From positions 1 through 45,783 of the forward strand of contig CANKTP010000003.1 of NCBI GenBank assembly GCA_947486375.1: 45,783 nt of DNA. Direction: 5' to 3'. The position numbers and the translations under genes were made by a program. Below are positions 1-45,783 of this stretch, piece after piece. The stretch's first letter is position 1. Each line of letters begins with the position of its first letter. This DNA comes from Candidatus Hydrogenedentota bacterium. Its GTDB lineage: Bacteria; Hydrogenedentota; Hydrogenedentia; Hydrogenedentales; GCA-2746185. The notes under the pieces were generated by a model. That model had not been told where the DNA came from and did no database searches. It worked only from the letters and a program-made list of their open reading frames with translations.

Positions 1-1
1 C

Positions 2-613
2 GAATATTGGCTCGGCGCGGGACAAGGCGCCGAGAATATGTGCCTCCTTACCCTGGGCACCGGTTTGGGCGGCGGCATCGTCGTATTCAAGAAATTGTTG
101 CGCGGGGTCGACGGCACGGCGGGCGAGATTGGGCATATGTGCGTCAAGCGGGACGGACGTCCGTGCAATTGCGGATCGCGCGGCTGCCTCGAGACCTACG
201 CCTCGGTGACCGGCATGGTGCGCACCGCCGTCAAGGGCCTGCGCGACGGCCGCGAGAGTTCCTTGCGCGACGCTTGCGGCGGCGACTTCGACAAGGTCAC
301 GGGCAAGATGATTTCCGAGGCAGCCGACCAGGGCGACGCCTTCGCGCGTTGGGTCATCAGCGAGACGGGCGTGTGGCTGGGCGTCGGCATCGCCACGTTG
401 ATCAACTTATTCAACCCCGAGAAGGTCGTCCTCTGTGGCGGCATGATCAGCGCCGGCGAGCGGCTTTTTCAACCGATCCGCGACACGGCACGCGCAATGG
501 CCTTCGGTGTGCCCGCGGCCCGCGCCCAGATCGTCCCGGCGGGCCTCGGCCTCGATTCCGGCGTCATCGGCGCCGCCGGCTGCGCCCTTGCCCGGCTCGA
601 ACACGGCGCGTAG
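2..613 (+). CDS. ROK family sugar kinase (glucokinase-like), 5' end outside the window
   Basis: This is the C-terminal part of a ROK-family kinase. The family phosphorylates glucose or another hexose with ATP in the cytoplasm, or acts as a sugar-responsive repressor. The reading frame is open from the first bases, so the gene begins before the window. The visible part has the phosphate-binding loop LGTGLGGGIV and the ROK zinc signature, a GH followed by CNCGSRGCLE. A second Gly-rich segment (LCGGMISAG) follows near the C-terminus. No helix-turn-helix is visible, but the N-terminus is missing, so a ROK repressor is not excluded. It ends 13 bases before a PfkB-type kinase, which suggests a sugar-phosphorylating operon. 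The substrate cannot be read from the sequence. Confidence 0.9.
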   Translation, partial: EYWLGAGQGAENMCLLTLGTGLGGGIVVFKKLLRGVDGTAGEIGHMCVKRDGRPCNCGSRGCLETYASVTGMVRTAVKGLRDGRESSLRDACGGDFDKVTGKMISEAADQGDAFARWVISETGVWLGVGIATLINLFNPEKVVLCGGMISAGERLFQPIRDTARAMAFGVPAARAQIVPAGLGLDSGVIGAAGCALARLEHGA

Positions 614-626
614 ACCGGACATCGCC

Positions 627-1547
627 ATGATCCTCACCGTCACGCCAAACCCCTGTATCGACAAGACCGTCTTTATCGACGACTTGCGCGTCGGGACGTT
701 CATTCGCGCACCGCGGTACACCGTCATCCCCGGCGGCAAGGGCACCAACGTCGCGCGTGCAGTCCGCCTCATGGGGCGGCCCGCCACGGCGATGGTCATC
801 GTCGGCGGACACACCGGCGCACACGTCGTCGACCTCATCCGAAACCAAGACAGGATGGACTGCGTGCCGGTCGAGGTCGCCTCGCCCACGCGGACCATCA
901 CCACGGTCCTCGAGGAACCGATCCGGCGGCAGACCGCCTTCTTCGAGCCGGGCTCGCAGGTCACCCCCGAGGAATACGAACGGACGGTTGAGACCTTTCG
1001 TGGCGCGGTCACGGGCATGCGCGTGGTCGCGTTCAGCGGCACCGTCTCCGACCCGGCGATTCGCACGCTATACCGCGACCTCATCCCCATCGCCAAGGCG
1101 GCGGGGGCCCTCACTATCCTCGATTCGCATGGCCCCGAGTTTCGCCTTGGCCTCGATAGCGTGCCCCACATGGTCAAGCCGAACCAAGCCGAACTGGAGG
1201 AGTTGGTGGAATACAAACTCGATTCCGATGCCGCGCGGGCCAAGGCCATCGATCACCTCCACGGCGTCGGCATCGAACTGGTTGTCCTGTCCCTCGGCAA
1301 AGACGGCGCCCTCGTCTCCCGCGCCGGCGAACGCTTTCACGTCAAGCCTCCCGCGATCCAAGAGGTGAACCCCGTCGGCAGCGGCGACGCGCTCGTCGCG
1401 GGCTTCGCCATCGGCCTACTCGAGGGAATGCCCCTGGATCCCATGGCCCGCCTGGGCGTCGCGATGGGCGCCGCCAACGCGATGTCGTGGGAAATCGGGC
1501 ATTTTACCAACGCTGAAGTAGAAGATATCCGCGTTAGGATTGTGTAA
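627..1547 (+). CDS. PfkB-family hexose/hexose-phosphate kinase (1-phosphofructokinase/tagatose-6-phosphate kinase type)
   Basis: A 306-residue cytoplasmic sugar kinase of the ribokinase/PfkB family. It has the LacC/FruK-like N-terminus MILTVTPNPCIDKTVF, the sugar-binding PGGKGTNVARA segment around residue 38, and the C-terminal catalytic motif NPVGSGDALVAGF, where the Asp of GSGD is the expected catalytic base. Family members transfer phosphate from ATP to fructose-1-phosphate, fructose-6-phosphate or tagatose-6-phosphate, and sequence alone does not decide which. The ATG at 627 is chosen because homology begins exactly there, although the frame is open further upstream into the previous gene. 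It lies 13 bases after the ROK kinase stop, so the two are probably co-transcribed. Confidence 0.9.
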   Translation: MILTVTPNPCIDKTVFIDDLRVGTFIRAPRYTVIPGGKGTNVARAVRLMGRPATAMVIVGGHTGAHVVDLIRNQDRMDCVPVEVASPTRTITTVLEEPIRRQTAFFEPGSQVTPEEYERTVETFRGAVTGMRVVAFSGTVSDPAIRTLYRDLIPIAKAAGALTILDSHGPEFRLGLDSVPHMVKPNQAELEELVEYKLDSDAARAKAIDHLHGVGIELVVLSLGKDGALVSRAGERFHVKPPAIQEVNPVGSGDALVAGFAIGLLEGMPLDPMARLGVAMGAANAMSWEIGHFTNAEVEDIRVRIV

Positions 1548-1551
1548 ATCG

Positions 1552-1580
1552 TTGACTTGCCGAGGCATTTCGGCAAGAAT
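1552..1580 (+). promoter_or_regulatory. Candidate promoter with a palindromic operator in its spacer
   Basis: TTGACT at 1552-1557 and AAGAAT at 1575-1580 are separated by exactly 17 bases, as expected for a sigma-70-type promoter of the propeller/phosphoesterase gene. An inverted repeat (CTTGCCGA at 1556-1563, TCGGCAAG at 1570-1577, 6-base centre) fills the spacer and touches both hexamers. No T-run follows, so an operator is more likely than a terminator for the preceding kinase. The TTGCC...GGCAA half-sites loosely resemble metal-regulator boxes of the DtxR/MntR family, and a regulator of that family lies at 6995-7486. That link is inference. Confidence 0.45.
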
Positions 1581-1625
1581 GCGATCTTGGCCCCGTCAAT
1601 CGATTCATGCGAGTGGAGAATGGCA

Positions 1626-4085
1626 ATGCGATTCGTGTTTCTTGGTCTGTTAACGCTCGGGATGTTCTCGGCACCGTTGTCGGCGCAGACTCCGGGTCAA
1701 GGAGAGGGCGGCTATCTCCTGCCCAACGGGTGGACCATCACGCCCCTCGGCACTCCAATCCCCACGAGCGACTTGATTGGCAACATCGTGCCTTCGCCGG
1801 ACGGCAAGCGGATGATTGCCCTCACAGGGGGCTTCAATGAGCATGAGCTCGTCGTAATCGACGCGGCTAAGGACAAGGCGCTCCAGCACATCGTCCTTCG
1901 CAGCGCGTGGATGGGGCTCGCTTGGTCGCGGAAGGGCGACCAGTTGTACGTGTCGGGCGGAAATACTTCCGCCAAGGGGAAAAAGGCGCCCATCTACATT
2001 TTTGGGTATTCGGACGGTAAGCTTTCGAAGGAACCAGTCCGTTTGCTCGAGGAAGAGGAGAGCGTCCCGTCCGAAAAAATATTCTGGTCCGCAGTCGCCC
2101 AACACCCGCACAAGGAGCTGTTGTTTGCCGCCAATCGCACGGCGGGCAACGTGGTGGTGTTCGACACGCAGACCGGCGCGATCCTGAAGCGCATCACGAC
2201 CGAGGTGAACCCCTACGACCTCGTCTTCTCCGAGGACGCACGCACGTTGTACTGCTCAAACTGGGCCAGCGACAGCGTCAGCGTGATCGACGTCGACGCC
2301 ATGGCGATCCGTTCGACCTATGCGGTCGGGGACAACCCGAACGACATGGCGTTGTCCAAGGACGGACGTTTGTTCGTGGCCTGCGGAAACGACAACAGCG
2401 TCCATGTGATTAACACGACGAAGGGCCGCACAACCGAGGTGTTCAATACCAGTTTGTACGAGCGCTCGCCGGAGGGATCGACGCCGAACGCTCTTGCGCT
2501 GGATCCGGAGAACGAGACGCTCTACGTAGCCAACGCGGACAATAACAACGTCTGCGTGATCGACGTGAAAGAGGAGGGTGAAGGTATGGTGTTGGGATTT
2601 CTTCCAGCGGGCTGGTATCCCTCCGCGCTGGCCGTCGGCTTGGACGGGAAGAAGCTGTTCGTGGGCAACGGCAAAGGCATCGCGACCTCCGCCAACGTCA
2701 ACGGGCCTCACAGCACGGCCCGTAAAAAGGACGAGAAAGTGGTTACGGTAAAGAATTCCGTCCGTGGGACGGTAAACGTGGTCGACCTGGAAAAACACAA
2801 GACTGAGTTGCGCGTCCTGACGGAGCAGGCCTACAAGAACACCCCGTACAACGACGATTTGCTCTCGCAGGCCCGCGCACCGAAGAACGACCGCTCGGTG
2901 GTGCCCCGGACCGTGGGCGCGGGATCGCCGATCAAGCATGTCCTCTATATCATCAAGGAAAATCGCACCTATGACCAGGTGTTTGGAGACTTGCCTCAAG
3001 GCAATGGCGACCCGAGGTTGGTATTGTTCGGGCGGGACGTCACGCCGAACCAGCACAAGCTCGCCGAGGAATTCGTGCTACTCGACAATCTCTATTGCGA
3101 TGCCGAGGTGAGCGTGGACGGTCATGCGTGGAGCAACGCGGCATATGCGACGGACTTCATAGAGAAGACCTGGCCCGCATCGTACGGCGACAAGTCGGAG
3201 GCCCCGCGCACCGACGCGGCCACGCCGGCCAGTGGATACATCTGGGACCTCGCGGCGCGCAAGGGGCTCACGTACCGGAGCTACGGCGAGTACGCGCAGC
3301 GCGTGAGCGAGGGCGGTGACATGCAGGGGCGCGTTGGCGGACTCGTCGGCCATGTCGCCCCGAACTATCTGAATTGGGGCGCGCGGGACACGGAGAATGC
3401 GGCCGAGTTTATCCGGGAGTTTGACGAGTACGAGAAGAATTTCGACAGCGCCGATCCGAAACTACGGCTGCCGAATTTCATGGTCATGGGCCTGCCGGAG
3501 GACCACACCAAGGGCACACGCCCCGGCGAACCCACGCCGCGCGCGGCCGTCGCCAGCAATGACTACGCGCTTGGGCTGATCATCGATCGCATTAGTCACA
3601 GCCGGTACTGGCCTGAGATCGCCGTCTTCGTGATCGAGGACGATGCGCAGGACGGCCCGGACCATGTCGACTCGCGGCGCACGACGGGGCAGGTCATCAG
3701 CGCGTACACCAAGCGGAAGACCGTGGACAGCACCTTCTACACGACGAGCGCGATGTTGCGCACGATAGAGTTGCTGCTCGGGTTGCCCCCCATGAGCCAG
3801 TTCGACGCGGCCGCGAACCCGATGTATGCCTCGTTGGCCGACACGCCGGACCTGTCGGGGTATACGCACGTGAAGCCGGGCATCGATTTGGAAGAGCGCA
3901 ACACGAAGACCGCGTGGGGCGCGCACGAATCGCTGGCAATGGATCTGACCGAGTTCGATCGCGCCCCAATGTTCGAGATGAACGAGATTTTGTGGAAGTC
4001 GGTGCATGGCGCGGAGTCGGAGATGCCGATCCCGGTGCATCGGTTTGCTCCGGCGAGCTTGGCGATCGCGGCGGGGCAGGATTGA
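1626..4085 (+). CDS. Secreted YVTN beta-propeller fused to a phosphoesterase (alkaline-phosphatase-superfamily) domain
   Basis: About 819 residues. A signal peptide (MRFVFLGLLTLGMFSAPLSAQ) sends it to the periplasm or outside. Residues ~30-400 are a YncE/YVTN-type propeller with repeated units such as LYCSNWASDSVSVIDVD and LYVANADNNNVCVIDV. From about residue 435 comes a phosphoesterase domain of the family that includes bacterial phospholipase C/acid phosphatases. It opens with HVLYIIKENRTYDQVFGD and later has the metal-site motifs DGHAWSN and FVIEDDAQDGPDHVDSRR. The fusion is known; its substrate is not. The ATG at 1626 is preferred to the one at 1620 because GGAG at 1615-1618 is 7 bases from the former and 1 base from the latter. 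A promoter-like site precedes it at 1552-1580. Confidence 0.88.
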   Translation: MRFVFLGLLTLGMFSAPLSAQTPGQGEGGYLLPNGWTITPLGTPIPTSDLIGNIVPSPDGKRMIALTGGFNEHELVVIDAAKDKALQHIVLRSAWMGLAWSRKGDQLYVSGGNTSAKGKKAPIYIFGYSDGKLSKEPVRLLEEEESVPSEKIFWSAVAQHPHKELLFAANRTAGNVVVFDTQTGAILKRITTEVNPYDLVFSEDARTLYCSNWASDSVSVIDVDAMAIRSTYAVGDNPNDMALSKDGRLFVACGNDNSVHVINTTKGRTTEVFNTSLYERSPEGSTPNALALDPENETLYVANADNNNVCVIDVKEEGEGMVLGFLPAGWYPSALAVGLDGKKLFVGNGKGIATSANVNGPHSTARKKDEKVVTVKNSVRGTVNVVDLEKHKTELRVLTEQAYKNTPYNDDLLSQARAPKNDRSVVPRTVGAGSPIKHVLYIIKENRTYDQVFGDLPQGNGDPRLVLFGRDVTPNQHKLAEEFVLLDNLYCDAEVSVDGHAWSNAAYATDFIEKTWPASYGDKSEAPRTDAATPASGYIWDLAARKGLTYRSYGEYAQRVSEGGDMQGRVGGLVGHVAPNYLNWGARDTENAAEFIREFDEYEKNFDSADPKLRLPNFMVMGLPEDHTKGTRPGEPTPRAAVASNDYALGLIIDRISHSRYWPEIAVFVIEDDAQDGPDHVDSRRTTGQVISAYTKRKTVDSTFYTTSAMLRTIELLLGLPPMSQFDAAANPMYASLADTPDLSGYTHVKPGIDLEERNTKTAWGAHESLAMDLTEFDRAPMFEMNEILWKSVHGAESEMPIPVHRFAPASLAIAAGQD

Positions 4086-4101
4086 TACACGCTGGACGCC
4101 A

Positions 4102-4187
4102 TGGCATGGGCATCTTGCCCATGAATCCCGGGTTGAGAGTGAAATCGACGTCATCCGACCGTGTGCATGGGCAAGATGCCCATGCCA
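4102..4187 (+). repeat. REP-like element: two hairpins in inverted orientation
   Basis: Two 22-base copies of one unit face each other. The left copy (4102-4123) is TGGCATGGGC followed by ATCTTGCCCATG, and the right copy (4166-4187) is its exact reverse complement. Each copy is itself a hairpin, with stem CATGGGCA/TGCCCATG around a 3-base loop (TCT or AGA). The 42 bases between are not obviously structured. The layout resembles bacterial REP/BIME elements. From memory, similar GGCATGGGC/GATGCCCATGCC units recur between genes in planctomycete-like genomes. The pair sits between the phosphoesterase stop (4085) and the selenoprotein start, where it could attenuate transcription or protect the mRNA end. 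Confidence 0.75.
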
Positions 4188-4204
4188 CGAGATTCCGGCA
4201 ATCG

Positions 4205-5449
4205 GTGTCCAGGACGCTCATTTCCGTGCTATGCCTTGCAGGCATGGCGTGGGCGCAAGAGGCCGCGCCGGGGCTTCATTGGTATTCGAACTACGAAGAG
4301 GCGCGGGCCGAGGCGAAGCGGACGGACAAGCCGATCTTCCTCGAGTTCCGTTGCGCGCCTTGAATTAACGGGCGCAAATTCGACGCACAGGTTGTGCAGT
4401 CGCCAATCGAATCGCCCCGGGGGCAGCTGCTCTCGAACTATGTCCTTGCACGCATCGTCGACATGACGCCCATCGACATCGGTCTGTTCGATTACGACCG
4501 GCACAACGCTGTGTATATTTTTCTCCTGAACGACGACGAACATATTTACATGCGATACGGCGGGCGCGAACCGGAATCCGGCGAGACGTATCTCAATTTG
4601 GACAGCCTCGAGATCGCGCTGCGCCTGGGCCTGCAACAGCATGCCCGGTATGCGGAGGGTCAATTGCCGCCCCAGCCACGCCCGAGGCCGCTTTTCTCCG
4701 CCGATATCCCGCTGCTCAAGGAGCACGAGATCGACCGGGGCCGCTGCGTTGAATGTCACCTGATCGCTGATTACCAGGCCCAGCAAGGCGAATTAGACGG
4801 CAGTCTCGACAAACTATCGGCGATTTACCGTTCCCCCGACATTAAAAACTTGGGTATTCATCTCGAGATCCCCAAGGGGGTCCTCGTGAAAGAGGCCGTG
4901 GGGGCCGCGGTCGAGGCGGGGGTGCAGGCGGGCGACACGCTGGCCTCGATCGACGGAATCCCCGTCCTCACCTTCGGAGATTTCCTGTACCACTACGACA
5001 AGACGCCCCGGATGGCGAAGACCATCGATATCGGCGTGAAGCGCGGGGAACAAGACCTGGCGCTGCGGGTTAACCTTCCTGAGGAATGGTGGCGGACCGA
5101 CCTCTACTATCGGTTTTGGACGGTCGAGCCGCAGTTGTATTTCTTTGCGAAACCCCTGACCCCCGACGAGAAGGCGGCCAACGGACTGAAGCCGGAGGGC
5201 TTCGCCTCGCGGATCACGGAGGCGGACCCGGGGGCGATTCCGTTGCGCGTGCATGACTTGAAGGAAGGCGATATCATCTTCGCCGTAAATGGGGTGGAAA
5301 CCGACTCGTTTACGCATAACGCCGAGGTATACATGATCTTGAATTTGACGTCGGGCAAGGAAGCCACCGTTTCGATCGTCCGGGATGGCGAACGGATGGA
5401 CAGACTCATCACCCCCTACCGCCAATACTACCGGAAGCAAAAGTCGTGA
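4205..5449 (+). CDS. Selenoprotein: thioredoxin-like CxxU domain, CxxCH haem motif and two PDZ domains
   Basis: One frame runs from 4205 to 5449 if the TGA at 4361-4363 is read as selenocysteine, giving 414 residues. Order: signal peptide (SRTLISVLCLAGMAWA, cleaved before QE); thioredoxin-like domain ~24-150 with FRCAPU at 48-53, so Cys50 and Sec53 form the redox CxxU pair; the thioredoxin strand YIFLLNDDEHIYMRYGGR; a c-type haem motif CVECH at 181-185; PDZ1 ~215-290; PDZ2 ~335-405. A SECIS-type hairpin lies 27 nt after the TGA. I recall the family as Trx7/PDZ domain-containing (seleno)protein, in which cysteine members have FRCxPC. The start is uncertain: GTG 4205 is the first codon giving a sensible signal peptide, with only a weak ribosome site. 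It overlaps the next gene at TGATG, so the two are probably coupled. The role is likely an envelope thiol/haem oxidoreductase; the partner is unknown. Confidence 0.88.
4381..4402 (+). promoter_or_regulatory. Bacterial SECIS element (selenocysteine insertion hairpin)
   Basis: The stem is CGAC (4381-4384) and GCACA (4385-4389) paired with TGTGC (4393-4397) and GTCG (4399-4402), with one bulged A at 4398 and a GGT apical loop at 4390-4392. It therefore has nine base pairs, and the first loop G is 27 nt past the TGA. Known bacterial SECIS elements, such as that of E. coli fdhF, need a short stem with G at the first or second loop position roughly 16-37 nt after the UGA, where SelB binds. All three conditions hold. 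The hairpin lies inside the coding sequence and encodes part of the thioredoxin fold. Confidence 0.82.
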
Positions 5450-6003
5450 TGCGCGCCGCCGCGCTGCTTTCGCTCGTGCTGTTCCTGGCGTCCACAAGCC
5501 ATGCGCAGGGCGCGTCGTCGTCAAAGGCGGAGATCAAACACGGACGCTCGAAGGTCGTCCTGACCTATGCCGCCCGGCTCGAGGGCGATGTACTGGTGGT
5601 CGAGGCCGCGCATGCCCCCGAATGGCACAGCTACGCGATGGACAATGTAATCCGCGCTCAAAAAAAGTCCGGGAAGGAAAAACCCGAATCCGAACTGCCC
5701 ACGCGGATTGCGGTGTCGGGCGGCCTGGCCCTTGCGGGGCCGTGGTATCAGACGGAACCGAAAGATCTCTCGCAGCTCGACATCCAATGGTACACATGGG
5801 GCTTCGAGGAAAAGGCAACATTCGCCGCGAAAGTCGAACGCGGCGAGGGGAACGGCGCGGTCATCACCATAAACGGGCAGGCGTGCAATGCGTCCTCCTG
5901 CGCGATGATCGACGAGACTGTGCTGACGCTGGCGCTTGGGGAGGGGGCATTGATCTCCTCCGGTTTCGATCTTTCGATGCTCGCCGAAGTCATGGCAAAT
6001 TAG
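5449..6003 (+). CDS. Periplasmic DsbD N-terminal (alpha) domain-like protein
   Basis: 184 residues with a signal peptide (MRAAALLSLVLFLASTSHAQ). The mature part resembles the immunoglobulin-like N-terminal domain of thiol:disulfide interchange protein DsbD. It has the usual EWHSYA segment at 58-63 and the cysteine pair in NGQACNASSCAMIDE (Cys146 and Cys151), matching the GxxC...C pair that hands electrons to periplasmic targets. It has no membrane domain or C-terminal thioredoxin domain, so it is a stand-alone domain rather than full DsbD. The ATG at 5449 shares bases with the TGA of the selenoprotein gene (TGATG); a GTG at 5446 is possible but less likely. The tight overlap implies a joint role in envelope redox traffic, which is inference. 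Confidence 0.8.
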   Translation: MRAAALLSLVLFLASTSHAQGASSSKAEIKHGRSKVVLTYAARLEGDVLVVEAAHAPEWHSYAMDNVIRAQKKSGKEKPESELPTRIAVSGGLALAGPWYQTEPKDLSQLDIQWYTWGFEEKATFAAKVERGEGNGAVITINGQACNASSCAMIDETVLTLALGEGALISSGFDLSMLAEVMAN

Positions 6004-6021
6004 TCCACTGTCCAAAATTTC

Positions 6022-6402
6022 CTAGAGCAGTCTCCCCAGGACGAGTCCAAGAAACAAAAACGCCACCCCGGCCACGTTCTGCCCCACGACGTTGGCCATC
6101 GCCAATACGTAGTGCGAGTCGCGAAGCAGTGCAGCCGTATCGAAGGCGAAGGTCGAGAATGTCGTGAAGGCGCCCATGAATCCTGTCAGCAGGATGACCT
6201 TCGCGTTACCATCCCATCCCCACTTTTCGACGACCAGGCCAAACACAAACCCGAACGCCAGGCACCCCGCCATGTTGACGAACACGGTCGGCCACAACGC
6301 CATCGATCCGGGCCAGATTCGCTGGATGAACACGCCAGAGCCGTAGCGGGCCAGAGTGCCCAAGGCCCCTGCGGCGGCGAGCAAAAGTAGTTTGGAGTAC
6401 AT
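6022..6402 (-). CDS. crcB: Fluoride channel/exporter FluC (CrcB)
   Basis: A membrane protein of 126 residues with four hydrophobic segments, the standard CrcB/Fluc length. Signature elements are GALGTLARYG near the N-terminus, the channel Asn in FVNMAGC, and the phenylalanine/Ser-rich GFMGAFTTFSTFAFD. Fluc proteins form antiparallel dimers that let fluoride leave the cytoplasm. I prefer the ATG at 6402, which has GAGG upstream at suitable spacing; an in-frame ATG at 6411 would add three residues. I looked for the fluoride riboswitch that often precedes this gene and saw none. It is convergent with the DsbD-alpha-like gene, 18 bases away. Confidence 0.93.
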   Translation of the reverse strand: MYSKLLLLAAAGALGTLARYGSGVFIQRIWPGSMALWPTVFVNMAGCLAFGFVFGLVVEKWGWDGNAKVILLTGFMGAFTTFSTFAFDTAALLRDSHYVLAMANVVGQNVAGVAFLFLGLVLGRLL

Positions 6403-6489
6403 TCCGGGCATCCTCGATGCGATTTTCAGCCTTGGCCAAGCGGTACCCGGGATACTACACGATTTTTACGAACGGCGAGACGCCGGCAA

Positions 6490-6840
6490 TTACCCCGGCC
6501 CCTGGCCGTCAATCGCCGCATCGATAGCTTCTTCCGCCAATTCTTGTAGCTTTGCGGCGTCTTCGAGGAATTCCTCGGGGACGCGATAGTAGGACCTCAA
6601 GGTTTGGGTCGCGTTGGGTTGGAAGGGCTCCATGCCCCAAGCCTCATATTGCGCGCGGGACGCGGGGCTGGTCTTGAGGTACAGCGCGCCCTTGTGCGCG
6701 ATGCCGAAGAAGGTGCCGCCGCAGTAGAGGCCGTACGCTCCGAACATCGAGCGTTGCGTGATGCCGTCGATGGTCCCGAGTTGGTCGCAGACAAACTCGA
6801 CGAAGCCGTCGCCTTCCTGCGCGCCCCGGATAAACGGCAT
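6490..6840 (-). CDS. TfoX/Sxy N-terminal domain protein
   Basis: 116 residues forming a single TfoX N-terminal domain, recognised by FVCDQLGTIDGITQRSMFG followed by GLYCGGTFFGIAHKGALYLK and a RAQYEAWGMEPFQP segment. In gamma-proteobacteria the full-length relative Sxy/TfoX controls competence with CRP. Short single-domain members are widespread and of unknown function, so a competence role should not be assumed. The C-terminal ~30 residues form an acidic, alanine-rich helix. It is on the same strand as the fluoride channel, 87 bases upstream of it. The gap at 6841-6994 between this gene and the next regulator holds only short GC-rich inverted repeats, and I assign nothing to it. Confidence 0.85.
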   Translation of the reverse strand: MPFIRGAQEGDGFVEFVCDQLGTIDGITQRSMFGAYGLYCGGTFFGIAHKGALYLKTSPASRAQYEAWGMEPFQPNATQTLRSYYRVPEEFLEDAAKLQELAEEAIDAAIDGQGPG

Positions 6841-6994
6841 GTTGCGGAACCCCTTGGTAGCGACTCGATGGTTGTAATGACCACTCCAACTAAGACGATC
6901 GGGCGACCCTGCGCCCTTGATGGGCGTTGCCCGAAGTGCATGTGCTCTCGATCGGGCATGAAGGCCTGTCGCGCCCCTCTGCGCGGGGCTGGGA

Positions 6995-7486
6995 TTAGCC
7001 TTCGTCTTCCCCGCCGGATCGCAAGGGGTCCTTCGCGATGGCCGCGACGGTCCTTCTCCAGCGCCGGGCGAGGACGGGGTCTTCCTCGAAGAACCGGCTC
7101 AGCGCCAGGAGGCGCGCGGCGAGTTCATCGCCAATCTGGTGTTCCAATCGGCAGGCCTCCTGATCGGCCCACTCGGGCTCATAGCGGAGGACGTTCTGCA
7201 GGAAGGCCAGGACCGCCTCGTGGCGCGCGGTGAGCACGTCGGCGAGCGAGCGGCCCTTGTCGGTCAAGTCGACATATCCGTAGGCCTTGTGGGTAACGAG
7301 GTCTTTCTCGACCAACTCGCGCACCGCGCGCGAGGCGGCCGGACGGCTGACTTGGACCTGCTCGGCGATCTCGCTCACGCTGCACACCTTGTCGCGCGTC
7401 AGGAGATCGGCGATGGCCTCGACGTATTGCTCGACGGACGGAGTCGTGCTGTGTGGGGTCCCGCTCGATGGACTGAAGGATGCCAA
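6995..7486 (-). CDS. DtxR/MntR-family metal-dependent transcriptional regulator
   Basis: 163 residues. A winged helix occupies ~17-80, with recognition-helix region CSVSEIAEQVQVSRPAASRAVREL and wing YGYVDLTDKG. The dimerisation and metal-binding region follows, with ARHEAVLAFLQNVL and the hallmark DQEACRLEHQIGDE, whose Cys/Glu/His residues bind Fe(II) or Mn(II) in this family. It ends without an SH3-like third domain, as in MntR. It is predicted to sense iron or manganese and to repress uptake genes. No metal transporter lies next to it. A palindrome at 1556-1577 is a speculative target. It lies 45 bases downstream of the dihaem peroxidase gene on the same strand. Confidence 0.9.
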   Translation of the reverse strand: MASFSPSSGTPHSTTPSVEQYVEAIADLLTRDKVCSVSEIAEQVQVSRPAASRAVRELVEKDLVTHKAYGYVDLTDKGRSLADVLTARHEAVLAFLQNVLRYEPEWADQEACRLEHQIGDELAARLLALSRFFEEDPVLARRWRRTVAAIAKDPLRSGGEDEG

Positions 7487-7531
7487 ACCGAATCTCCTAA
7501 ACCGATGCGATCATGGTACGGGGGGGCACCG

Positions 7532-9085
7532 TCACGGTTCAACCGCGCCGGACGCGGCGTCACCGCCCCCGACAAGGCACACATAGGCCGTGAGGTCGTC
7601 AATTGCGGCGGCGTCCAGCCAAAGCGTGTAGCGTTCGTTAAACCACTCGGTCACGGAGCGAAGCGTCGGCAGGCGGCCGTCGTGGAAATACGGCGCGGTC
7701 TTGGCCGCATTCCGCAGGGTGGGCGTATCGAAGGCCTCGTCCATCGCGTAGACGCTGCCCTTCGCCGCCGTGCCGAGATTGTGCGACTTGCCGTCGACAA
7801 AAAACGTCGCGGGCACATGACAAGAAGCGCAGCTCATCCCGTCCATCCCGGCAAAAGGACGATTGAAGATGGCCTCGCCGCGGAGGGCCTGTCTTGGCGA
7901 AGACGGCGACAAGCGTCCATCGGTCCCGAGATGAGTGACCGTCTCCGGGGCGAAGGTGTCCATGTAGGCGATGAGCGCGTCGAGGGTGCCTTGACCCGGT
8001 TCTACCCCGCCAAACTCCTCGACGACGACGTTGCGCGTGAACTCGGCCAAGCTCGCAATCCGGCCATTTCGGCCGTAGGGTGGCGTTTGGCGAATGCCAT
8101 GAAGATCGGGGATGTCCAGCGGATCGAATAGTCCATTCCCGCCATGGGGGGAAAAGAAACTGTTGCTCGGGTCGACGCCACCCATCCGGGAGGACAGGCC
8201 GGGGACAAAAAACGCAGGGTTTACCCCGCCCTGGTAGTGGCACGTGGCGCAAGAGATGCCGAGCGATCGCGCGGGTTCGCCGAACAGTGCCGGATCCTCG
8301 AACGCGCGTTTGCCGGTCGTTTCAATGTCATTCTCGAACTCCACCGCGCCGTAGCCGTAACCTTTGAACGTGGGCGTGAATGTCACCAGGTACGTGGCGG
8401 GAGGCAATAGCGGAGGCACTACGGCGCTGGGCAAGTAGGTGGCACTCAGACGAGGCAGGGGCGAGAGCGTCTCCATGCCCTCGACAGAAAACAGATCGCC
8501 GAAAACCTGCCGGACGTAGGAGGAGGCGCTCGCGAACGAAGCCAACTGATTCTCCGAACTTCCGAAACGGGGGGCATGCGATGGATCCGTTTGCTCGACT
8601 TCGTGAGCGAAGGCCATCCACAGTCTCTGGGCATGTTCAACGGTTTCGCGGTCACTCGGGAAATTCACAGCGGAATCAAGCGCTTCCGCCACCGTATCGC
8701 CCACGATTCGTGTCGCAGCCACAAAAACGCGCTCCGCCGTGGAGCGGCGCATGACATTAGTAGGGCTGCTGACGCGCGCCTCGGCTTCGAGATCCCCGAA
8801 TGCCGCGGCTACTTCGGCACGAAATGCATCCAATCTCGACGGCGCGGCACTTTCTTCGATGGTCTTCAAGTCGACTGCGATGTCGTCCCACGGCGCCGGT
8901 TTCAAATTTAGGAGAAAGATTAATCGGCGATAGGCCCCGGCGACGGGAGGTACCTGTCGATTGGCGTCCGTCTGTAGAATAAGTGCGCGGCGCGCGGACG
9001 CGAAATCGTCAGCGAAGGAGACATGGGAGGGCCACAGTTGTGCCACGCCAAGCACCAGTAGGGAGGGGAACATACGGCCACGCAT
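7532..9085 (-). CDS. Secreted dihaem cytochrome c peroxidase/MauG-like protein
   Basis: 517 residues with a signal peptide ending near VSFADD. Residues ~27-270 are helical and I do not recognise them. The C-terminal half has two c-type haem motifs, CATCH at 279-283 and CASCH at 419-423, in the arrangement of bacterial cytochrome c peroxidases and MauG-like enzymes, with family segments such as DIPDLHGIRQTPPYGRNGR and FDTPTLRNAAKTAPYFHDGR. Such proteins reduce peroxide or oxidise a partner protein in the periplasm. The propeller gene upstream ends 3 bases before this start, so the two form one operon. The long N-terminal extension is unusual for a simple peroxidase. Confidence 0.88.
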   Translation of the reverse strand: MRGRMFPSLLVLGVAQLWPSHVSFADDFASARRALILQTDANRQVPPVAGAYRRLIFLLNLKPAPWDDIAVDLKTIEESAAPSRLDAFRAEVAAAFGDLEAEARVSSPTNVMRRSTAERVFVAATRIVGDTVAEALDSAVNFPSDRETVEHAQRLWMAFAHEVEQTDPSHAPRFGSSENQLASFASASSYVRQVFGDLFSVEGMETLSPLPRLSATYLPSAVVPPLLPPATYLVTFTPTFKGYGYGAVEFENDIETTGKRAFEDPALFGEPARSLGISCATCHYQGGVNPAFFVPGLSSRMGGVDPSNSFFSPHGGNGLFDPLDIPDLHGIRQTPPYGRNGRIASLAEFTRNVVVEEFGGVEPGQGTLDALIAYMDTFAPETVTHLGTDGRLSPSSPRQALRGEAIFNRPFAGMDGMSCASCHVPATFFVDGKSHNLGTAAKGSVYAMDEAFDTPTLRNAAKTAPYFHDGRLPTLRSVTEWFNERYTLWLDAAAIDDLTAYVCLVGGGDAASGAVEP

Positions 9086-9088
9086 CGG

Positions 9089-10135
9089 CTATTTCCCACC
9101 ATCCGGCACGTCAATGACCACCATGCGCTGGGGCAGCTTCCCGAGTTTCATCCGCTTGATCTCGCGAAGTTCCTTGACCGAGATTATGGACAGGTCATCC
9201 GACTTGCGGTTCGTAACGTACGCGAAGCGGCCGTCCTTGCTGAACTCGATCGAATTCGGATCCGAGCCGACAGGGATTACGCCCTGAAGCTCGAGGGCAG
9301 GATGCGAATAGACCGCCACGAAGTTACCGATACTCCCGTTCGCGAACAGCAATTTCTCGTCCGGGGTGAGCCTAAGGCCGTGGTTCACGTTGTGGGGGTA
9401 GAACTTGGGAAACTCGGTCCCTTCCGGCAAGGGCGGCATCTCGACATGTCTCCTCACGGATCGCGACGACAGGTCGACCACGATGAACCCGTGCAGACGT
9501 GACAACTGAAGGTACATGGTCTTTTCGTCCTTGGTGATGACAAAGGGCCGGACGCCGTCGTCGAAAGGAATCTGGCCGAGAATCTCGAAGGTGTCCGTGT
9601 CGATGATCGTCACATGATCGTTCATCATCGATCCCACGTAAAGCCGTTTACCGTCTTGGGACAACTTGGTGCCGTGGCCCCCGTGGCCGATACCGATCTT
9701 TTTCACCACTTCCCGCTTCGCAACATCGACCACGGCCAGCCAAAGGGAGTCGTAGTAGGGTACAAAAACATAACGGCCATCCATCGAGGCGATCATGTGG
9801 TGGGGCATGCCATCGAGTTTCACGCGCCACAGCACTTCGTCGGTGGCGGTACTGATGGCAATGAGCTCGCCGGTCTCCCCCACGTTGGCCGCGCGAGAGA
9901 GCCCCGCGCTATCGATGCGGTTGACATAAAGCACATCGCCCTTTGGGGACGAGGCGACAAAGTCCATGTATAGACCGACGGAAATGGTCCCGATGATCTC
10001 GTGCTGGGGAATCGAAATCTTGGTGATTTCGCCGCTATTCGTGTTGTGAACGTAAAGGATTTCCGCCGCGTGCGCCAGCGTGCAGAACGACTGCAAGACG
10101 AGGGCGCACCCCCAGGCAACACGATGGAATTCCAT
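9089..10135 (-). CDS. Secreted YVTN/YncE-type beta-propeller protein
   Basis: 348 residues. A signal peptide (MEFHRVAWGCALVLQSFCTLAHA) precedes a single propeller made of repeated units such as ILYVHNTNSGEITKISI, LYVGSMMNDHVTIIDTD and FAYVTNRKSDDLSIISV. Propellers of this type bind partners or serve as subunits beside haem or quinoprotein dehydrogenases, and no catalytic residues can be named. The gene directly precedes the dihaem peroxidase gene with a 3-base gap, so the pair may form a periplasmic complex (inference). It has an ATG start; the 117-base divergent region to the gene at 10253 carries a direct repeat GATCGCGGT (10169-10177 and 10191-10199) that could be a regulator site. Confidence 0.87.
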   Translation of the reverse strand: MEFHRVAWGCALVLQSFCTLAHAAEILYVHNTNSGEITKISIPQHEIIGTISVGLYMDFVASSPKGDVLYVNRIDSAGLSRAANVGETGELIAISTATDEVLWRVKLDGMPHHMIASMDGRYVFVPYYDSLWLAVVDVAKREVVKKIGIGHGGHGTKLSQDGKRLYVGSMMNDHVTIIDTDTFEILGQIPFDDGVRPFVITKDEKTMYLQLSRLHGFIVVDLSSRSVRRHVEMPPLPEGTEFPKFYPHNVNHGLRLTPDEKLLFANGSIGNFVAVYSHPALELQGVIPVGSDPNSIEFSKDGRFAYVTNRKSDDLSIISVKELREIKRMKLGKLPQRMVVIDVPDGGK

Positions 10136-10252
10136 GGATATCTCCCCGTTTTCGGCTAAATACTACCAGATCGCGGTTATGGTTTTCTTGGATCGCGGTG
10201 GTATAGTTTGGCCTGCGTCCAAGCGCCTATAACCAGCGGGGAGTAGACAGTC

Positions 10253-11356
10253 ATGGCGAACGATTCCGTGAATATGTTCCATGTCGATTCGGTGTTTCCC
10301 TTGAGCAGCGAGGAAACGACGGTGACCGGGCACGTCGCCAAGGGCGCGTTCCGGCCGGGCGAGTCGGTTTCGCTCATTTCCGGCAGCGGCATTCCGTTGC
10401 TGGCCCCCATTTCGCGCATTGGCAGCGCGGAAACTCCGATTAACATCGTGCGCGAAGGCCAGAAGACCTCGATGTTGCTTCGCCTCGAGCCGCACCACCT
10501 GGCCCCCGGTTCGGTGCTTACAGGAACGGGAAACGACGAGGCCTACGCCGCGACGATGATCGTGGAGGGGGGCAAGGGCACCCAGGCGGCACGCACCGAT
10601 CCGGAGCTTCAACAAATCGAACAACAGGTTAACGCGAGAAAATTCCAGGAAGCGTTCGATGCGCTCCAGGCCCGGCTTGCAAAGGGGGCGGGCAACGCGA
10701 CCGCGCATCGGCTGTTTGCACGGGTCCACCTCGAGGCCGAGCACGAGCTTAACGACAAGAAGAAGGCGCTCGAGCACATCAAGAAGGCGTACGAGTGGGG
10801 AGGCGCCGGCGATTCAGCGGTCCTCGAAACGCTGGCCCAAGCCCTTGGCGCGAACGGCGAAATCGAGCACGGGCTTCGTTTCCTCGAGCGTCTTCACGCC
10901 CTCGCATCGGAAGGAGACACGGCGCGATACTACAGCGAGCGCATCGCCTCCTATCGCAAACGGTTCCGGGTGCCCGATCTATGGGAGTTCTTCGACGGCT
11001 TCGGCGATGTCGTCTTTCAGGCCAGCAAGCTCGACGAAATCAAGAAGGCCATCGCCAACGGCAGCATCCCCAAGAACGCCAATTGTCGCCGAAACAAGAC
11101 GGGCGATATGAAATCCATGACCGAGTACGTCGGCAAACTACACCCGGAAGTCCTCGGCGGAGGCAAATCGAACGCTTCGTCGGCCAGAAAATCCATCGCC
11201 ATCGTTGCCGGCGGCGTGATTGGGCTCTCGGCGGGGATCGCGTTCGGTATGACGAATGTCCTCGCCCTATCCCCTTTCCTCCTTGCGATCGGGGGCGCCG
11301 GAGTAGGCGCAGGAGCGGTGTGGGGTTTTTCGCGCATGGGCACCAAGAAATCCTGA
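10253..11356 (+). CDS. EF-Tu domain II-like, TPR-containing membrane protein
   Basis: 367 residues in an unusual order. Residues ~8-95 look like the beta-barrel domain II of translation GTPases: FHVDSVFPLSSEETTVTGHV, then FRPGESVSLIS, EGQKTSMLLRL and LAPGSVLTGTG, matching the EF-Tu pattern of Gly-rich turns. No GTPase domain is present. Residues ~115-250 contain TPR-like helices (FQEAFDALQARLAKGAGNATAHRL..., KKALEHIKKAYEWG). Residues ~312-360 hold two hydrophobic segments (IAIVAGGVIGLSAGIAF and LALSPFLLAIGGAGVGAGAV), so the protein is probably anchored by its C-terminus. The start has GGGGAG upstream. A membrane adaptor linked to translation or protein handling is a guess. Confidence 0.72.
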   Translation: MANDSVNMFHVDSVFPLSSEETTVTGHVAKGAFRPGESVSLISGSGIPLLAPISRIGSAETPINIVREGQKTSMLLRLEPHHLAPGSVLTGTGNDEAYAATMIVEGGKGTQAARTDPELQQIEQQVNARKFQEAFDALQARLAKGAGNATAHRLFARVHLEAEHELNDKKKALEHIKKAYEWGGAGDSAVLETLAQALGANGEIEHGLRFLERLHALASEGDTARYYSERIASYRKRFRVPDLWEFFDGFGDVVFQASKLDEIKKAIANGSIPKNANCRRNKTGDMKSMTEYVGKLHPEVLGGGKSNASSARKSIAIVAGGVIGLSAGIAFGMTNVLALSPFLLAIGGAGVGAGAVWGFSRMGTKKS

Positions 11357-11372
11357 ATTGCGTCGAGTCGAC

Positions 11373-11567
11373 ATGAGCGTGCCCAAGGAACCGAACCAAC
11401 CCAAGCCGTTCATCAACGTCCACTTTCGCTGCTGCAATATTTACGCGCGCGTTCACCTGAATGCCCAGGGCAATGCGTTCGCGGGTAACTGCCCGCGTTG
11501 TTGTGCGCGCTTGATCATCGAGGCCGTCGAGGGAGGCGATCCCGCGAAATTTTGGTCAGCCGGTTGA
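11373..11567 (+). CDS. Small cysteine-rich (zinc-ribbon-like) conserved protein
   Basis: 64 residues with five cysteines: FRCC at 18-21 and GNCPRCC at 38-44. The spacing suggests a four-cysteine zinc site, and short proteins of this look occur in planctomycete-like genomes, but I know no function. The ATG at 11373 is chosen over an in-frame TTG at 11358 because the conserved part begins after it. It starts 16 bases after the EF-Tu-domain-II protein gene on the same strand, so it is probably co-transcribed. About 100 bases follow before msrP. Confidence 0.65.
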   Translation: MSVPKEPNQPKPFINVHFRCCNIYARVHLNAQGNAFAGNCPRCCARLIIEAVEGGDPAKFWSAG

Positions 11568-11667
11568 GGGAGACGCGGGGCCTTGTGCCATAATTCCTGA
11601 CATTGGCCAAGGCTTGACTCGACTATACGGGACAGTACCCTTTGCATTACCTTCCGGAGGAAGACCC

Positions 11668-12639
11668 ATGTTCTCGATCGTTTCGCGTCCTTCCTGGCAT
11701 CTCGCCGAGCGGCATGCCACGCCCGAATTGCTCCACGGGAACCGGCGCGATTTTTTGAAGGCCCTGGGCGCCGGGGGCCTCGCTTTGTCGGGAATGTCGT
11801 GGGCTTCGGCACAAGAGCCCGCCCCTGCGGCGGCCGAGGCGAATCCCCTTCCGCCACACGAACGCAATCCGAAGTTCGCCGACGCCGGGCGCGTGATGAC
11901 CGACGAAAAATACCCGTTGATGTTTAACAATTTCTACGAGTTCTCGACCCGGAAAGACGGCCCAGCGAAACTCGCCAAGGGATTCAGTCTCGATCCCTAT
12001 TCCCTCGAAGTTGACGGCCTCGTGGAGAAGCCGCTGAAGTTTGACCTCGATCAAATCGAAAAACTCGGCTACGAAGAGCGCGTGTGCCGTTTCCGCTGCG
12101 TCGAGGCGTGGGCCATGACGGTCCCGTGGGCCGGTGTCCCCCTTGCGAAGCTCATCGCCCAGTGCGGGGTAAAGGCCGAGGCGAAATTCGTGGCGTTCCA
12201 GACCTTCCACGATCCCAAGCGTGCCCCCGGCCAGAAGGACACGGCGTTTACGTGGCCCTACCAGGAAGGCCTGCGCATCGACGAGGCGTTGAATGAGATG
12301 GCCTTCGTCGCCACGGGGTTGTACGGCAAACGCCTTGCGCCGCAAAGCGGCACCCCCCTGCGCATCGTGCTTCCTTGGAAATACGGCTTCAAGGGCCCCA
12401 AGAGCGTCGTGAAAATGACTTTCACTGACAAGCAGCCGGCCACGATGTGGAACTCGGCCATCCCCGCCGAATACAAGTTCTACTCGAACGTCGATCCGGA
12501 AGTGCCGCACCCGCGTTGGTCGCAGGCCTCGGAGAAACTCCTCGCCGACGTGGTCGAGCGGATCCCGACGCAGTGGTACAACGGGTATGGCGAGCAGGTC
12601 GCGGCGCTTTACGCGAACATGCCGCGCGAGTTGTATTAA
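11668..12639 (+). CDS. msrP: MsrP-like molybdopterin protein-methionine-sulfoxide reductase catalytic subunit
   Basis: 323 residues. A twin-arginine signal (NRRDFLKALGAGGLALSG, Arg26-Arg27) sends the folded molybdoenzyme to the periplasm. The sulfite-oxidase-type fold carries RFRCVEAWAM, with Cys144 as the expected molybdenum ligand, as in E. coli YedY/MsrP. It also has the conserved tail GPKSVVKMTFTDKQPATMWN. MsrP repairs oxidised methionines in envelope proteins, taking electrons from the haem membrane protein MsrQ. No msrQ is adjacent, so the electron donor is elsewhere or different. A strong ribosome site GGAGG at 11656-11660 stands 7 bases before the ATG and fixes the start. Confidence 0.92.
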   Translation: MFSIVSRPSWHLAERHATPELLHGNRRDFLKALGAGGLALSGMSWASAQEPAPAAAEANPLPPHERNPKFADAGRVMTDEKYPLMFNNFYEFSTRKDGPAKLAKGFSLDPYSLEVDGLVEKPLKFDLDQIEKLGYEERVCRFRCVEAWAMTVPWAGVPLAKLIAQCGVKAEAKFVAFQTFHDPKRAPGQKDTAFTWPYQEGLRIDEALNEMAFVATGLYGKRLAPQSGTPLRIVLPWKYGFKGPKSVVKMTFTDKQPATMWNSAIPAEYKFYSNVDPEVPHPRWSQASEKLLADVVERIPTQWYNGYGEQVAALYANMPRELY

Positions 12640-12645
12640 TCCGCG

Positions 12646-12981
12646 TTACCGTGCGCGGTTCGGATCCGGAAAATCCCGGGACAGGCCGAACCGCAGGTTT
12701 TTCACCATCGAGTAAACCGCCTTGTGGAAGGGCTCGATGGCCGGACCGCGGGTAGCCGCTACCTGGAAGGCCGTCTCGAGTTGCGCCATGTCCTTGGCCA
12801 GGATGGTGATATTGAACTCGCCCAATTCCGGCGGGCCGAACCCGAGTTTCCGCCGCTTGATCGAATGCCCCTCGATCTTGCCCTGTGCCTTGAGCATGCC
12901 GAGGTACCGGTCGAGGTTCTCGCAAAAATCGAGGTCCTTCGTGCTGTCCTTCAAGTCGCACCAAATCTCGTAATAATTCAT
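12646..12981 (-). CDS. Conserved small protein (DUF6614-like)
   Basis: 111 residues beginning MNYYEIWCDLKDSTKDLDF, followed by GHSIKRRKLGFGPPELGEF. I associate this pattern with the uncharacterised DUF6614 family, from memory. It has no signal peptide or membrane segment and looks like a small ferredoxin-like or dimeric alpha/beta-barrel domain. The ATG at 12981 matches the conserved N-terminus and has GAGG shortly upstream; the frame is open further but without homology. It is convergent with msrP (6 bases apart) and divergent from the acyl-CoA synthetase. Confidence 0.75.
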   Translation of the reverse strand: MNYYEIWCDLKDSTKDLDFCENLDRYLGMLKAQGKIEGHSIKRRKLGFGPPELGEFNITILAKDMAQLETAFQVAATRGPAIEPFHKAVYSMVKNLRFGLSRDFPDPNRAR

Positions 12982-13040
12982 CGCCTCGCTCCCGAAAAGT
13001 CGCCCAGTCCCGCCCGTACACAACCGAATGCATATCGGGC

Positions 13041-13069
13041 TTGTAGCCCCGCCAGCCGCTTTGTACAAT
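13041..13069 (+). promoter_or_regulatory. Candidate sigma-70 promoter of the acyl-CoA synthetase gene
   Basis: TTGTAG at 13041-13046 and TACAAT at 13064-13069 are 17 bases apart. Transcription would start near 13076, giving a leader of about 23 bases that contains the AGGGAGGA ribosome site before the ATG at 13099. Confidence 0.5.
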
Positions 13070-13098
13070 GGCCGCTCATTGCAGGGAGGAAATATACC

Positions 13099-14790
13099 AT
13101 GACCAAGTCGTCCGCGCCGTGGGTTGATGGGCTTACATTCGGCCAGACGCTCGCCAAGACCTGCGCACGCCACGGCGAACGAGACGCCGTCGTGTTTCCA
13201 GGTCTCTCGCTCCACTGGTCCTACGAAGAATTCGCCGCGCGGGTCGATGAGGCCGCCCGCGCGCTTGCGGCCCTCCGGGTCGTCAAGGGCGACCATGTCG
13301 GCATCTGGGCGACAAACGTGCCTGAATGGATTCTCGCGCAGTTCGCCACGGCCGCCATCGGCGCGGTCTTGGTCAACGTGAACCCCGCCTATCGCAAACA
13401 CGAACTCGCTTATATCCTCCGCCAGGCTGACATCTCCGTGCTACTCGTCACCGATTCGCACAAAGGCTCGGATTTCCAAGCGATGGTCGCGGAGGTCATT
13501 CCCGAGCTCGACACGGATCACTATTCCAAGCCCCTCGCCTCCGTCTCGTATCCCAAGCTGCGCCATGTGATTTGCGTGAAGGATGTCCCCTCGACCGCGC
13601 GGGGCATTCGTCCGTGGAGCGCGTTCCTGGCCGAGGCGCGGCGCGTCGAGCCGAGGGCACTGGACGCGATGCGCGCGGCCGTGGGCCCCGGCGATCCGGT
13701 CAACATCCAGTACACCTCGGGTACGACGGGCGATCCCAAGGGCGCGACGCTGTCCCACCGCAATCTCCTGATGAATGCCTTCTATGTGGGCGAACGGCAG
13801 CGTATCACCGAGGCCGACCGCCTCTGCATTCCCGTGCCGTTCTATCACTGTTTTGGTTGCGTGATGGGCACGCTGATGTGCGCGGTGTACGGCGCCGCCA
13901 TGGTGGTCCCCGCCGAGTCCTTCGACCCCGGGGCGACGCTCGAGGCCGTGGCCCGCGAACGCTGCACGGCCCTCTACGGCGTCCCAACGATGTTCAGCGC
14001 CCAAGTCCACCACCCGGACTTCGCGAAGTACGATCTGTCGTCGTTGCGCACCGGCATCATGGCGGGCAGTCCCTGTCCGATCGAGTTGATGAAACGGGTC
14101 ACCCGCGACATGCACCTGCCCGAGATGACCATCGCCTATGGCCAGACGGAGTCGTCCCCGGTAATCACCCAGAGTCACACTAGCGATCCGGTCGAATGGC
14201 GCGTTGGCACGGTGGGTTCCGTCCTACCCGGGCTCGATGTACGGCTTGTCGATCCCGAATCGCTCGCGGACGTTCCCGACGGCGCGCAGGGCGAGTTATG
14301 GGTGCGCGGACACAGCGTCATGATTGGGTACTACAACAAACCCGAGGCCACCGCCGCCGCCATCGATCCCGAGGCCTGGCTCCACACCGGCGATCTCGCC
14401 ACGCGCACGCCCGAGGGCCAGTACAAGATCACGGGCCGCATCAAGGATATGATCATCCGCGGCGGCGAGAACATCTATCCGCGCGAGATCGAGGAATTCC
14501 TGCTGACCCATCCCAAGATTCGCGAGGCCCAAGTGGTGGGGTTGCCCGACCCGAAATTCATCGAGCAGGTCTCGGCATGGATCGTGCCCACGGAACCGGG
14601 CACGCTTACCGCCGCCGAGGTGAAGGAGTTTTGCAAGGGACGCATCGCCCACTACAAGATTCCGCACTACATCGAAATCGTCGCCGAATTCCCCCTGACC
14701 GTCACCGGAAAAGTGCAGAAGTTCCGCCTGCGCGACATAGGCATCGACAAATACGGCCTGCAGGCCGCCGCCGCCGCGGAAACGGCGTAA
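13099..14790 (+). CDS. AMP-forming acyl-CoA synthetase (fatty-acyl-CoA ligase, ACSF2/FadD type)
   Basis: 563 residues of the adenylate-forming superfamily. The phosphate loop is YTSGTTGDPKGATLSHRN (~205-222), the adenylation motif YGQTESSP, the hinge region TGRIKDMIIRGGENIYPREI, and the C-terminal catalytic lysine lies in LTVTGKVQKFRLR. It closely follows the medium/long-chain fatty-acid CoA ligase group that includes ACSF2. It would activate a carboxylic acid to acyl-AMP and then acyl-CoA in the cytoplasm. Chain-length preference cannot be read. The start is fixed by GGGAGGA 11 bases upstream. It is followed by a secreted amidohydrolase with its own likely promoter, so it is probably monocistronic. 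Confidence 0.92.
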   Translation: MTKSSAPWVDGLTFGQTLAKTCARHGERDAVVFPGLSLHWSYEEFAARVDEAARALAALRVVKGDHVGIWATNVPEWILAQFATAAIGAVLVNVNPAYRKHELAYILRQADISVLLVTDSHKGSDFQAMVAEVIPELDTDHYSKPLASVSYPKLRHVICVKDVPSTARGIRPWSAFLAEARRVEPRALDAMRAAVGPGDPVNIQYTSGTTGDPKGATLSHRNLLMNAFYVGERQRITEADRLCIPVPFYHCFGCVMGTLMCAVYGAAMVVPAESFDPGATLEAVARERCTALYGVPTMFSAQVHHPDFAKYDLSSLRTGIMAGSPCPIELMKRVTRDMHLPEMTIAYGQTESSPVITQSHTSDPVEWRVGTVGSVLPGLDVRLVDPESLADVPDGAQGELWVRGHSVMIGYYNKPEATAAAIDPEAWLHTGDLATRTPEGQYKITGRIKDMIIRGGENIYPREIEEFLLTHPKIREAQVVGLPDPKFIEQVSAWIVPTEPGTLTAAEVKEFCKGRIAHYKIPHYIEIVAEFPLTVTGKVQKFRLRDIGIDKYGLQAAAAAETA

Positions 14791-14805
14791 ACGCGGCGAA
14801 TTCGT

Positions 14806-14834
14806 TTGAGTTTCCCTCCCCCGTCCCATAGAAT
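14806..14834 (+). promoter_or_regulatory. Candidate sigma-70 promoter of the amidohydrolase gene
   Basis: TTGAGT at 14806-14811 and TAGAAT at 14829-14834 have a 17-base spacer. Transcription from about 14841 would leave a leader of roughly 45 bases before the ATG at 14887. The site lies in the 96-base gap after the acyl-CoA synthetase stop. Confidence 0.5.
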
Positions 14835-14886
14835 TCCCATTTGGCGCCGTCGCCTATTTTTTTGCGTGTCGCGCCGTGGAGTATCC

Positions 14887-16632
14887 ATGATCCCGATTCC
14901 GTTCTCCTTTTCCCGTTCAATGCTCCTCGCTGGGATGGTTGCAGCGAGTTGGACTGCCAACGCGCAAGACTTCGATCGCCTCCTCGTAAATTTTGACCTC
15001 GTGTTTCGCGGAGGTCAGGTCATGGACGGCTCCGGTACGCCCGCCGTGAAGGCCGATGTCGGGATCAAGGATGGAGTCATCACCGCCGTGGGCGACCTCT
15101 CCCAGGCGACGGCGAAACGCGAGATCGACGTTACCGGCAAGACGATCTTTCCCGGGATCATCGACCTCCACAGCCACGCCGACGAAGGCGCGGCCACGAC
15201 CGGCGGACTTCGGTCGAAGAACGACAAGCGCCGCGCTGCGCCCAACCTCGTCGCACAGGGCGTCACCACGGTCGTGGTGAACATGGACGGCCGGAGTCCG
15301 GGCGACATCCTCCAGCAGAAGACGCAACTCGAGGAACGGAAGTTCGGGCCGAACGCGATCCTGACCGTCGGGCACAACACCGTGCGGCAGGCCGTGATGA
15401 AGAACGATCACGAGCGTGCCGCCACGCCCGCGGAGATCGACGCGATGCGCGCGCTCGTCCGGCGCGGCATGGAGGACGGGGCCTGGGGCCTCAGCGCGGG
15501 ACTCGAATACGTCCCGGGCATCTGGAGCACGACCGAGGAAGTCACCGCGCTGGTCAAGGAGGTCGCCCCCTACCGCGGTGTCTACATCGTCCATGAACGC
15601 AGTTCGGGTTCGGACCCGATGTGGTATGTGCCGAGCCGCGACGAGAACAAACCCATCACGACGATGCTCGATTCGATCAAGGAAACCATCGCGATCGCCG
15701 AGGTCACCGGGGTTGTGAGCGTGGCCACGCACATCAAGGCGCGCGGCGAGGACTATTGGGGCACGAGCGCGGAGATGATCAGGGCTATCCAGGAGGCGCG
15801 CGATCGCGGCGTGAAAATCTTTGCCGATCAATACCCGTACAACACCTCGGGTAGCGACGGCTCGATCGCCTTGTTGCCGCGATGGATCGAGGAGGACGCG
15901 CGGACGGCTTCGGACGGCGCCACGCTTGATCACGCCAAGGTCCTGGCGGACGTACTGCGGGACCCTCTCAAGGCGCAGGCCATCCGGCGCGATGTGCTCC
16001 ACCAGATCAGCCGGCGCGGCGGCGCGGAAAACATCGTCGTATTCCAACACCCCAACAAGGAATTCATCGGGAAGTCGCTCGCCGAGCTGGCCAAACAAGC
16101 TGGCGTGGATCCCCTGGAAATGGCGTACCGGCTGCAAGCGGACGGCTTCAAGGACCGATTCGGCGGCGCGCAGCTTCGCGGTTACTCGCTTTCCGAGGAA
16201 GACATCGAACGATTCGCGGCGCAACCCTGGGTGGCGACTGCCTCGGACGCCGGCATCGCGCTCCCGGAAGACGGATCGATCCACGCCCGGTACTATGGCA
16301 CCTTTCCGCGAAAGATTCGCCACTACGCCATCGAGCGCGGCGTGCTTTCGGTCGAGCAGGCCGTCCGTTCGATGACCTCGCTCCCCGCCGAAATTCTCGG
16401 CGTGGACAAGCGCGGCCTCGTCAAGGAAGGATTCTGGGCCGATCTCGCGGTCATCGACCTGGCCACCATCCGCGACACCGCGACATTTTTCGAGCCGCAC
16501 CAATATCCCGAGGGCGTGGACTATGTCCTCGTCAACGGAAAGTTCGTGGTCGAGGCCGGCGAGTTGACCTACGCATTGCCTGGCCGGGTCCTCACCCCCC
16601 AGGAATCGATGACCCCGCTCGACACCGACTAG
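14887..16632 (+). CDS. Secreted N-acyl-D-amino-acid deacylase-like amidohydrolase
   Basis: 581 residues. The signal peptide is MIPIPFSFSRSMLLAGMVAASWTANAQ. The metal-dependent hydrolase begins with the composite beta-sandwich (FDLVFRGGQVMDGSGTPA), then the metal site DLHSHAD (His95, His97) and later THIKARGEDYWG, DQYPYNTSGS and ATASDAGIALPEDG. It ends in the second beta-sandwich half (GFWADLAVIDLATIRDTATF). The pattern fits D-aminoacylases and related enzymes that release D-amino acids from N-acyl or peptide derivatives. Export suggests scavenging of peptides or cell-wall fragments. True substrate specificity is unknown. The neighbour downstream is a secreted TPR protein. Confidence 0.88.
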   Translation: MIPIPFSFSRSMLLAGMVAASWTANAQDFDRLLVNFDLVFRGGQVMDGSGTPAVKADVGIKDGVITAVGDLSQATAKREIDVTGKTIFPGIIDLHSHADEGAATTGGLRSKNDKRRAAPNLVAQGVTTVVVNMDGRSPGDILQQKTQLEERKFGPNAILTVGHNTVRQAVMKNDHERAATPAEIDAMRALVRRGMEDGAWGLSAGLEYVPGIWSTTEEVTALVKEVAPYRGVYIVHERSSGSDPMWYVPSRDENKPITTMLDSIKETIAIAEVTGVVSVATHIKARGEDYWGTSAEMIRAIQEARDRGVKIFADQYPYNTSGSDGSIALLPRWIEEDARTASDGATLDHAKVLADVLRDPLKAQAIRRDVLHQISRRGGAENIVVFQHPNKEFIGKSLAELAKQAGVDPLEMAYRLQADGFKDRFGGAQLRGYSLSEEDIERFAAQPWVATASDAGIALPEDGSIHARYYGTFPRKIRHYAIERGVLSVEQAVRSMTSLPAEILGVDKRGLVKEGFWADLAVIDLATIRDTATFFEPHQYPEGVDYVLVNGKFVVEAGELTYALPGRVLTPQESMTPLDTD

Positions 16633-16746
16633 CCAAAAGTCGGCGGATTTCTCGTTCCTTCCTAAGTTCCGGGGGGGGATCGCCAATCGAATTCGCGTGG
16701 GTCGAATGCTATGCTTCGGCCCAATCGGCCCAACATGGAGAATTTC

Positions 16747-17841
16747 ATGAGACTTTCGCTTCGTATTCTATTCTTGGCGGCGCTGTCCTCGGCAACGATC
16801 CCCGCGCGCGCCGAGCCCATCGTCGACCCTACGAGACCGGTCGCGTGGTCCGTAAAGCAGGGCGCGGAGGGAATGATTGTGGCCGTATCCCCCGCGCGCC
16901 AAAGCCTATCCATCGTGGGTACGACTGGCGCGCTGATCGGATCCGGCGTCGACGCGGTGGCGAACGACAAATTCCGCAAGGCGATCCGGGGAATGCTGGA
17001 AGGCTACGATACGGGGAAGGTGTTCGAGGAAAAACTTGCGTCGCGCTTGCACGCCGCCCTTGGCGCGAGGCTCGTCCGCGTGTCCCCGATGGGCTCCGCC
17101 GCTGGATTCGCCAACGCGAAGGAAGCCGAGAAGGTTCGCTTTCAATCCATCGCCAGCGATGGGGCCGAGGCCTTGCTCGATCTCCGGCTAACCTATGGCA
17201 TCTTCGGCGTCGAGGGAATCCTCGTCGCGAAAATCGAGGCCGATCTGTACGGGCTGCCCAAGGGACGGCGCCTCTGGGATGACGCACTCGTCGTTTCCAC
17301 CGAACCCATCCTCGGGGCAAACAAATTGCAAGACCCAACGAAGCGTCTCGCTCCGAATTTTTCGTCGCCCCGGCTCACCGCGGACGAGGACGCCGTCAGC
17401 AAATGGACGGAAGACAACGGCGAGACCCTCCGGGCGCGCTACGAAACAGCCGTGGACGGCGCCATCTCGGCGTTGGTGTGCGCGATGGGACTCGCGGCCG
17501 AGCCCGCCGGGGAATACTATCTTGGGAAACTGGCGTTGAACCGGAAGGAATTCGACGACGCGGCGGCGCACTTCAAGAAATCGGCGGCGCTCGATCCGGC
17601 GAACATCGACACGATCAATGGATTGGCTGTAACGATGGGCCACAACGATCAGCCCACCGAGGCCCTGGCCATGTTGGAACTCTTGACGAAGTCGCACCCC
17701 GAATACGGTGCCGCGTGGCACAACATCGCGTGGATCCGCGCCGTGAAGTCGGACGATGCCGACGGGGCGAAGGAACCGTACCGGAAGGCCCTCGAACTGG
17801 GCATGCCCGAGGACAAGAAGATCGAGAAAGCCCTCGAATAG
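16747..17841 (+). CDS. Exported TPR protein of unknown function
   Basis: 364 residues with signal peptide MRLSLRILFLAALSSATIPARA. Residues ~30-240 form an alpha/beta region I do not recognise (LSIVGTTGALIGSGVDAVAND, LLDLRLTYGIFGVEGILVAKI). The C-terminal ~110 residues are TPR repeats (EYYLGKLALNRKEFDDAAAHFK, AAWHNIAWIRAVKSDDADGA). It may be a periplasmic assembly or lipoprotein-like scaffold, but no lipobox cysteine is seen. The ATG at 16747 is preferred over 16735 because GGAGA lies 7 bases upstream of it. It converges on the YfhO-like gene with a 9-base gap. Confidence 0.75.
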   Translation: MRLSLRILFLAALSSATIPARAEPIVDPTRPVAWSVKQGAEGMIVAVSPARQSLSIVGTTGALIGSGVDAVANDKFRKAIRGMLEGYDTGKVFEEKLASRLHAALGARLVRVSPMGSAAGFANAKEAEKVRFQSIASDGAEALLDLRLTYGIFGVEGILVAKIEADLYGLPKGRRLWDDALVVSTEPILGANKLQDPTKRLAPNFSSPRLTADEDAVSKWTEDNGETLRARYETAVDGAISALVCAMGLAAEPAGEYYLGKLALNRKEFDDAAAHFKKSAALDPANIDTINGLAVTMGHNDQPTEALAMLELLTKSHPEYGAAWHNIAWIRAVKSDDADGAKEPYRKALELGMPEDKKIEKALE

Positions 17842-17850
17842 GGACGAGGG

Positions 17851-20118
17851 CTAACGCGGGTGCCTAAACCGTCGCAGTACAAGATGGCCCCATCCGCCGA
17901 AGACTATGGCCAGCGCCACCCCCATGGCCCATAGCCCGTATCGAAACGGTGAGGGGTCGTATGTGAACCGGATCGTATGGGCTCCTTTCGGGACGACGAC
18001 GCCGCGGAACATGCCATCGACCGGGACAATGTCCGCGATGATACCGTTCACCGTGGCCGTCCAGCCGGGGTAGAACGTGTCGGCCAACACCGCGATTCCT
18101 TGGGCATCAGTGTCGACGCGGAGTTCCACGGCTGTGTTTCGAGATTCCGCAATCGCCGCACGGCCGCTCGCATTCTCGCCCGCCGCCGCCAGTTGCACGA
18201 TACCTTCCAAGAGCGGGGGCAAGCCCGAGGCAAGCAGGCCTTCTTGGAATGCGTCCACGCGGCGGCCATCGAATATGACCCGGGCGCGAGGAACGGTTTC
18301 GACGTGCTCGAACAAGGCCGCGCCGGATTCGTAGACATGAACCAGCCGCAGGCTCTCCCGGACGGACGCGAACACTCCGCGCACATCCGCCTTCGTCAAC
18401 AATAGCCCGGAACACGCGGCGCGCAGCTGGAGGAGCGGGTCGCGCTGCCACGCGGTCTGAAACTGCGCGGCACGCTCGATAAAGGGAGTGTCGTCGCGGA
18501 GTATGCGCGCAACCCCGTGACCTTCCACGGGCCACCCTGACATCGAGTCGCTACCCCCGATCCTTGCGCCGGCTTGTCCAAGGGACTCGACAAATGGCGT
18601 GGACGGAAAGAATTGGCGGGTGGCGGCGTAGGGAACCAGGGGATCGAACGCGAACATGAGCTCGGCAATCGTGACGAGCGCCAATCCGTGGCCCAATGTC
18701 CGCGCCGAGGGGCGAAGTAGGGTGGCCGTGAGCAGACCGAAGAATGCAACGGTCACACCCACCGCGGCGACGGACGGGACAATTAGGGGAATCCGGGAAT
18801 TCCCCCACGCCATGTAGATGCCGAAGCCAAGCAGCATCACCAGGGGCGGAAGCATAAACGCGAGGCGGCGCAGGGCCGCGTTGCATTGGGCGGGATTCAA
18901 TTCGAGCCACGCCTCGCCTGCGGCCGCGCCCACGAGGGGCAGGGCGAGGGTGGTCATGATCGTCCAATGCTCGAGCCCGAGATCCCCGGCCCCGGGAATA
19001 CCAATCAGTCTTCCATCGAGCCCAGCCCCGGCGGCGCCCAAGAGGAGTACTGTCCCGAGGAGGGCGTCGATTCGGTGACGATGCGGTCCCGGAGCGCTAT
19101 GCCGGACCGCGCACCAGAGGACGGCCAACAAGACAAACGCTAGGCCCGGATGCAGTAACGCGGCATCACGGGGGGAGACGGGCCCGGCATTGCCCGAAAC
19201 CACCGCGGAGGAATTCCCGAATAGTCCCGGCAGGGCGACATGGACGAGATCAAGCAGCGCCAGATGGGACGGGGAGGAAGGCGGCGAGGACGCCGACTGC
19301 GCGACGAGTTCGACGAAGGGAGCGATTTGCGGCGCGGCAAGCGCGACGGCGAGAAGCACGGCGCACACGAACGCCGCGTATGGCTTGGCTCCTGTTTTCC
19401 GGCGATGCGGAAGGACCGCGCGCAAGACCAAGTAGGTCACGGCGAAAAGGCCGAATCCCGCGCAGGCGTTCGGGTCTCCGCCGATCAGCATGAGGGCCAT
19501 GACAAGGGTGCCCATCGGCCAGTAACGCGCCTGCCCCAGGGCAATTCGTTCTACGAACAAGAGAAACAACGGTGCCCACGGCAACACATCGGACAACGGA
19601 GCGCTGAGCCAAAGCCGCATGGGCGCGCCCAACATGAACGCGGCCCCAACGAGGAATGCGAAGGGGCCGTGGAATCCCAATCTCCGGGCAACGAAATAGG
19701 CCGTCATTCCGGCAACGAGTAGCTTCGCCAAGACCGACACGGCGAGCGCCGTGCCCAGGTCGAGAAAGTAGAACGGGATCGAGAATGGCGAGAATGCGCG
19801 GGTATTCCATTGCGCGATGAACGGGGCACCGGTCGAATGCCCCGGGTCCCAAAGCAATGCCAACGGATCATGGGCATGTTTCGAGACGAATGCATACGCA
19901 AGATACGCCTCAATCCCCTCGCGCTCGATCTCGGGATTGCCGAGTGGCTCGAATCCGTCTGGGCGGGCCGCCTCCCACGGGGGTAGTTCAAAGAGACGAT
20001 GGTTCGAAAGCGGAATTCGTCCGTCAACGACTGCCGGATACGTGGCGAGTAGCGCGCACGCGAGCAGAAGTAGCAGGTGAATCGCGTCGCCGATCACCCA
20101 TCGGAAACGATGCGTCAT
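17851..20118 (-). CDS. YfhO-like multi-pass membrane protein
   Basis: 755 residues with about a dozen hydrophobic segments, starting with IGDAIHLLLLLACALLATYPAVV. The pattern of an N-terminal loop (DPLALLWDPGHSTGAPFIAQWN, with FSIPFYFLDLGTALA), many membrane helices and a C-terminal extracytoplasmic domain ending in GWTATVNGIIADIVPVDGMF fits YfhO/DUF6044-type proteins. These are implicated in glycosylation of lipoteichoic acid or surface polymers and are related to GT-C glycosyltransferases. Substrate and activity are unknown. The ATG at 20118 is favoured over a TTG at 20127. It lies 30 bases after the lpdA stop and might be the last gene of that operon. Confidence 0.75.
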   Translation of the reverse strand: MTHRFRWVIGDAIHLLLLLACALLATYPAVVDGRIPLSNHRLFELPPWEAARPDGFEPLGNPEIEREGIEAYLAYAFVSKHAHDPLALLWDPGHSTGAPFIAQWNTRAFSPFSIPFYFLDLGTALAVSVLAKLLVAGMTAYFVARRLGFHGPFAFLVGAAFMLGAPMRLWLSAPLSDVLPWAPLFLLFVERIALGQARYWPMGTLVMALMLIGGDPNACAGFGLFAVTYLVLRAVLPHRRKTGAKPYAAFVCAVLLAVALAAPQIAPFVELVAQSASSPPSSPSHLALLDLVHVALPGLFGNSSAVVSGNAGPVSPRDAALLHPGLAFVLLAVLWCAVRHSAPGPHRHRIDALLGTVLLLGAAGAGLDGRLIGIPGAGDLGLEHWTIMTTLALPLVGAAAGEAWLELNPAQCNAALRRLAFMLPPLVMLLGFGIYMAWGNSRIPLIVPSVAAVGVTVAFFGLLTATLLRPSARTLGHGLALVTIAELMFAFDPLVPYAATRQFFPSTPFVESLGQAGARIGGSDSMSGWPVEGHGVARILRDDTPFIERAAQFQTAWQRDPLLQLRAACSGLLLTKADVRGVFASVRESLRLVHVYESGAALFEHVETVPRARVIFDGRRVDAFQEGLLASGLPPLLEGIVQLAAAGENASGRAAIAESRNTAVELRVDTDAQGIAVLADTFYPGWTATVNGIIADIVPVDGMFRGVVVPKGAHTIRFTYDPSPFRYGLWAMGVALAIVFGGWGHLVLRRFRHPR

Positions 20119-20148
20119 GCGGGGCAATCCGCATCGATGGCGCCGGGA

Positions 20149-21531
20149 TTAGCGGCGCTTGGGCGGCGTATGGATGCTACGCCCATAGTAGTCTTCCGAG
20201 GCTTCCAACAGGGTTTCGGACAAGGTCGGGTGCGTGTGGATCGTGTGCGCCACATCTTCGACGGTCGCTTCCATCTGCATGGCCAGGGCGGGCACGGCGA
20301 TCAATTCTCCCGCCTCAGCGCCGAGGATGTGCGCGCCGATCAATTGGTCCGTACGCGCGTCTCCGATCAGCTTGACCATGCCATCGGTCTCGTCCATCGC
20401 GAGGGCGCGCCCGCTGGCGGCAAAGTTGAACCTCCCCACGCGGACCTCAATCCCGGCCTCGCGCGCCTGCGCCTCCGTCAAGCCGACGCGCGCGATCTCC
20501 GGCGAAGTGAAGGTGCATGCGGGGACAACGCGATAGTTCATCGTCCGGTTTTTACCGGCTGAGTTTTCCGCCGCAACCATCGCCTCCGCCGAGGCCCCGT
20601 GGGCCAGCAACGTCTTCCCCGTGACGTCGCCAATCGCAAAGATGCCGGGTATCGATGTCTCCATGCGATCGTTCACAAGAATCTGCCCACGATCCCCCAG
20701 CGCCACGCCTGAATTCCCCGCCGCCTCCGAATTGAATGCGATTCCGATTCCTACCAGGACCACATCCACTTCGACCGTGCCCGGCGATTTCCCCTCAAGC
20801 TCGAGCGTAACGCCCTTCTTGCCAACCTTCATCGTCTTAACCGTGGTGCCGCTGCGCACATCGATGCCGGATTTCTTCCAATGCTTTGCAAGCCGATCCG
20901 TTAGTTCCACGTCGTCCAACGGCAAGACCGACGGCATCTTCTCGATCAGTGTCACGGACGCGCCAAAGTTGTTCCAGAGGCAGGCAAACTCGCTGCCAAT
21001 GGCCCCGGCGCCGATCACCGCGATCCGCGAGGGAACATGATCAAGTTCGAGGGCGTCCGTGCTGCCAATGACCGTCTTGCCGTTGGTCTCGAGGCCCGGA
21101 ATCCGCGCGGGGCGGCTCCCCGTGGCAACGATGATCGAGCGCGAGCGAAGCGACCGGCCGTCCACCATAACCGTGCCCGGTCCCTCGACGGACGCGCTAC
21201 CTTGAACGGCCTCTATTCCGTGTCCCTTGAAGAGACTCGCGATCCCCGCCTTGTTCTTCCGCACGACGTCGTTCTTGTGCTTGAGCAGACCCGGCAGATC
21301 TAAAGTCACATCGGCGGCGCTGATCCCGTGCGTCTTGCCTCCCTTGAGCCTGCGGTACGTTTCCCCGGAATGGATCAGCGTCTTCGTCGGGATACACCCC
21401 CAGTTCAGACAAACGCCGCCCAGTTCGGCCCGTTCGATTACCACGACCTTCGCGCCAAGTTGGGCCGCGCGAATCGCGGCGACGTACCCGCCGGGCCCCG
21501 CGCCGATAACAATGACATCGCAATCGAGCAT
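20149..21531 (-). CDS. lpdA: Dihydrolipoyl dehydrogenase (E3)
   Basis: 460 residues. FAD-binding GAGPGGYVAA near the N-terminus, the redox disulfide in CLNWGCIPTKT (Cys41/Cys46), NAD-binding IAVIGAGAIGSEFA, the second FAD motif GIFAIGDVTG and the interface His/Glu pair HPTLSE (434-439) are all present. It re-oxidises dihydrolipoamide on E2 of a 2-oxoacid dehydrogenase or the glycine cleavage H protein, making NADH. It starts 1 base after the E2 gene stop, so it belongs to that complex. No E1 genes lie in the window. Confidence 0.96.
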   Translation of the reverse strand: MLDCDVIVIGAGPGGYVAAIRAAQLGAKVVVIERAELGGVCLNWGCIPTKTLIHSGETYRRLKGGKTHGISAADVTLDLPGLLKHKNDVVRKNKAGIASLFKGHGIEAVQGSASVEGPGTVMVDGRSLRSRSIIVATGSRPARIPGLETNGKTVIGSTDALELDHVPSRIAVIGAGAIGSEFACLWNNFGASVTLIEKMPSVLPLDDVELTDRLAKHWKKSGIDVRSGTTVKTMKVGKKGVTLELEGKSPGTVEVDVVLVGIGIAFNSEAAGNSGVALGDRGQILVNDRMETSIPGIFAIGDVTGKTLLAHGASAEAMVAAENSAGKNRTMNYRVVPACTFTSPEIARVGLTEAQAREAGIEVRVGRFNFAASGRALAMDETDGMVKLIGDARTDQLIGAHILGAEAGELIAVPALAMQMEATVEDVAHTIHTHPTLSETLLEASEDYYGRSIHTPPKRR

Positions 21532-21532
21532 G

Positions 21533-22855
21533 TTAGCGGTTGAACTCCCCGGTCTCCATCGCCGACTTCAGGCCCCCCATGAATTCCGCCGCTACGGCCC
21601 CATCAATCACCCGATGATCGCTCGACAGGGTCAGCTTCATGATCGGGCGGATATGAATCCCCCCGTCGATAACCACGGGCCGGTCCTTCATCTGGCCGAC
21701 GGCGAGGATCGCGCTATCGGGTTGGTTGATGATGGCCGTGAAGTGATCAACGCCAAAGGCGCCAAGATTGGATATCGTGAACGTGCTGCCTGCGTAGTCA
21801 TCGGGTAACAAACGATTCTTCCGGGCCTTCTCCACCAACGCGGCACAGGCCTCGTGAAGCTGCCGGAGGCCCATGTCATGTGCGCCCTGCACCACGGGCA
21901 CGATGAGGCCCGTGGGAAGGGCCACGGCGAAGCCTAGGTTGATTTCGCCCAACGATGCGATTGCGTCTCCCAGCCAGCGCGAATTGACCGCCGGGAACTT
22001 TTTGATCGCCGCGACCGTCGCCATCATGACCAGGTCGTTGTACGAGGGCTTGAAGCCTTGGGCCGATGCCCGGATTTCCTTCGCCGCGGTCATGTCGACT
22101 TCGACGGTAACGTAATAATGCGGCGCGGAGAACTTGCTCTCCGTCATGCGCTTCGCGACGATGCGGCGCATCGGCGTTAACGGAACCACTCGCGAACCGG
22201 GCATCGCGACGGGCGCTGCCGATCCGCGCTTGGCCATAGCCGCCTCGACGTCTTCTTTGACGATTTTGTTGCCCGGACCCGTTCCCGTCACGCCGCGTAG
22301 ATCGACGCCCTCGATTTCCGCAAGGCGCTTCGCGGTGGGCGAGATGTGAAGGTCAGAGAGTGACTCGGCATAGGCGGCCACGTCGGCCTCCATAATCCTC
22401 CCCCCCACTCCAGTCCCTTGAATCGCAGAGAGTGAGACGTGATGCGCCGAAGCGGCGGCCTTCGCCCTGGGCGAAGCCTTGACCGGGCCAGAGATCGTCT
22501 GGACAGGCTCCGTGGCGGCGGCTTGTGGCGTTGGAGTCGCGGGGCCCGGCGCAGTGTTCTCGCTTGCTTTCGGAGTAGCCGGTACGGGCGCCGAAGCAAT
22601 GGCTGCCGGCAGTTCCTCGCCGGGCTCGCCGACCAATGCCACCACGGTCATGACGGGGACGATTTCGTCCGTCGGGACCACAATCTTCCGCAATACGCCC
22701 GAGGCCGTCGATTCGCACTCGATCTCGGCTTTGTCAGTTTGGACGCAGAACAGCGGTTCGCCCTTGGCGACCGTGTCGCCTTCCTTCTTCAGCCATTGGA
22801 CAATCGAGGCTTCCTCGACCGACTGGCCAAGCTGCGGCAATTTGATTTCGTGCAT
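21533..22855 (-). CDS. 2-oxoacid dehydrogenase E2 (dihydrolipoamide acyltransferase) with two peripheral-binding segments
   Basis: 440 residues. Lipoyl domain ~1-77, with the lipoylated Lys42 in VQTDKAEIE. A Pro/Ala linker (~82-126) follows. Then come two segments resembling the E1/E3-binding domain: a degenerate one at ~127-163 (SLSAIQGTGVGGRIMEADVAAY) and a standard one at ~169-206 (ISPTAKRLAEIEGVDLRGV). The acyltransferase domain ~222-440 has the catalytic DHRVIDG (His414). It transfers the acyl group from lipoamide to CoA. Which 2-oxoacid is used (pyruvate, branched-chain or acetoin) is unclear without E1. The ATG at 22855 begins the lipoyl domain exactly, 7 bases after mtlD. Confidence 0.93.
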   Translation of the reverse strand: MHEIKLPQLGQSVEEASIVQWLKKEGDTVAKGEPLFCVQTDKAEIECESTASGVLRKIVVPTDEIVPVMTVVALVGEPGEELPAAIASAPVPATPKASENTAPGPATPTPQAAATEPVQTISGPVKASPRAKAAASAHHVSLSAIQGTGVGGRIMEADVAAYAESLSDLHISPTAKRLAEIEGVDLRGVTGTGPGNKIVKEDVEAAMAKRGSAAPVAMPGSRVVPLTPMRRIVAKRMTESKFSAPHYYVTVEVDMTAAKEIRASAQGFKPSYNDLVMMATVAAIKKFPAVNSRWLGDAIASLGEINLGFAVALPTGLIVPVVQGAHDMGLRQLHEACAALVEKARKNRLLPDDYAGSTFTISNLGAFGVDHFTAIINQPDSAILAVGQMKDRPVVIDGGIHIRPIMKLTLSSDHRVIDGAVAAEFMGGLKSAMETGEFNR

Positions 22856-22862
22856 GATAGGG

Positions 22863-24032
22863 CTAGTTGATCCGGTGGGAAACGTCGAGGACATCGTAAA
22901 TGAGCCGGGCAACGGTCGAACCCGGGTCAAGGCCACACACCTTGGAAATGACCCCGTCGAATCCCTCGCGGCGATACAACTCCTGTATCCGCTGCGCCGA
23001 GGGGTCACCGGGGTGATCGTACCGTATCGCGGCGGCGGCTGCAATCGCGAGGCCCTTGGGCTCGATCCCCTGCTTCGCGCACATCAACGCCGCGCCGATG
23101 AGCCGGTCATCGTTGCCGAGTTTCCGCTCGGGGTCCCGGGCGACGCGGTCAATTCGATCCCCGAGCGCCTTGTTCGCGAAACGGAGCTTTAAGTCGTCCC
23201 AGTGCCCACGAAGCTCGGCGCGGTCGAGGCGATAGGTCCTGACAAGTCCCTCGCAGGATTCGCCCATCGCAAGATCGACGATATCCGAAACCTTCGGATC
23301 TGCAATTGCCTCCCAAATGAATTCGTGCCCGCGAATCCACCCCAAATACGCCGTCGCGGCGTGCGCCGCGTTGTGAACGTACAATTTGCGAGCGACGTAT
23401 GCCGCGAAGTCCTTCTTGGGCAATAGGTGGGCAATCGCCGGAATCGGGCCTCGAAAAGCCTCGGCGTCGACCGGGAGTTCGCAGTACGCCTCGACATAGA
23501 CGCACAGCGGATCGTCGGCCCGTTGTTCTTCCGTCGTGGCGGGAACCATGCGCCCGATGCTGGCGTCCACGAAACCCACGAGCGATTCGAGCGCGGCGTG
23601 GAGGCCCGGATCGAGGTGCTTCAACACCTCGCCCTTCAAGTGCTTCGCGGCGTCGATCATGTTCTCGCAAACGATGATGTTCAGCGGGACCGGGTTGGGT
23701 TGAGAAAGGCGCGTCTTCAGACCGAGGGCAATGTTTGGCGCGATAAGCGGTAGCGCGGCCTGTCCCACGGCGGTCGAGGCGACCAGGGCATGCGAAATGG
23801 CCTCGGCCACCGCCGCCGAATCGCGTCCCGAAATCGCCGAGACCCGTCGCACGTCAATAGTCGTGGGAGTATCGCTCGCAATGTGAATGGCGTAATGGCC
23901 CCGGCGATTCAACTCGTCGACGACCCCGGGCGATACATCAACGAAGACCGTGTCATATCCAGACTCAAAATAGAGTTGCCCCAGAAATCCGCGCCCGATG
24001 TTCCCGGCGCCAAAATGGACGGCCTGCCTCAC
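22863..24032 (-). CDS. mtlD: Mannitol-1-phosphate 5-dehydrogenase
   Basis: 389 residues, the usual MtlD length. The N-terminal NAD-binding motif is HFGAGNIGRGF (residues 6-16), followed by the family segments VCENMIDAAKHLKGEVL, FVDASIGRMVP and KLYVHNAAHAATAYLGW, whose Lys/Asn/His residues line the active site. It interconverts fructose-6-phosphate and mannitol-1-phosphate with NAD(H). No mannitol PTS genes lie nearby, so the enzyme is not in a classic mannitol-uptake operon. Its start overlaps the stop of the inositol-phosphatase-like gene by 4 bases (ATGA), which suggests coupling and possibly mannitol synthesis by reduction and dephosphorylation. Confidence 0.92.
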   Translation of the reverse strand: MRQAVHFGAGNIGRGFLGQLYFESGYDTVFVDVSPGVVDELNRRGHYAIHIASDTPTTIDVRRVSAISGRDSAAVAEAISHALVASTAVGQAALPLIAPNIALGLKTRLSQPNPVPLNIIVCENMIDAAKHLKGEVLKHLDPGLHAALESLVGFVDASIGRMVPATTEEQRADDPLCVYVEAYCELPVDAEAFRGPIPAIAHLLPKKDFAAYVARKLYVHNAAHAATAYLGWIRGHEFIWEAIADPKVSDIVDLAMGESCEGLVRTYRLDRAELRGHWDDLKLRFANKALGDRIDRVARDPERKLGNDDRLIGAALMCAKQGIEPKGLAIAAAAAIRYDHPGDPSAQRIQELYRREGFDGVISKVCGLDPGSTVARLIYDVLDVSHRIN

Positions 24033-24838
24033 GTTGCGCGTCCAGCAGCGTTCGAGTCCACTGTGTTGAGGCTTTCCTCATGAATACGCCCGTTCGTCGC
24101 GAGAAGACTCTTGTTCGCGCCGAATAGGTCGAGCGGCGAACCGTCCAGATGCGTCACGCGTCCGCCCGCTTCCTCGACGATCAACGCGGCCGCAGCATAG
24201 TCCCACGGCGCCAACGCCACGTGAAAATACCCGTCCATGTCTCCGGTCGCCACGGAACACAGGCCGACCACCGCGGCGCAATGGCAGCGTACCTGGCCCG
24301 CGCCCACGGCAAGCCGCGTGAACCGGGCCAATGTCTCCTCCCGGATGGCCGGATTCCCAAAATCGATCTCGACCCTCGCAAGTCCGAGGGCATCCACGGA
24401 GGATACGCTCAAGGGATTTCCATTCCGCGCGGCCCCTCGACCGCGTTCCGCGAGGAACACATCCCCCGTCATTGGCATGCCCACTCCCCCGGCCCGAACT
24501 TGTCCCCCCTCGGCAAAGGCTATCGATATCCCGAACGCGGGAAACAATCCCCGGACGAAATTTTGCGTGCCGTCGATGGGATCGAGAATCCAACACCGCC
24601 CCTTGGGATTCGCTGGCATCCCCGACATCCCCAGCTCCTCCCCCAAAATGTCGTCGCCCGGGAACGCCTCACCAATAAGCTTCGTCAATCGGCGCTGGAC
24701 TTCCTCATCCACCTCGGTCAACAAGTCATTCGCCTCGGACTTCGACCAAACGGAAACCTTGGAGCGGTCCGAATAGCGTTCGGCCACATACGGCATGAGG
24801 CGGGCAAGGGATTCACGAACTAGTTCGATTTCGTTCAT
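24029..24838 (-). CDS. Inositol-monophosphatase-family sugar phosphatase
   Basis: 269 residues. The metal-binding motifs are GEEL (Glu67-Glu68), LDPIDGTQNF (Asp86, Asp89) and APWDYAAAALIVEEAGG near residue 220, the hallmark of Mg2+-dependent, lithium-sensitive phosphatases (IMPase, FBPase IV, CysQ, histidinol phosphatase). The substrate is not fixed by sequence. Since the gene is translationally coupled to mtlD, mannitol-1-phosphate is an attractive candidate (inference). It is the first gene of a minus-strand operon continuing to mtlD, E2 and lpdA. Confidence 0.9.
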   Translation of the reverse strand: MNEIELVRESLARLMPYVAERYSDRSKVSVWSKSEANDLLTEVDEEVQRRLTKLIGEAFPGDDILGEELGMSGMPANPKGRCWILDPIDGTQNFVRGLFPAFGISIAFAEGGQVRAGGVGMPMTGDVFLAERGRGAARNGNPLSVSSVDALGLARVEIDFGNPAIREETLARFTRLAVGAGQVRCHCAAVVGLCSVATGDMDGYFHVALAPWDYAAAALIVEEAGGRVTHLDGSPLDLFGANKSLLATNGRIHEESLNTVDSNAAGRAT

Positions 24839-25179
24839 TGGATATCTTCTCGATGCGACAATGACAGTCTGGGCGCAGGATTATGGGTCAACTCCGTCCT
24901 GCTTGTCCATCCATCCCTCGAAATTTGGGATGTCCCCAATCCCCAAACTTCCCGGTCGGCCCAACGAAGGAATGGCCTGGTGCGATTGCTTCGTCCTCGA
25001 CGCGAAAAGCATGTCCTTGGAATGCAGCGAGATTCATAGGGCCACGCGCGGATATCCGGGTGTACGCGCGCTGACAGTTCGAATGCTCGACACCGTCCGT
25101 GACGATTCGCGGCCATGAGTTTGTCCCAATCTGCGCCCCCTGTTATTCTCTGCGCCTGAACCCCGGAGGAAACGTTATC
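24839..25179. other. 341-base divergent intergenic region
   Basis: This gap separates the minus-strand phosphatase operon from the plus-strand nucleotidyltransferase genes. Short open frames here show no coding character. The only element I can support is a promoter-like pair at 25120-25149 and the GGAGGA ribosome site at 25165-25170. No tRNA, riboswitch or repeat was recognised. Confidence 0.5.
25120..25149 (+). promoter_or_regulatory. Candidate promoter of the nucleotidyltransferase/kinase pair
   Basis: TTGTCC at 25120-25125 and TATTCT at 25144-25149 have an 18-base spacer. Transcription would begin about 25156, just before the ribosome site GGAGGA at 25165-25170. Confidence 0.4.
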
Positions 25180-26139
25180 GTGCATGTACGAAAGGCGGTC
25201 ATTTCCGCCGCAGGCAGGGGCGCCCGCCTCTATCCCTCGGCCGACACCGTGCAGAAGGCCATGCTCCCGGTAGTCGATCGGGATGGCCTCGCCAAACCCG
25301 TGATCCAAATCATCGCCGAGGAGGCGCTTGAAAGCGGTATCGAGGAAATCTGCATCGTCACCGCGCCGGGGGACGCGCAAGGCTACGAGCGGCAGTTCTC
25401 CGCGTTGCGCGAGAACCTGCTCCGGACCTACGAGGGCGCCGCGTGGGCGGAATCGGGCGCCCGTAGAATCGATGACCTCATCGGCCGGATACGTTTTGCG
25501 GAGCAGCGCGAGCCCCTCGGATACGGCCACGCGGTCGGGTGCGCGGAGGAATTCGTCGGTGGCGAGCCCTTTCTCCTCCTGCTCGGCGATCATCTCTATA
25601 TCTCGCACCTTTCGGGCCGCCGTTGCGCCCAGCAACTCATCGAGCTCGCCACGCGCCGGGAGTGCGCCGTGGCGGCCGTGCAATCGACCCGGGAACACTT
25701 GATCGGCCGGTACGGCACGCTCAGCGGCCGCCGGCTTCCGGATTCGGCGAACGCCTACCGCATCGAGGCAATCGTCGAGAAGCCCTCGGTAAGCCGCGCG
25801 GAGATCGAGCTCCAAACGCCGGGCTTGCGCGTGGGTCATTACTTGTGTTTCTTTGGCATGCATGTCCTGACCCCGGCGATATTCGGGCTCATTCGCGAGT
25901 CCGTCCCGTCGCAGCCGGGCGAAATTCATCTCACCCCGGCGTTGCAGGAACTCGCGCGCCGCGAAACCTACCTCGCCCTCGAGATCGAGGGCACACGGTA
26001 CGACATTCGCGGGAAATTCGGTTTGTTGCAGGCGCAAATCGCGTTCGCCATGTCCGGAAGCGATCGGGATCATCTTCTCACGACAGTCGTGGATACCCTG
26101 GCCGAATCGGCGGCGCGCGGCCAGGGGCCGGCACGCTGA
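25180..26139 (+). CDS. GalU-like UTP-glucose-1-phosphate uridylyltransferase family nucleotidyltransferase
   Basis: 319 residues with a GTG start fixed by GGAGGA 9 bases upstream. The nucleotide-binding loop is AAGRGARLYP (10-19), with the catalytic lysine in QKAMLPV (Lys27). Further GalU-type segments are FLLLLGDHLY (metal Asp), GRYGTLSG, IEAIVEKP and GHYLCFFGMHVLTP. The enzyme joins UTP (or dTTP) and a sugar-1-phosphate to give an NDP-sugar and pyrophosphate in the cytoplasm. It differs from standard GalU in detail, for example QKAMLP in place of the usual PKEMLP, so the sugar is uncertain. The next gene, one base on, is a sugar kinase/pyrophosphorylase fusion, implying a shared nucleotide-sugar pathway. 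Confidence 0.85.
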   Translation: MHVRKAVISAAGRGARLYPSADTVQKAMLPVVDRDGLAKPVIQIIAEEALESGIEEICIVTAPGDAQGYERQFSALRENLLRTYEGAAWAESGARRIDDLIGRIRFAEQREPLGYGHAVGCAEEFVGGEPFLLLLGDHLYISHLSGRRCAQQLIELATRRECAVAAVQSTREHLIGRYGTLSGRRLPDSANAYRIEAIVEKPSVSRAEIELQTPGLRVGHYLCFFGMHVLTPAIFGLIRESVPSQPGEIHLTPALQELARRETYLALEIEGTRYDIRGKFGLLQAQIAFAMSGSDRDHLLTTVVDTLAESAARGQGPAR

Positions 26140-26140
26140 C

Positions 26141-29100
26141 GTGAATCCCTTCATCGAGACGATCCTCGCGGAAACCGCCCCAAGGCGCGACCGGTCGTTC
26201 GAGTCACTCTGTGCGGGCCGCTCCCACGCCGATTTGCTCCGATGCGCCGGAGAGCTGGAATCGTTCCGCCAGACAGCCGGGAACCTCTATCATCGCGTTC
26301 GCGCGATCGTGTTCCTATACGCCATTCACCGTTTCCGGGTCTCCGACGACGGGGCCATACCACCCACCGGGACCATCCCGCTCTCCGCCCATGCCGACTT
26401 CCAGAACCGTCGTTACGAGGAAGCGCTTAGCACGCTCAACGGCGCGCTTGCTCGATCCGAGGTCAATGGGGCCCTATCCTCCGGCTTGGCGGCCTGTTAC
26501 CACGCCCTTGCATTCCAGACCCTCGCCGACCAAGTCCGGCGCAGCGTCCGCTCGAGCCGGGGAAACCAGTGGACCTTCCGCGTGGGTCACCCCGACGATC
26601 ATCCGCTTCGCGTTCGTCCCGAGATGCTTTCGCGCCCCGGCGGCTCGCTCCTCTACCCCGTCCTGCGCGAGCTGACACCCGTCCGCCTCGACCTCACGCA
26701 TTGCGCCTGGTCCGATATTTTCTTCCTCGGCATGGACCAGCCGGAGGGAGCGCGCGTTGTCAACATCTCCGTTGACCTTGGCGTACAAGGACGCGATTCC
26801 GAGGTGCGCCCGCCAGTGGAAAGTTACGTGCGCGTCATCGAGGAACCCGTCCTCCGCCTGACGAGCATCGATCTGAACGGCACAAAAGACATCGCCTCGC
26901 TGGACGAGTTGTTCAACTTCGGCAACGATCACCTCGGCCTGCTGAAGGCCGGCGTCATCGCGTCGGGCCTTGTCCCGCCCTCCTTCGAGGGAACCAACCA
27001 TTCCATCGCCCGCATCTTGGAAAACACCGTCGGCAGGGGAATGGGAATCGAGCTGGTCACCAAGGTCAACGACATCCCCAAAGGCTCGCGCCTTGCCGTC
27101 TCGACGAATCTCCTCGCCTCGATCATCGCCGCGCTCATGCGGGCCACGGGCCAGACCCGGGCCATCGAGGGTCCCTTGGAGGAGGATGAACGCCGGCTTA
27201 CCGCGTCGCGCGCCATCCTCGGCGAATGGCTCGGCGGTAGCGGCGGGGGCTGGCAGGATTCCGGCGGCGTGTGGCCCGGCATCAAGGCCATCGAGGGGGC
27301 GTTGGCGGCCGAGGGCGATCCCGAGTACGGCGTCAGCCGGGGCGCGTTGCTCCCGTCGCATCGGGTGCTTCAGGGCCCGGACCTCCATCCCGAGATCGCG
27401 GAACGATTGGCGGCGTCGCTCGTGCTCATCCACGGGGGCATGGCGCAAAATGTCGGCCCGATTCTCGAGATGGTGACCGAGAAGTATCTCCTGCGTAGCG
27501 AAAACGAGCGCCGCGCCCGGGGCGAAGTCCAGGCAATCTTCGCGGGCATCCTCGTCGCCTTGCGCGAGGGTGACATGCGCGCCCTCGGGGAACGCACCAC
27601 GGCAAATTGGAACGGACCGCTCAAGCAAATCGTCCCGTGGGTCACCAACGAATTCACCGAGGCCATCATCGCCGCGGGACAACGGCGGCTCGGCAAGGAT
27701 TTCTGGGGCTTCCTCATGCTCGGGGGCATGTCTGGCGGCGGCATGGCCATGATTGTCAATCCAGCCCGCCGGGACGAATTCGTCGCCTCGATCCGCGAAA
27801 TCATGGCGGCCGAAAAGGCCCGGCTCGAGTACGCCCTGCCCTTTGCGATGGACCCCGTCGTGTACGACTTTGCCATCAACCGGTTCGGTACGAGGGCCGA
27901 CTTGTTGCGCGATAGGGAAGCGCTTATGCCGGGCCGATACTATGCGCTTCATCTGCCCGTGCTCGTTCGCACCGGCGCGGAGGCCCTTCCCTATGGCCGC
28001 CGGGCCGAATTGGATTATTTCGCCTCGGAACGCGCCAATCCGCAAGAGACGTCGGCCTTGTTCCCCAGCGTGATATCGAACTTGTTCAACGTGGGCCGCT
28101 CTGCGTTGCGCGACGAACGGCGGGCTTGGGACGACGACGCCCGCCGCATGATGGACGAAAACGGGTTCGATCCTGTGCAACACGATCGTATGCGCGGCGA
28201 CCTCGTAAGCGGTCGTATCGGCCTTGCGCGAAATCGATTGCCGATCAGCACGCTGATCGAGGACGTCCAGGACGGCGACATGCGCCAGTTGGCCGAATGC
28301 GCCCCCGATGCCGCCGCAGGCCAGCGCGCCTTGCACGAAGGCCGCGTCGCTGTCCTGACGCTTGCGGGAGGGGTCGGCAGCCGTTGGACCTCGGGCTCGG
28401 GGGTTATCAAGGCGCTGAATCCCTTCCTCTGGACGCACGGACGGCATCGTAGTTTCCTCGAACTACACTTGGCGAAGTCTCGCAAGTCCGGCCAGGCTTT
28501 CGGCACCCCCCTTCCCCACGCCATCTCGACCAGCTTTCTCACGCATGCCCCCACGGCCTTGGCCCTCGAATCCTCACCCGATCATGGCTACGCCGGTCCC
28601 CTGTATCTCTCTCCGGGCCGCTCGATTTCTCACCGCCTTGTCCCGATGCGGAGGGATTTGGTCTTCCTGTGGGAAGAAATGGCGCAGGAAATGCTCGACG
28701 CCCAACGTCAAAAGGTGCGCGATGGCGTCCGGGCGTCGCTGACGCGCTGGGCCGGGGAGGCCGGCGAAGGGACAAACTACACGGACAATGTCGCCCTGCA
28801 ACGATTTAACCCGCCCGGGCACTGGTACGAAGTCCCGAATCTCCTTCGAAATGGCGTGCTCAAGCGAATGCTCGCCGACCGGCCGCAGCTCGATACGCTC
28901 ATGGTGCATAACGTCGACACCTTGGGGGCGAACGTGGATCCGGCGGCCTATGGCGCGCACTTGGCCTCGGGCGATGCGTTAACCTTCGAAGTCGTGCCGC
29001 GCCGCTTCGACGATCATGGCGGCGGCATTGCCCGGGTCGATGGCCGGGTACGGCTGCTCGAGGGGCTCGCCCAGCCGCGCGAGGAAGACGAACTCGCGTT

Positions 29101-29470
29101 GCGCTATTACAATTCCCTCACCACCTGGGTTAGCATCGATGGGCTATTGGCCGCATTCGAGCTCCGCCGCGAAGACTTGGGCAACCCCGTGCGCGTCGAC
29201 GAGGCAGTCCGGCGCATGGCGGCACGCATGCCAACGTACCTCACGATCAAGGAAGTAAAGCGGCGCTGGGGACATGGCCAAGAGGACATATTCCCTGTCG
29301 CCCAATTCGAGAAACTCTGGGGCGACATGACGGCTTTGCCCGATCTCAAGTGCGGGTTTCTCTCGGTCCCGCGCCAGCGGGGACGGCAACTCAAAGGCCC
29401 CGAACAACTCGATCCCTGGGCGAACGATGGGGGCAAGGAATACTTGGAATCCCTGTGCCAGTTTGATTGA
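26141..29470 (+). CDS. Fused GHMP sugar kinase and UDP-sugar pyrophosphorylase-type nucleotidyltransferase
   Basis: 1109 residues, GTG start one base after the previous stop. Residues ~1-175 are helical and unrecognised. Residues ~176-590 form a GHMP kinase like the fucokinase half of FKP: VRLDLTHCAWSD (181-192), the ATP loop region PKGSRLAVSTNLLASIIAAL (313-332), GGSGGGWQDSGG (365-376) and LGGMSGGGMAMIV (527-539). Residues ~730-1109 form a UDPGP-family pyrophosphorylase: LTLAGGVGSRW (739-749), Lys757 in VIKALNP, and MVHNVDTLGANVDP. The enzyme may phosphorylate a free sugar at C1 and then make the NDP-sugar. FKP has the reverse domain order (pyrophosphorylase first). The sugar is unknown. Confidence 0.8.
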   Translation: MNPFIETILAETAPRRDRSFESLCAGRSHADLLRCAGELESFRQTAGNLYHRVRAIVFLYAIHRFRVSDDGAIPPTGTIPLSAHADFQNRRYEEALSTLNGALARSEVNGALSSGLAACYHALAFQTLADQVRRSVRSSRGNQWTFRVGHPDDHPLRVRPEMLSRPGGSLLYPVLRELTPVRLDLTHCAWSDIFFLGMDQPEGARVVNISVDLGVQGRDSEVRPPVESYVRVIEEPVLRLTSIDLNGTKDIASLDELFNFGNDHLGLLKAGVIASGLVPPSFEGTNHSIARILENTVGRGMGIELVTKVNDIPKGSRLAVSTNLLASIIAALMRATGQTRAIEGPLEEDERRLTASRAILGEWLGGSGGGWQDSGGVWPGIKAIEGALAAEGDPEYGVSRGALLPSHRVLQGPDLHPEIAERLAASLVLIHGGMAQNVGPILEMVTEKYLLRSENERRARGEVQAIFAGILVALREGDMRALGERTTANWNGPLKQIVPWVTNEFTEAIIAAGQRRLGKDFWGFLMLGGMSGGGMAMIVNPARRDEFVASIREIMAAEKARLEYALPFAMDPVVYDFAINRFGTRADLLRDREALMPGRYYALHLPVLVRTGAEALPYGRRAELDYFASERANPQETSALFPSVISNLFNVGRSALRDERRAWDDDARRMMDENGFDPVQHDRMRGDLVSGRIGLARNRLPISTLIEDVQDGDMRQLAECAPDAAAGQRALHEGRVAVLTLAGGVGSRWTSGSGVIKALNPFLWTHGRHRSFLELHLAKSRKSGQAFGTPLPHAISTSFLTHAPTALALESSPDHGYAGPLYLSPGRSISHRLVPMRRDLVFLWEEMAQEMLDAQRQKVRDGVRASLTRWAGEAGEGTNYTDNVALQRFNPPGHWYEVPNLLRNGVLKRMLADRPQLDTLMVHNVDTLGANVDPAAYGAHLASGDALTFEVVPRRFDDHGGGIARVDGRVRLLEGLAQPREEDELALRYYNSLTTWVSIDGLLAAFELRREDLGNPVRVDEAVRRMAARMPTYLTIKEVKRRWGHGQEDIFPVAQFEKLWGDMTALPDLKCGFLSVPRQRGRQLKGPEQLDPWANDGGKEYLESLCQFD

Positions 29471-29520
29471 ACCAGGCGCCGCAATTCGCTTCGCGCCGGC
29501 CCGGCCGGCCCGACATTCGG

Positions 29521-32061
29521 TTAGCGCAGCGCGACCGCCTCGCCACGGCGCAAGGTAAGAATCCGCCCGTCTGCGCTCGAAAGGGTCACGGTGCGCAACT
29601 CCGGATTATGTTGAGACAATGTCCATCCGGGCCGTAGGTCTTCCCCGATGGTCAATGTGGAACGTTGTTCGGCGCCCGCCGGAGTACGCACGGCCAGGGT
29701 AAAGAGTGTCGCGCCGCTGTTGTCGGTGAGAATCCCCTTTAGTTCCACTTCATCGTACGTTCCGCCTTCGCCCTGGGATTTCCCGGGGGAATCGAGCGGC
29801 GGTGGCTCCCGCGTAGCCCCGGCGACTTGCGTCTCGCCCGGTTCCGCGCCAGTGGGCGCGTTGGCGATTTCAGGGCTTGTTACCGGGCGCGACGCGACCG
29901 TGAATGTGGACTCCTCGGCGTCGCCTTGGCTGGATTGTGCGATGACCCGGTACTCGCCTTCCGGCAGGAGCAATTCGAACGAAACGTCTTGGCCGGGCTT
30001 GACGGCCGCAATCTGGCCGTAGGCATTCTCTCGGATTCCCGGCCACTCGACTGGGAGCCATGAATTCGCGCCGGCCTTTTTCTCCAAGAGAAACGTGTAC
30101 GCCGCGCGGGCTTCGGAATTGCGACCGACGAGCAAGGCCGCGCGATGCCCCTCATTCCGCGCGCTGACAGTCCAATGCTGTGCGGACAGGGGAACGCCAG
30201 GCCCGGGGAGGGACGCGAAATCCCCCGCAAGGGTCCGAATTGTCAGGGTAGGCGCAAAGAATCCGGCGCCGTCCGTAAGAATCAGAAAGATACCCAAGGC
30301 CGACGCGGTCCCAATGGCCAACGGCCATCGCTTGGGTCCTTCGCTCGATAGGACGGCCATCACGGCCGATGCCGCGATAAGCAGGTTTCCGGCGATTAGC
30401 AGTAACATGCCGGGGCGGAGCGCCCACATCGAACCGGATCGAAAGCGCGCGGACATCGGGTCCACATCGAAAGCGGTCTGATGAAGCATCCAAGCGCCGA
30501 GTAGCGTGGCAATGCCCCACAGGACGGAGATGAGGGCCCCGCGGAGGAATCCATTCGACAGCCCTGCGGCCAGGGACACCATTGCGCCCAATAGGATCGG
30601 ACCGAGGAATGCCCAGCGCGCGGAAATCGAATTGTCGGGAAACTCGAAAAACGCCGAAACAAGGGATAGCCCATTCATGGCTGGAAGAAAGACCCCTATC
30701 GCCAAGAGAAGCGACGCGCCCCAAGCGATCCATTGATCCGGGCCGTTTTTCGAATTCATCGGCCGGAGCGCAAGCCTGGCTAGGAAAGTCCCCTTGGCAT
30801 GAGGAACGTCCTGGGCCGAACGGGCCCGTACGGCGCCCCCGGCGACGGCGCGCGCCTTGACCGCATCGACCTTGGCTCGCACATATTGACGTTCCAGGGC
30901 GTCGTATTTGACGCGATCGATCTCGCCAATCTGGAGACGACCGCGCAAAAGGTCGAGCTGGGCCTCGGCGGAGTCCGCGTCGGATTGACAATCGCCTTGG
31001 AGCTGGAGAAGCCGGTCGCGGCAGAACGCCGCCGTGGCCTCCGCGATGATGCGTTCGGCCTTGCAATCGGCCTTGGCCTCGCCCAATGCCCGGCCCTCCT
31101 TGGGCTCCCCGGCCTCCATCTTGGCGATCTCGAGAAGCTTGCGCCCGGCCTGGGCACGGCGGTGCAAGGCATCTCGCAAGGCGTTTGCGTGAATGTTCAG
31201 GAGCGGATCGGTCTCCTCGGGATCGGAGGGAACCGAGACGGTAAAGCCGTCAATCGGGACACTATCGATGGGAACCTCGATGTATCCTCCCGCCAGGTGG
31301 GGATTGGAGGTGGCCAGCCACCCGCGGAGGTTGTGCTGGCGGCGCTCAAGACGGTCGCGCCGGCGGCGCAGCCGGTCTATCGTGTCGCGGTACCGGTCGA
31401 AGGAAACTTCCCCTACCCGGGCCTCGAGTCCCGTCTGGACGATTTTCTCGTGCGTGCTGGCAAGCTCGATGGCGACTTCCATGAGCACCTGCCGCAATTG
31501 CTCGTCGAGGTCGACGCGCACTCGCTTGAGATCCAAAAGGCGCCGCCGCAGGTGAGCCCTCTGTTGCCCGGAGGCATCGCCCTCCTCGTTCAATGCGGCC
31601 AACTGCCGCTCCATCTTATGGCGCACGCTGCACAGGTTGCGAAGCGGCTCGAAGGTGTCAAGCGGGACCGTATTTACCCGTTCCGACGATTCCCCCAGCG
31701 AGATTACCTTTCGTCCCGCTTTGGCCGATGCCACCACTCGCTGTTCCGCCGCCCCGACACGCCCGGATTTCGGACTCCTCGCGACCGGCGCCACCGCGGG
31801 CGTGGGAGGGGTTTCGTCTGTAGGAGTTGACTCCTCTTCGACCGTAGCAGCCGACTTGCGACCGGGTTTTCGCAAGAATTCCGGATGATCCCGGAGGTAG
31901 ATATCGATGACATCCTCCCCGATTTCATCGCGACGGGGAATGCGGATTTTCTGGCGGCAGGCCACGCACTTGCCAGGCAGCCCGAACATCTTCACGGACA
32001 CTTTCATCTTTTGTCCGCAGATGCAGTATATCCGTAAATGCGAACGCTCGCCTTCGGGCAT
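29521..32061 (-). CDS. Zinc-ribbon, coiled-coil multi-pass membrane protein of unknown function
   Basis: 846 residues. A cytoplasmic zinc ribbon is at the N-terminus (CICGQKMKV...GKCVACRQ; Cys13, 15, 32, 35), the type seen in planctomycete-like proteins. A Ser/Pro-rich linker follows. Next are two charged, probably coiled-coil regions (~150-260 and ~295-410) and about five membrane helices between ~440 and 640 (SLLLAIGVFLPAMNGLSLV, MLLLIAGNLLIAASAVMAVL and others). The C-terminal ~200 residues contain a beta-rich domain (YTFLLEKKAGANSWLPVEW, GEYRVIAQSSQGDAEESTFT) and a short PilP/GspC-like end (GILTDNSGATLFTLAVRT). I do not know its role. It is convergent with the fusion gene across 50 bases containing a GC-rich inverted repeat (29495-29509) without a T-run. 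Confidence 0.7.
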   Translation of the reverse strand: MPEGERSHLRIYCICGQKMKVSVKMFGLPGKCVACRQKIRIPRRDEIGEDVIDIYLRDHPEFLRKPGRKSAATVEEESTPTDETPPTPAVAPVARSPKSGRVGAAEQRVVASAKAGRKVISLGESSERVNTVPLDTFEPLRNLCSVRHKMERQLAALNEEGDASGQQRAHLRRRLLDLKRVRVDLDEQLRQVLMEVAIELASTHEKIVQTGLEARVGEVSFDRYRDTIDRLRRRRDRLERRQHNLRGWLATSNPHLAGGYIEVPIDSVPIDGFTVSVPSDPEETDPLLNIHANALRDALHRRAQAGRKLLEIAKMEAGEPKEGRALGEAKADCKAERIIAEATAAFCRDRLLQLQGDCQSDADSAEAQLDLLRGRLQIGEIDRVKYDALERQYVRAKVDAVKARAVAGGAVRARSAQDVPHAKGTFLARLALRPMNSKNGPDQWIAWGASLLLAIGVFLPAMNGLSLVSAFFEFPDNSISARWAFLGPILLGAMVSLAAGLSNGFLRGALISVLWGIATLLGAWMLHQTAFDVDPMSARFRSGSMWALRPGMLLLIAGNLLIAASAVMAVLSSEGPKRWPLAIGTASALGIFLILTDGAGFFAPTLTIRTLAGDFASLPGPGVPLSAQHWTVSARNEGHRAALLVGRNSEARAAYTFLLEKKAGANSWLPVEWPGIRENAYGQIAAVKPGQDVSFELLLPEGEYRVIAQSSQGDAEESTFTVASRPVTSPEIANAPTGAEPGETQVAGATREPPPLDSPGKSQGEGGTYDEVELKGILTDNSGATLFTLAVRTPAGAEQRSTLTIGEDLRPGWTLSQHNPELRTVTLSSADGRILTLRRGEAVALR

Positions 32062-32245
32062 AAAAACCGTTTCCTCCCCGACGAAGCACCCTGACGGCGC
32101 CCCTTACCTAAGGTGGCCCGGAAGGGACACTTAAGGCTGCTATCTTACTCTCGCACATGCCGCGCGACTTTGCAAATCGGCACAGTTGCTTCCCCCCCAA
32201 CTTTCCACGGACAATACCGATCCTGCATCAACTGGAGATGTTACT

Positions 32246-33346
32246 GTGCGCGTATGCGACGTGATGGCCGTGATGGACAAGTGGGCACCGCCGGAGTTGG
32301 CGTATTCGTGGGACCGGTGCGGCCTTCACGCGGGCCGTCCGGATCAGGAAGTCCGAAAGGTGCTCACCTGCCTGACCGTGACGAAGGCCGCCTTGGCCGC
32401 GGCAAGGAAGGGGCGGGCGGAAATGATTGTGGCGCACCACCCGCTGATTTGGGACCCGTTGAAGACACTGCGCGAGGACAATGAAGAGGCGATGCTTTGC
32501 CTGGATGTGGCGCGGGCGGGGATCGCGTGTTATGCGGCGCATACGAACCTCGATGTGGTTCCGGGCGGCGTGAACCACGTTCTTGCCGGGCGGCTGGGGT
32601 TGACAAACCTTTCGTCGTTGATCCGGGTTCCCCACGCCCAATTGACAAAGCTGGTCGCCTTTGTACCCGGTACGCATTTGGCGGCGGTGCGTGAGGCCGT
32701 GTGCGCGGCGGGCGCGGGAACGATCGGGGACTACACGCATTGCAGTTTCAGCGCGCCGGGCATTGGAACGTTTATGCCGGGGGCCGGAACGGCGCCTTTC
32801 AGCGGCCGGACGCACGTCGTGAACGAAGAACCCGAGCAGCGTTTCGAGACGCTGGTGCCGAAGGCGCGATTGGCGCATGTCCTTGCCGCGTTGTGCGCGT
32901 CGCATCCTTACGAGGAAGTGGCCTACGACGTCGTCCCGTTGGCGAACCCCGACAAAATGGTTTCCCTGGGGCTCCGTGGAGACCTCGCGAAGCCGGTCAA
33001 GCTTGACGCCTTCGCGGCGGCGGTGCGAAATTCGCTCGACATCAGGCATGTCCGCGTCACGGGGGATCCAAGACGTTCGGTGAGGCACGTCGCCGTGATG
33101 GGGGGCGCGGGAGGCGGCAGCACCGGGGAAATTCCCGGCGATGTGGATGTTTACGTAACCGGGGATGTGAAATACCACGAGGCAATCACTGCGAACGAAC
33201 GCGGACTCGCCGTGATAGACGCGGGACATCATGGCACGGAAAAATGGATAGCGCCCGCAATAGCCGACTACGTGAGGACCCATTGCAGGGGAATCAAGGC
33301 GAGCGCCTACATGGAGCCGGACCCCTTTCGCGTGGTGACGGGGTGA
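32246..33346 (+). CDS. Nif3-like dinuclear metal centre protein (with CutA/PII-like insert)
   Basis: 366 residues. The metal-site pieces are SWDRCGLHAG, IVAHHPLIW, AAHTNLDVVPGG and, near the end, VIDAGHHGTEK, which together ligate two metal ions. A middle insert (~130-235; LVAFVPGTHLAAVREAVCAAG ... SHPYEEVAYDVVP) matches the YqfO-type PII/CutA-like domain. The family is widespread and sometimes called GTP cyclohydrolase 1 type 2, though the activity is doubtful; NIF3 proteins may act in metal or iron-sulfur handling. The GTG start at 32246 has GGAGA 7 bases upstream. The divergent gap 32062-32245 holds no other feature I can support. It is followed 2 bases later by tsaE. Confidence 0.9.
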   Translation: MRVCDVMAVMDKWAPPELAYSWDRCGLHAGRPDQEVRKVLTCLTVTKAALAAARKGRAEMIVAHHPLIWDPLKTLREDNEEAMLCLDVARAGIACYAAHTNLDVVPGGVNHVLAGRLGLTNLSSLIRVPHAQLTKLVAFVPGTHLAAVREAVCAAGAGTIGDYTHCSFSAPGIGTFMPGAGTAPFSGRTHVVNEEPEQRFETLVPKARLAHVLAALCASHPYEEVAYDVVPLANPDKMVSLGLRGDLAKPVKLDAFAAAVRNSLDIRHVRVTGDPRRSVRHVAVMGGAGGGSTGEIPGDVDVYVTGDVKYHEAITANERGLAVIDAGHHGTEKWIAPAIADYVRTHCRGIKASAYMEPDPFRVVTG

Positions 33347-33348
33347 AC

Positions 33349-33831
33349 ATGGCTGCGGGGAATGAATTGATCGTCGAAAGCGAATCGCCCGACGACACCG
33401 AGTCCCTCGGCGGTGCGTTGTACAGATTGTTGCCACCGGGAACCGTTGTCGCGTTACAAGGCGACTTGGCGGCGGGAAAGACGTGTCTTGTCAGGGGCAT
33501 GATGCAGCGGGAGGCCCCGGGCGTCGAGGTTTCCAGCCCGACGTTCACGCTCGTCAATCAGTACAAGGGCGATCGGACTGTCTACCACCTTGACCTCTAC
33601 CGGCTGTCGGGCCCGGTGGAACTCATCGATCTCGGTTTCGAGGAATTTTTCGACCCGCAGGGGGCCGTGTGTCTCGTCGAGTGGGCCGAACGCGCGGGGG
33701 ATTTGCTTCCCGACAGCCGGGTGGACATTTACCTCGACCATGCCGGCGCAGACAAACGGCGCATCCGCATCGTGGATCGTGGCGTGCTTCCCGTCGGCTG
33801 GGAAGATGCTCTCAAACAGGGCAGGCCTTGA
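33349..33831 (+). CDS. tsaE: tRNA threonylcarbamoyladenosine biosynthesis ATPase TsaE
   Basis: 160 residues. The Walker A motif is GDLAAGKT (38-45). The family segments VSSPTFTLVNQYKG, HLDLYRL and VCLVEWAER follow, as in YjeE/TsaE. TsaE works with TsaB, TsaC and TsaD to form the t6A37 modification of tRNAs that read ANN codons, hydrolysing ATP to recycle the complex. It starts 2 bases after the Nif3 gene and is probably translated with it. Its last 20 bases overlap the 3' end of the convergent kinase gene. Confidence 0.93.
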   Translation: MAAGNELIVESESPDDTESLGGALYRLLPPGTVVALQGDLAAGKTCLVRGMMQREAPGVEVSSPTFTLVNQYKGDRTVYHLDLYRLSGPVELIDLGFEEFFDPQGAVCLVEWAERAGDLLPDSRVDIYLDHAGADKRRIRIVDRGVLPVGWEDALKQGRP

Positions 33832-36109
33832 GAGCGTCGAGCATTTCCTTCGCGGACTGGTAGCGCGAGGCGGGGTCCTTCGCGACGCTCTTCATCACAA
33901 TCGCGTCCATTTCCGGGGATACCCCGTCGGTCACTTCGCTGGGCTTCGGCGGGATTTCGTTCAGCTGGCGCACGAGCACGTCGCCGTCGCCAAAGACGAT
34001 ACGGCCAGTGAGGACCTCGTGCAACACGAGGCCAATCGCATAGACATCCGAACGCGGATCGGCATCCTTGCCAAGGACCTGCTCGGGGGACATATAGCAT
34101 GGGGTTCCCATGACGACGTTCGACTTGGTCATGCGATTGTTCTCGGATTTCGCCAGGCCGAAGTCCATCAGCTTGACCAACCCGCCCTTTGCGACGAGGA
34201 TATTGTCCGGTTTGATGTCGCGATGGACGATCCCGGCCTGATGGATTGCCTGGAGCGCATCGCAGGTCTGGGCTATCAGGTTACGCGCCTCGCGGGGGCT
34301 GAGTTTCCCCTTGCCCTGGACATACTTGAAAAGGTTGACGCCCTCGACGAACTCCATCGCGATGTACGCCTTGCCTTCGCTGGCGCTGATGTCGTAGATG
34401 TTAACGATGTTCGGGTGCGATATCTTGGCCGCGCTCCGGGCCTCGCGAATGAACCGTTGACGGTATTCCTCGGAATTGTCGACGAGGCTGCCGAGAAATT
34501 TCAGGGCGACCTTGCGGTCGAGCTGTTTGTCGCGCGCGAGATAGACGACGCCCATGCCGCCGCGGCCTAGTTCCTGTTCGAGGTCATAGCGTTCGCCAAG
34601 GCTGCGCTCGACCATTTCCATGACCTTACCGTCAGCGCCGGCCTGGCGGGCGCCCGCTGAAGATGGGGTTAGCACCGGTCCCTGGCTTTCGAGCATGGAT
34701 ATCCGGGAGTCGATGCTGGAGGCCCGGTTGTTCACGTCGCGGAAGGCCTTGTCCACGGCGCCGATCTTGTAGAGCAGGTCACGGGATTGACGGAGTTGGC
34801 CGAGTTGCTCCTGCGCCAGCGCGAGCATGTAGAAGTAGTCGATGGTGCCGCGATCGACGCGTTTCCCCGTGAGGTGATTGTCCAAGGTCGCGGCGCAATG
34901 GGCATAGTCGTGGATCTCGTAGAAGCAGCGTCCAAGGAGCGCGCGGGAAGGATCGAATTCCTTGTCGGTGTCGGGAAGTTTCTGCAACATCGCCACGGCG
35001 TCCTCAAACCTGCCGGCGTGGGCATACCCAAGGCCGGCGCGGTACCAGGCTTGTCCCTTCGCGTAGCACTCCGCCGAGCGGACGGGTTCCTTGGCCTTCG
35101 CATAGCATTCGCCGGCCTTGACGTATTCGGTGGCCGTGGCATACTGTTGCGCGGCCTCCTTCCAGCGATTGGCGTTTTCGTAGAACATGCCGGCAATTCG
35201 GGAGGCTTCCTTGGTGTTGCCCGATTCCTGCATGCACCGGGCCGCCTCCTCCAACTTGCCGGCAAGGAGAAATACTTCCCCGGCCTTCTTGAGATCTCCT
35301 GCTTCCTTGAATAACAGGCCGGCCAGGTCGTGGCGGCGGCTTTTCTCGAAGGTGGTCGCGAGAAAGGGAAAGAGTTGTTGCCGCACTTCCGGTCCGATTT
35401 TCCCCCGGACCGTTTCGTCCTGGAGTAATGCGAAACATTTCTCGGCGGCGGCGGCCCGCAGATTCATGTCGTCCTTCGCTTGCTGGAAGTATTCGAGATA
35501 GAGGGTAAAGGCCTGCTTGTAGTTCCCCGCATCGCCGAATGACTGCGCCGCTTCCGCCGGCAAGCCCGCCTTCGTGAAGGATTTCGCCGCGTCGGCGTGT
35601 TTTCCAGACTCGCGGAAGAATCGGGCGGCGGTGAGGAAGTCGCCCAACTTGAAGAGGATGCGCGCTGCCTTGACGGTTTGCCCGGACTTGGCCAGTTGAT
35701 CCGCGCAGCGGTGTTTGTTGCCGGACTTCTTGAAAAACTTCGCGGCGAGCTTGGGCTCGTTCAACGCGGCATAGGTTTCGGCGAGCCCATTCCAATCCTT
35801 TGCTTTCTTGAACTGTGCGACGGAGCGGTCGAGATTGCGGGCCGCCTCCATCGTCTGGACATGCTGGGGGTTCTTCGTGACGAGCGCGTCAATATCGGCA
35901 CGATCGGTGAGGCGATCGGACTTTAACGTCCTCATAAGGGTCTTGGCCGCCCAGCGGACGAACGCCAGCGCCAGGGCGAATACCATCAGGTCGTAAACCA
36001 GATACCACCATGGTTGGGCTGGAAATTCGGTTGCGTCCAAGAAAAAGTCGAAGGGAGGCTCGACAAATGTACGGATCGGGATCAAGGATTCGAGAATTCG
36101 GTCTACCAT
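33812..36109 (-). CDS. Membrane-anchored protein with TPR-like repeats and a C-terminal Ser/Thr protein kinase domain
   Basis: 765 residues. One membrane helix near the N-terminus (WWYLVYDLMVFALALAFVRWAA, ~34-55) is followed by a long array of TPR/SEL1-like helical repeats (~90-460), many ending in AKSG- or CYAKAK-like turns. The kinase domain at ~508-762 is complete: GRGGMGVVY, Lys537 in VALKF, HRDIKPDNIL (Asp631), DFGLA and MSPEQ. The kinase is at the C-terminus and the repeats at the N-terminus, which is the reverse of the common PknB layout. It should phosphorylate Ser/Thr in response to a signal sensed or scaffolded by the repeats (inference). The upstream gap to mnmE (36110-36206) has no clear promoter. 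Confidence 0.9.
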   Translation of the reverse strand: MVDRILESLIPIRTFVEPPFDFFLDATEFPAQPWWYLVYDLMVFALALAFVRWAAKTLMRTLKSDRLTDRADIDALVTKNPQHVQTMEAARNLDRSVAQFKKAKDWNGLAETYAALNEPKLAAKFFKKSGNKHRCADQLAKSGQTVKAARILFKLGDFLTAARFFRESGKHADAAKSFTKAGLPAEAAQSFGDAGNYKQAFTLYLEYFQQAKDDMNLRAAAAEKCFALLQDETVRGKIGPEVRQQLFPFLATTFEKSRRHDLAGLLFKEAGDLKKAGEVFLLAGKLEEAARCMQESGNTKEASRIAGMFYENANRWKEAAQQYATATEYVKAGECYAKAKEPVRSAECYAKGQAWYRAGLGYAHAGRFEDAVAMLQKLPDTDKEFDPSRALLGRCFYEIHDYAHCAATLDNHLTGKRVDRGTIDYFYMLALAQEQLGQLRQSRDLLYKIGAVDKAFRDVNNRASSIDSRISMLESQGPVLTPSSAGARQAGADGKVMEMVERSLGERYDLEQELGRGGMGVVYLARDKQLDRKVALKFLGSLVDNSEEYRQRFIREARSAAKISHPNIVNIYDISASEGKAYIAMEFVEGVNLFKYVQGKGKLSPREARNLIAQTCDALQAIHQAGIVHRDIKPDNILVAKGGLVKLMDFGLAKSENNRMTKSNVVMGTPCYMSPEQVLGKDADPRSDVYAIGLVLHEVLTGRIVFGDGDVLVRQLNEIPPKPSEVTDGVSPEMDAIVMKSVAKDPASRYQSAKEMLDALKACPV

Positions 36110-36206
36110 TTACGGGCTTCCTCAATTGAAAGTGGCGATAGCGGCCTGAATCTACCGAACGAAAGTCTAACATAACGCACAATTCGCGGGAAGGGGCGGG
36201 GCGAGT

Positions 36207-37580
36207 CTATTTGCCGATGCAAAAGGAGGCGAAAATGCGTTCGAGCACGTCGTCGGGCGTCGTCTGGCCGGTAATTTCGCCAAGGGCGCGGAGGGCTTCG
36301 TCGAGGTCGAGCGCGAGGAACTCGGGCGAGGCGTCAAAGCCCGCGAGCATGCGCTCGAGGGCCTCGTGGGCGCGGCGCAGGCTTTCTTTTTGATGGAGGC
36401 GCGTGAGCATGCCTTGATCGGGGGCAACTTCGACGCCACCCGCAAGCATGCGGAACAGTTCGTCTTCCAGTGCGGTCAAGCCTTCGCCGGTCTTGGCGGA
36501 AATCCGCGCTTCGGCGGCGAAGCGATCCCGGGCGGCCGTGGCCTCACCGATGTCGATCTTGTTCAAGACGAGTGCGACGGGCAGGTCGAGTGCCCGAAGC
36601 TCGGCGGCGAGTTTCGCGTCTTCGGCATCCGGCGGCACCGAGGCGTCGACGACGTAGAGCACGACCCCGGCCTGGGCCAGGGCGCGCCGCGCGGCATTCA
36701 CGCCGAGCTGTTCGATTTCGTCCCGCGTCTCGCGGAGGCCGGCCATGTCGATCACACGAACGGGAATGCCCTTGAGGTTGATTGCCTCCTCGAGGATGTC
36801 CCTCGTCGTTCCGGGATGAGCGGTCACGATGGCCCTGTGATCGCGTAAAAGGGCGTTAAACAGGCTCGACTTCCCGGCGTTGGGCCTTCCCGCGATGACG
36901 ACGGATGCGCCCTCGCGATAGAGGCGTCCCGCATCGGCGGTGCGGAGAAGCTCCTCCATCCCGGCCAGGGTCGTCTCGAGTCGTTCGCGCAAGGCGGGCG
37001 TGACCAGGCTGGGCAGGTCTTGCTCGACGAAATCGACCTCGGCCTCGATCAAAGCCTTGGCACTCCCCAGCGCTTCGGAGAACTCGTGAATGGTCCGGCT
37101 CAGTGCGCCGTTGGCGGAGGCGGCCGCGGCCTGGAGCCCGGCCCGCGTGCGGGCCTGGATGCGGTCGATGACGGATTCGGCTTGCGGCAGATCGATGCGT
37201 CCGTTCAGGAAGGCGCGCTTGGTGAATTCGCCGGGGCCGGCAAGACGCGCGCCGCCGCGCAAGGCAAGCCCGAGGATGGCGTGGAGCGGCACGGGGCCGC
37301 CGTGGGCATTGATCTCGACGACATCCTCGCAGGTGTAGCTGTGCGGCGCGCGCATGATATGCAGCAGGACTTCGTCGATGACGGCGTTCCCGTCCCGTAT
37401 TTCGCCATGAAAAACGCGGCCGCGATCCGTCCCCGGATCGCGGCCGCTGGATGACACAAACACACTGCACGCAAGCGGCACCGCCTTGGCGCCGCTGAGG
37501 CGCACGATGCCGATTCCGCCCTCGCCCGGTGGGGTCGAGATGGCGGCTATGGTGTCCTCAATCGTCGCCGTCGTTGTCAC
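36207..37580 (-). CDS. mnmE: tRNA modification GTPase MnmE (TrmE)
   Basis: 457 residues, standard length. The N-terminal tetrahydrofolate-binding domain (AAISTPPGEGGIGIVRLSG) is followed by a helical domain and a Ras-like G domain with GRPNAGKSS, DMAG and NKID motifs. The C-terminal FCIGK supplies the conserved cysteine. With MnmG it makes the 5-aminomethyluridine-type modification at tRNA position 34. The G3 motif reads DMAG where most members have DTAG. The start overlaps the 3' end of khpB by 23 bases, so both are translated from one transcript. Confidence 0.95.
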   Translation of the reverse strand: MTTTATIEDTIAAISTPPGEGGIGIVRLSGAKAVPLACSVFVSSSGRDPGTDRGRVFHGEIRDGNAVIDEVLLHIMRAPHSYTCEDVVEINAHGGPVPLHAILGLALRGGARLAGPGEFTKRAFLNGRIDLPQAESVIDRIQARTRAGLQAAAASANGALSRTIHEFSEALGSAKALIEAEVDFVEQDLPSLVTPALRERLETTLAGMEELLRTADAGRLYREGASVVIAGRPNAGKSSLFNALLRDHRAIVTAHPGTTRDILEEAINLKGIPVRVIDMAGLRETRDEIEQLGVNAARRALAQAGVVLYVVDASVPPDAEDAKLAAELRALDLPVALVLNKIDIGEATAARDRFAAEARISAKTGEGLTALEDELFRMLAGGVEVAPDQGMLTRLHQKESLRRAHEALERMLAGFDASPEFLALDLDEALRALGEITGQTTPDDVLERIFASFCIGK

Positions 37581-38910
37581 TCGGATCGATCTCGTAGTCG
37601 TCCGCGTCGATCATGTCGGCTTCCTTGATGCGCTCGCCCCTGCTCCGGGCTGCTTCGTCCGCTGCCTTGGGTACAATCACGACCCGGCGATGCAAGGAGT
37701 TGCCGAGGCTGAAGGTGCGAATCTCCTCGTCGCCCTCGAGCGCGAGATGCACAACCCGGCGGTCTTGTGGATTGAGCGGCTTTACGCGGACGCTTTGACC
37801 GGCTTCCTTGGCGCGTGCGGAAAGAACATGCGCCATCTCCGTGAGTGCGGCGCGACGGCGCTCGAGGTACCCCTCGACATCGACTATCAGGCGGTCCGAG
37901 GCGTCCACGTCTTCTCGATTCACCGTCATGCGATTAATCAAAAACTGGAGTGAACTCAGCGTGCGCCCTTTTCGGCCGATGAGCGTGGCCGAATCCGCGG
38001 ACGTAACGTTCAAGACGATATCATTGGTTTCCGACTTTGCGCTTGCCACGGTCGCTTCGATGCCCATGCTCGAAATCACTTCGTTGAGCAATGCAGCCGC
38101 TTCCCGCCCCAGCTTCTCTGCCGTCTCCGGGTCTAGTTCCTTGCGTTCGGGGCGTTCACGGCGTACGCGTTCGCGCGGGGGCCGATCGGCTCGCGGTTCG
38201 CGAGGTCCCCGCTCGCCGCGCGGCTCGCGCGGGGGCCGGTCGGAACGGTCGCGGCCACCCTCTTGGCGCGCAGGACGGCCGGATCGCTCCGCGCGATCGT
38301 TGCGGGGTTTGGAAAGTTCTTCCGGATTGTCGTTTCGATCGGCTTGCGACACTGGCTTCGAATCGCGCGACGGGCCCTGGCCGCCCTGATCGCCGCGGTT
38401 GTCCCGGCGAGGTCCACGATCATTGCTACCGCCGCGATCATTGCGATTTCCGCGGTTGCCGGATGGCGCGCCCCGCTCCTGCTGACCTCCCTGACGCTGC
38501 TGCCCTCCCCTTTCTCCCCCACGCTCCGGCCGTGAATCCTCACGGACAGGGCTGGCGGAGTCGGCACTCTTCTCGGGTTTGGATTCTCCCCGATCGGCGC
38601 GATTGGGCCTGTCCCCGCGTCCGCCTCGTGCGCGGTCTCCGTTGCGTGGCCCGCGATCGTCCCTTCCTCCCCTGGCGCCTTGTTCGCCCCTTTCCGGTCG
38701 CGCGGATTGTTCCCGCCGTTTGGGCGCCACTTCCGGCAGATCGGCGGTAATCCGGACGTGGACGTCCCGCTTGCCCAAGCCGAGAAAGCCCTTGCTCCCC
38801 TCGTCAACGATTTCAATCTTCTCCACGTCGGAGAGTTCGATTCCCAGTTCGCGAAGCGCGCTTTTGATCGCTTCCTCGCGCGTCCTGGCCTTGCCTTCGG
38901 ATGTCCTCAT
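37558..38910 (-). CDS. khpB: RNA-binding protein KhpB (Jag/SpoIIIJ-associated) with a long Arg/Gly-rich linker
   Basis: 450 residues. The Jag-N domain is at ~1-55 (KSALRELGIELSDVEKIEIV), a KH domain at ~255-332 with the GxxG loop GRKG (312-315), an R3H domain at ~333-415 with DRRVVHLAL, and an acidic tail. Between Jag-N and KH lies a ~195-residue region extremely rich in Arg, Gly, Asp and Pro, with repeated RGG/RGD-like steps, clearly disordered. Usual Jag proteins have about 200-350 residues in total, so this linker is long. KhpB binds RNA and acts in envelope growth. Its place after yidC is the classic order. The ribosome site GGAG is 10 bases upstream of the ATG. Confidence 0.93.
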   Translation of the reverse strand: MRTSEGKARTREEAIKSALRELGIELSDVEKIEIVDEGSKGFLGLGKRDVHVRITADLPEVAPKRREQSARPERGEQGARGGRDDRGPRNGDRARGGRGDRPNRADRGESKPEKSADSASPVREDSRPERGGERGGQQRQGGQQERGAPSGNRGNRNDRGGSNDRGPRRDNRGDQGGQGPSRDSKPVSQADRNDNPEELSKPRNDRAERSGRPARQEGGRDRSDRPPREPRGERGPREPRADRPPRERVRRERPERKELDPETAEKLGREAAALLNEVISSMGIEATVASAKSETNDIVLNVTSADSATLIGRKGRTLSSLQFLINRMTVNREDVDASDRLIVDVEGYLERRRAALTEMAHVLSARAKEAGQSVRVKPLNPQDRRVVHLALEGDEEIRTFSLGNSLHRRVVIVPKAADEAARSRGERIKEADMIDADDYEIDPSDNDGDD

Positions 38911-39101
38911 ATCATGGTTGCTCCTTTACATCGCTCAACGCCGTGTCGTTTACCGGCGAGTTTTGCACCGAGGCTCGTGGGACCCGTTTTCCGCCCGCCG
39001 CCTCCCGGCTGGGGCTTGGTATCGATGGAATAGGGTCACGATGGTTCGGTGCCTTGGTTGGGGGTACTTCGTATCTCCAAACCGGAATCGATGTCCCGGT
39101 C

Positions 39102-40976
39102 CTATTGGTCTCCGTCGCTCTTCGTGATGCCGCGGCGGCGGAGGCGCTTCGCTTCCTTGGCCGCTTCCCGTTTTTGTTGCATGACCTTGTTGTAGGGGTG
39201 TTGTTTCCGCTTCTTCTCCGTCTTCTCCAGGATGATTTCCGGCGCGGGTGCCGCCTTCGAATTCGTAATCCAAACTTGCTGGACAATGCCGAGCATGGTG
39301 CTCGTCAACACGTAGAGATTGAGTCCCGCCGCGAGGTTGTAACAGAACACGCTGAACATGACGGGCATGATGTTCATCATGATTTTCTGCTCGGGCCGCT
39401 GCATCGCGGTCTGCGGCATAATTTTCATGTTCAGCAACATGGCGAACGCCATCAAGATGGGCAACACGTTGATGTTCTCGATGTACTGTCCAATATACGG
39501 CACGCCGTTCAGGGCCGGGATCTGCAAGAGGCGGTCGGGCCTTGAGAGGTCGTCAATCCATAGAAATGGCGCCCCGCGCATCTCGAAGGCGTTCCAGAGC
39601 ATCCGGTATAGGGCGATGAAGATGGGCATTTGGAGGAGCATCGGGAAACATCCGCCCATGGGGTTGACGCCGCGCTCGCGGTACATCTCCATCATCTTGC
39701 GGCCGAGTTCCTGCTGGTCGTCCTTGTGTTTCTCGCGGAGGGCCTCCATCTCCGGTTGCAGGGCCTGCATCTTCTTCATGCTCTTCATGCTTCTGAGTGT
39801 GAGCGGCAGCATGAGGGTGCGAACCAGCACTGTAAGAAGTACGATCGCGATGCCGTAGTTGGCATAAACGTTATGGTGTAGCCAGTGGAGGATGCTGAGC
39901 AGGAACTTCGCGAAGATATCCATTGTCTCGAACATCGTGAAGAAGGTCAACGCCGAGGAAAGACCCTTCCACGCCGTGTCGAGACTGGCGAGTTCCATCG
40001 GGCCCAGGTATATCCGGAACGAATTGCGCTGGATCGCCCCCGCTGCAACCTCGAACCGAGGCGCGCCAAGACCGAATTCGAACGCCTCGGCATTCCCCTG
40101 GGCGAACCCATATGCTGTGTCGGTCTCGGGCTTGAGCCCGACCATGAAGTATTTCGTCTTGAACCCGATCCATTCGACGCCCGGGAAGATTCGCGGCCCG
40201 CCGACCGGCAGGTCGCCCGGTTCAAGCGTGTCGTTTACTCGGCTACCTTCCGTCCCCGCTCGCCAGATAAATTGCGGCGCGAACCCGAATTCGTTGTCCT
40301 CGAGGGCCAGGTTCGGTCCCCAGTTGAGCGTGTACGCGGGGTTTGCGTCCATCCCCAGGACCTTGTGCGCATCCGTCTTGTTCTCATACTCGACCTGGAC
40401 GTCCAAGACATGGGCTTCCGTACCCACCGAGAAACGCTTGCGAATCACTGAGTCCGGGAGGATGATCGAAAAGGTCACGGAACGGTCGTCTTGGGAGACT
40501 TCCGATTCGAAACGGCGCACGTCGAGTGCGTCGCCCAACGAAGGATCGGTGAAGCTCAGGCCGAGGGGATACGGGGTCCCGGTGTCGAGACCCCCGGAAA
40601 ATTGGGGCACCAGTTGGACCGTGTCTTTTCCATTCTCGCCCAAGAGCAACGAGGCCCTCTTTAGGCGTGCCCCCACCTTGGTGAACACCAACTCAAGGTA
40701 ATCGTCCGAGATCGCGACTTCGTCTTGGGCGGGATCGGTTTGCTCGGCGGCCGGCGGAAGACTTGCCGAGGTATTCGCAGTGTCGACGCCAGGGGCGGCG
40801 GGAAGATCGGAAGGGACCGGAGCGGCAGGGCTGGCGGCATCTTGAGCGAGCGGCGGCAGAACCGGCTGTTGCTGCGGCACAAACCAATAGTACCAGCCGA
40901 ACAGCAAAGCCGTAATGAGGATGATGGCGCGCATTTGGTTGCGCATCATCTGCTTGTCTTGATCGTCATCCAACAT
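39102..40976 (-). CDS. yidC: Membrane protein insertase YidC
   Basis: 624 residues with the Gram-negative architecture: an N-terminal membrane helix (RAIILITALLFGWYYWFV), a large periplasmic beta-rich domain (~60-365), then the insertase core with IVLLTVLVRTLMLPLTLRSM, the family segment YRERGVNPMGGCFPMLLQMPIFIALY, and further helices. The tail is very basic (KKRKQHPYNKVMQQKREAAK), as in YidC proteins that touch ribosomes. It inserts membrane proteins alone or with SecYEG. GGAGA stands 6 bases before the ATG. A 191-base gap to khpB shows nothing I can name. Confidence 0.96.
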   Translation of the reverse strand: MLDDDQDKQMMRNQMRAIILITALLFGWYYWFVPQQQPVLPPLAQDAASPAAPVPSDLPAAPGVDTANTSASLPPAAEQTDPAQDEVAISDDYLELVFTKVGARLKRASLLLGENGKDTVQLVPQFSGGLDTGTPYPLGLSFTDPSLGDALDVRRFESEVSQDDRSVTFSIILPDSVIRKRFSVGTEAHVLDVQVEYENKTDAHKVLGMDANPAYTLNWGPNLALEDNEFGFAPQFIWRAGTEGSRVNDTLEPGDLPVGGPRIFPGVEWIGFKTKYFMVGLKPETDTAYGFAQGNAEAFEFGLGAPRFEVAAGAIQRNSFRIYLGPMELASLDTAWKGLSSALTFFTMFETMDIFAKFLLSILHWLHHNVYANYGIAIVLLTVLVRTLMLPLTLRSMKSMKKMQALQPEMEALREKHKDDQQELGRKMMEMYRERGVNPMGGCFPMLLQMPIFIALYRMLWNAFEMRGAPFLWIDDLSRPDRLLQIPALNGVPYIGQYIENINVLPILMAFAMLLNMKIMPQTAMQRPEQKIMMNIMPVMFSVFCYNLAAGLNLYVLTSTMLGIVQQVWITNSKAAPAPEIILEKTEKKRKQHPYNKVMQQKREAAKEAKRLRRRGITKSDGDQ

Positions 40977-41023
40977 GCCGGTCTCCGGGATGGAGGATGA
41001 GCCGCTGCCTTACGAGGCGCACG

Positions 41024-41233
41024 CTAGGGGACAGGATCGAATCCCCCGGCATGGAAGGGCTGGCACCGCATAATCCGGCGAACCGCCAACCAAGCGCCCT
41101 TGATGGCGCCGTGTTTTCCAATGGCCTCGATGGCATACTGGGAGCAGGAGGGACTAAATCGGCAGTTGGTGCCGAGCAGCGGGGACAGCAGGATCTGGTA
41201 CACCCGTACCAACGCTATCAGCGCGCTACTCAC
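41024..41233 (-). CDS. yidD: Membrane protein insertion efficiency factor YidD
   Basis: 69 residues with the YidD signature [15 protein letters not shown] followed by [20 protein letters not shown] and a HAGGFDPVP ending. It is a small membrane-associated protein that helps YidC-dependent insertion. The GTG start (41233) overlaps the rnpA stop by 8 bases. It is followed by yidC after 47 bases. Confidence 0.95.
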
Positions 41234-41582
41234 CTAGCACCTCTACCATGCGGAAGAGCCGGTCAATCGCATCGGCGCATTCCGAGAAATTCAGGGCGGC
41301 CGCGGAGGGGCGGGCCACGATGACCATCGATACGCCGGAAATCAATTGGGGGCGGCGGGTGCGGTATATCTCGCGAATGTACCGTTTCACCCGGTTACGC
41401 ACCACGGCCTTGCCTACCTTGCGCGACACAGCCAATCCAAACTTGCGCCCTACTCCTTCTCGCCGGACCACGAAACAGATGAACCCCCGCCCGACCGACT
41501 TTTCGCCGTGTTCGTACACGTCCTGATAGTCGCTTCTTCGGGTAAGGCGTTCGTGTCGCGGAAACGTAAACGGGCCCGGCAC
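41226..41582 (-). CDS. rnpA: Ribonuclease P protein component
   Basis: 118 residues. The RNA-binding signature is [20 protein letters not shown], preceded by [20 protein letters not shown]; the N-terminus [18 protein letters not shown] is also typical. RnpA binds the catalytic RNase P RNA and helps mature tRNA 5' ends. The start is GTG at 41582. It follows rpmH by 96 bases in the standard order. Confidence 0.95.
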
Positions 41583-41678
41583 TTCAGGCTCACCACCTAT
41601 CGTTAATTTTGTCGGGTGCGCTCGCGCCCCGGTTCTGGTGACACTCCACGCCCGGAAACAATTTCCCGGTGCTCGTGG

Positions 41679-41813
41679 CTACACGCACAAACGCTTGCGC
41701 CCCTTGGCACGGCGCCGGCGCAGCACTTGGCGCCCTCCCACGGTGGCCATGCGGGCACGAAATCCGTGGGTGCGCTTGCGTTTGATATTCGACGGTTGAA
41801 ACGTTCTCTTCAC
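41679..41813 (-). CDS. rpmH: 50S ribosomal protein L34
   Basis: 44 residues, the whole protein: [20 protein letters not shown] then [20 protein letters not shown] and LCV. The start is a GTG at 41813, with ribosome site AAGGAGA 7-8 bases upstream. A longer upstream reading in the same frame has no L34 homology. The first gene of the rpmH-rnpA-yidD-yidC-khpB-mnmE transcript, it lies downstream of a likely promoter at 41929-41958. Confidence 0.96.
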
Positions 41814-41896
41814 AACAACTCTCCTTGATTGGCGATAAACTTCGACTGACTGCGGCTCTCGCGGCGTGGTCAGGAATCGAGGCGGGTACGCGAAAT

Positions 41897-41914
41897 GCCT
41901 TTGCACGCAAAGGC
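41897..41914. promoter_or_regulatory. Perfect 8-base inverted repeat in the rpmH leader
   Basis: GCCTTTGC at 41897-41904 and GCAAAGGC at 41907-41914 are exact reverse complements around AC. On the minus strand this falls just downstream of the predicted rpmH transcription start. It could be an operator or a leader hairpin. No T-run follows, so termination is unlikely. Confidence 0.45.
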
Positions 41915-41928
41915 TTCCACACGGGGAG

Positions 41929-41958
41929 AGTATAGCGAATGGGGTTGAGGAGAATCAA
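41929..41958 (-). promoter_or_regulatory. Candidate sigma-70 promoter of the rpmH operon
   Basis: On the minus strand TTGATT (41958-41953) and TATACT (41934-41929) have an 18-base spacer. The -10 hexamer is one base from consensus. Transcription would start near 41922, about 110 bases before the rpmH GTG. It overlaps the -35 region of the divergent cobalamin-transport promoter. Confidence 0.5.
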
Positions 41959-41972
41959 ATCGGCGCGATACT
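41945..41972 (+). promoter_or_regulatory. Candidate promoter of the btuFDC transcript
   Basis: TTGAGG at 41945-41950 and GATACT at 41967-41972 have a 16-base spacer. Transcription would begin close to 41979, about 30 bases before the riboswitch P1 stem. The -35 hexamer lies inside the rpmH promoter on the opposite strand. Confidence 0.4.
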
Positions 41973-42008
41973 GTCAATCGGGCGGGGGAGCAATGTATAC
42001 TTCGCCCC

Positions 42009-42151
42009 GCAGGCACATGGGAAACCGGCGAAATTCCGGTGCGGGCCCGCCGCTGTGACCGGGTACGAACGCCGCATGCACCACTACCACGCGAGGCGTG
42101 GCGGGAAGGGCGGTCAAGTAGGGTAATCCGGAAGCCAGAAGACCGGCCTGC
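42009..42151 (+). promoter_or_regulatory. Cobalamin (adenosylcobalamin/B12) riboswitch
   Basis: Conserved parts appear in order: GGGAAACCGGCGAAATTCCGG, shown here as GGGAAACCGG then CGAAATTCCGG (42019-42039), then the GCCCGCCGCTGTGACC core (42045-42060) and the 3' B12-box GAAGCCAGAAGACCGGCC (42131-42148). The outer P1 stem is GCAGGC (42009-42014) with GCCTGC (42146-42151). This is the aptamer class that binds B12 and shuts off cobalamin uptake or synthesis genes. It stands upstream of an intrinsic terminator (42213-42261) and the btu-type transporter genes, which fits transcription attenuation. Confidence 0.93.
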
Positions 42152-42212
42152 GAAATGGGAAAATGCCGCCGTCACCGTGGAATGTGCCCGGCGCATCGTG
42201 GACGAAATTCGG

Positions 42213-42261
42213 CGTCCCCGGAATGGGATATTTTTCGCACCCAATCCGGGGACGTTTTTTT
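42213..42261 (+). terminator. Intrinsic terminator of the cobalamin riboswitch
   Basis: CGTCCCCGG (42213-42221) pairs with CCGGGGACG (42246-42254), with an inner TGGG/CCCA helix across a short mismatch, and is followed at once by seven T (42255-42261). The ribosome site GGAAGGGA begins 2-3 bases later. This is the expression platform: B12-bound aptamer should let the terminator form before btuF. Confidence 0.85.
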
Positions 42262-42278
42262 GATGGAAGGGACGATTG

Positions 42279-43199
42279 GTGCAAAAACGGGTCCTCTTTG
42301 TGGCGATTGTTTGCGCCTTCGGCGGAAGCTACCTCGCGAAGCTGTTGCTCTTGAATGCGACGCAGATCGCGCCTCCCGCCCTGCCGGTCGCCACGCCCGC
42401 GCGGATCGTCTCCCTGGCCCCCAGTGCGACGGAAGTCCTCTTCGACTTGGGACTGGGCGATAGGGTCGTGGGCGTGACGCGCTTCTGCGACTATCCACCC
42501 GAGGCGAAACAAAAAACCGATATCGGCGGCTTTCTCGATCCGGATTATGAAGCTATCCTCGCGTTGAAGCCCGACCTTGCGGTAGTCTTGTCGATCCATG
42601 ATGTGGCGGCAAAACGCCTGGGCGAACTCGGAATCCGTACGCTGGTCTTGGAGCACCGGACCTTCGATGGCGTTCTCGAATCGATTCAACTCGTGGGCGA
42701 CTCGTGCGGCGCGGGGCCGAAGGCGGCGGAGGCGCTCGGGACGATCCGGCACCGGCTCGCCGTGATGCAAATCCGGATGCAGGATGTGAAACGGCCTCGC
42801 GTGCTGATTTCGTCGGGTCGATCATACGGGACTGGGTCGATTGGCGAGGTTTATGTCGCCGGGCGCAACGAATGGTATGACGACATTATCCAGCGGGCGG
42901 GCGGGGTCAATGCTTATCAGGACGAGGGCGTCCAGTTTCCGAACGTGGCCGGGGAAGGGCTGCTGCGTCTTGACCCCGAGGTCATCATCGAGCTGGTGCC
43001 GCCTGAGTCCATGAAGGGATCGACACCCGAGGCGATCATCGCGGAATGGAACGCGTTGCCGACGTTGAAGGCGGTCCAGAACAAACGCGTATTCGTCCTC
43101 TCGAATGACTACGTCTCGATTCCCGGACCCCGGTTCATCGATACCTTGGAAGACGTCGCCCGCATCCTGCATCCCGAGATCGATTGGAACGCGCCGTGA
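42279..43199 (+). CDS. btuF: Cobalamin ABC transporter substrate-binding protein (BtuF-like)
   Basis: 306 residues. The N-terminus is a hydrophobic signal or anchor (QKRVLFVAIVCAFGGSYLAKLLLL) without a clear lipobox. The periplasmic-binding fold begins RIVSLAPSATEVLFDLGLGD, the typical BtuF opening, with FCDYPPEAK and IGGFLDPDYEAILALKPDL. Cobalamin specificity is inferred from the riboswitch in front of it; the fold alone could also be a siderophore binder. The GTG at 42279 has GGAAGGGA 7 bases upstream, which favours it over TTG 42276. Its stop overlaps the ATPase start (GTGA). Confidence 0.88.
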   Translation: MQKRVLFVAIVCAFGGSYLAKLLLLNATQIAPPALPVATPARIVSLAPSATEVLFDLGLGDRVVGVTRFCDYPPEAKQKTDIGGFLDPDYEAILALKPDLAVVLSIHDVAAKRLGELGIRTLVLEHRTFDGVLESIQLVGDSCGAGPKAAEALGTIRHRLAVMQIRMQDVKRPRVLISSGRSYGTGSIGEVYVAGRNEWYDDIIQRAGGVNAYQDEGVQFPNVAGEGLLRLDPEVIIELVPPESMKGSTPEAIIAEWNALPTLKAVQNKRVFVLSNDYVSIPGPRFIDTLEDVARILHPEIDWNAP

Positions 43200-43987
43200 G
43201 CGCGGCGGCATTGGAGGCGCGCGAGGTTTCGGTGTCGCTCGGGGGATGCCGGGTGCTCAAGGGCGTCTCGCTCTCGATCGAGAAAGGCGCGTTCGTGTCG
43301 ATCATCGGCCCGAACGGGGCGGGCAAGACGACGTTAATCCGTGCACTGAACGGCATTGTCGATTTGAATGGCGGCAGCGTTCAGGTCATGGGTCAGGCGC
43401 TGTCGACTTACCGCCGGCGCGATTTGGCCAAGATCATGAGCTACGTGCCGCAGGCGGATGGGCGTCATTTTCCGTTCACGGTGTTCGAGTTCGTGCTGTT
43501 GGGCCGATACCCGTACATGAGTCCGTTTTCTCCGGCCACGAAGGAGGATCGCGCCGTGGCGCATGCGGCCTTGGAACGGACCGGGACGGACCATCTCGGG
43601 GAGCGGTCGATCGGCACGCTCAGTGGCGGCGAACGGCGGCAGGTATTCATCGCGGCGGCGCTGGCGCAGGGCGCGTCCATCTTGTTGCTCGATGAGCCGA
43701 CGGCTTTCCTCGATTACCGTCACCGGGTCGAGGTGGCGGCGCTGCTCGAACGCTTGAACCGGGACGAGGGTGCGACGATTGTCTCGGTAACCCACGATAT
43801 CGATGAACAGGTATTGACGTGCAACCGGGTCGTGGCGATCAAGGACGGGATCGTGGTGTTCAACAATGAACCCACGGGGCTCCTTGAACCCGGAGTGCTC
43901 GAGGGAATTTACGACACGCCGTTTCGCCATGTTCACGACCCCGGATCGCGGGTGCCCGTGGTGTTGCCTTCGAGCGCACGGCTATGA
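43196..43987 (+). CDS. btuD: Cobalamin ABC transporter ATP-binding protein (BtuD-like)
   Basis: 263 residues. Walker A is GPNGAGKTT (38-46), the signature is LSGGERRQVFIAAALAQ, Walker B is ILLLDEPTAFLD and the switch His lies in SVTHDI. It matches the FecE/BtuD group of iron-siderophore and cobalamin importers. The GTG start at 43196 shares bases with the btuF stop, and its own stop overlaps the permease ATG by 4 bases, so the three genes are translationally coupled. Confidence 0.9.
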   Translation: MSAAALEAREVSVSLGGCRVLKGVSLSIEKGAFVSIIGPNGAGKTTLIRALNGIVDLNGGSVQVMGQALSTYRRRDLAKIMSYVPQADGRHFPFTVFEFVLLGRYPYMSPFSPATKEDRAVAHAALERTGTDHLGERSIGTLSGGERRQVFIAAALAQGASILLLDEPTAFLDYRHRVEVAALLERLNRDEGATIVSVTHDIDEQVLTCNRVVAIKDGIVVFNNEPTGLLEPGVLEGIYDTPFRHVHDPGSRVPVVLPSSARL

Positions 43988-44976
43988 GCGGGCGAAGCAT
44001 CCTGGCGTGTTTGGCGCTCTTCGCGGTCATCTCGATCGTGTCCATGCCCTTCATCGGCATGGAGGCGGTGCCGCTGGACGCGGTCTTGCATCCCGATGCG
44101 GGAACCGAGTCAACCATCTTTTGGCATATTCGTGTGCCTCGCGTTTTGACGGCGTTTGCCGCGGGCACGGCCCTCGGCGTATGCGGCATGGCGTTTCAAG
44201 CGATCTTTCGGAATCCGTTGGCGACTCCGTTCACGCTCGGCGTGTCGAGCGGGGCCTCGCTCGGCGCGGCCATCGCGCTTCAACTCGGGCTTACGGGATC
44301 GTTCTTGGGCATTCCGGGCACCTCGGCGTTCGCGTTCCTTGGGGCGTTGCTTTGCATCGGGGTCATCTACGGCTTGACCCGGCTCAAGGAGGGGTTCTCG
44401 ACGGCGACGATGTTGCTTGCCGGCGTCGCCATGAGTTTCTTCATATCGAGCGTCATCATGTTCATGCAGTACACGGCGGACTATTACGATTCCTTTCGCC
44501 TGTTACGCTGGCTCATGGGCGGGCTGGGCGAGGTCGGATTCTCCGAGTTTCTCAACGTCCTCCCCTTCGCCGTGCTGGGCGCGCTATCGATGATCTATTT
44601 CAGCAATGAACTGAACCTCTTGACGACCGGCGACGATCTCGCAATGAGCCGCGGAGTCGATGTCCTCCGCACAAAAAAGCTCCTCTTCCTCTCGACGTCG
44701 ATCACGGTGGGCGGCGTCGTGGCGGAATGCGGGCCGATCGGCTTCGTCGGCATGATGGCCCCCCACATCTGCCGGCTCCTCATCGGCCCCGACCACCGCC
44801 TCCTGGGACCGGCGACCTGCCTGTTCGGCGGGGCCTTTCTCGCCGTGTGCGACACCTTCGCGCGGACCGTGATGGCCCCGGCCCAATTGCCCGTCGGCGT
44901 GGTGACGGCCTTTCTTGGGGGGCCGTTTTTTCTTTGGCTGCTGTTGAGCGGCTCGGCGGAACGGCATTTTCCGTGA
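43984..44976 (+). CDS. btuC: Cobalamin ABC transporter permease (BtuC-like, FecCD family)
   Basis: 330 residues with about ten membrane helices. Family marks are HIRVPRVLTAFAAGTALGVC, the segment FRNPLATPFTLGVSSGASLGA, GGVVAECGPIGFVGMMAPHI (the ATPase-coupling loop region) and LPVGVVTAFLGGPFFLWLL at the end. Two copies would form the import channel for cobalamin across the inner membrane. The gene order F-D-C with overlaps is compact. Nothing coding follows for about 180 bases. Confidence 0.92.
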   Translation: MSGRSILACLALFAVISIVSMPFIGMEAVPLDAVLHPDAGTESTIFWHIRVPRVLTAFAAGTALGVCGMAFQAIFRNPLATPFTLGVSSGASLGAAIALQLGLTGSFLGIPGTSAFAFLGALLCIGVIYGLTRLKEGFSTATMLLAGVAMSFFISSVIMFMQYTADYYDSFRLLRWLMGGLGEVGFSEFLNVLPFAVLGALSMIYFSNELNLLTTGDDLAMSRGVDVLRTKKLLFLSTSITVGGVVAECGPIGFVGMMAPHICRLLIGPDHRLLGPATCLFGGAFLAVCDTFARTVMAPAQLPVGVVTAFLGGPFFLWLLLSGSAERHFP

Positions 44977-45159
44977 TCCATGACATGGAAAATAGAGGCA
45001 GTCACCTGTTATTCCATTTCGGGCAATGTGTCTGGGATTGTACTTGATCTAGAATTTGGCCCAAATCTATAGGTTACTATATAAATAAAATAATAGTTGA
45101 CTGTACATATTTTCTAAATTCGCAATCGTCATCCGCGCCGGTCCCGGGGGAAACCTGTC
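44977..45159. other. AT-rich intergenic region with a promoter and palindrome
   Basis: The sequence at about 45040-45120 is far richer in A+T than anything else in the window. It contains TTGATC (45044-45049) and TATAGG (45068-45073) with an 18-base spacer, and inside that spacer a perfect 13-base palindrome ATTTGGCCCAAAT (45054-45066). No gene is seen. It would have driven the decayed kinase gene at 45160. Confidence 0.5.
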
Positions 45160-45517
45160 ATGGTGAATCGAGACCGAAATCTGCTTTTTGGCGTCCTCGC
45201 CGTCCAAGCGGGGATGATCACGCCGGTGCAATTGGCCGAGGTCGGTGGCGTGTGGGCCACGGACCCATCGAGAGTTATCGCGTCGCGGCTGGCGGCGCAG
45301 GGGGTGTTGCAGCCGAGTGACCGCGACTGGTCGAGCGCGCCATCGAGGCCCACGGCGGCGATCCCGGGGCGACGCTCGGCTCCTTCAAGAGGCCCGCATC
45401 ACGGGCCAACTTGAACACCCCTCGATCGTCCGTGTCTACGAACTCGGCCGGAGGCTCGACGGGTCGGTATACTACACCATGATGCTCGTTCGCGGTCGGG
45501 AAGCCCCGCTCCCTTGA
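45160..45517 (+). pseudogene. Decayed Ser/Thr protein kinase gene
   Basis: Three frames carry successive pieces of one kinase type. Frame one (45160-45329) gives RDRNLLFGVLAVQAGMITP and RLAAQGVLQPSDRDW, the N-terminal helical domain found before planctomycete-like kinase domains. Frame two (from 45330) continues as VERAIEAHGGDPGATLGS. Frame three (from about 45389) gives LLQEARITGQLEHPSIVRVY then ELGRRLDGSVYYTMMLVRGR, the N-lobe of such kinases. The glycine loop and catalytic lysine between the last two pieces are missing, and the catalytic loop, DFG and C-lobe are absent, with a stop at 45515-45517. It is therefore a remnant with frameshifts and large deletions. Sequencing error alone cannot explain the missing parts. 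Confidence 0.8.
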
Positions 45518-45542
45518 CGCCGCCCGCCGGGAGGCGTAATAT
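45514..45542 (+). promoter_or_regulatory. Candidate sigma-70 promoter of the lipoprotein gene
   Basis: TTGACG at 45514-45519 and TAATAT at 45537-45542 have a 17-base spacer, each one or two bases from consensus. Transcription near 45549 would leave a leader of about 97 bases with GC-rich inverted repeats before the ATG at 45646. Confidence 0.55.
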
Positions 45543-45645
45543 CTGTATAGGTTTCTGTCGGGAGGCAGACTCCGCCAAGTCGAATTCACCCAGGTGCGTT
45601 TACGGCCCGCGCAGCCGGTTAGGCCGAAGAAACGGGGAACATCCA

Positions 45646-45783
45646 ATGAAACGCTACGCCAAACCCATCTTCAAGGTATTCGTGCCATGCCTGCTCGCGT
45701 TCCCGATGACTGCATGTCCATCGCCCGGAGGTGAAGGCGAGGGAGAAGGAGAGGGGGAAGGCAACCCAGACGTAACCACCTTC
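45646..45783 (+). CDS. Lipoprotein with Gly-Glu repeat linker, 3' end outside the window
   Basis: The first 46 residues are visible. A basic n-region (MKRYAKPIFK), a hydrophobic stretch (VFVPCLLAFP) and a lipobox-like MTAC (lipidated Cys24) indicate an outer- or inner-membrane lipoprotein. Right after it comes GGEGEGEGEGEGNPD, a run of Gly-Glu steps that is common in secreted proteins of Hydrogenedentota- and Lentisphaerae-like genomes and probably acts as a flexible, acidic spacer. The main domain lies beyond the window, so no function can be given. GGGGAA stands 8 bases before the ATG. Confidence 0.8.
   Translation, partial: MKRYAKPIFKVFVPCLLAFPMTACPSPGGEGEGEGEGEGNPDVTTF

Follow-up and report, generated by a model that had tools for sequence, protein, structure and literature searches.

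We describe, on the plus strand of a 45,783-nucleotide stretch of DNA (the window), a gene for a Trx7/PDZ selenoprotein at positions 4205-5449, together with a small partner gene directly behind it. The selenoprotein frame comprises 414 codons with a single internal TGA. It begins with a GTG start and a signal peptide, reads KPIFLEFRCAP-UGA-INGRKFDAQV around the internal TGA, and closes at a terminal TGA at 5447-5449. When the internal TGA (4361-4363) is read as selenocysteine (Sec), it supplies residue 53 of 414, in the motif C-A-P-U. By a naive estimate from the window composition, one stop or fewer in 414 codons would be expected by chance with a probability of 7e-5. Pfam places a Thioredoxin_7 domain at residues 26-88, across the TGA, and also recognizes two PDZ domains; no trypsin-like protease domain was matched. 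A CxxCH motif (CVECH; C181-C184-H185, residues 181-185), encoded at 4745-4759, is a candidate haem c site, although Pfam matched no cytochrome family in the protein, and it is invariant in 19 homologues. Translation and Pfam thus agree with an earlier note, made from the sequence alone, that had proposed one frame on both sides of the TGA with a signal peptide, a thioredoxin fold, a CxxCH motif and two PDZ domains. For the whole selenoprotein, AlphaFold gave a model of moderate confidence (pLDDT 67); a fold search at this level matched only the two PDZ domains in tandem, and its TM-scores were poor. A perfect 22-nt inverted repeat (TGGCATGGGCATCTTGCCCATG) with a 42-nt spacer lies at 4102-4187, shortly before the start codon; each arm is nearly palindromic and has a REP/REPIN-type look.

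The protein is a member of a known, uncharacterized family, NF041199 (trx7_PDZ_seleno), where it scores 380.7 bits (cut-off 300), with residues 25-399 aligned to positions 2-385 of the 390-position profile. The family is listed as "Trx7/PDZ domain-containing (seleno)protein", with Trx7/PDZ domains and a CxxU motif (PMC13188914), and is also listed in PMC9312934. It was already predicted in 2008, when an ocean metagenome paper described a "putative secreted serine protease MucD" with a CxxU motif (PMC2398784); we read this entry as the NF041199 family because PMC13188914 cites that paper for NF041199. The literature examined merely lists these proteins and contains no working hypothesis for the family beyond "redox", and the literature searched does not tie Hydrogenedentota or Bryobacterales to them. 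The view that conventional gene calling misses such a protein holds in general, and normal annotation would split the gene in two, but the curated model NF041199 already covers the family. New for NF041199 are the invariant CxxCH motif (in the aligned sequences), the SECIS consensus, the UxxU form, the DsbD-alpha-like partner and the adjacency of selA in Acidobacteriota.

The partner gene (5446-6003, plus strand) encodes an exported protein of 185 amino acids and overlaps the stop of the Trx7/PDZ gene by 4 nt. It stands directly downstream in every close locus (L019-L022, L060-L077), Acidobacteriota included; no match to it was found beside the two distant loci, L023 and L024. Sequence similarity to DsbD_N is weak, with the window copy under the Pfam cut-off, and the window copy has no NCBIfam match. 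Its structural model has a pLDDT of 89.5, and the top 15 PDB matches are all DsbD N-terminal domains. The partner is therefore predicted to have the DsbD-alpha fold, an assignment that is weak by sequence and draws on a confident model. Q145, C147 and C152 are invariant, the two cysteines forming a C-x4-C motif. Further along the window, an MsrP gene at 11614-12639 (catalytic subunit of the periplasmic protein-methionine-sulfoxide reductase, 377 bits) places another envelope redox gene a few kb off. A MauG/di-haem peroxidase-like protein adjoins a YncE-like beta-propeller protein at 7532-10135 on the minus strand, and a cobalamin riboswitch (RF00174, 87.7 bits) precedes genes for BtuF-like and BtuC-like ABC transporter proteins at 41994-44976.

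The internal TGA is shared widely. A six-frame search of related genomes yielded full-length homologues with one in-frame TGA each in G065 (54% identity), G003 (51%) and G001 (50%), and a truncated copy in G005; in the translations of these homologues the TGA falls on the identical codon. A contig scan with the single sequence found no homologue, whereas an alignment-based scan did find loci. Profile scanning of named genomes added 18 loci, some of them in the same assemblies as the related genomes above. They come from Candidatus Hydrogenedentota, where the metagenome-assembled genomes (MAGs) PW10.concoct.19 and OFTM269 are among the carriers, from a MAG with the label KSB1 and another with the label Rhodothermaeota, and from Bryobacterales/Terriglobia within the Acidobacteriota. 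TGA was present in all 17 profile-scan homologues that cover the codon. Altogether, it occupies the same codon in about 20 relatives from Hydrogenedentota and Acidobacteriota (Bryobacterales) at 43-55% identity. A family search of 386 genomes, with seven above the cut-off, gave the same picture, and no plasmid homologue of the gene was found. In the tree, the Sec forms fall into an acidobacterial set and a Hydrogenedentota-plus-KSB1 set, joined by L076, with the two distant homologues on very long branches. One of these, L023, has TGT at the Sec codon and thus Cys (FRCVPCRDC), the kind of homologue that the earlier note had hoped to see aligned there. The other, L024, has two TGAs in a UxxU arrangement (FRUVPUVSC); on the minus strand of its genome, G106, the two in-frame TGAs stand nine bases apart at reverse-complement positions 1585-1596. 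At the level of sequence, we regard the conservation of this codon in all covering relatives, at 43-55% identity, as the decisive point for the reality of the TGA.

The search for a SECIS element just past the TGA also gave a positive result, a hairpin that the earlier note had not picked out. A predicted bSECIS hairpin, CGACGCACA-GGU-UGUGC(A)GUCG, occupies 4381-4402 on the plus strand, as judged by folding and conservation. Its core is a 5-bp stem, GCACA/UGUGC, at 4385-4397, with the apical loop GGU at 4390-4392, 26 nt past the UGA, and a minimum free energy (MFE) of -10 kcal/mol. The hairpin satisfies the published bSECIS rules of a 3-9 nt loop with G in loop positions 1-2, a distance of 16-37 nt from the UGA, and an MFE of -7.5 or lower (PMC13188914), and the stability of the 50-nt fold around it does not rise above shuffles. 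All close Sec copies carry GA(C/T)GCACAGGT(T/G)GTGC directly 3' of the UGA. Where a copy has GGUGGUGC, the innermost pair does not form; the stem is then 4 bp long and the loop has five bases, the second of which is G. The core is nearly invariant at the DNA level, and the window copy preserves the SECIS bases exactly. In the UxxU homologue (L024), a single SECIS-like hairpin, GAACA-GGU-UGUUC, follows the two TGAs, and the second stem pair has changed from C-G to A-U on both sides; this one compensatory change is all of the covariation evidence. Synonymous sites tell the same story. Of the 31 fourfold-degenerate columns compared across 16 Sec homologues, just three are invariant, those of codons -1 (CCT), +8 (GCA) and +11 (GTG), and each of them adjoins the UGA or belongs to the stem (hypergeometric 9e-4), whereas synonymous variation is free in the rest of the gene. 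L067, outside the fourfold set, has CCG at codon -1. Constraint on the protein does not explain this synonymous invariance near the UGA.

These observations bear on whether the TGA might be a genuine stop, in which case the gene would be a pseudogene or else a pair of ORFs, the downstream one beginning at an internal GTG (4394). Such a reading would fit the mechanical ORF call, in which a 351-aa ORF begins at that GTG, and the fact that Sec machinery went undetected in the MAG of the window. Nevertheless, translation from 4394 would yield a protein that lacks the signal peptide and the N-terminal half of the thioredoxin fold, and the TGA is kept across about 20 diverged genomes with conserved flanking residues and no other lesion. 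Together with the exact preservation of the SECIS bases, this makes a genuine stop very unlikely.

The Sec machinery itself presents a mixed picture. In the MAG of the window (3.8 Mb, 253 contigs, 88.7% complete), none of selA, selB, selC and selD was found over the cut-off. Candidates in this MAG were rejected on inspection: Rfam matches to tRNA-Sec were tRNA-Leu, -Ser and -Lys, the best selD ORFs read as ThiL and PurM, and the best selB match, a 415-aa frame that scores 208.8 bits across profile positions 1-266 and stays below the cut-off, is likely EF-Tu. The refuting condition of the earlier note was framed for a complete genome that lacks sel genes and so does not apply to this MAG. Parts of the machinery are found in the nearest relatives that carry the gene, so that the search for sel genes proposed in the earlier note was borne out there and not in the MAG itself. 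selA-selB operons occur in G003, G004, G005 and G065, and selA in G001. Among gene-bearing relatives, selB is present in G003, G005 and G065, with a full selB in two of G001, G003 and G065. tRNA-Sec(UCA) was found in G004, G005 and G065, with no match in G003, which is rated 99% complete. selD was found in G005 only among gene-bearing relatives, with none over the cut-off in G001, G003 and G065, which may reflect gaps or a divergent selenium donor. Within the order, selA is present in 15 of 68 genomes: 4 of the 5 with the Trx7/PDZ gene (that is, all 4 other than the MAG of the window) versus 11 of the 63 without it (Fisher p = 0.007). Furthermore, in 12 of the 13 acidobacterial loci (L064-L074, L077) the gene is preceded by selA, either directly or with one small ORF in between.

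The absence of sel genes from a MAG that is 88.7% complete raises the alternative that this is a true selenoprotein gene whose decoding was lost in the window species through recent loss of the machinery. Against this, the frame and the SECIS are intact. In addition, one or two assembly gaps could hide the sel genes, since selA, selB and selC lie close to one another: a span of about 6 kb holds all three in G004, and a single short contig does so in G005. We consider a recent loss highly improbable.

A further alternative is that the UGA is decoded otherwise, for example as Cys or Trp by a suppressor tRNA, in a lineage that uses no selenium. The failure to find selA, selB or selC in the MAG of the window, and selD in G000, G001, G003 and G065, would be in line with it. 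These MAGs are fragmented, however, and the relatives have selA, selB and tRNA-Sec, with selA adjoining the gene in Acidobacteriota. Conservation of the SECIS likewise speaks against such decoding. A change of the genetic code as such was rejected because TGA is the ordinary terminator of 7 of the 18 other window ORFs. Decoding of the UGA without selenium thus strikes us as scarcely credible. Finally, a Cys codon (TGC or TGT) misread in sequencing or assembly would require only one changed base, but the identical TGA in many independent assemblies from different species led us to reject it as a negligible prospect.

Selenocysteine is therefore the best and a strongly supported reading of the UGA at 4361-4363, given the conserved TGA, the Cys and UxxU homologues, the SECIS hairpin, the synonymous constraint near the UGA and the adjacent selA; the central proposal of the earlier note is upheld by the same evidence. 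We conclude with high confidence that this Candidatus Hydrogenedentota-like bacterium carries an intact gene for an exported NF041199 selenoprotein; what the protein does as part of a relay is argued more weakly.

The position of Sec in the redox motif differs from the earlier proposal, which had placed the TGA at the second redox position of a CxxC motif. A profile of the thioredoxin part aligned to 3fk8, 3f9u, 3ira and AGR2/AGR3, and more weakly to DsbD-gamma. These solved thioredoxin-fold proteins have the first, attacking Cys of WCxxC at the place that residue 53 takes in the alignment. The motif is thus Cys50-x-x-Sec53-x-x-(Gly or Cys), in which the usual second Cys is Gly56 in the window protein and most homologues, and Cys in L019, L021, L023 and L024. 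Judging from these alignments, Sec53 likely takes the nucleophilic position, with Cys50, three residues earlier, as its likely partner.

These features suggest how the gene pair may work. SelB with Sec-tRNA would bind the hairpin so that Sec53 is inserted, and the protein would then be exported. In the envelope, Sec53 would stand where a thioredoxin domain of the DsbD-gamma type has its attacking Cys, and the resolving residue may be Cys50, since the usual second Cys is Gly in the window protein. More tentatively, the Sec53/Cys50 pair could exchange electrons with the C-x4-C of the partner. The PDZ domains might dock a substrate or the partner, and the CxxCH may bind haem c as an electron donor or acceptor; its invariance makes haem c a candidate electron source. 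No transmembrane beta domain was found in either protein. Because the partner appears to have the DsbD-alpha fold and the thioredoxin domain aligns to DsbD-gamma, the pair resembles a DsbD that has lost its membrane domain and kept both periplasmic ends, and together the proteins may form a split DsbD-like periplasmic thiol relay. From this we infer a selenium-dependent periplasmic thiol-disulfide relay carried by the gene pair. The fuller version, a two-protein, selenium-dependent split DsbD-like relay (a gamma-like thioredoxin with Sec, PDZ domains and a haem-c-type CxxCH, and a DsbD-alpha-like acceptor) that takes its electrons from cytochrome c, not from cytoplasmic thioredoxin via a membrane domain, is a speculative proposal that we think rather unlikely as it stands. 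The SECIS, the selA adjacency and the conserved partner make the NF041199 family testable, the prediction being that the envelope of Hydrogenedentota and Bryobacterales contains a thiol relay that depends on selenium.

Among known systems, the protein resembles NF041199 in its full-length match, its CxxU (FRCAPU) and its combination of Thioredoxin_7 and PDZ domains, and no feature excludes membership. The VPGUxxT families (NF041382/NF041383) share a related thioredoxin domain and an active-site Sec, but the matches are weak (E about 1e-4 to 1e-5), far below the cut-off and confined to the thioredoxin segment. The PDZ domains resemble those of DegP and RseP, which probably explains why the 2008 entry was named "MucD"; in contrast to the HtrA/DegP/MucD proteases, the Trx7/PDZ protein has a thioredoxin domain instead of a trypsin-like protease domain. 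The likeness to DsbD lies in the alpha fold of the partner, in the alignment of the thioredoxin domain to gamma and related folds, and in the side-by-side genes. However, DsbD joins alpha, beta and gamma domains in one polypeptide, whereas here the alpha-like and thioredoxin parts are encoded by separate genes with no beta domain. Moreover, the Trx7/PDZ protein has Sec in place of the attacking Cys of gamma together with fused PDZ domains and a CxxCH motif, and its partner carries a C-x4-C.
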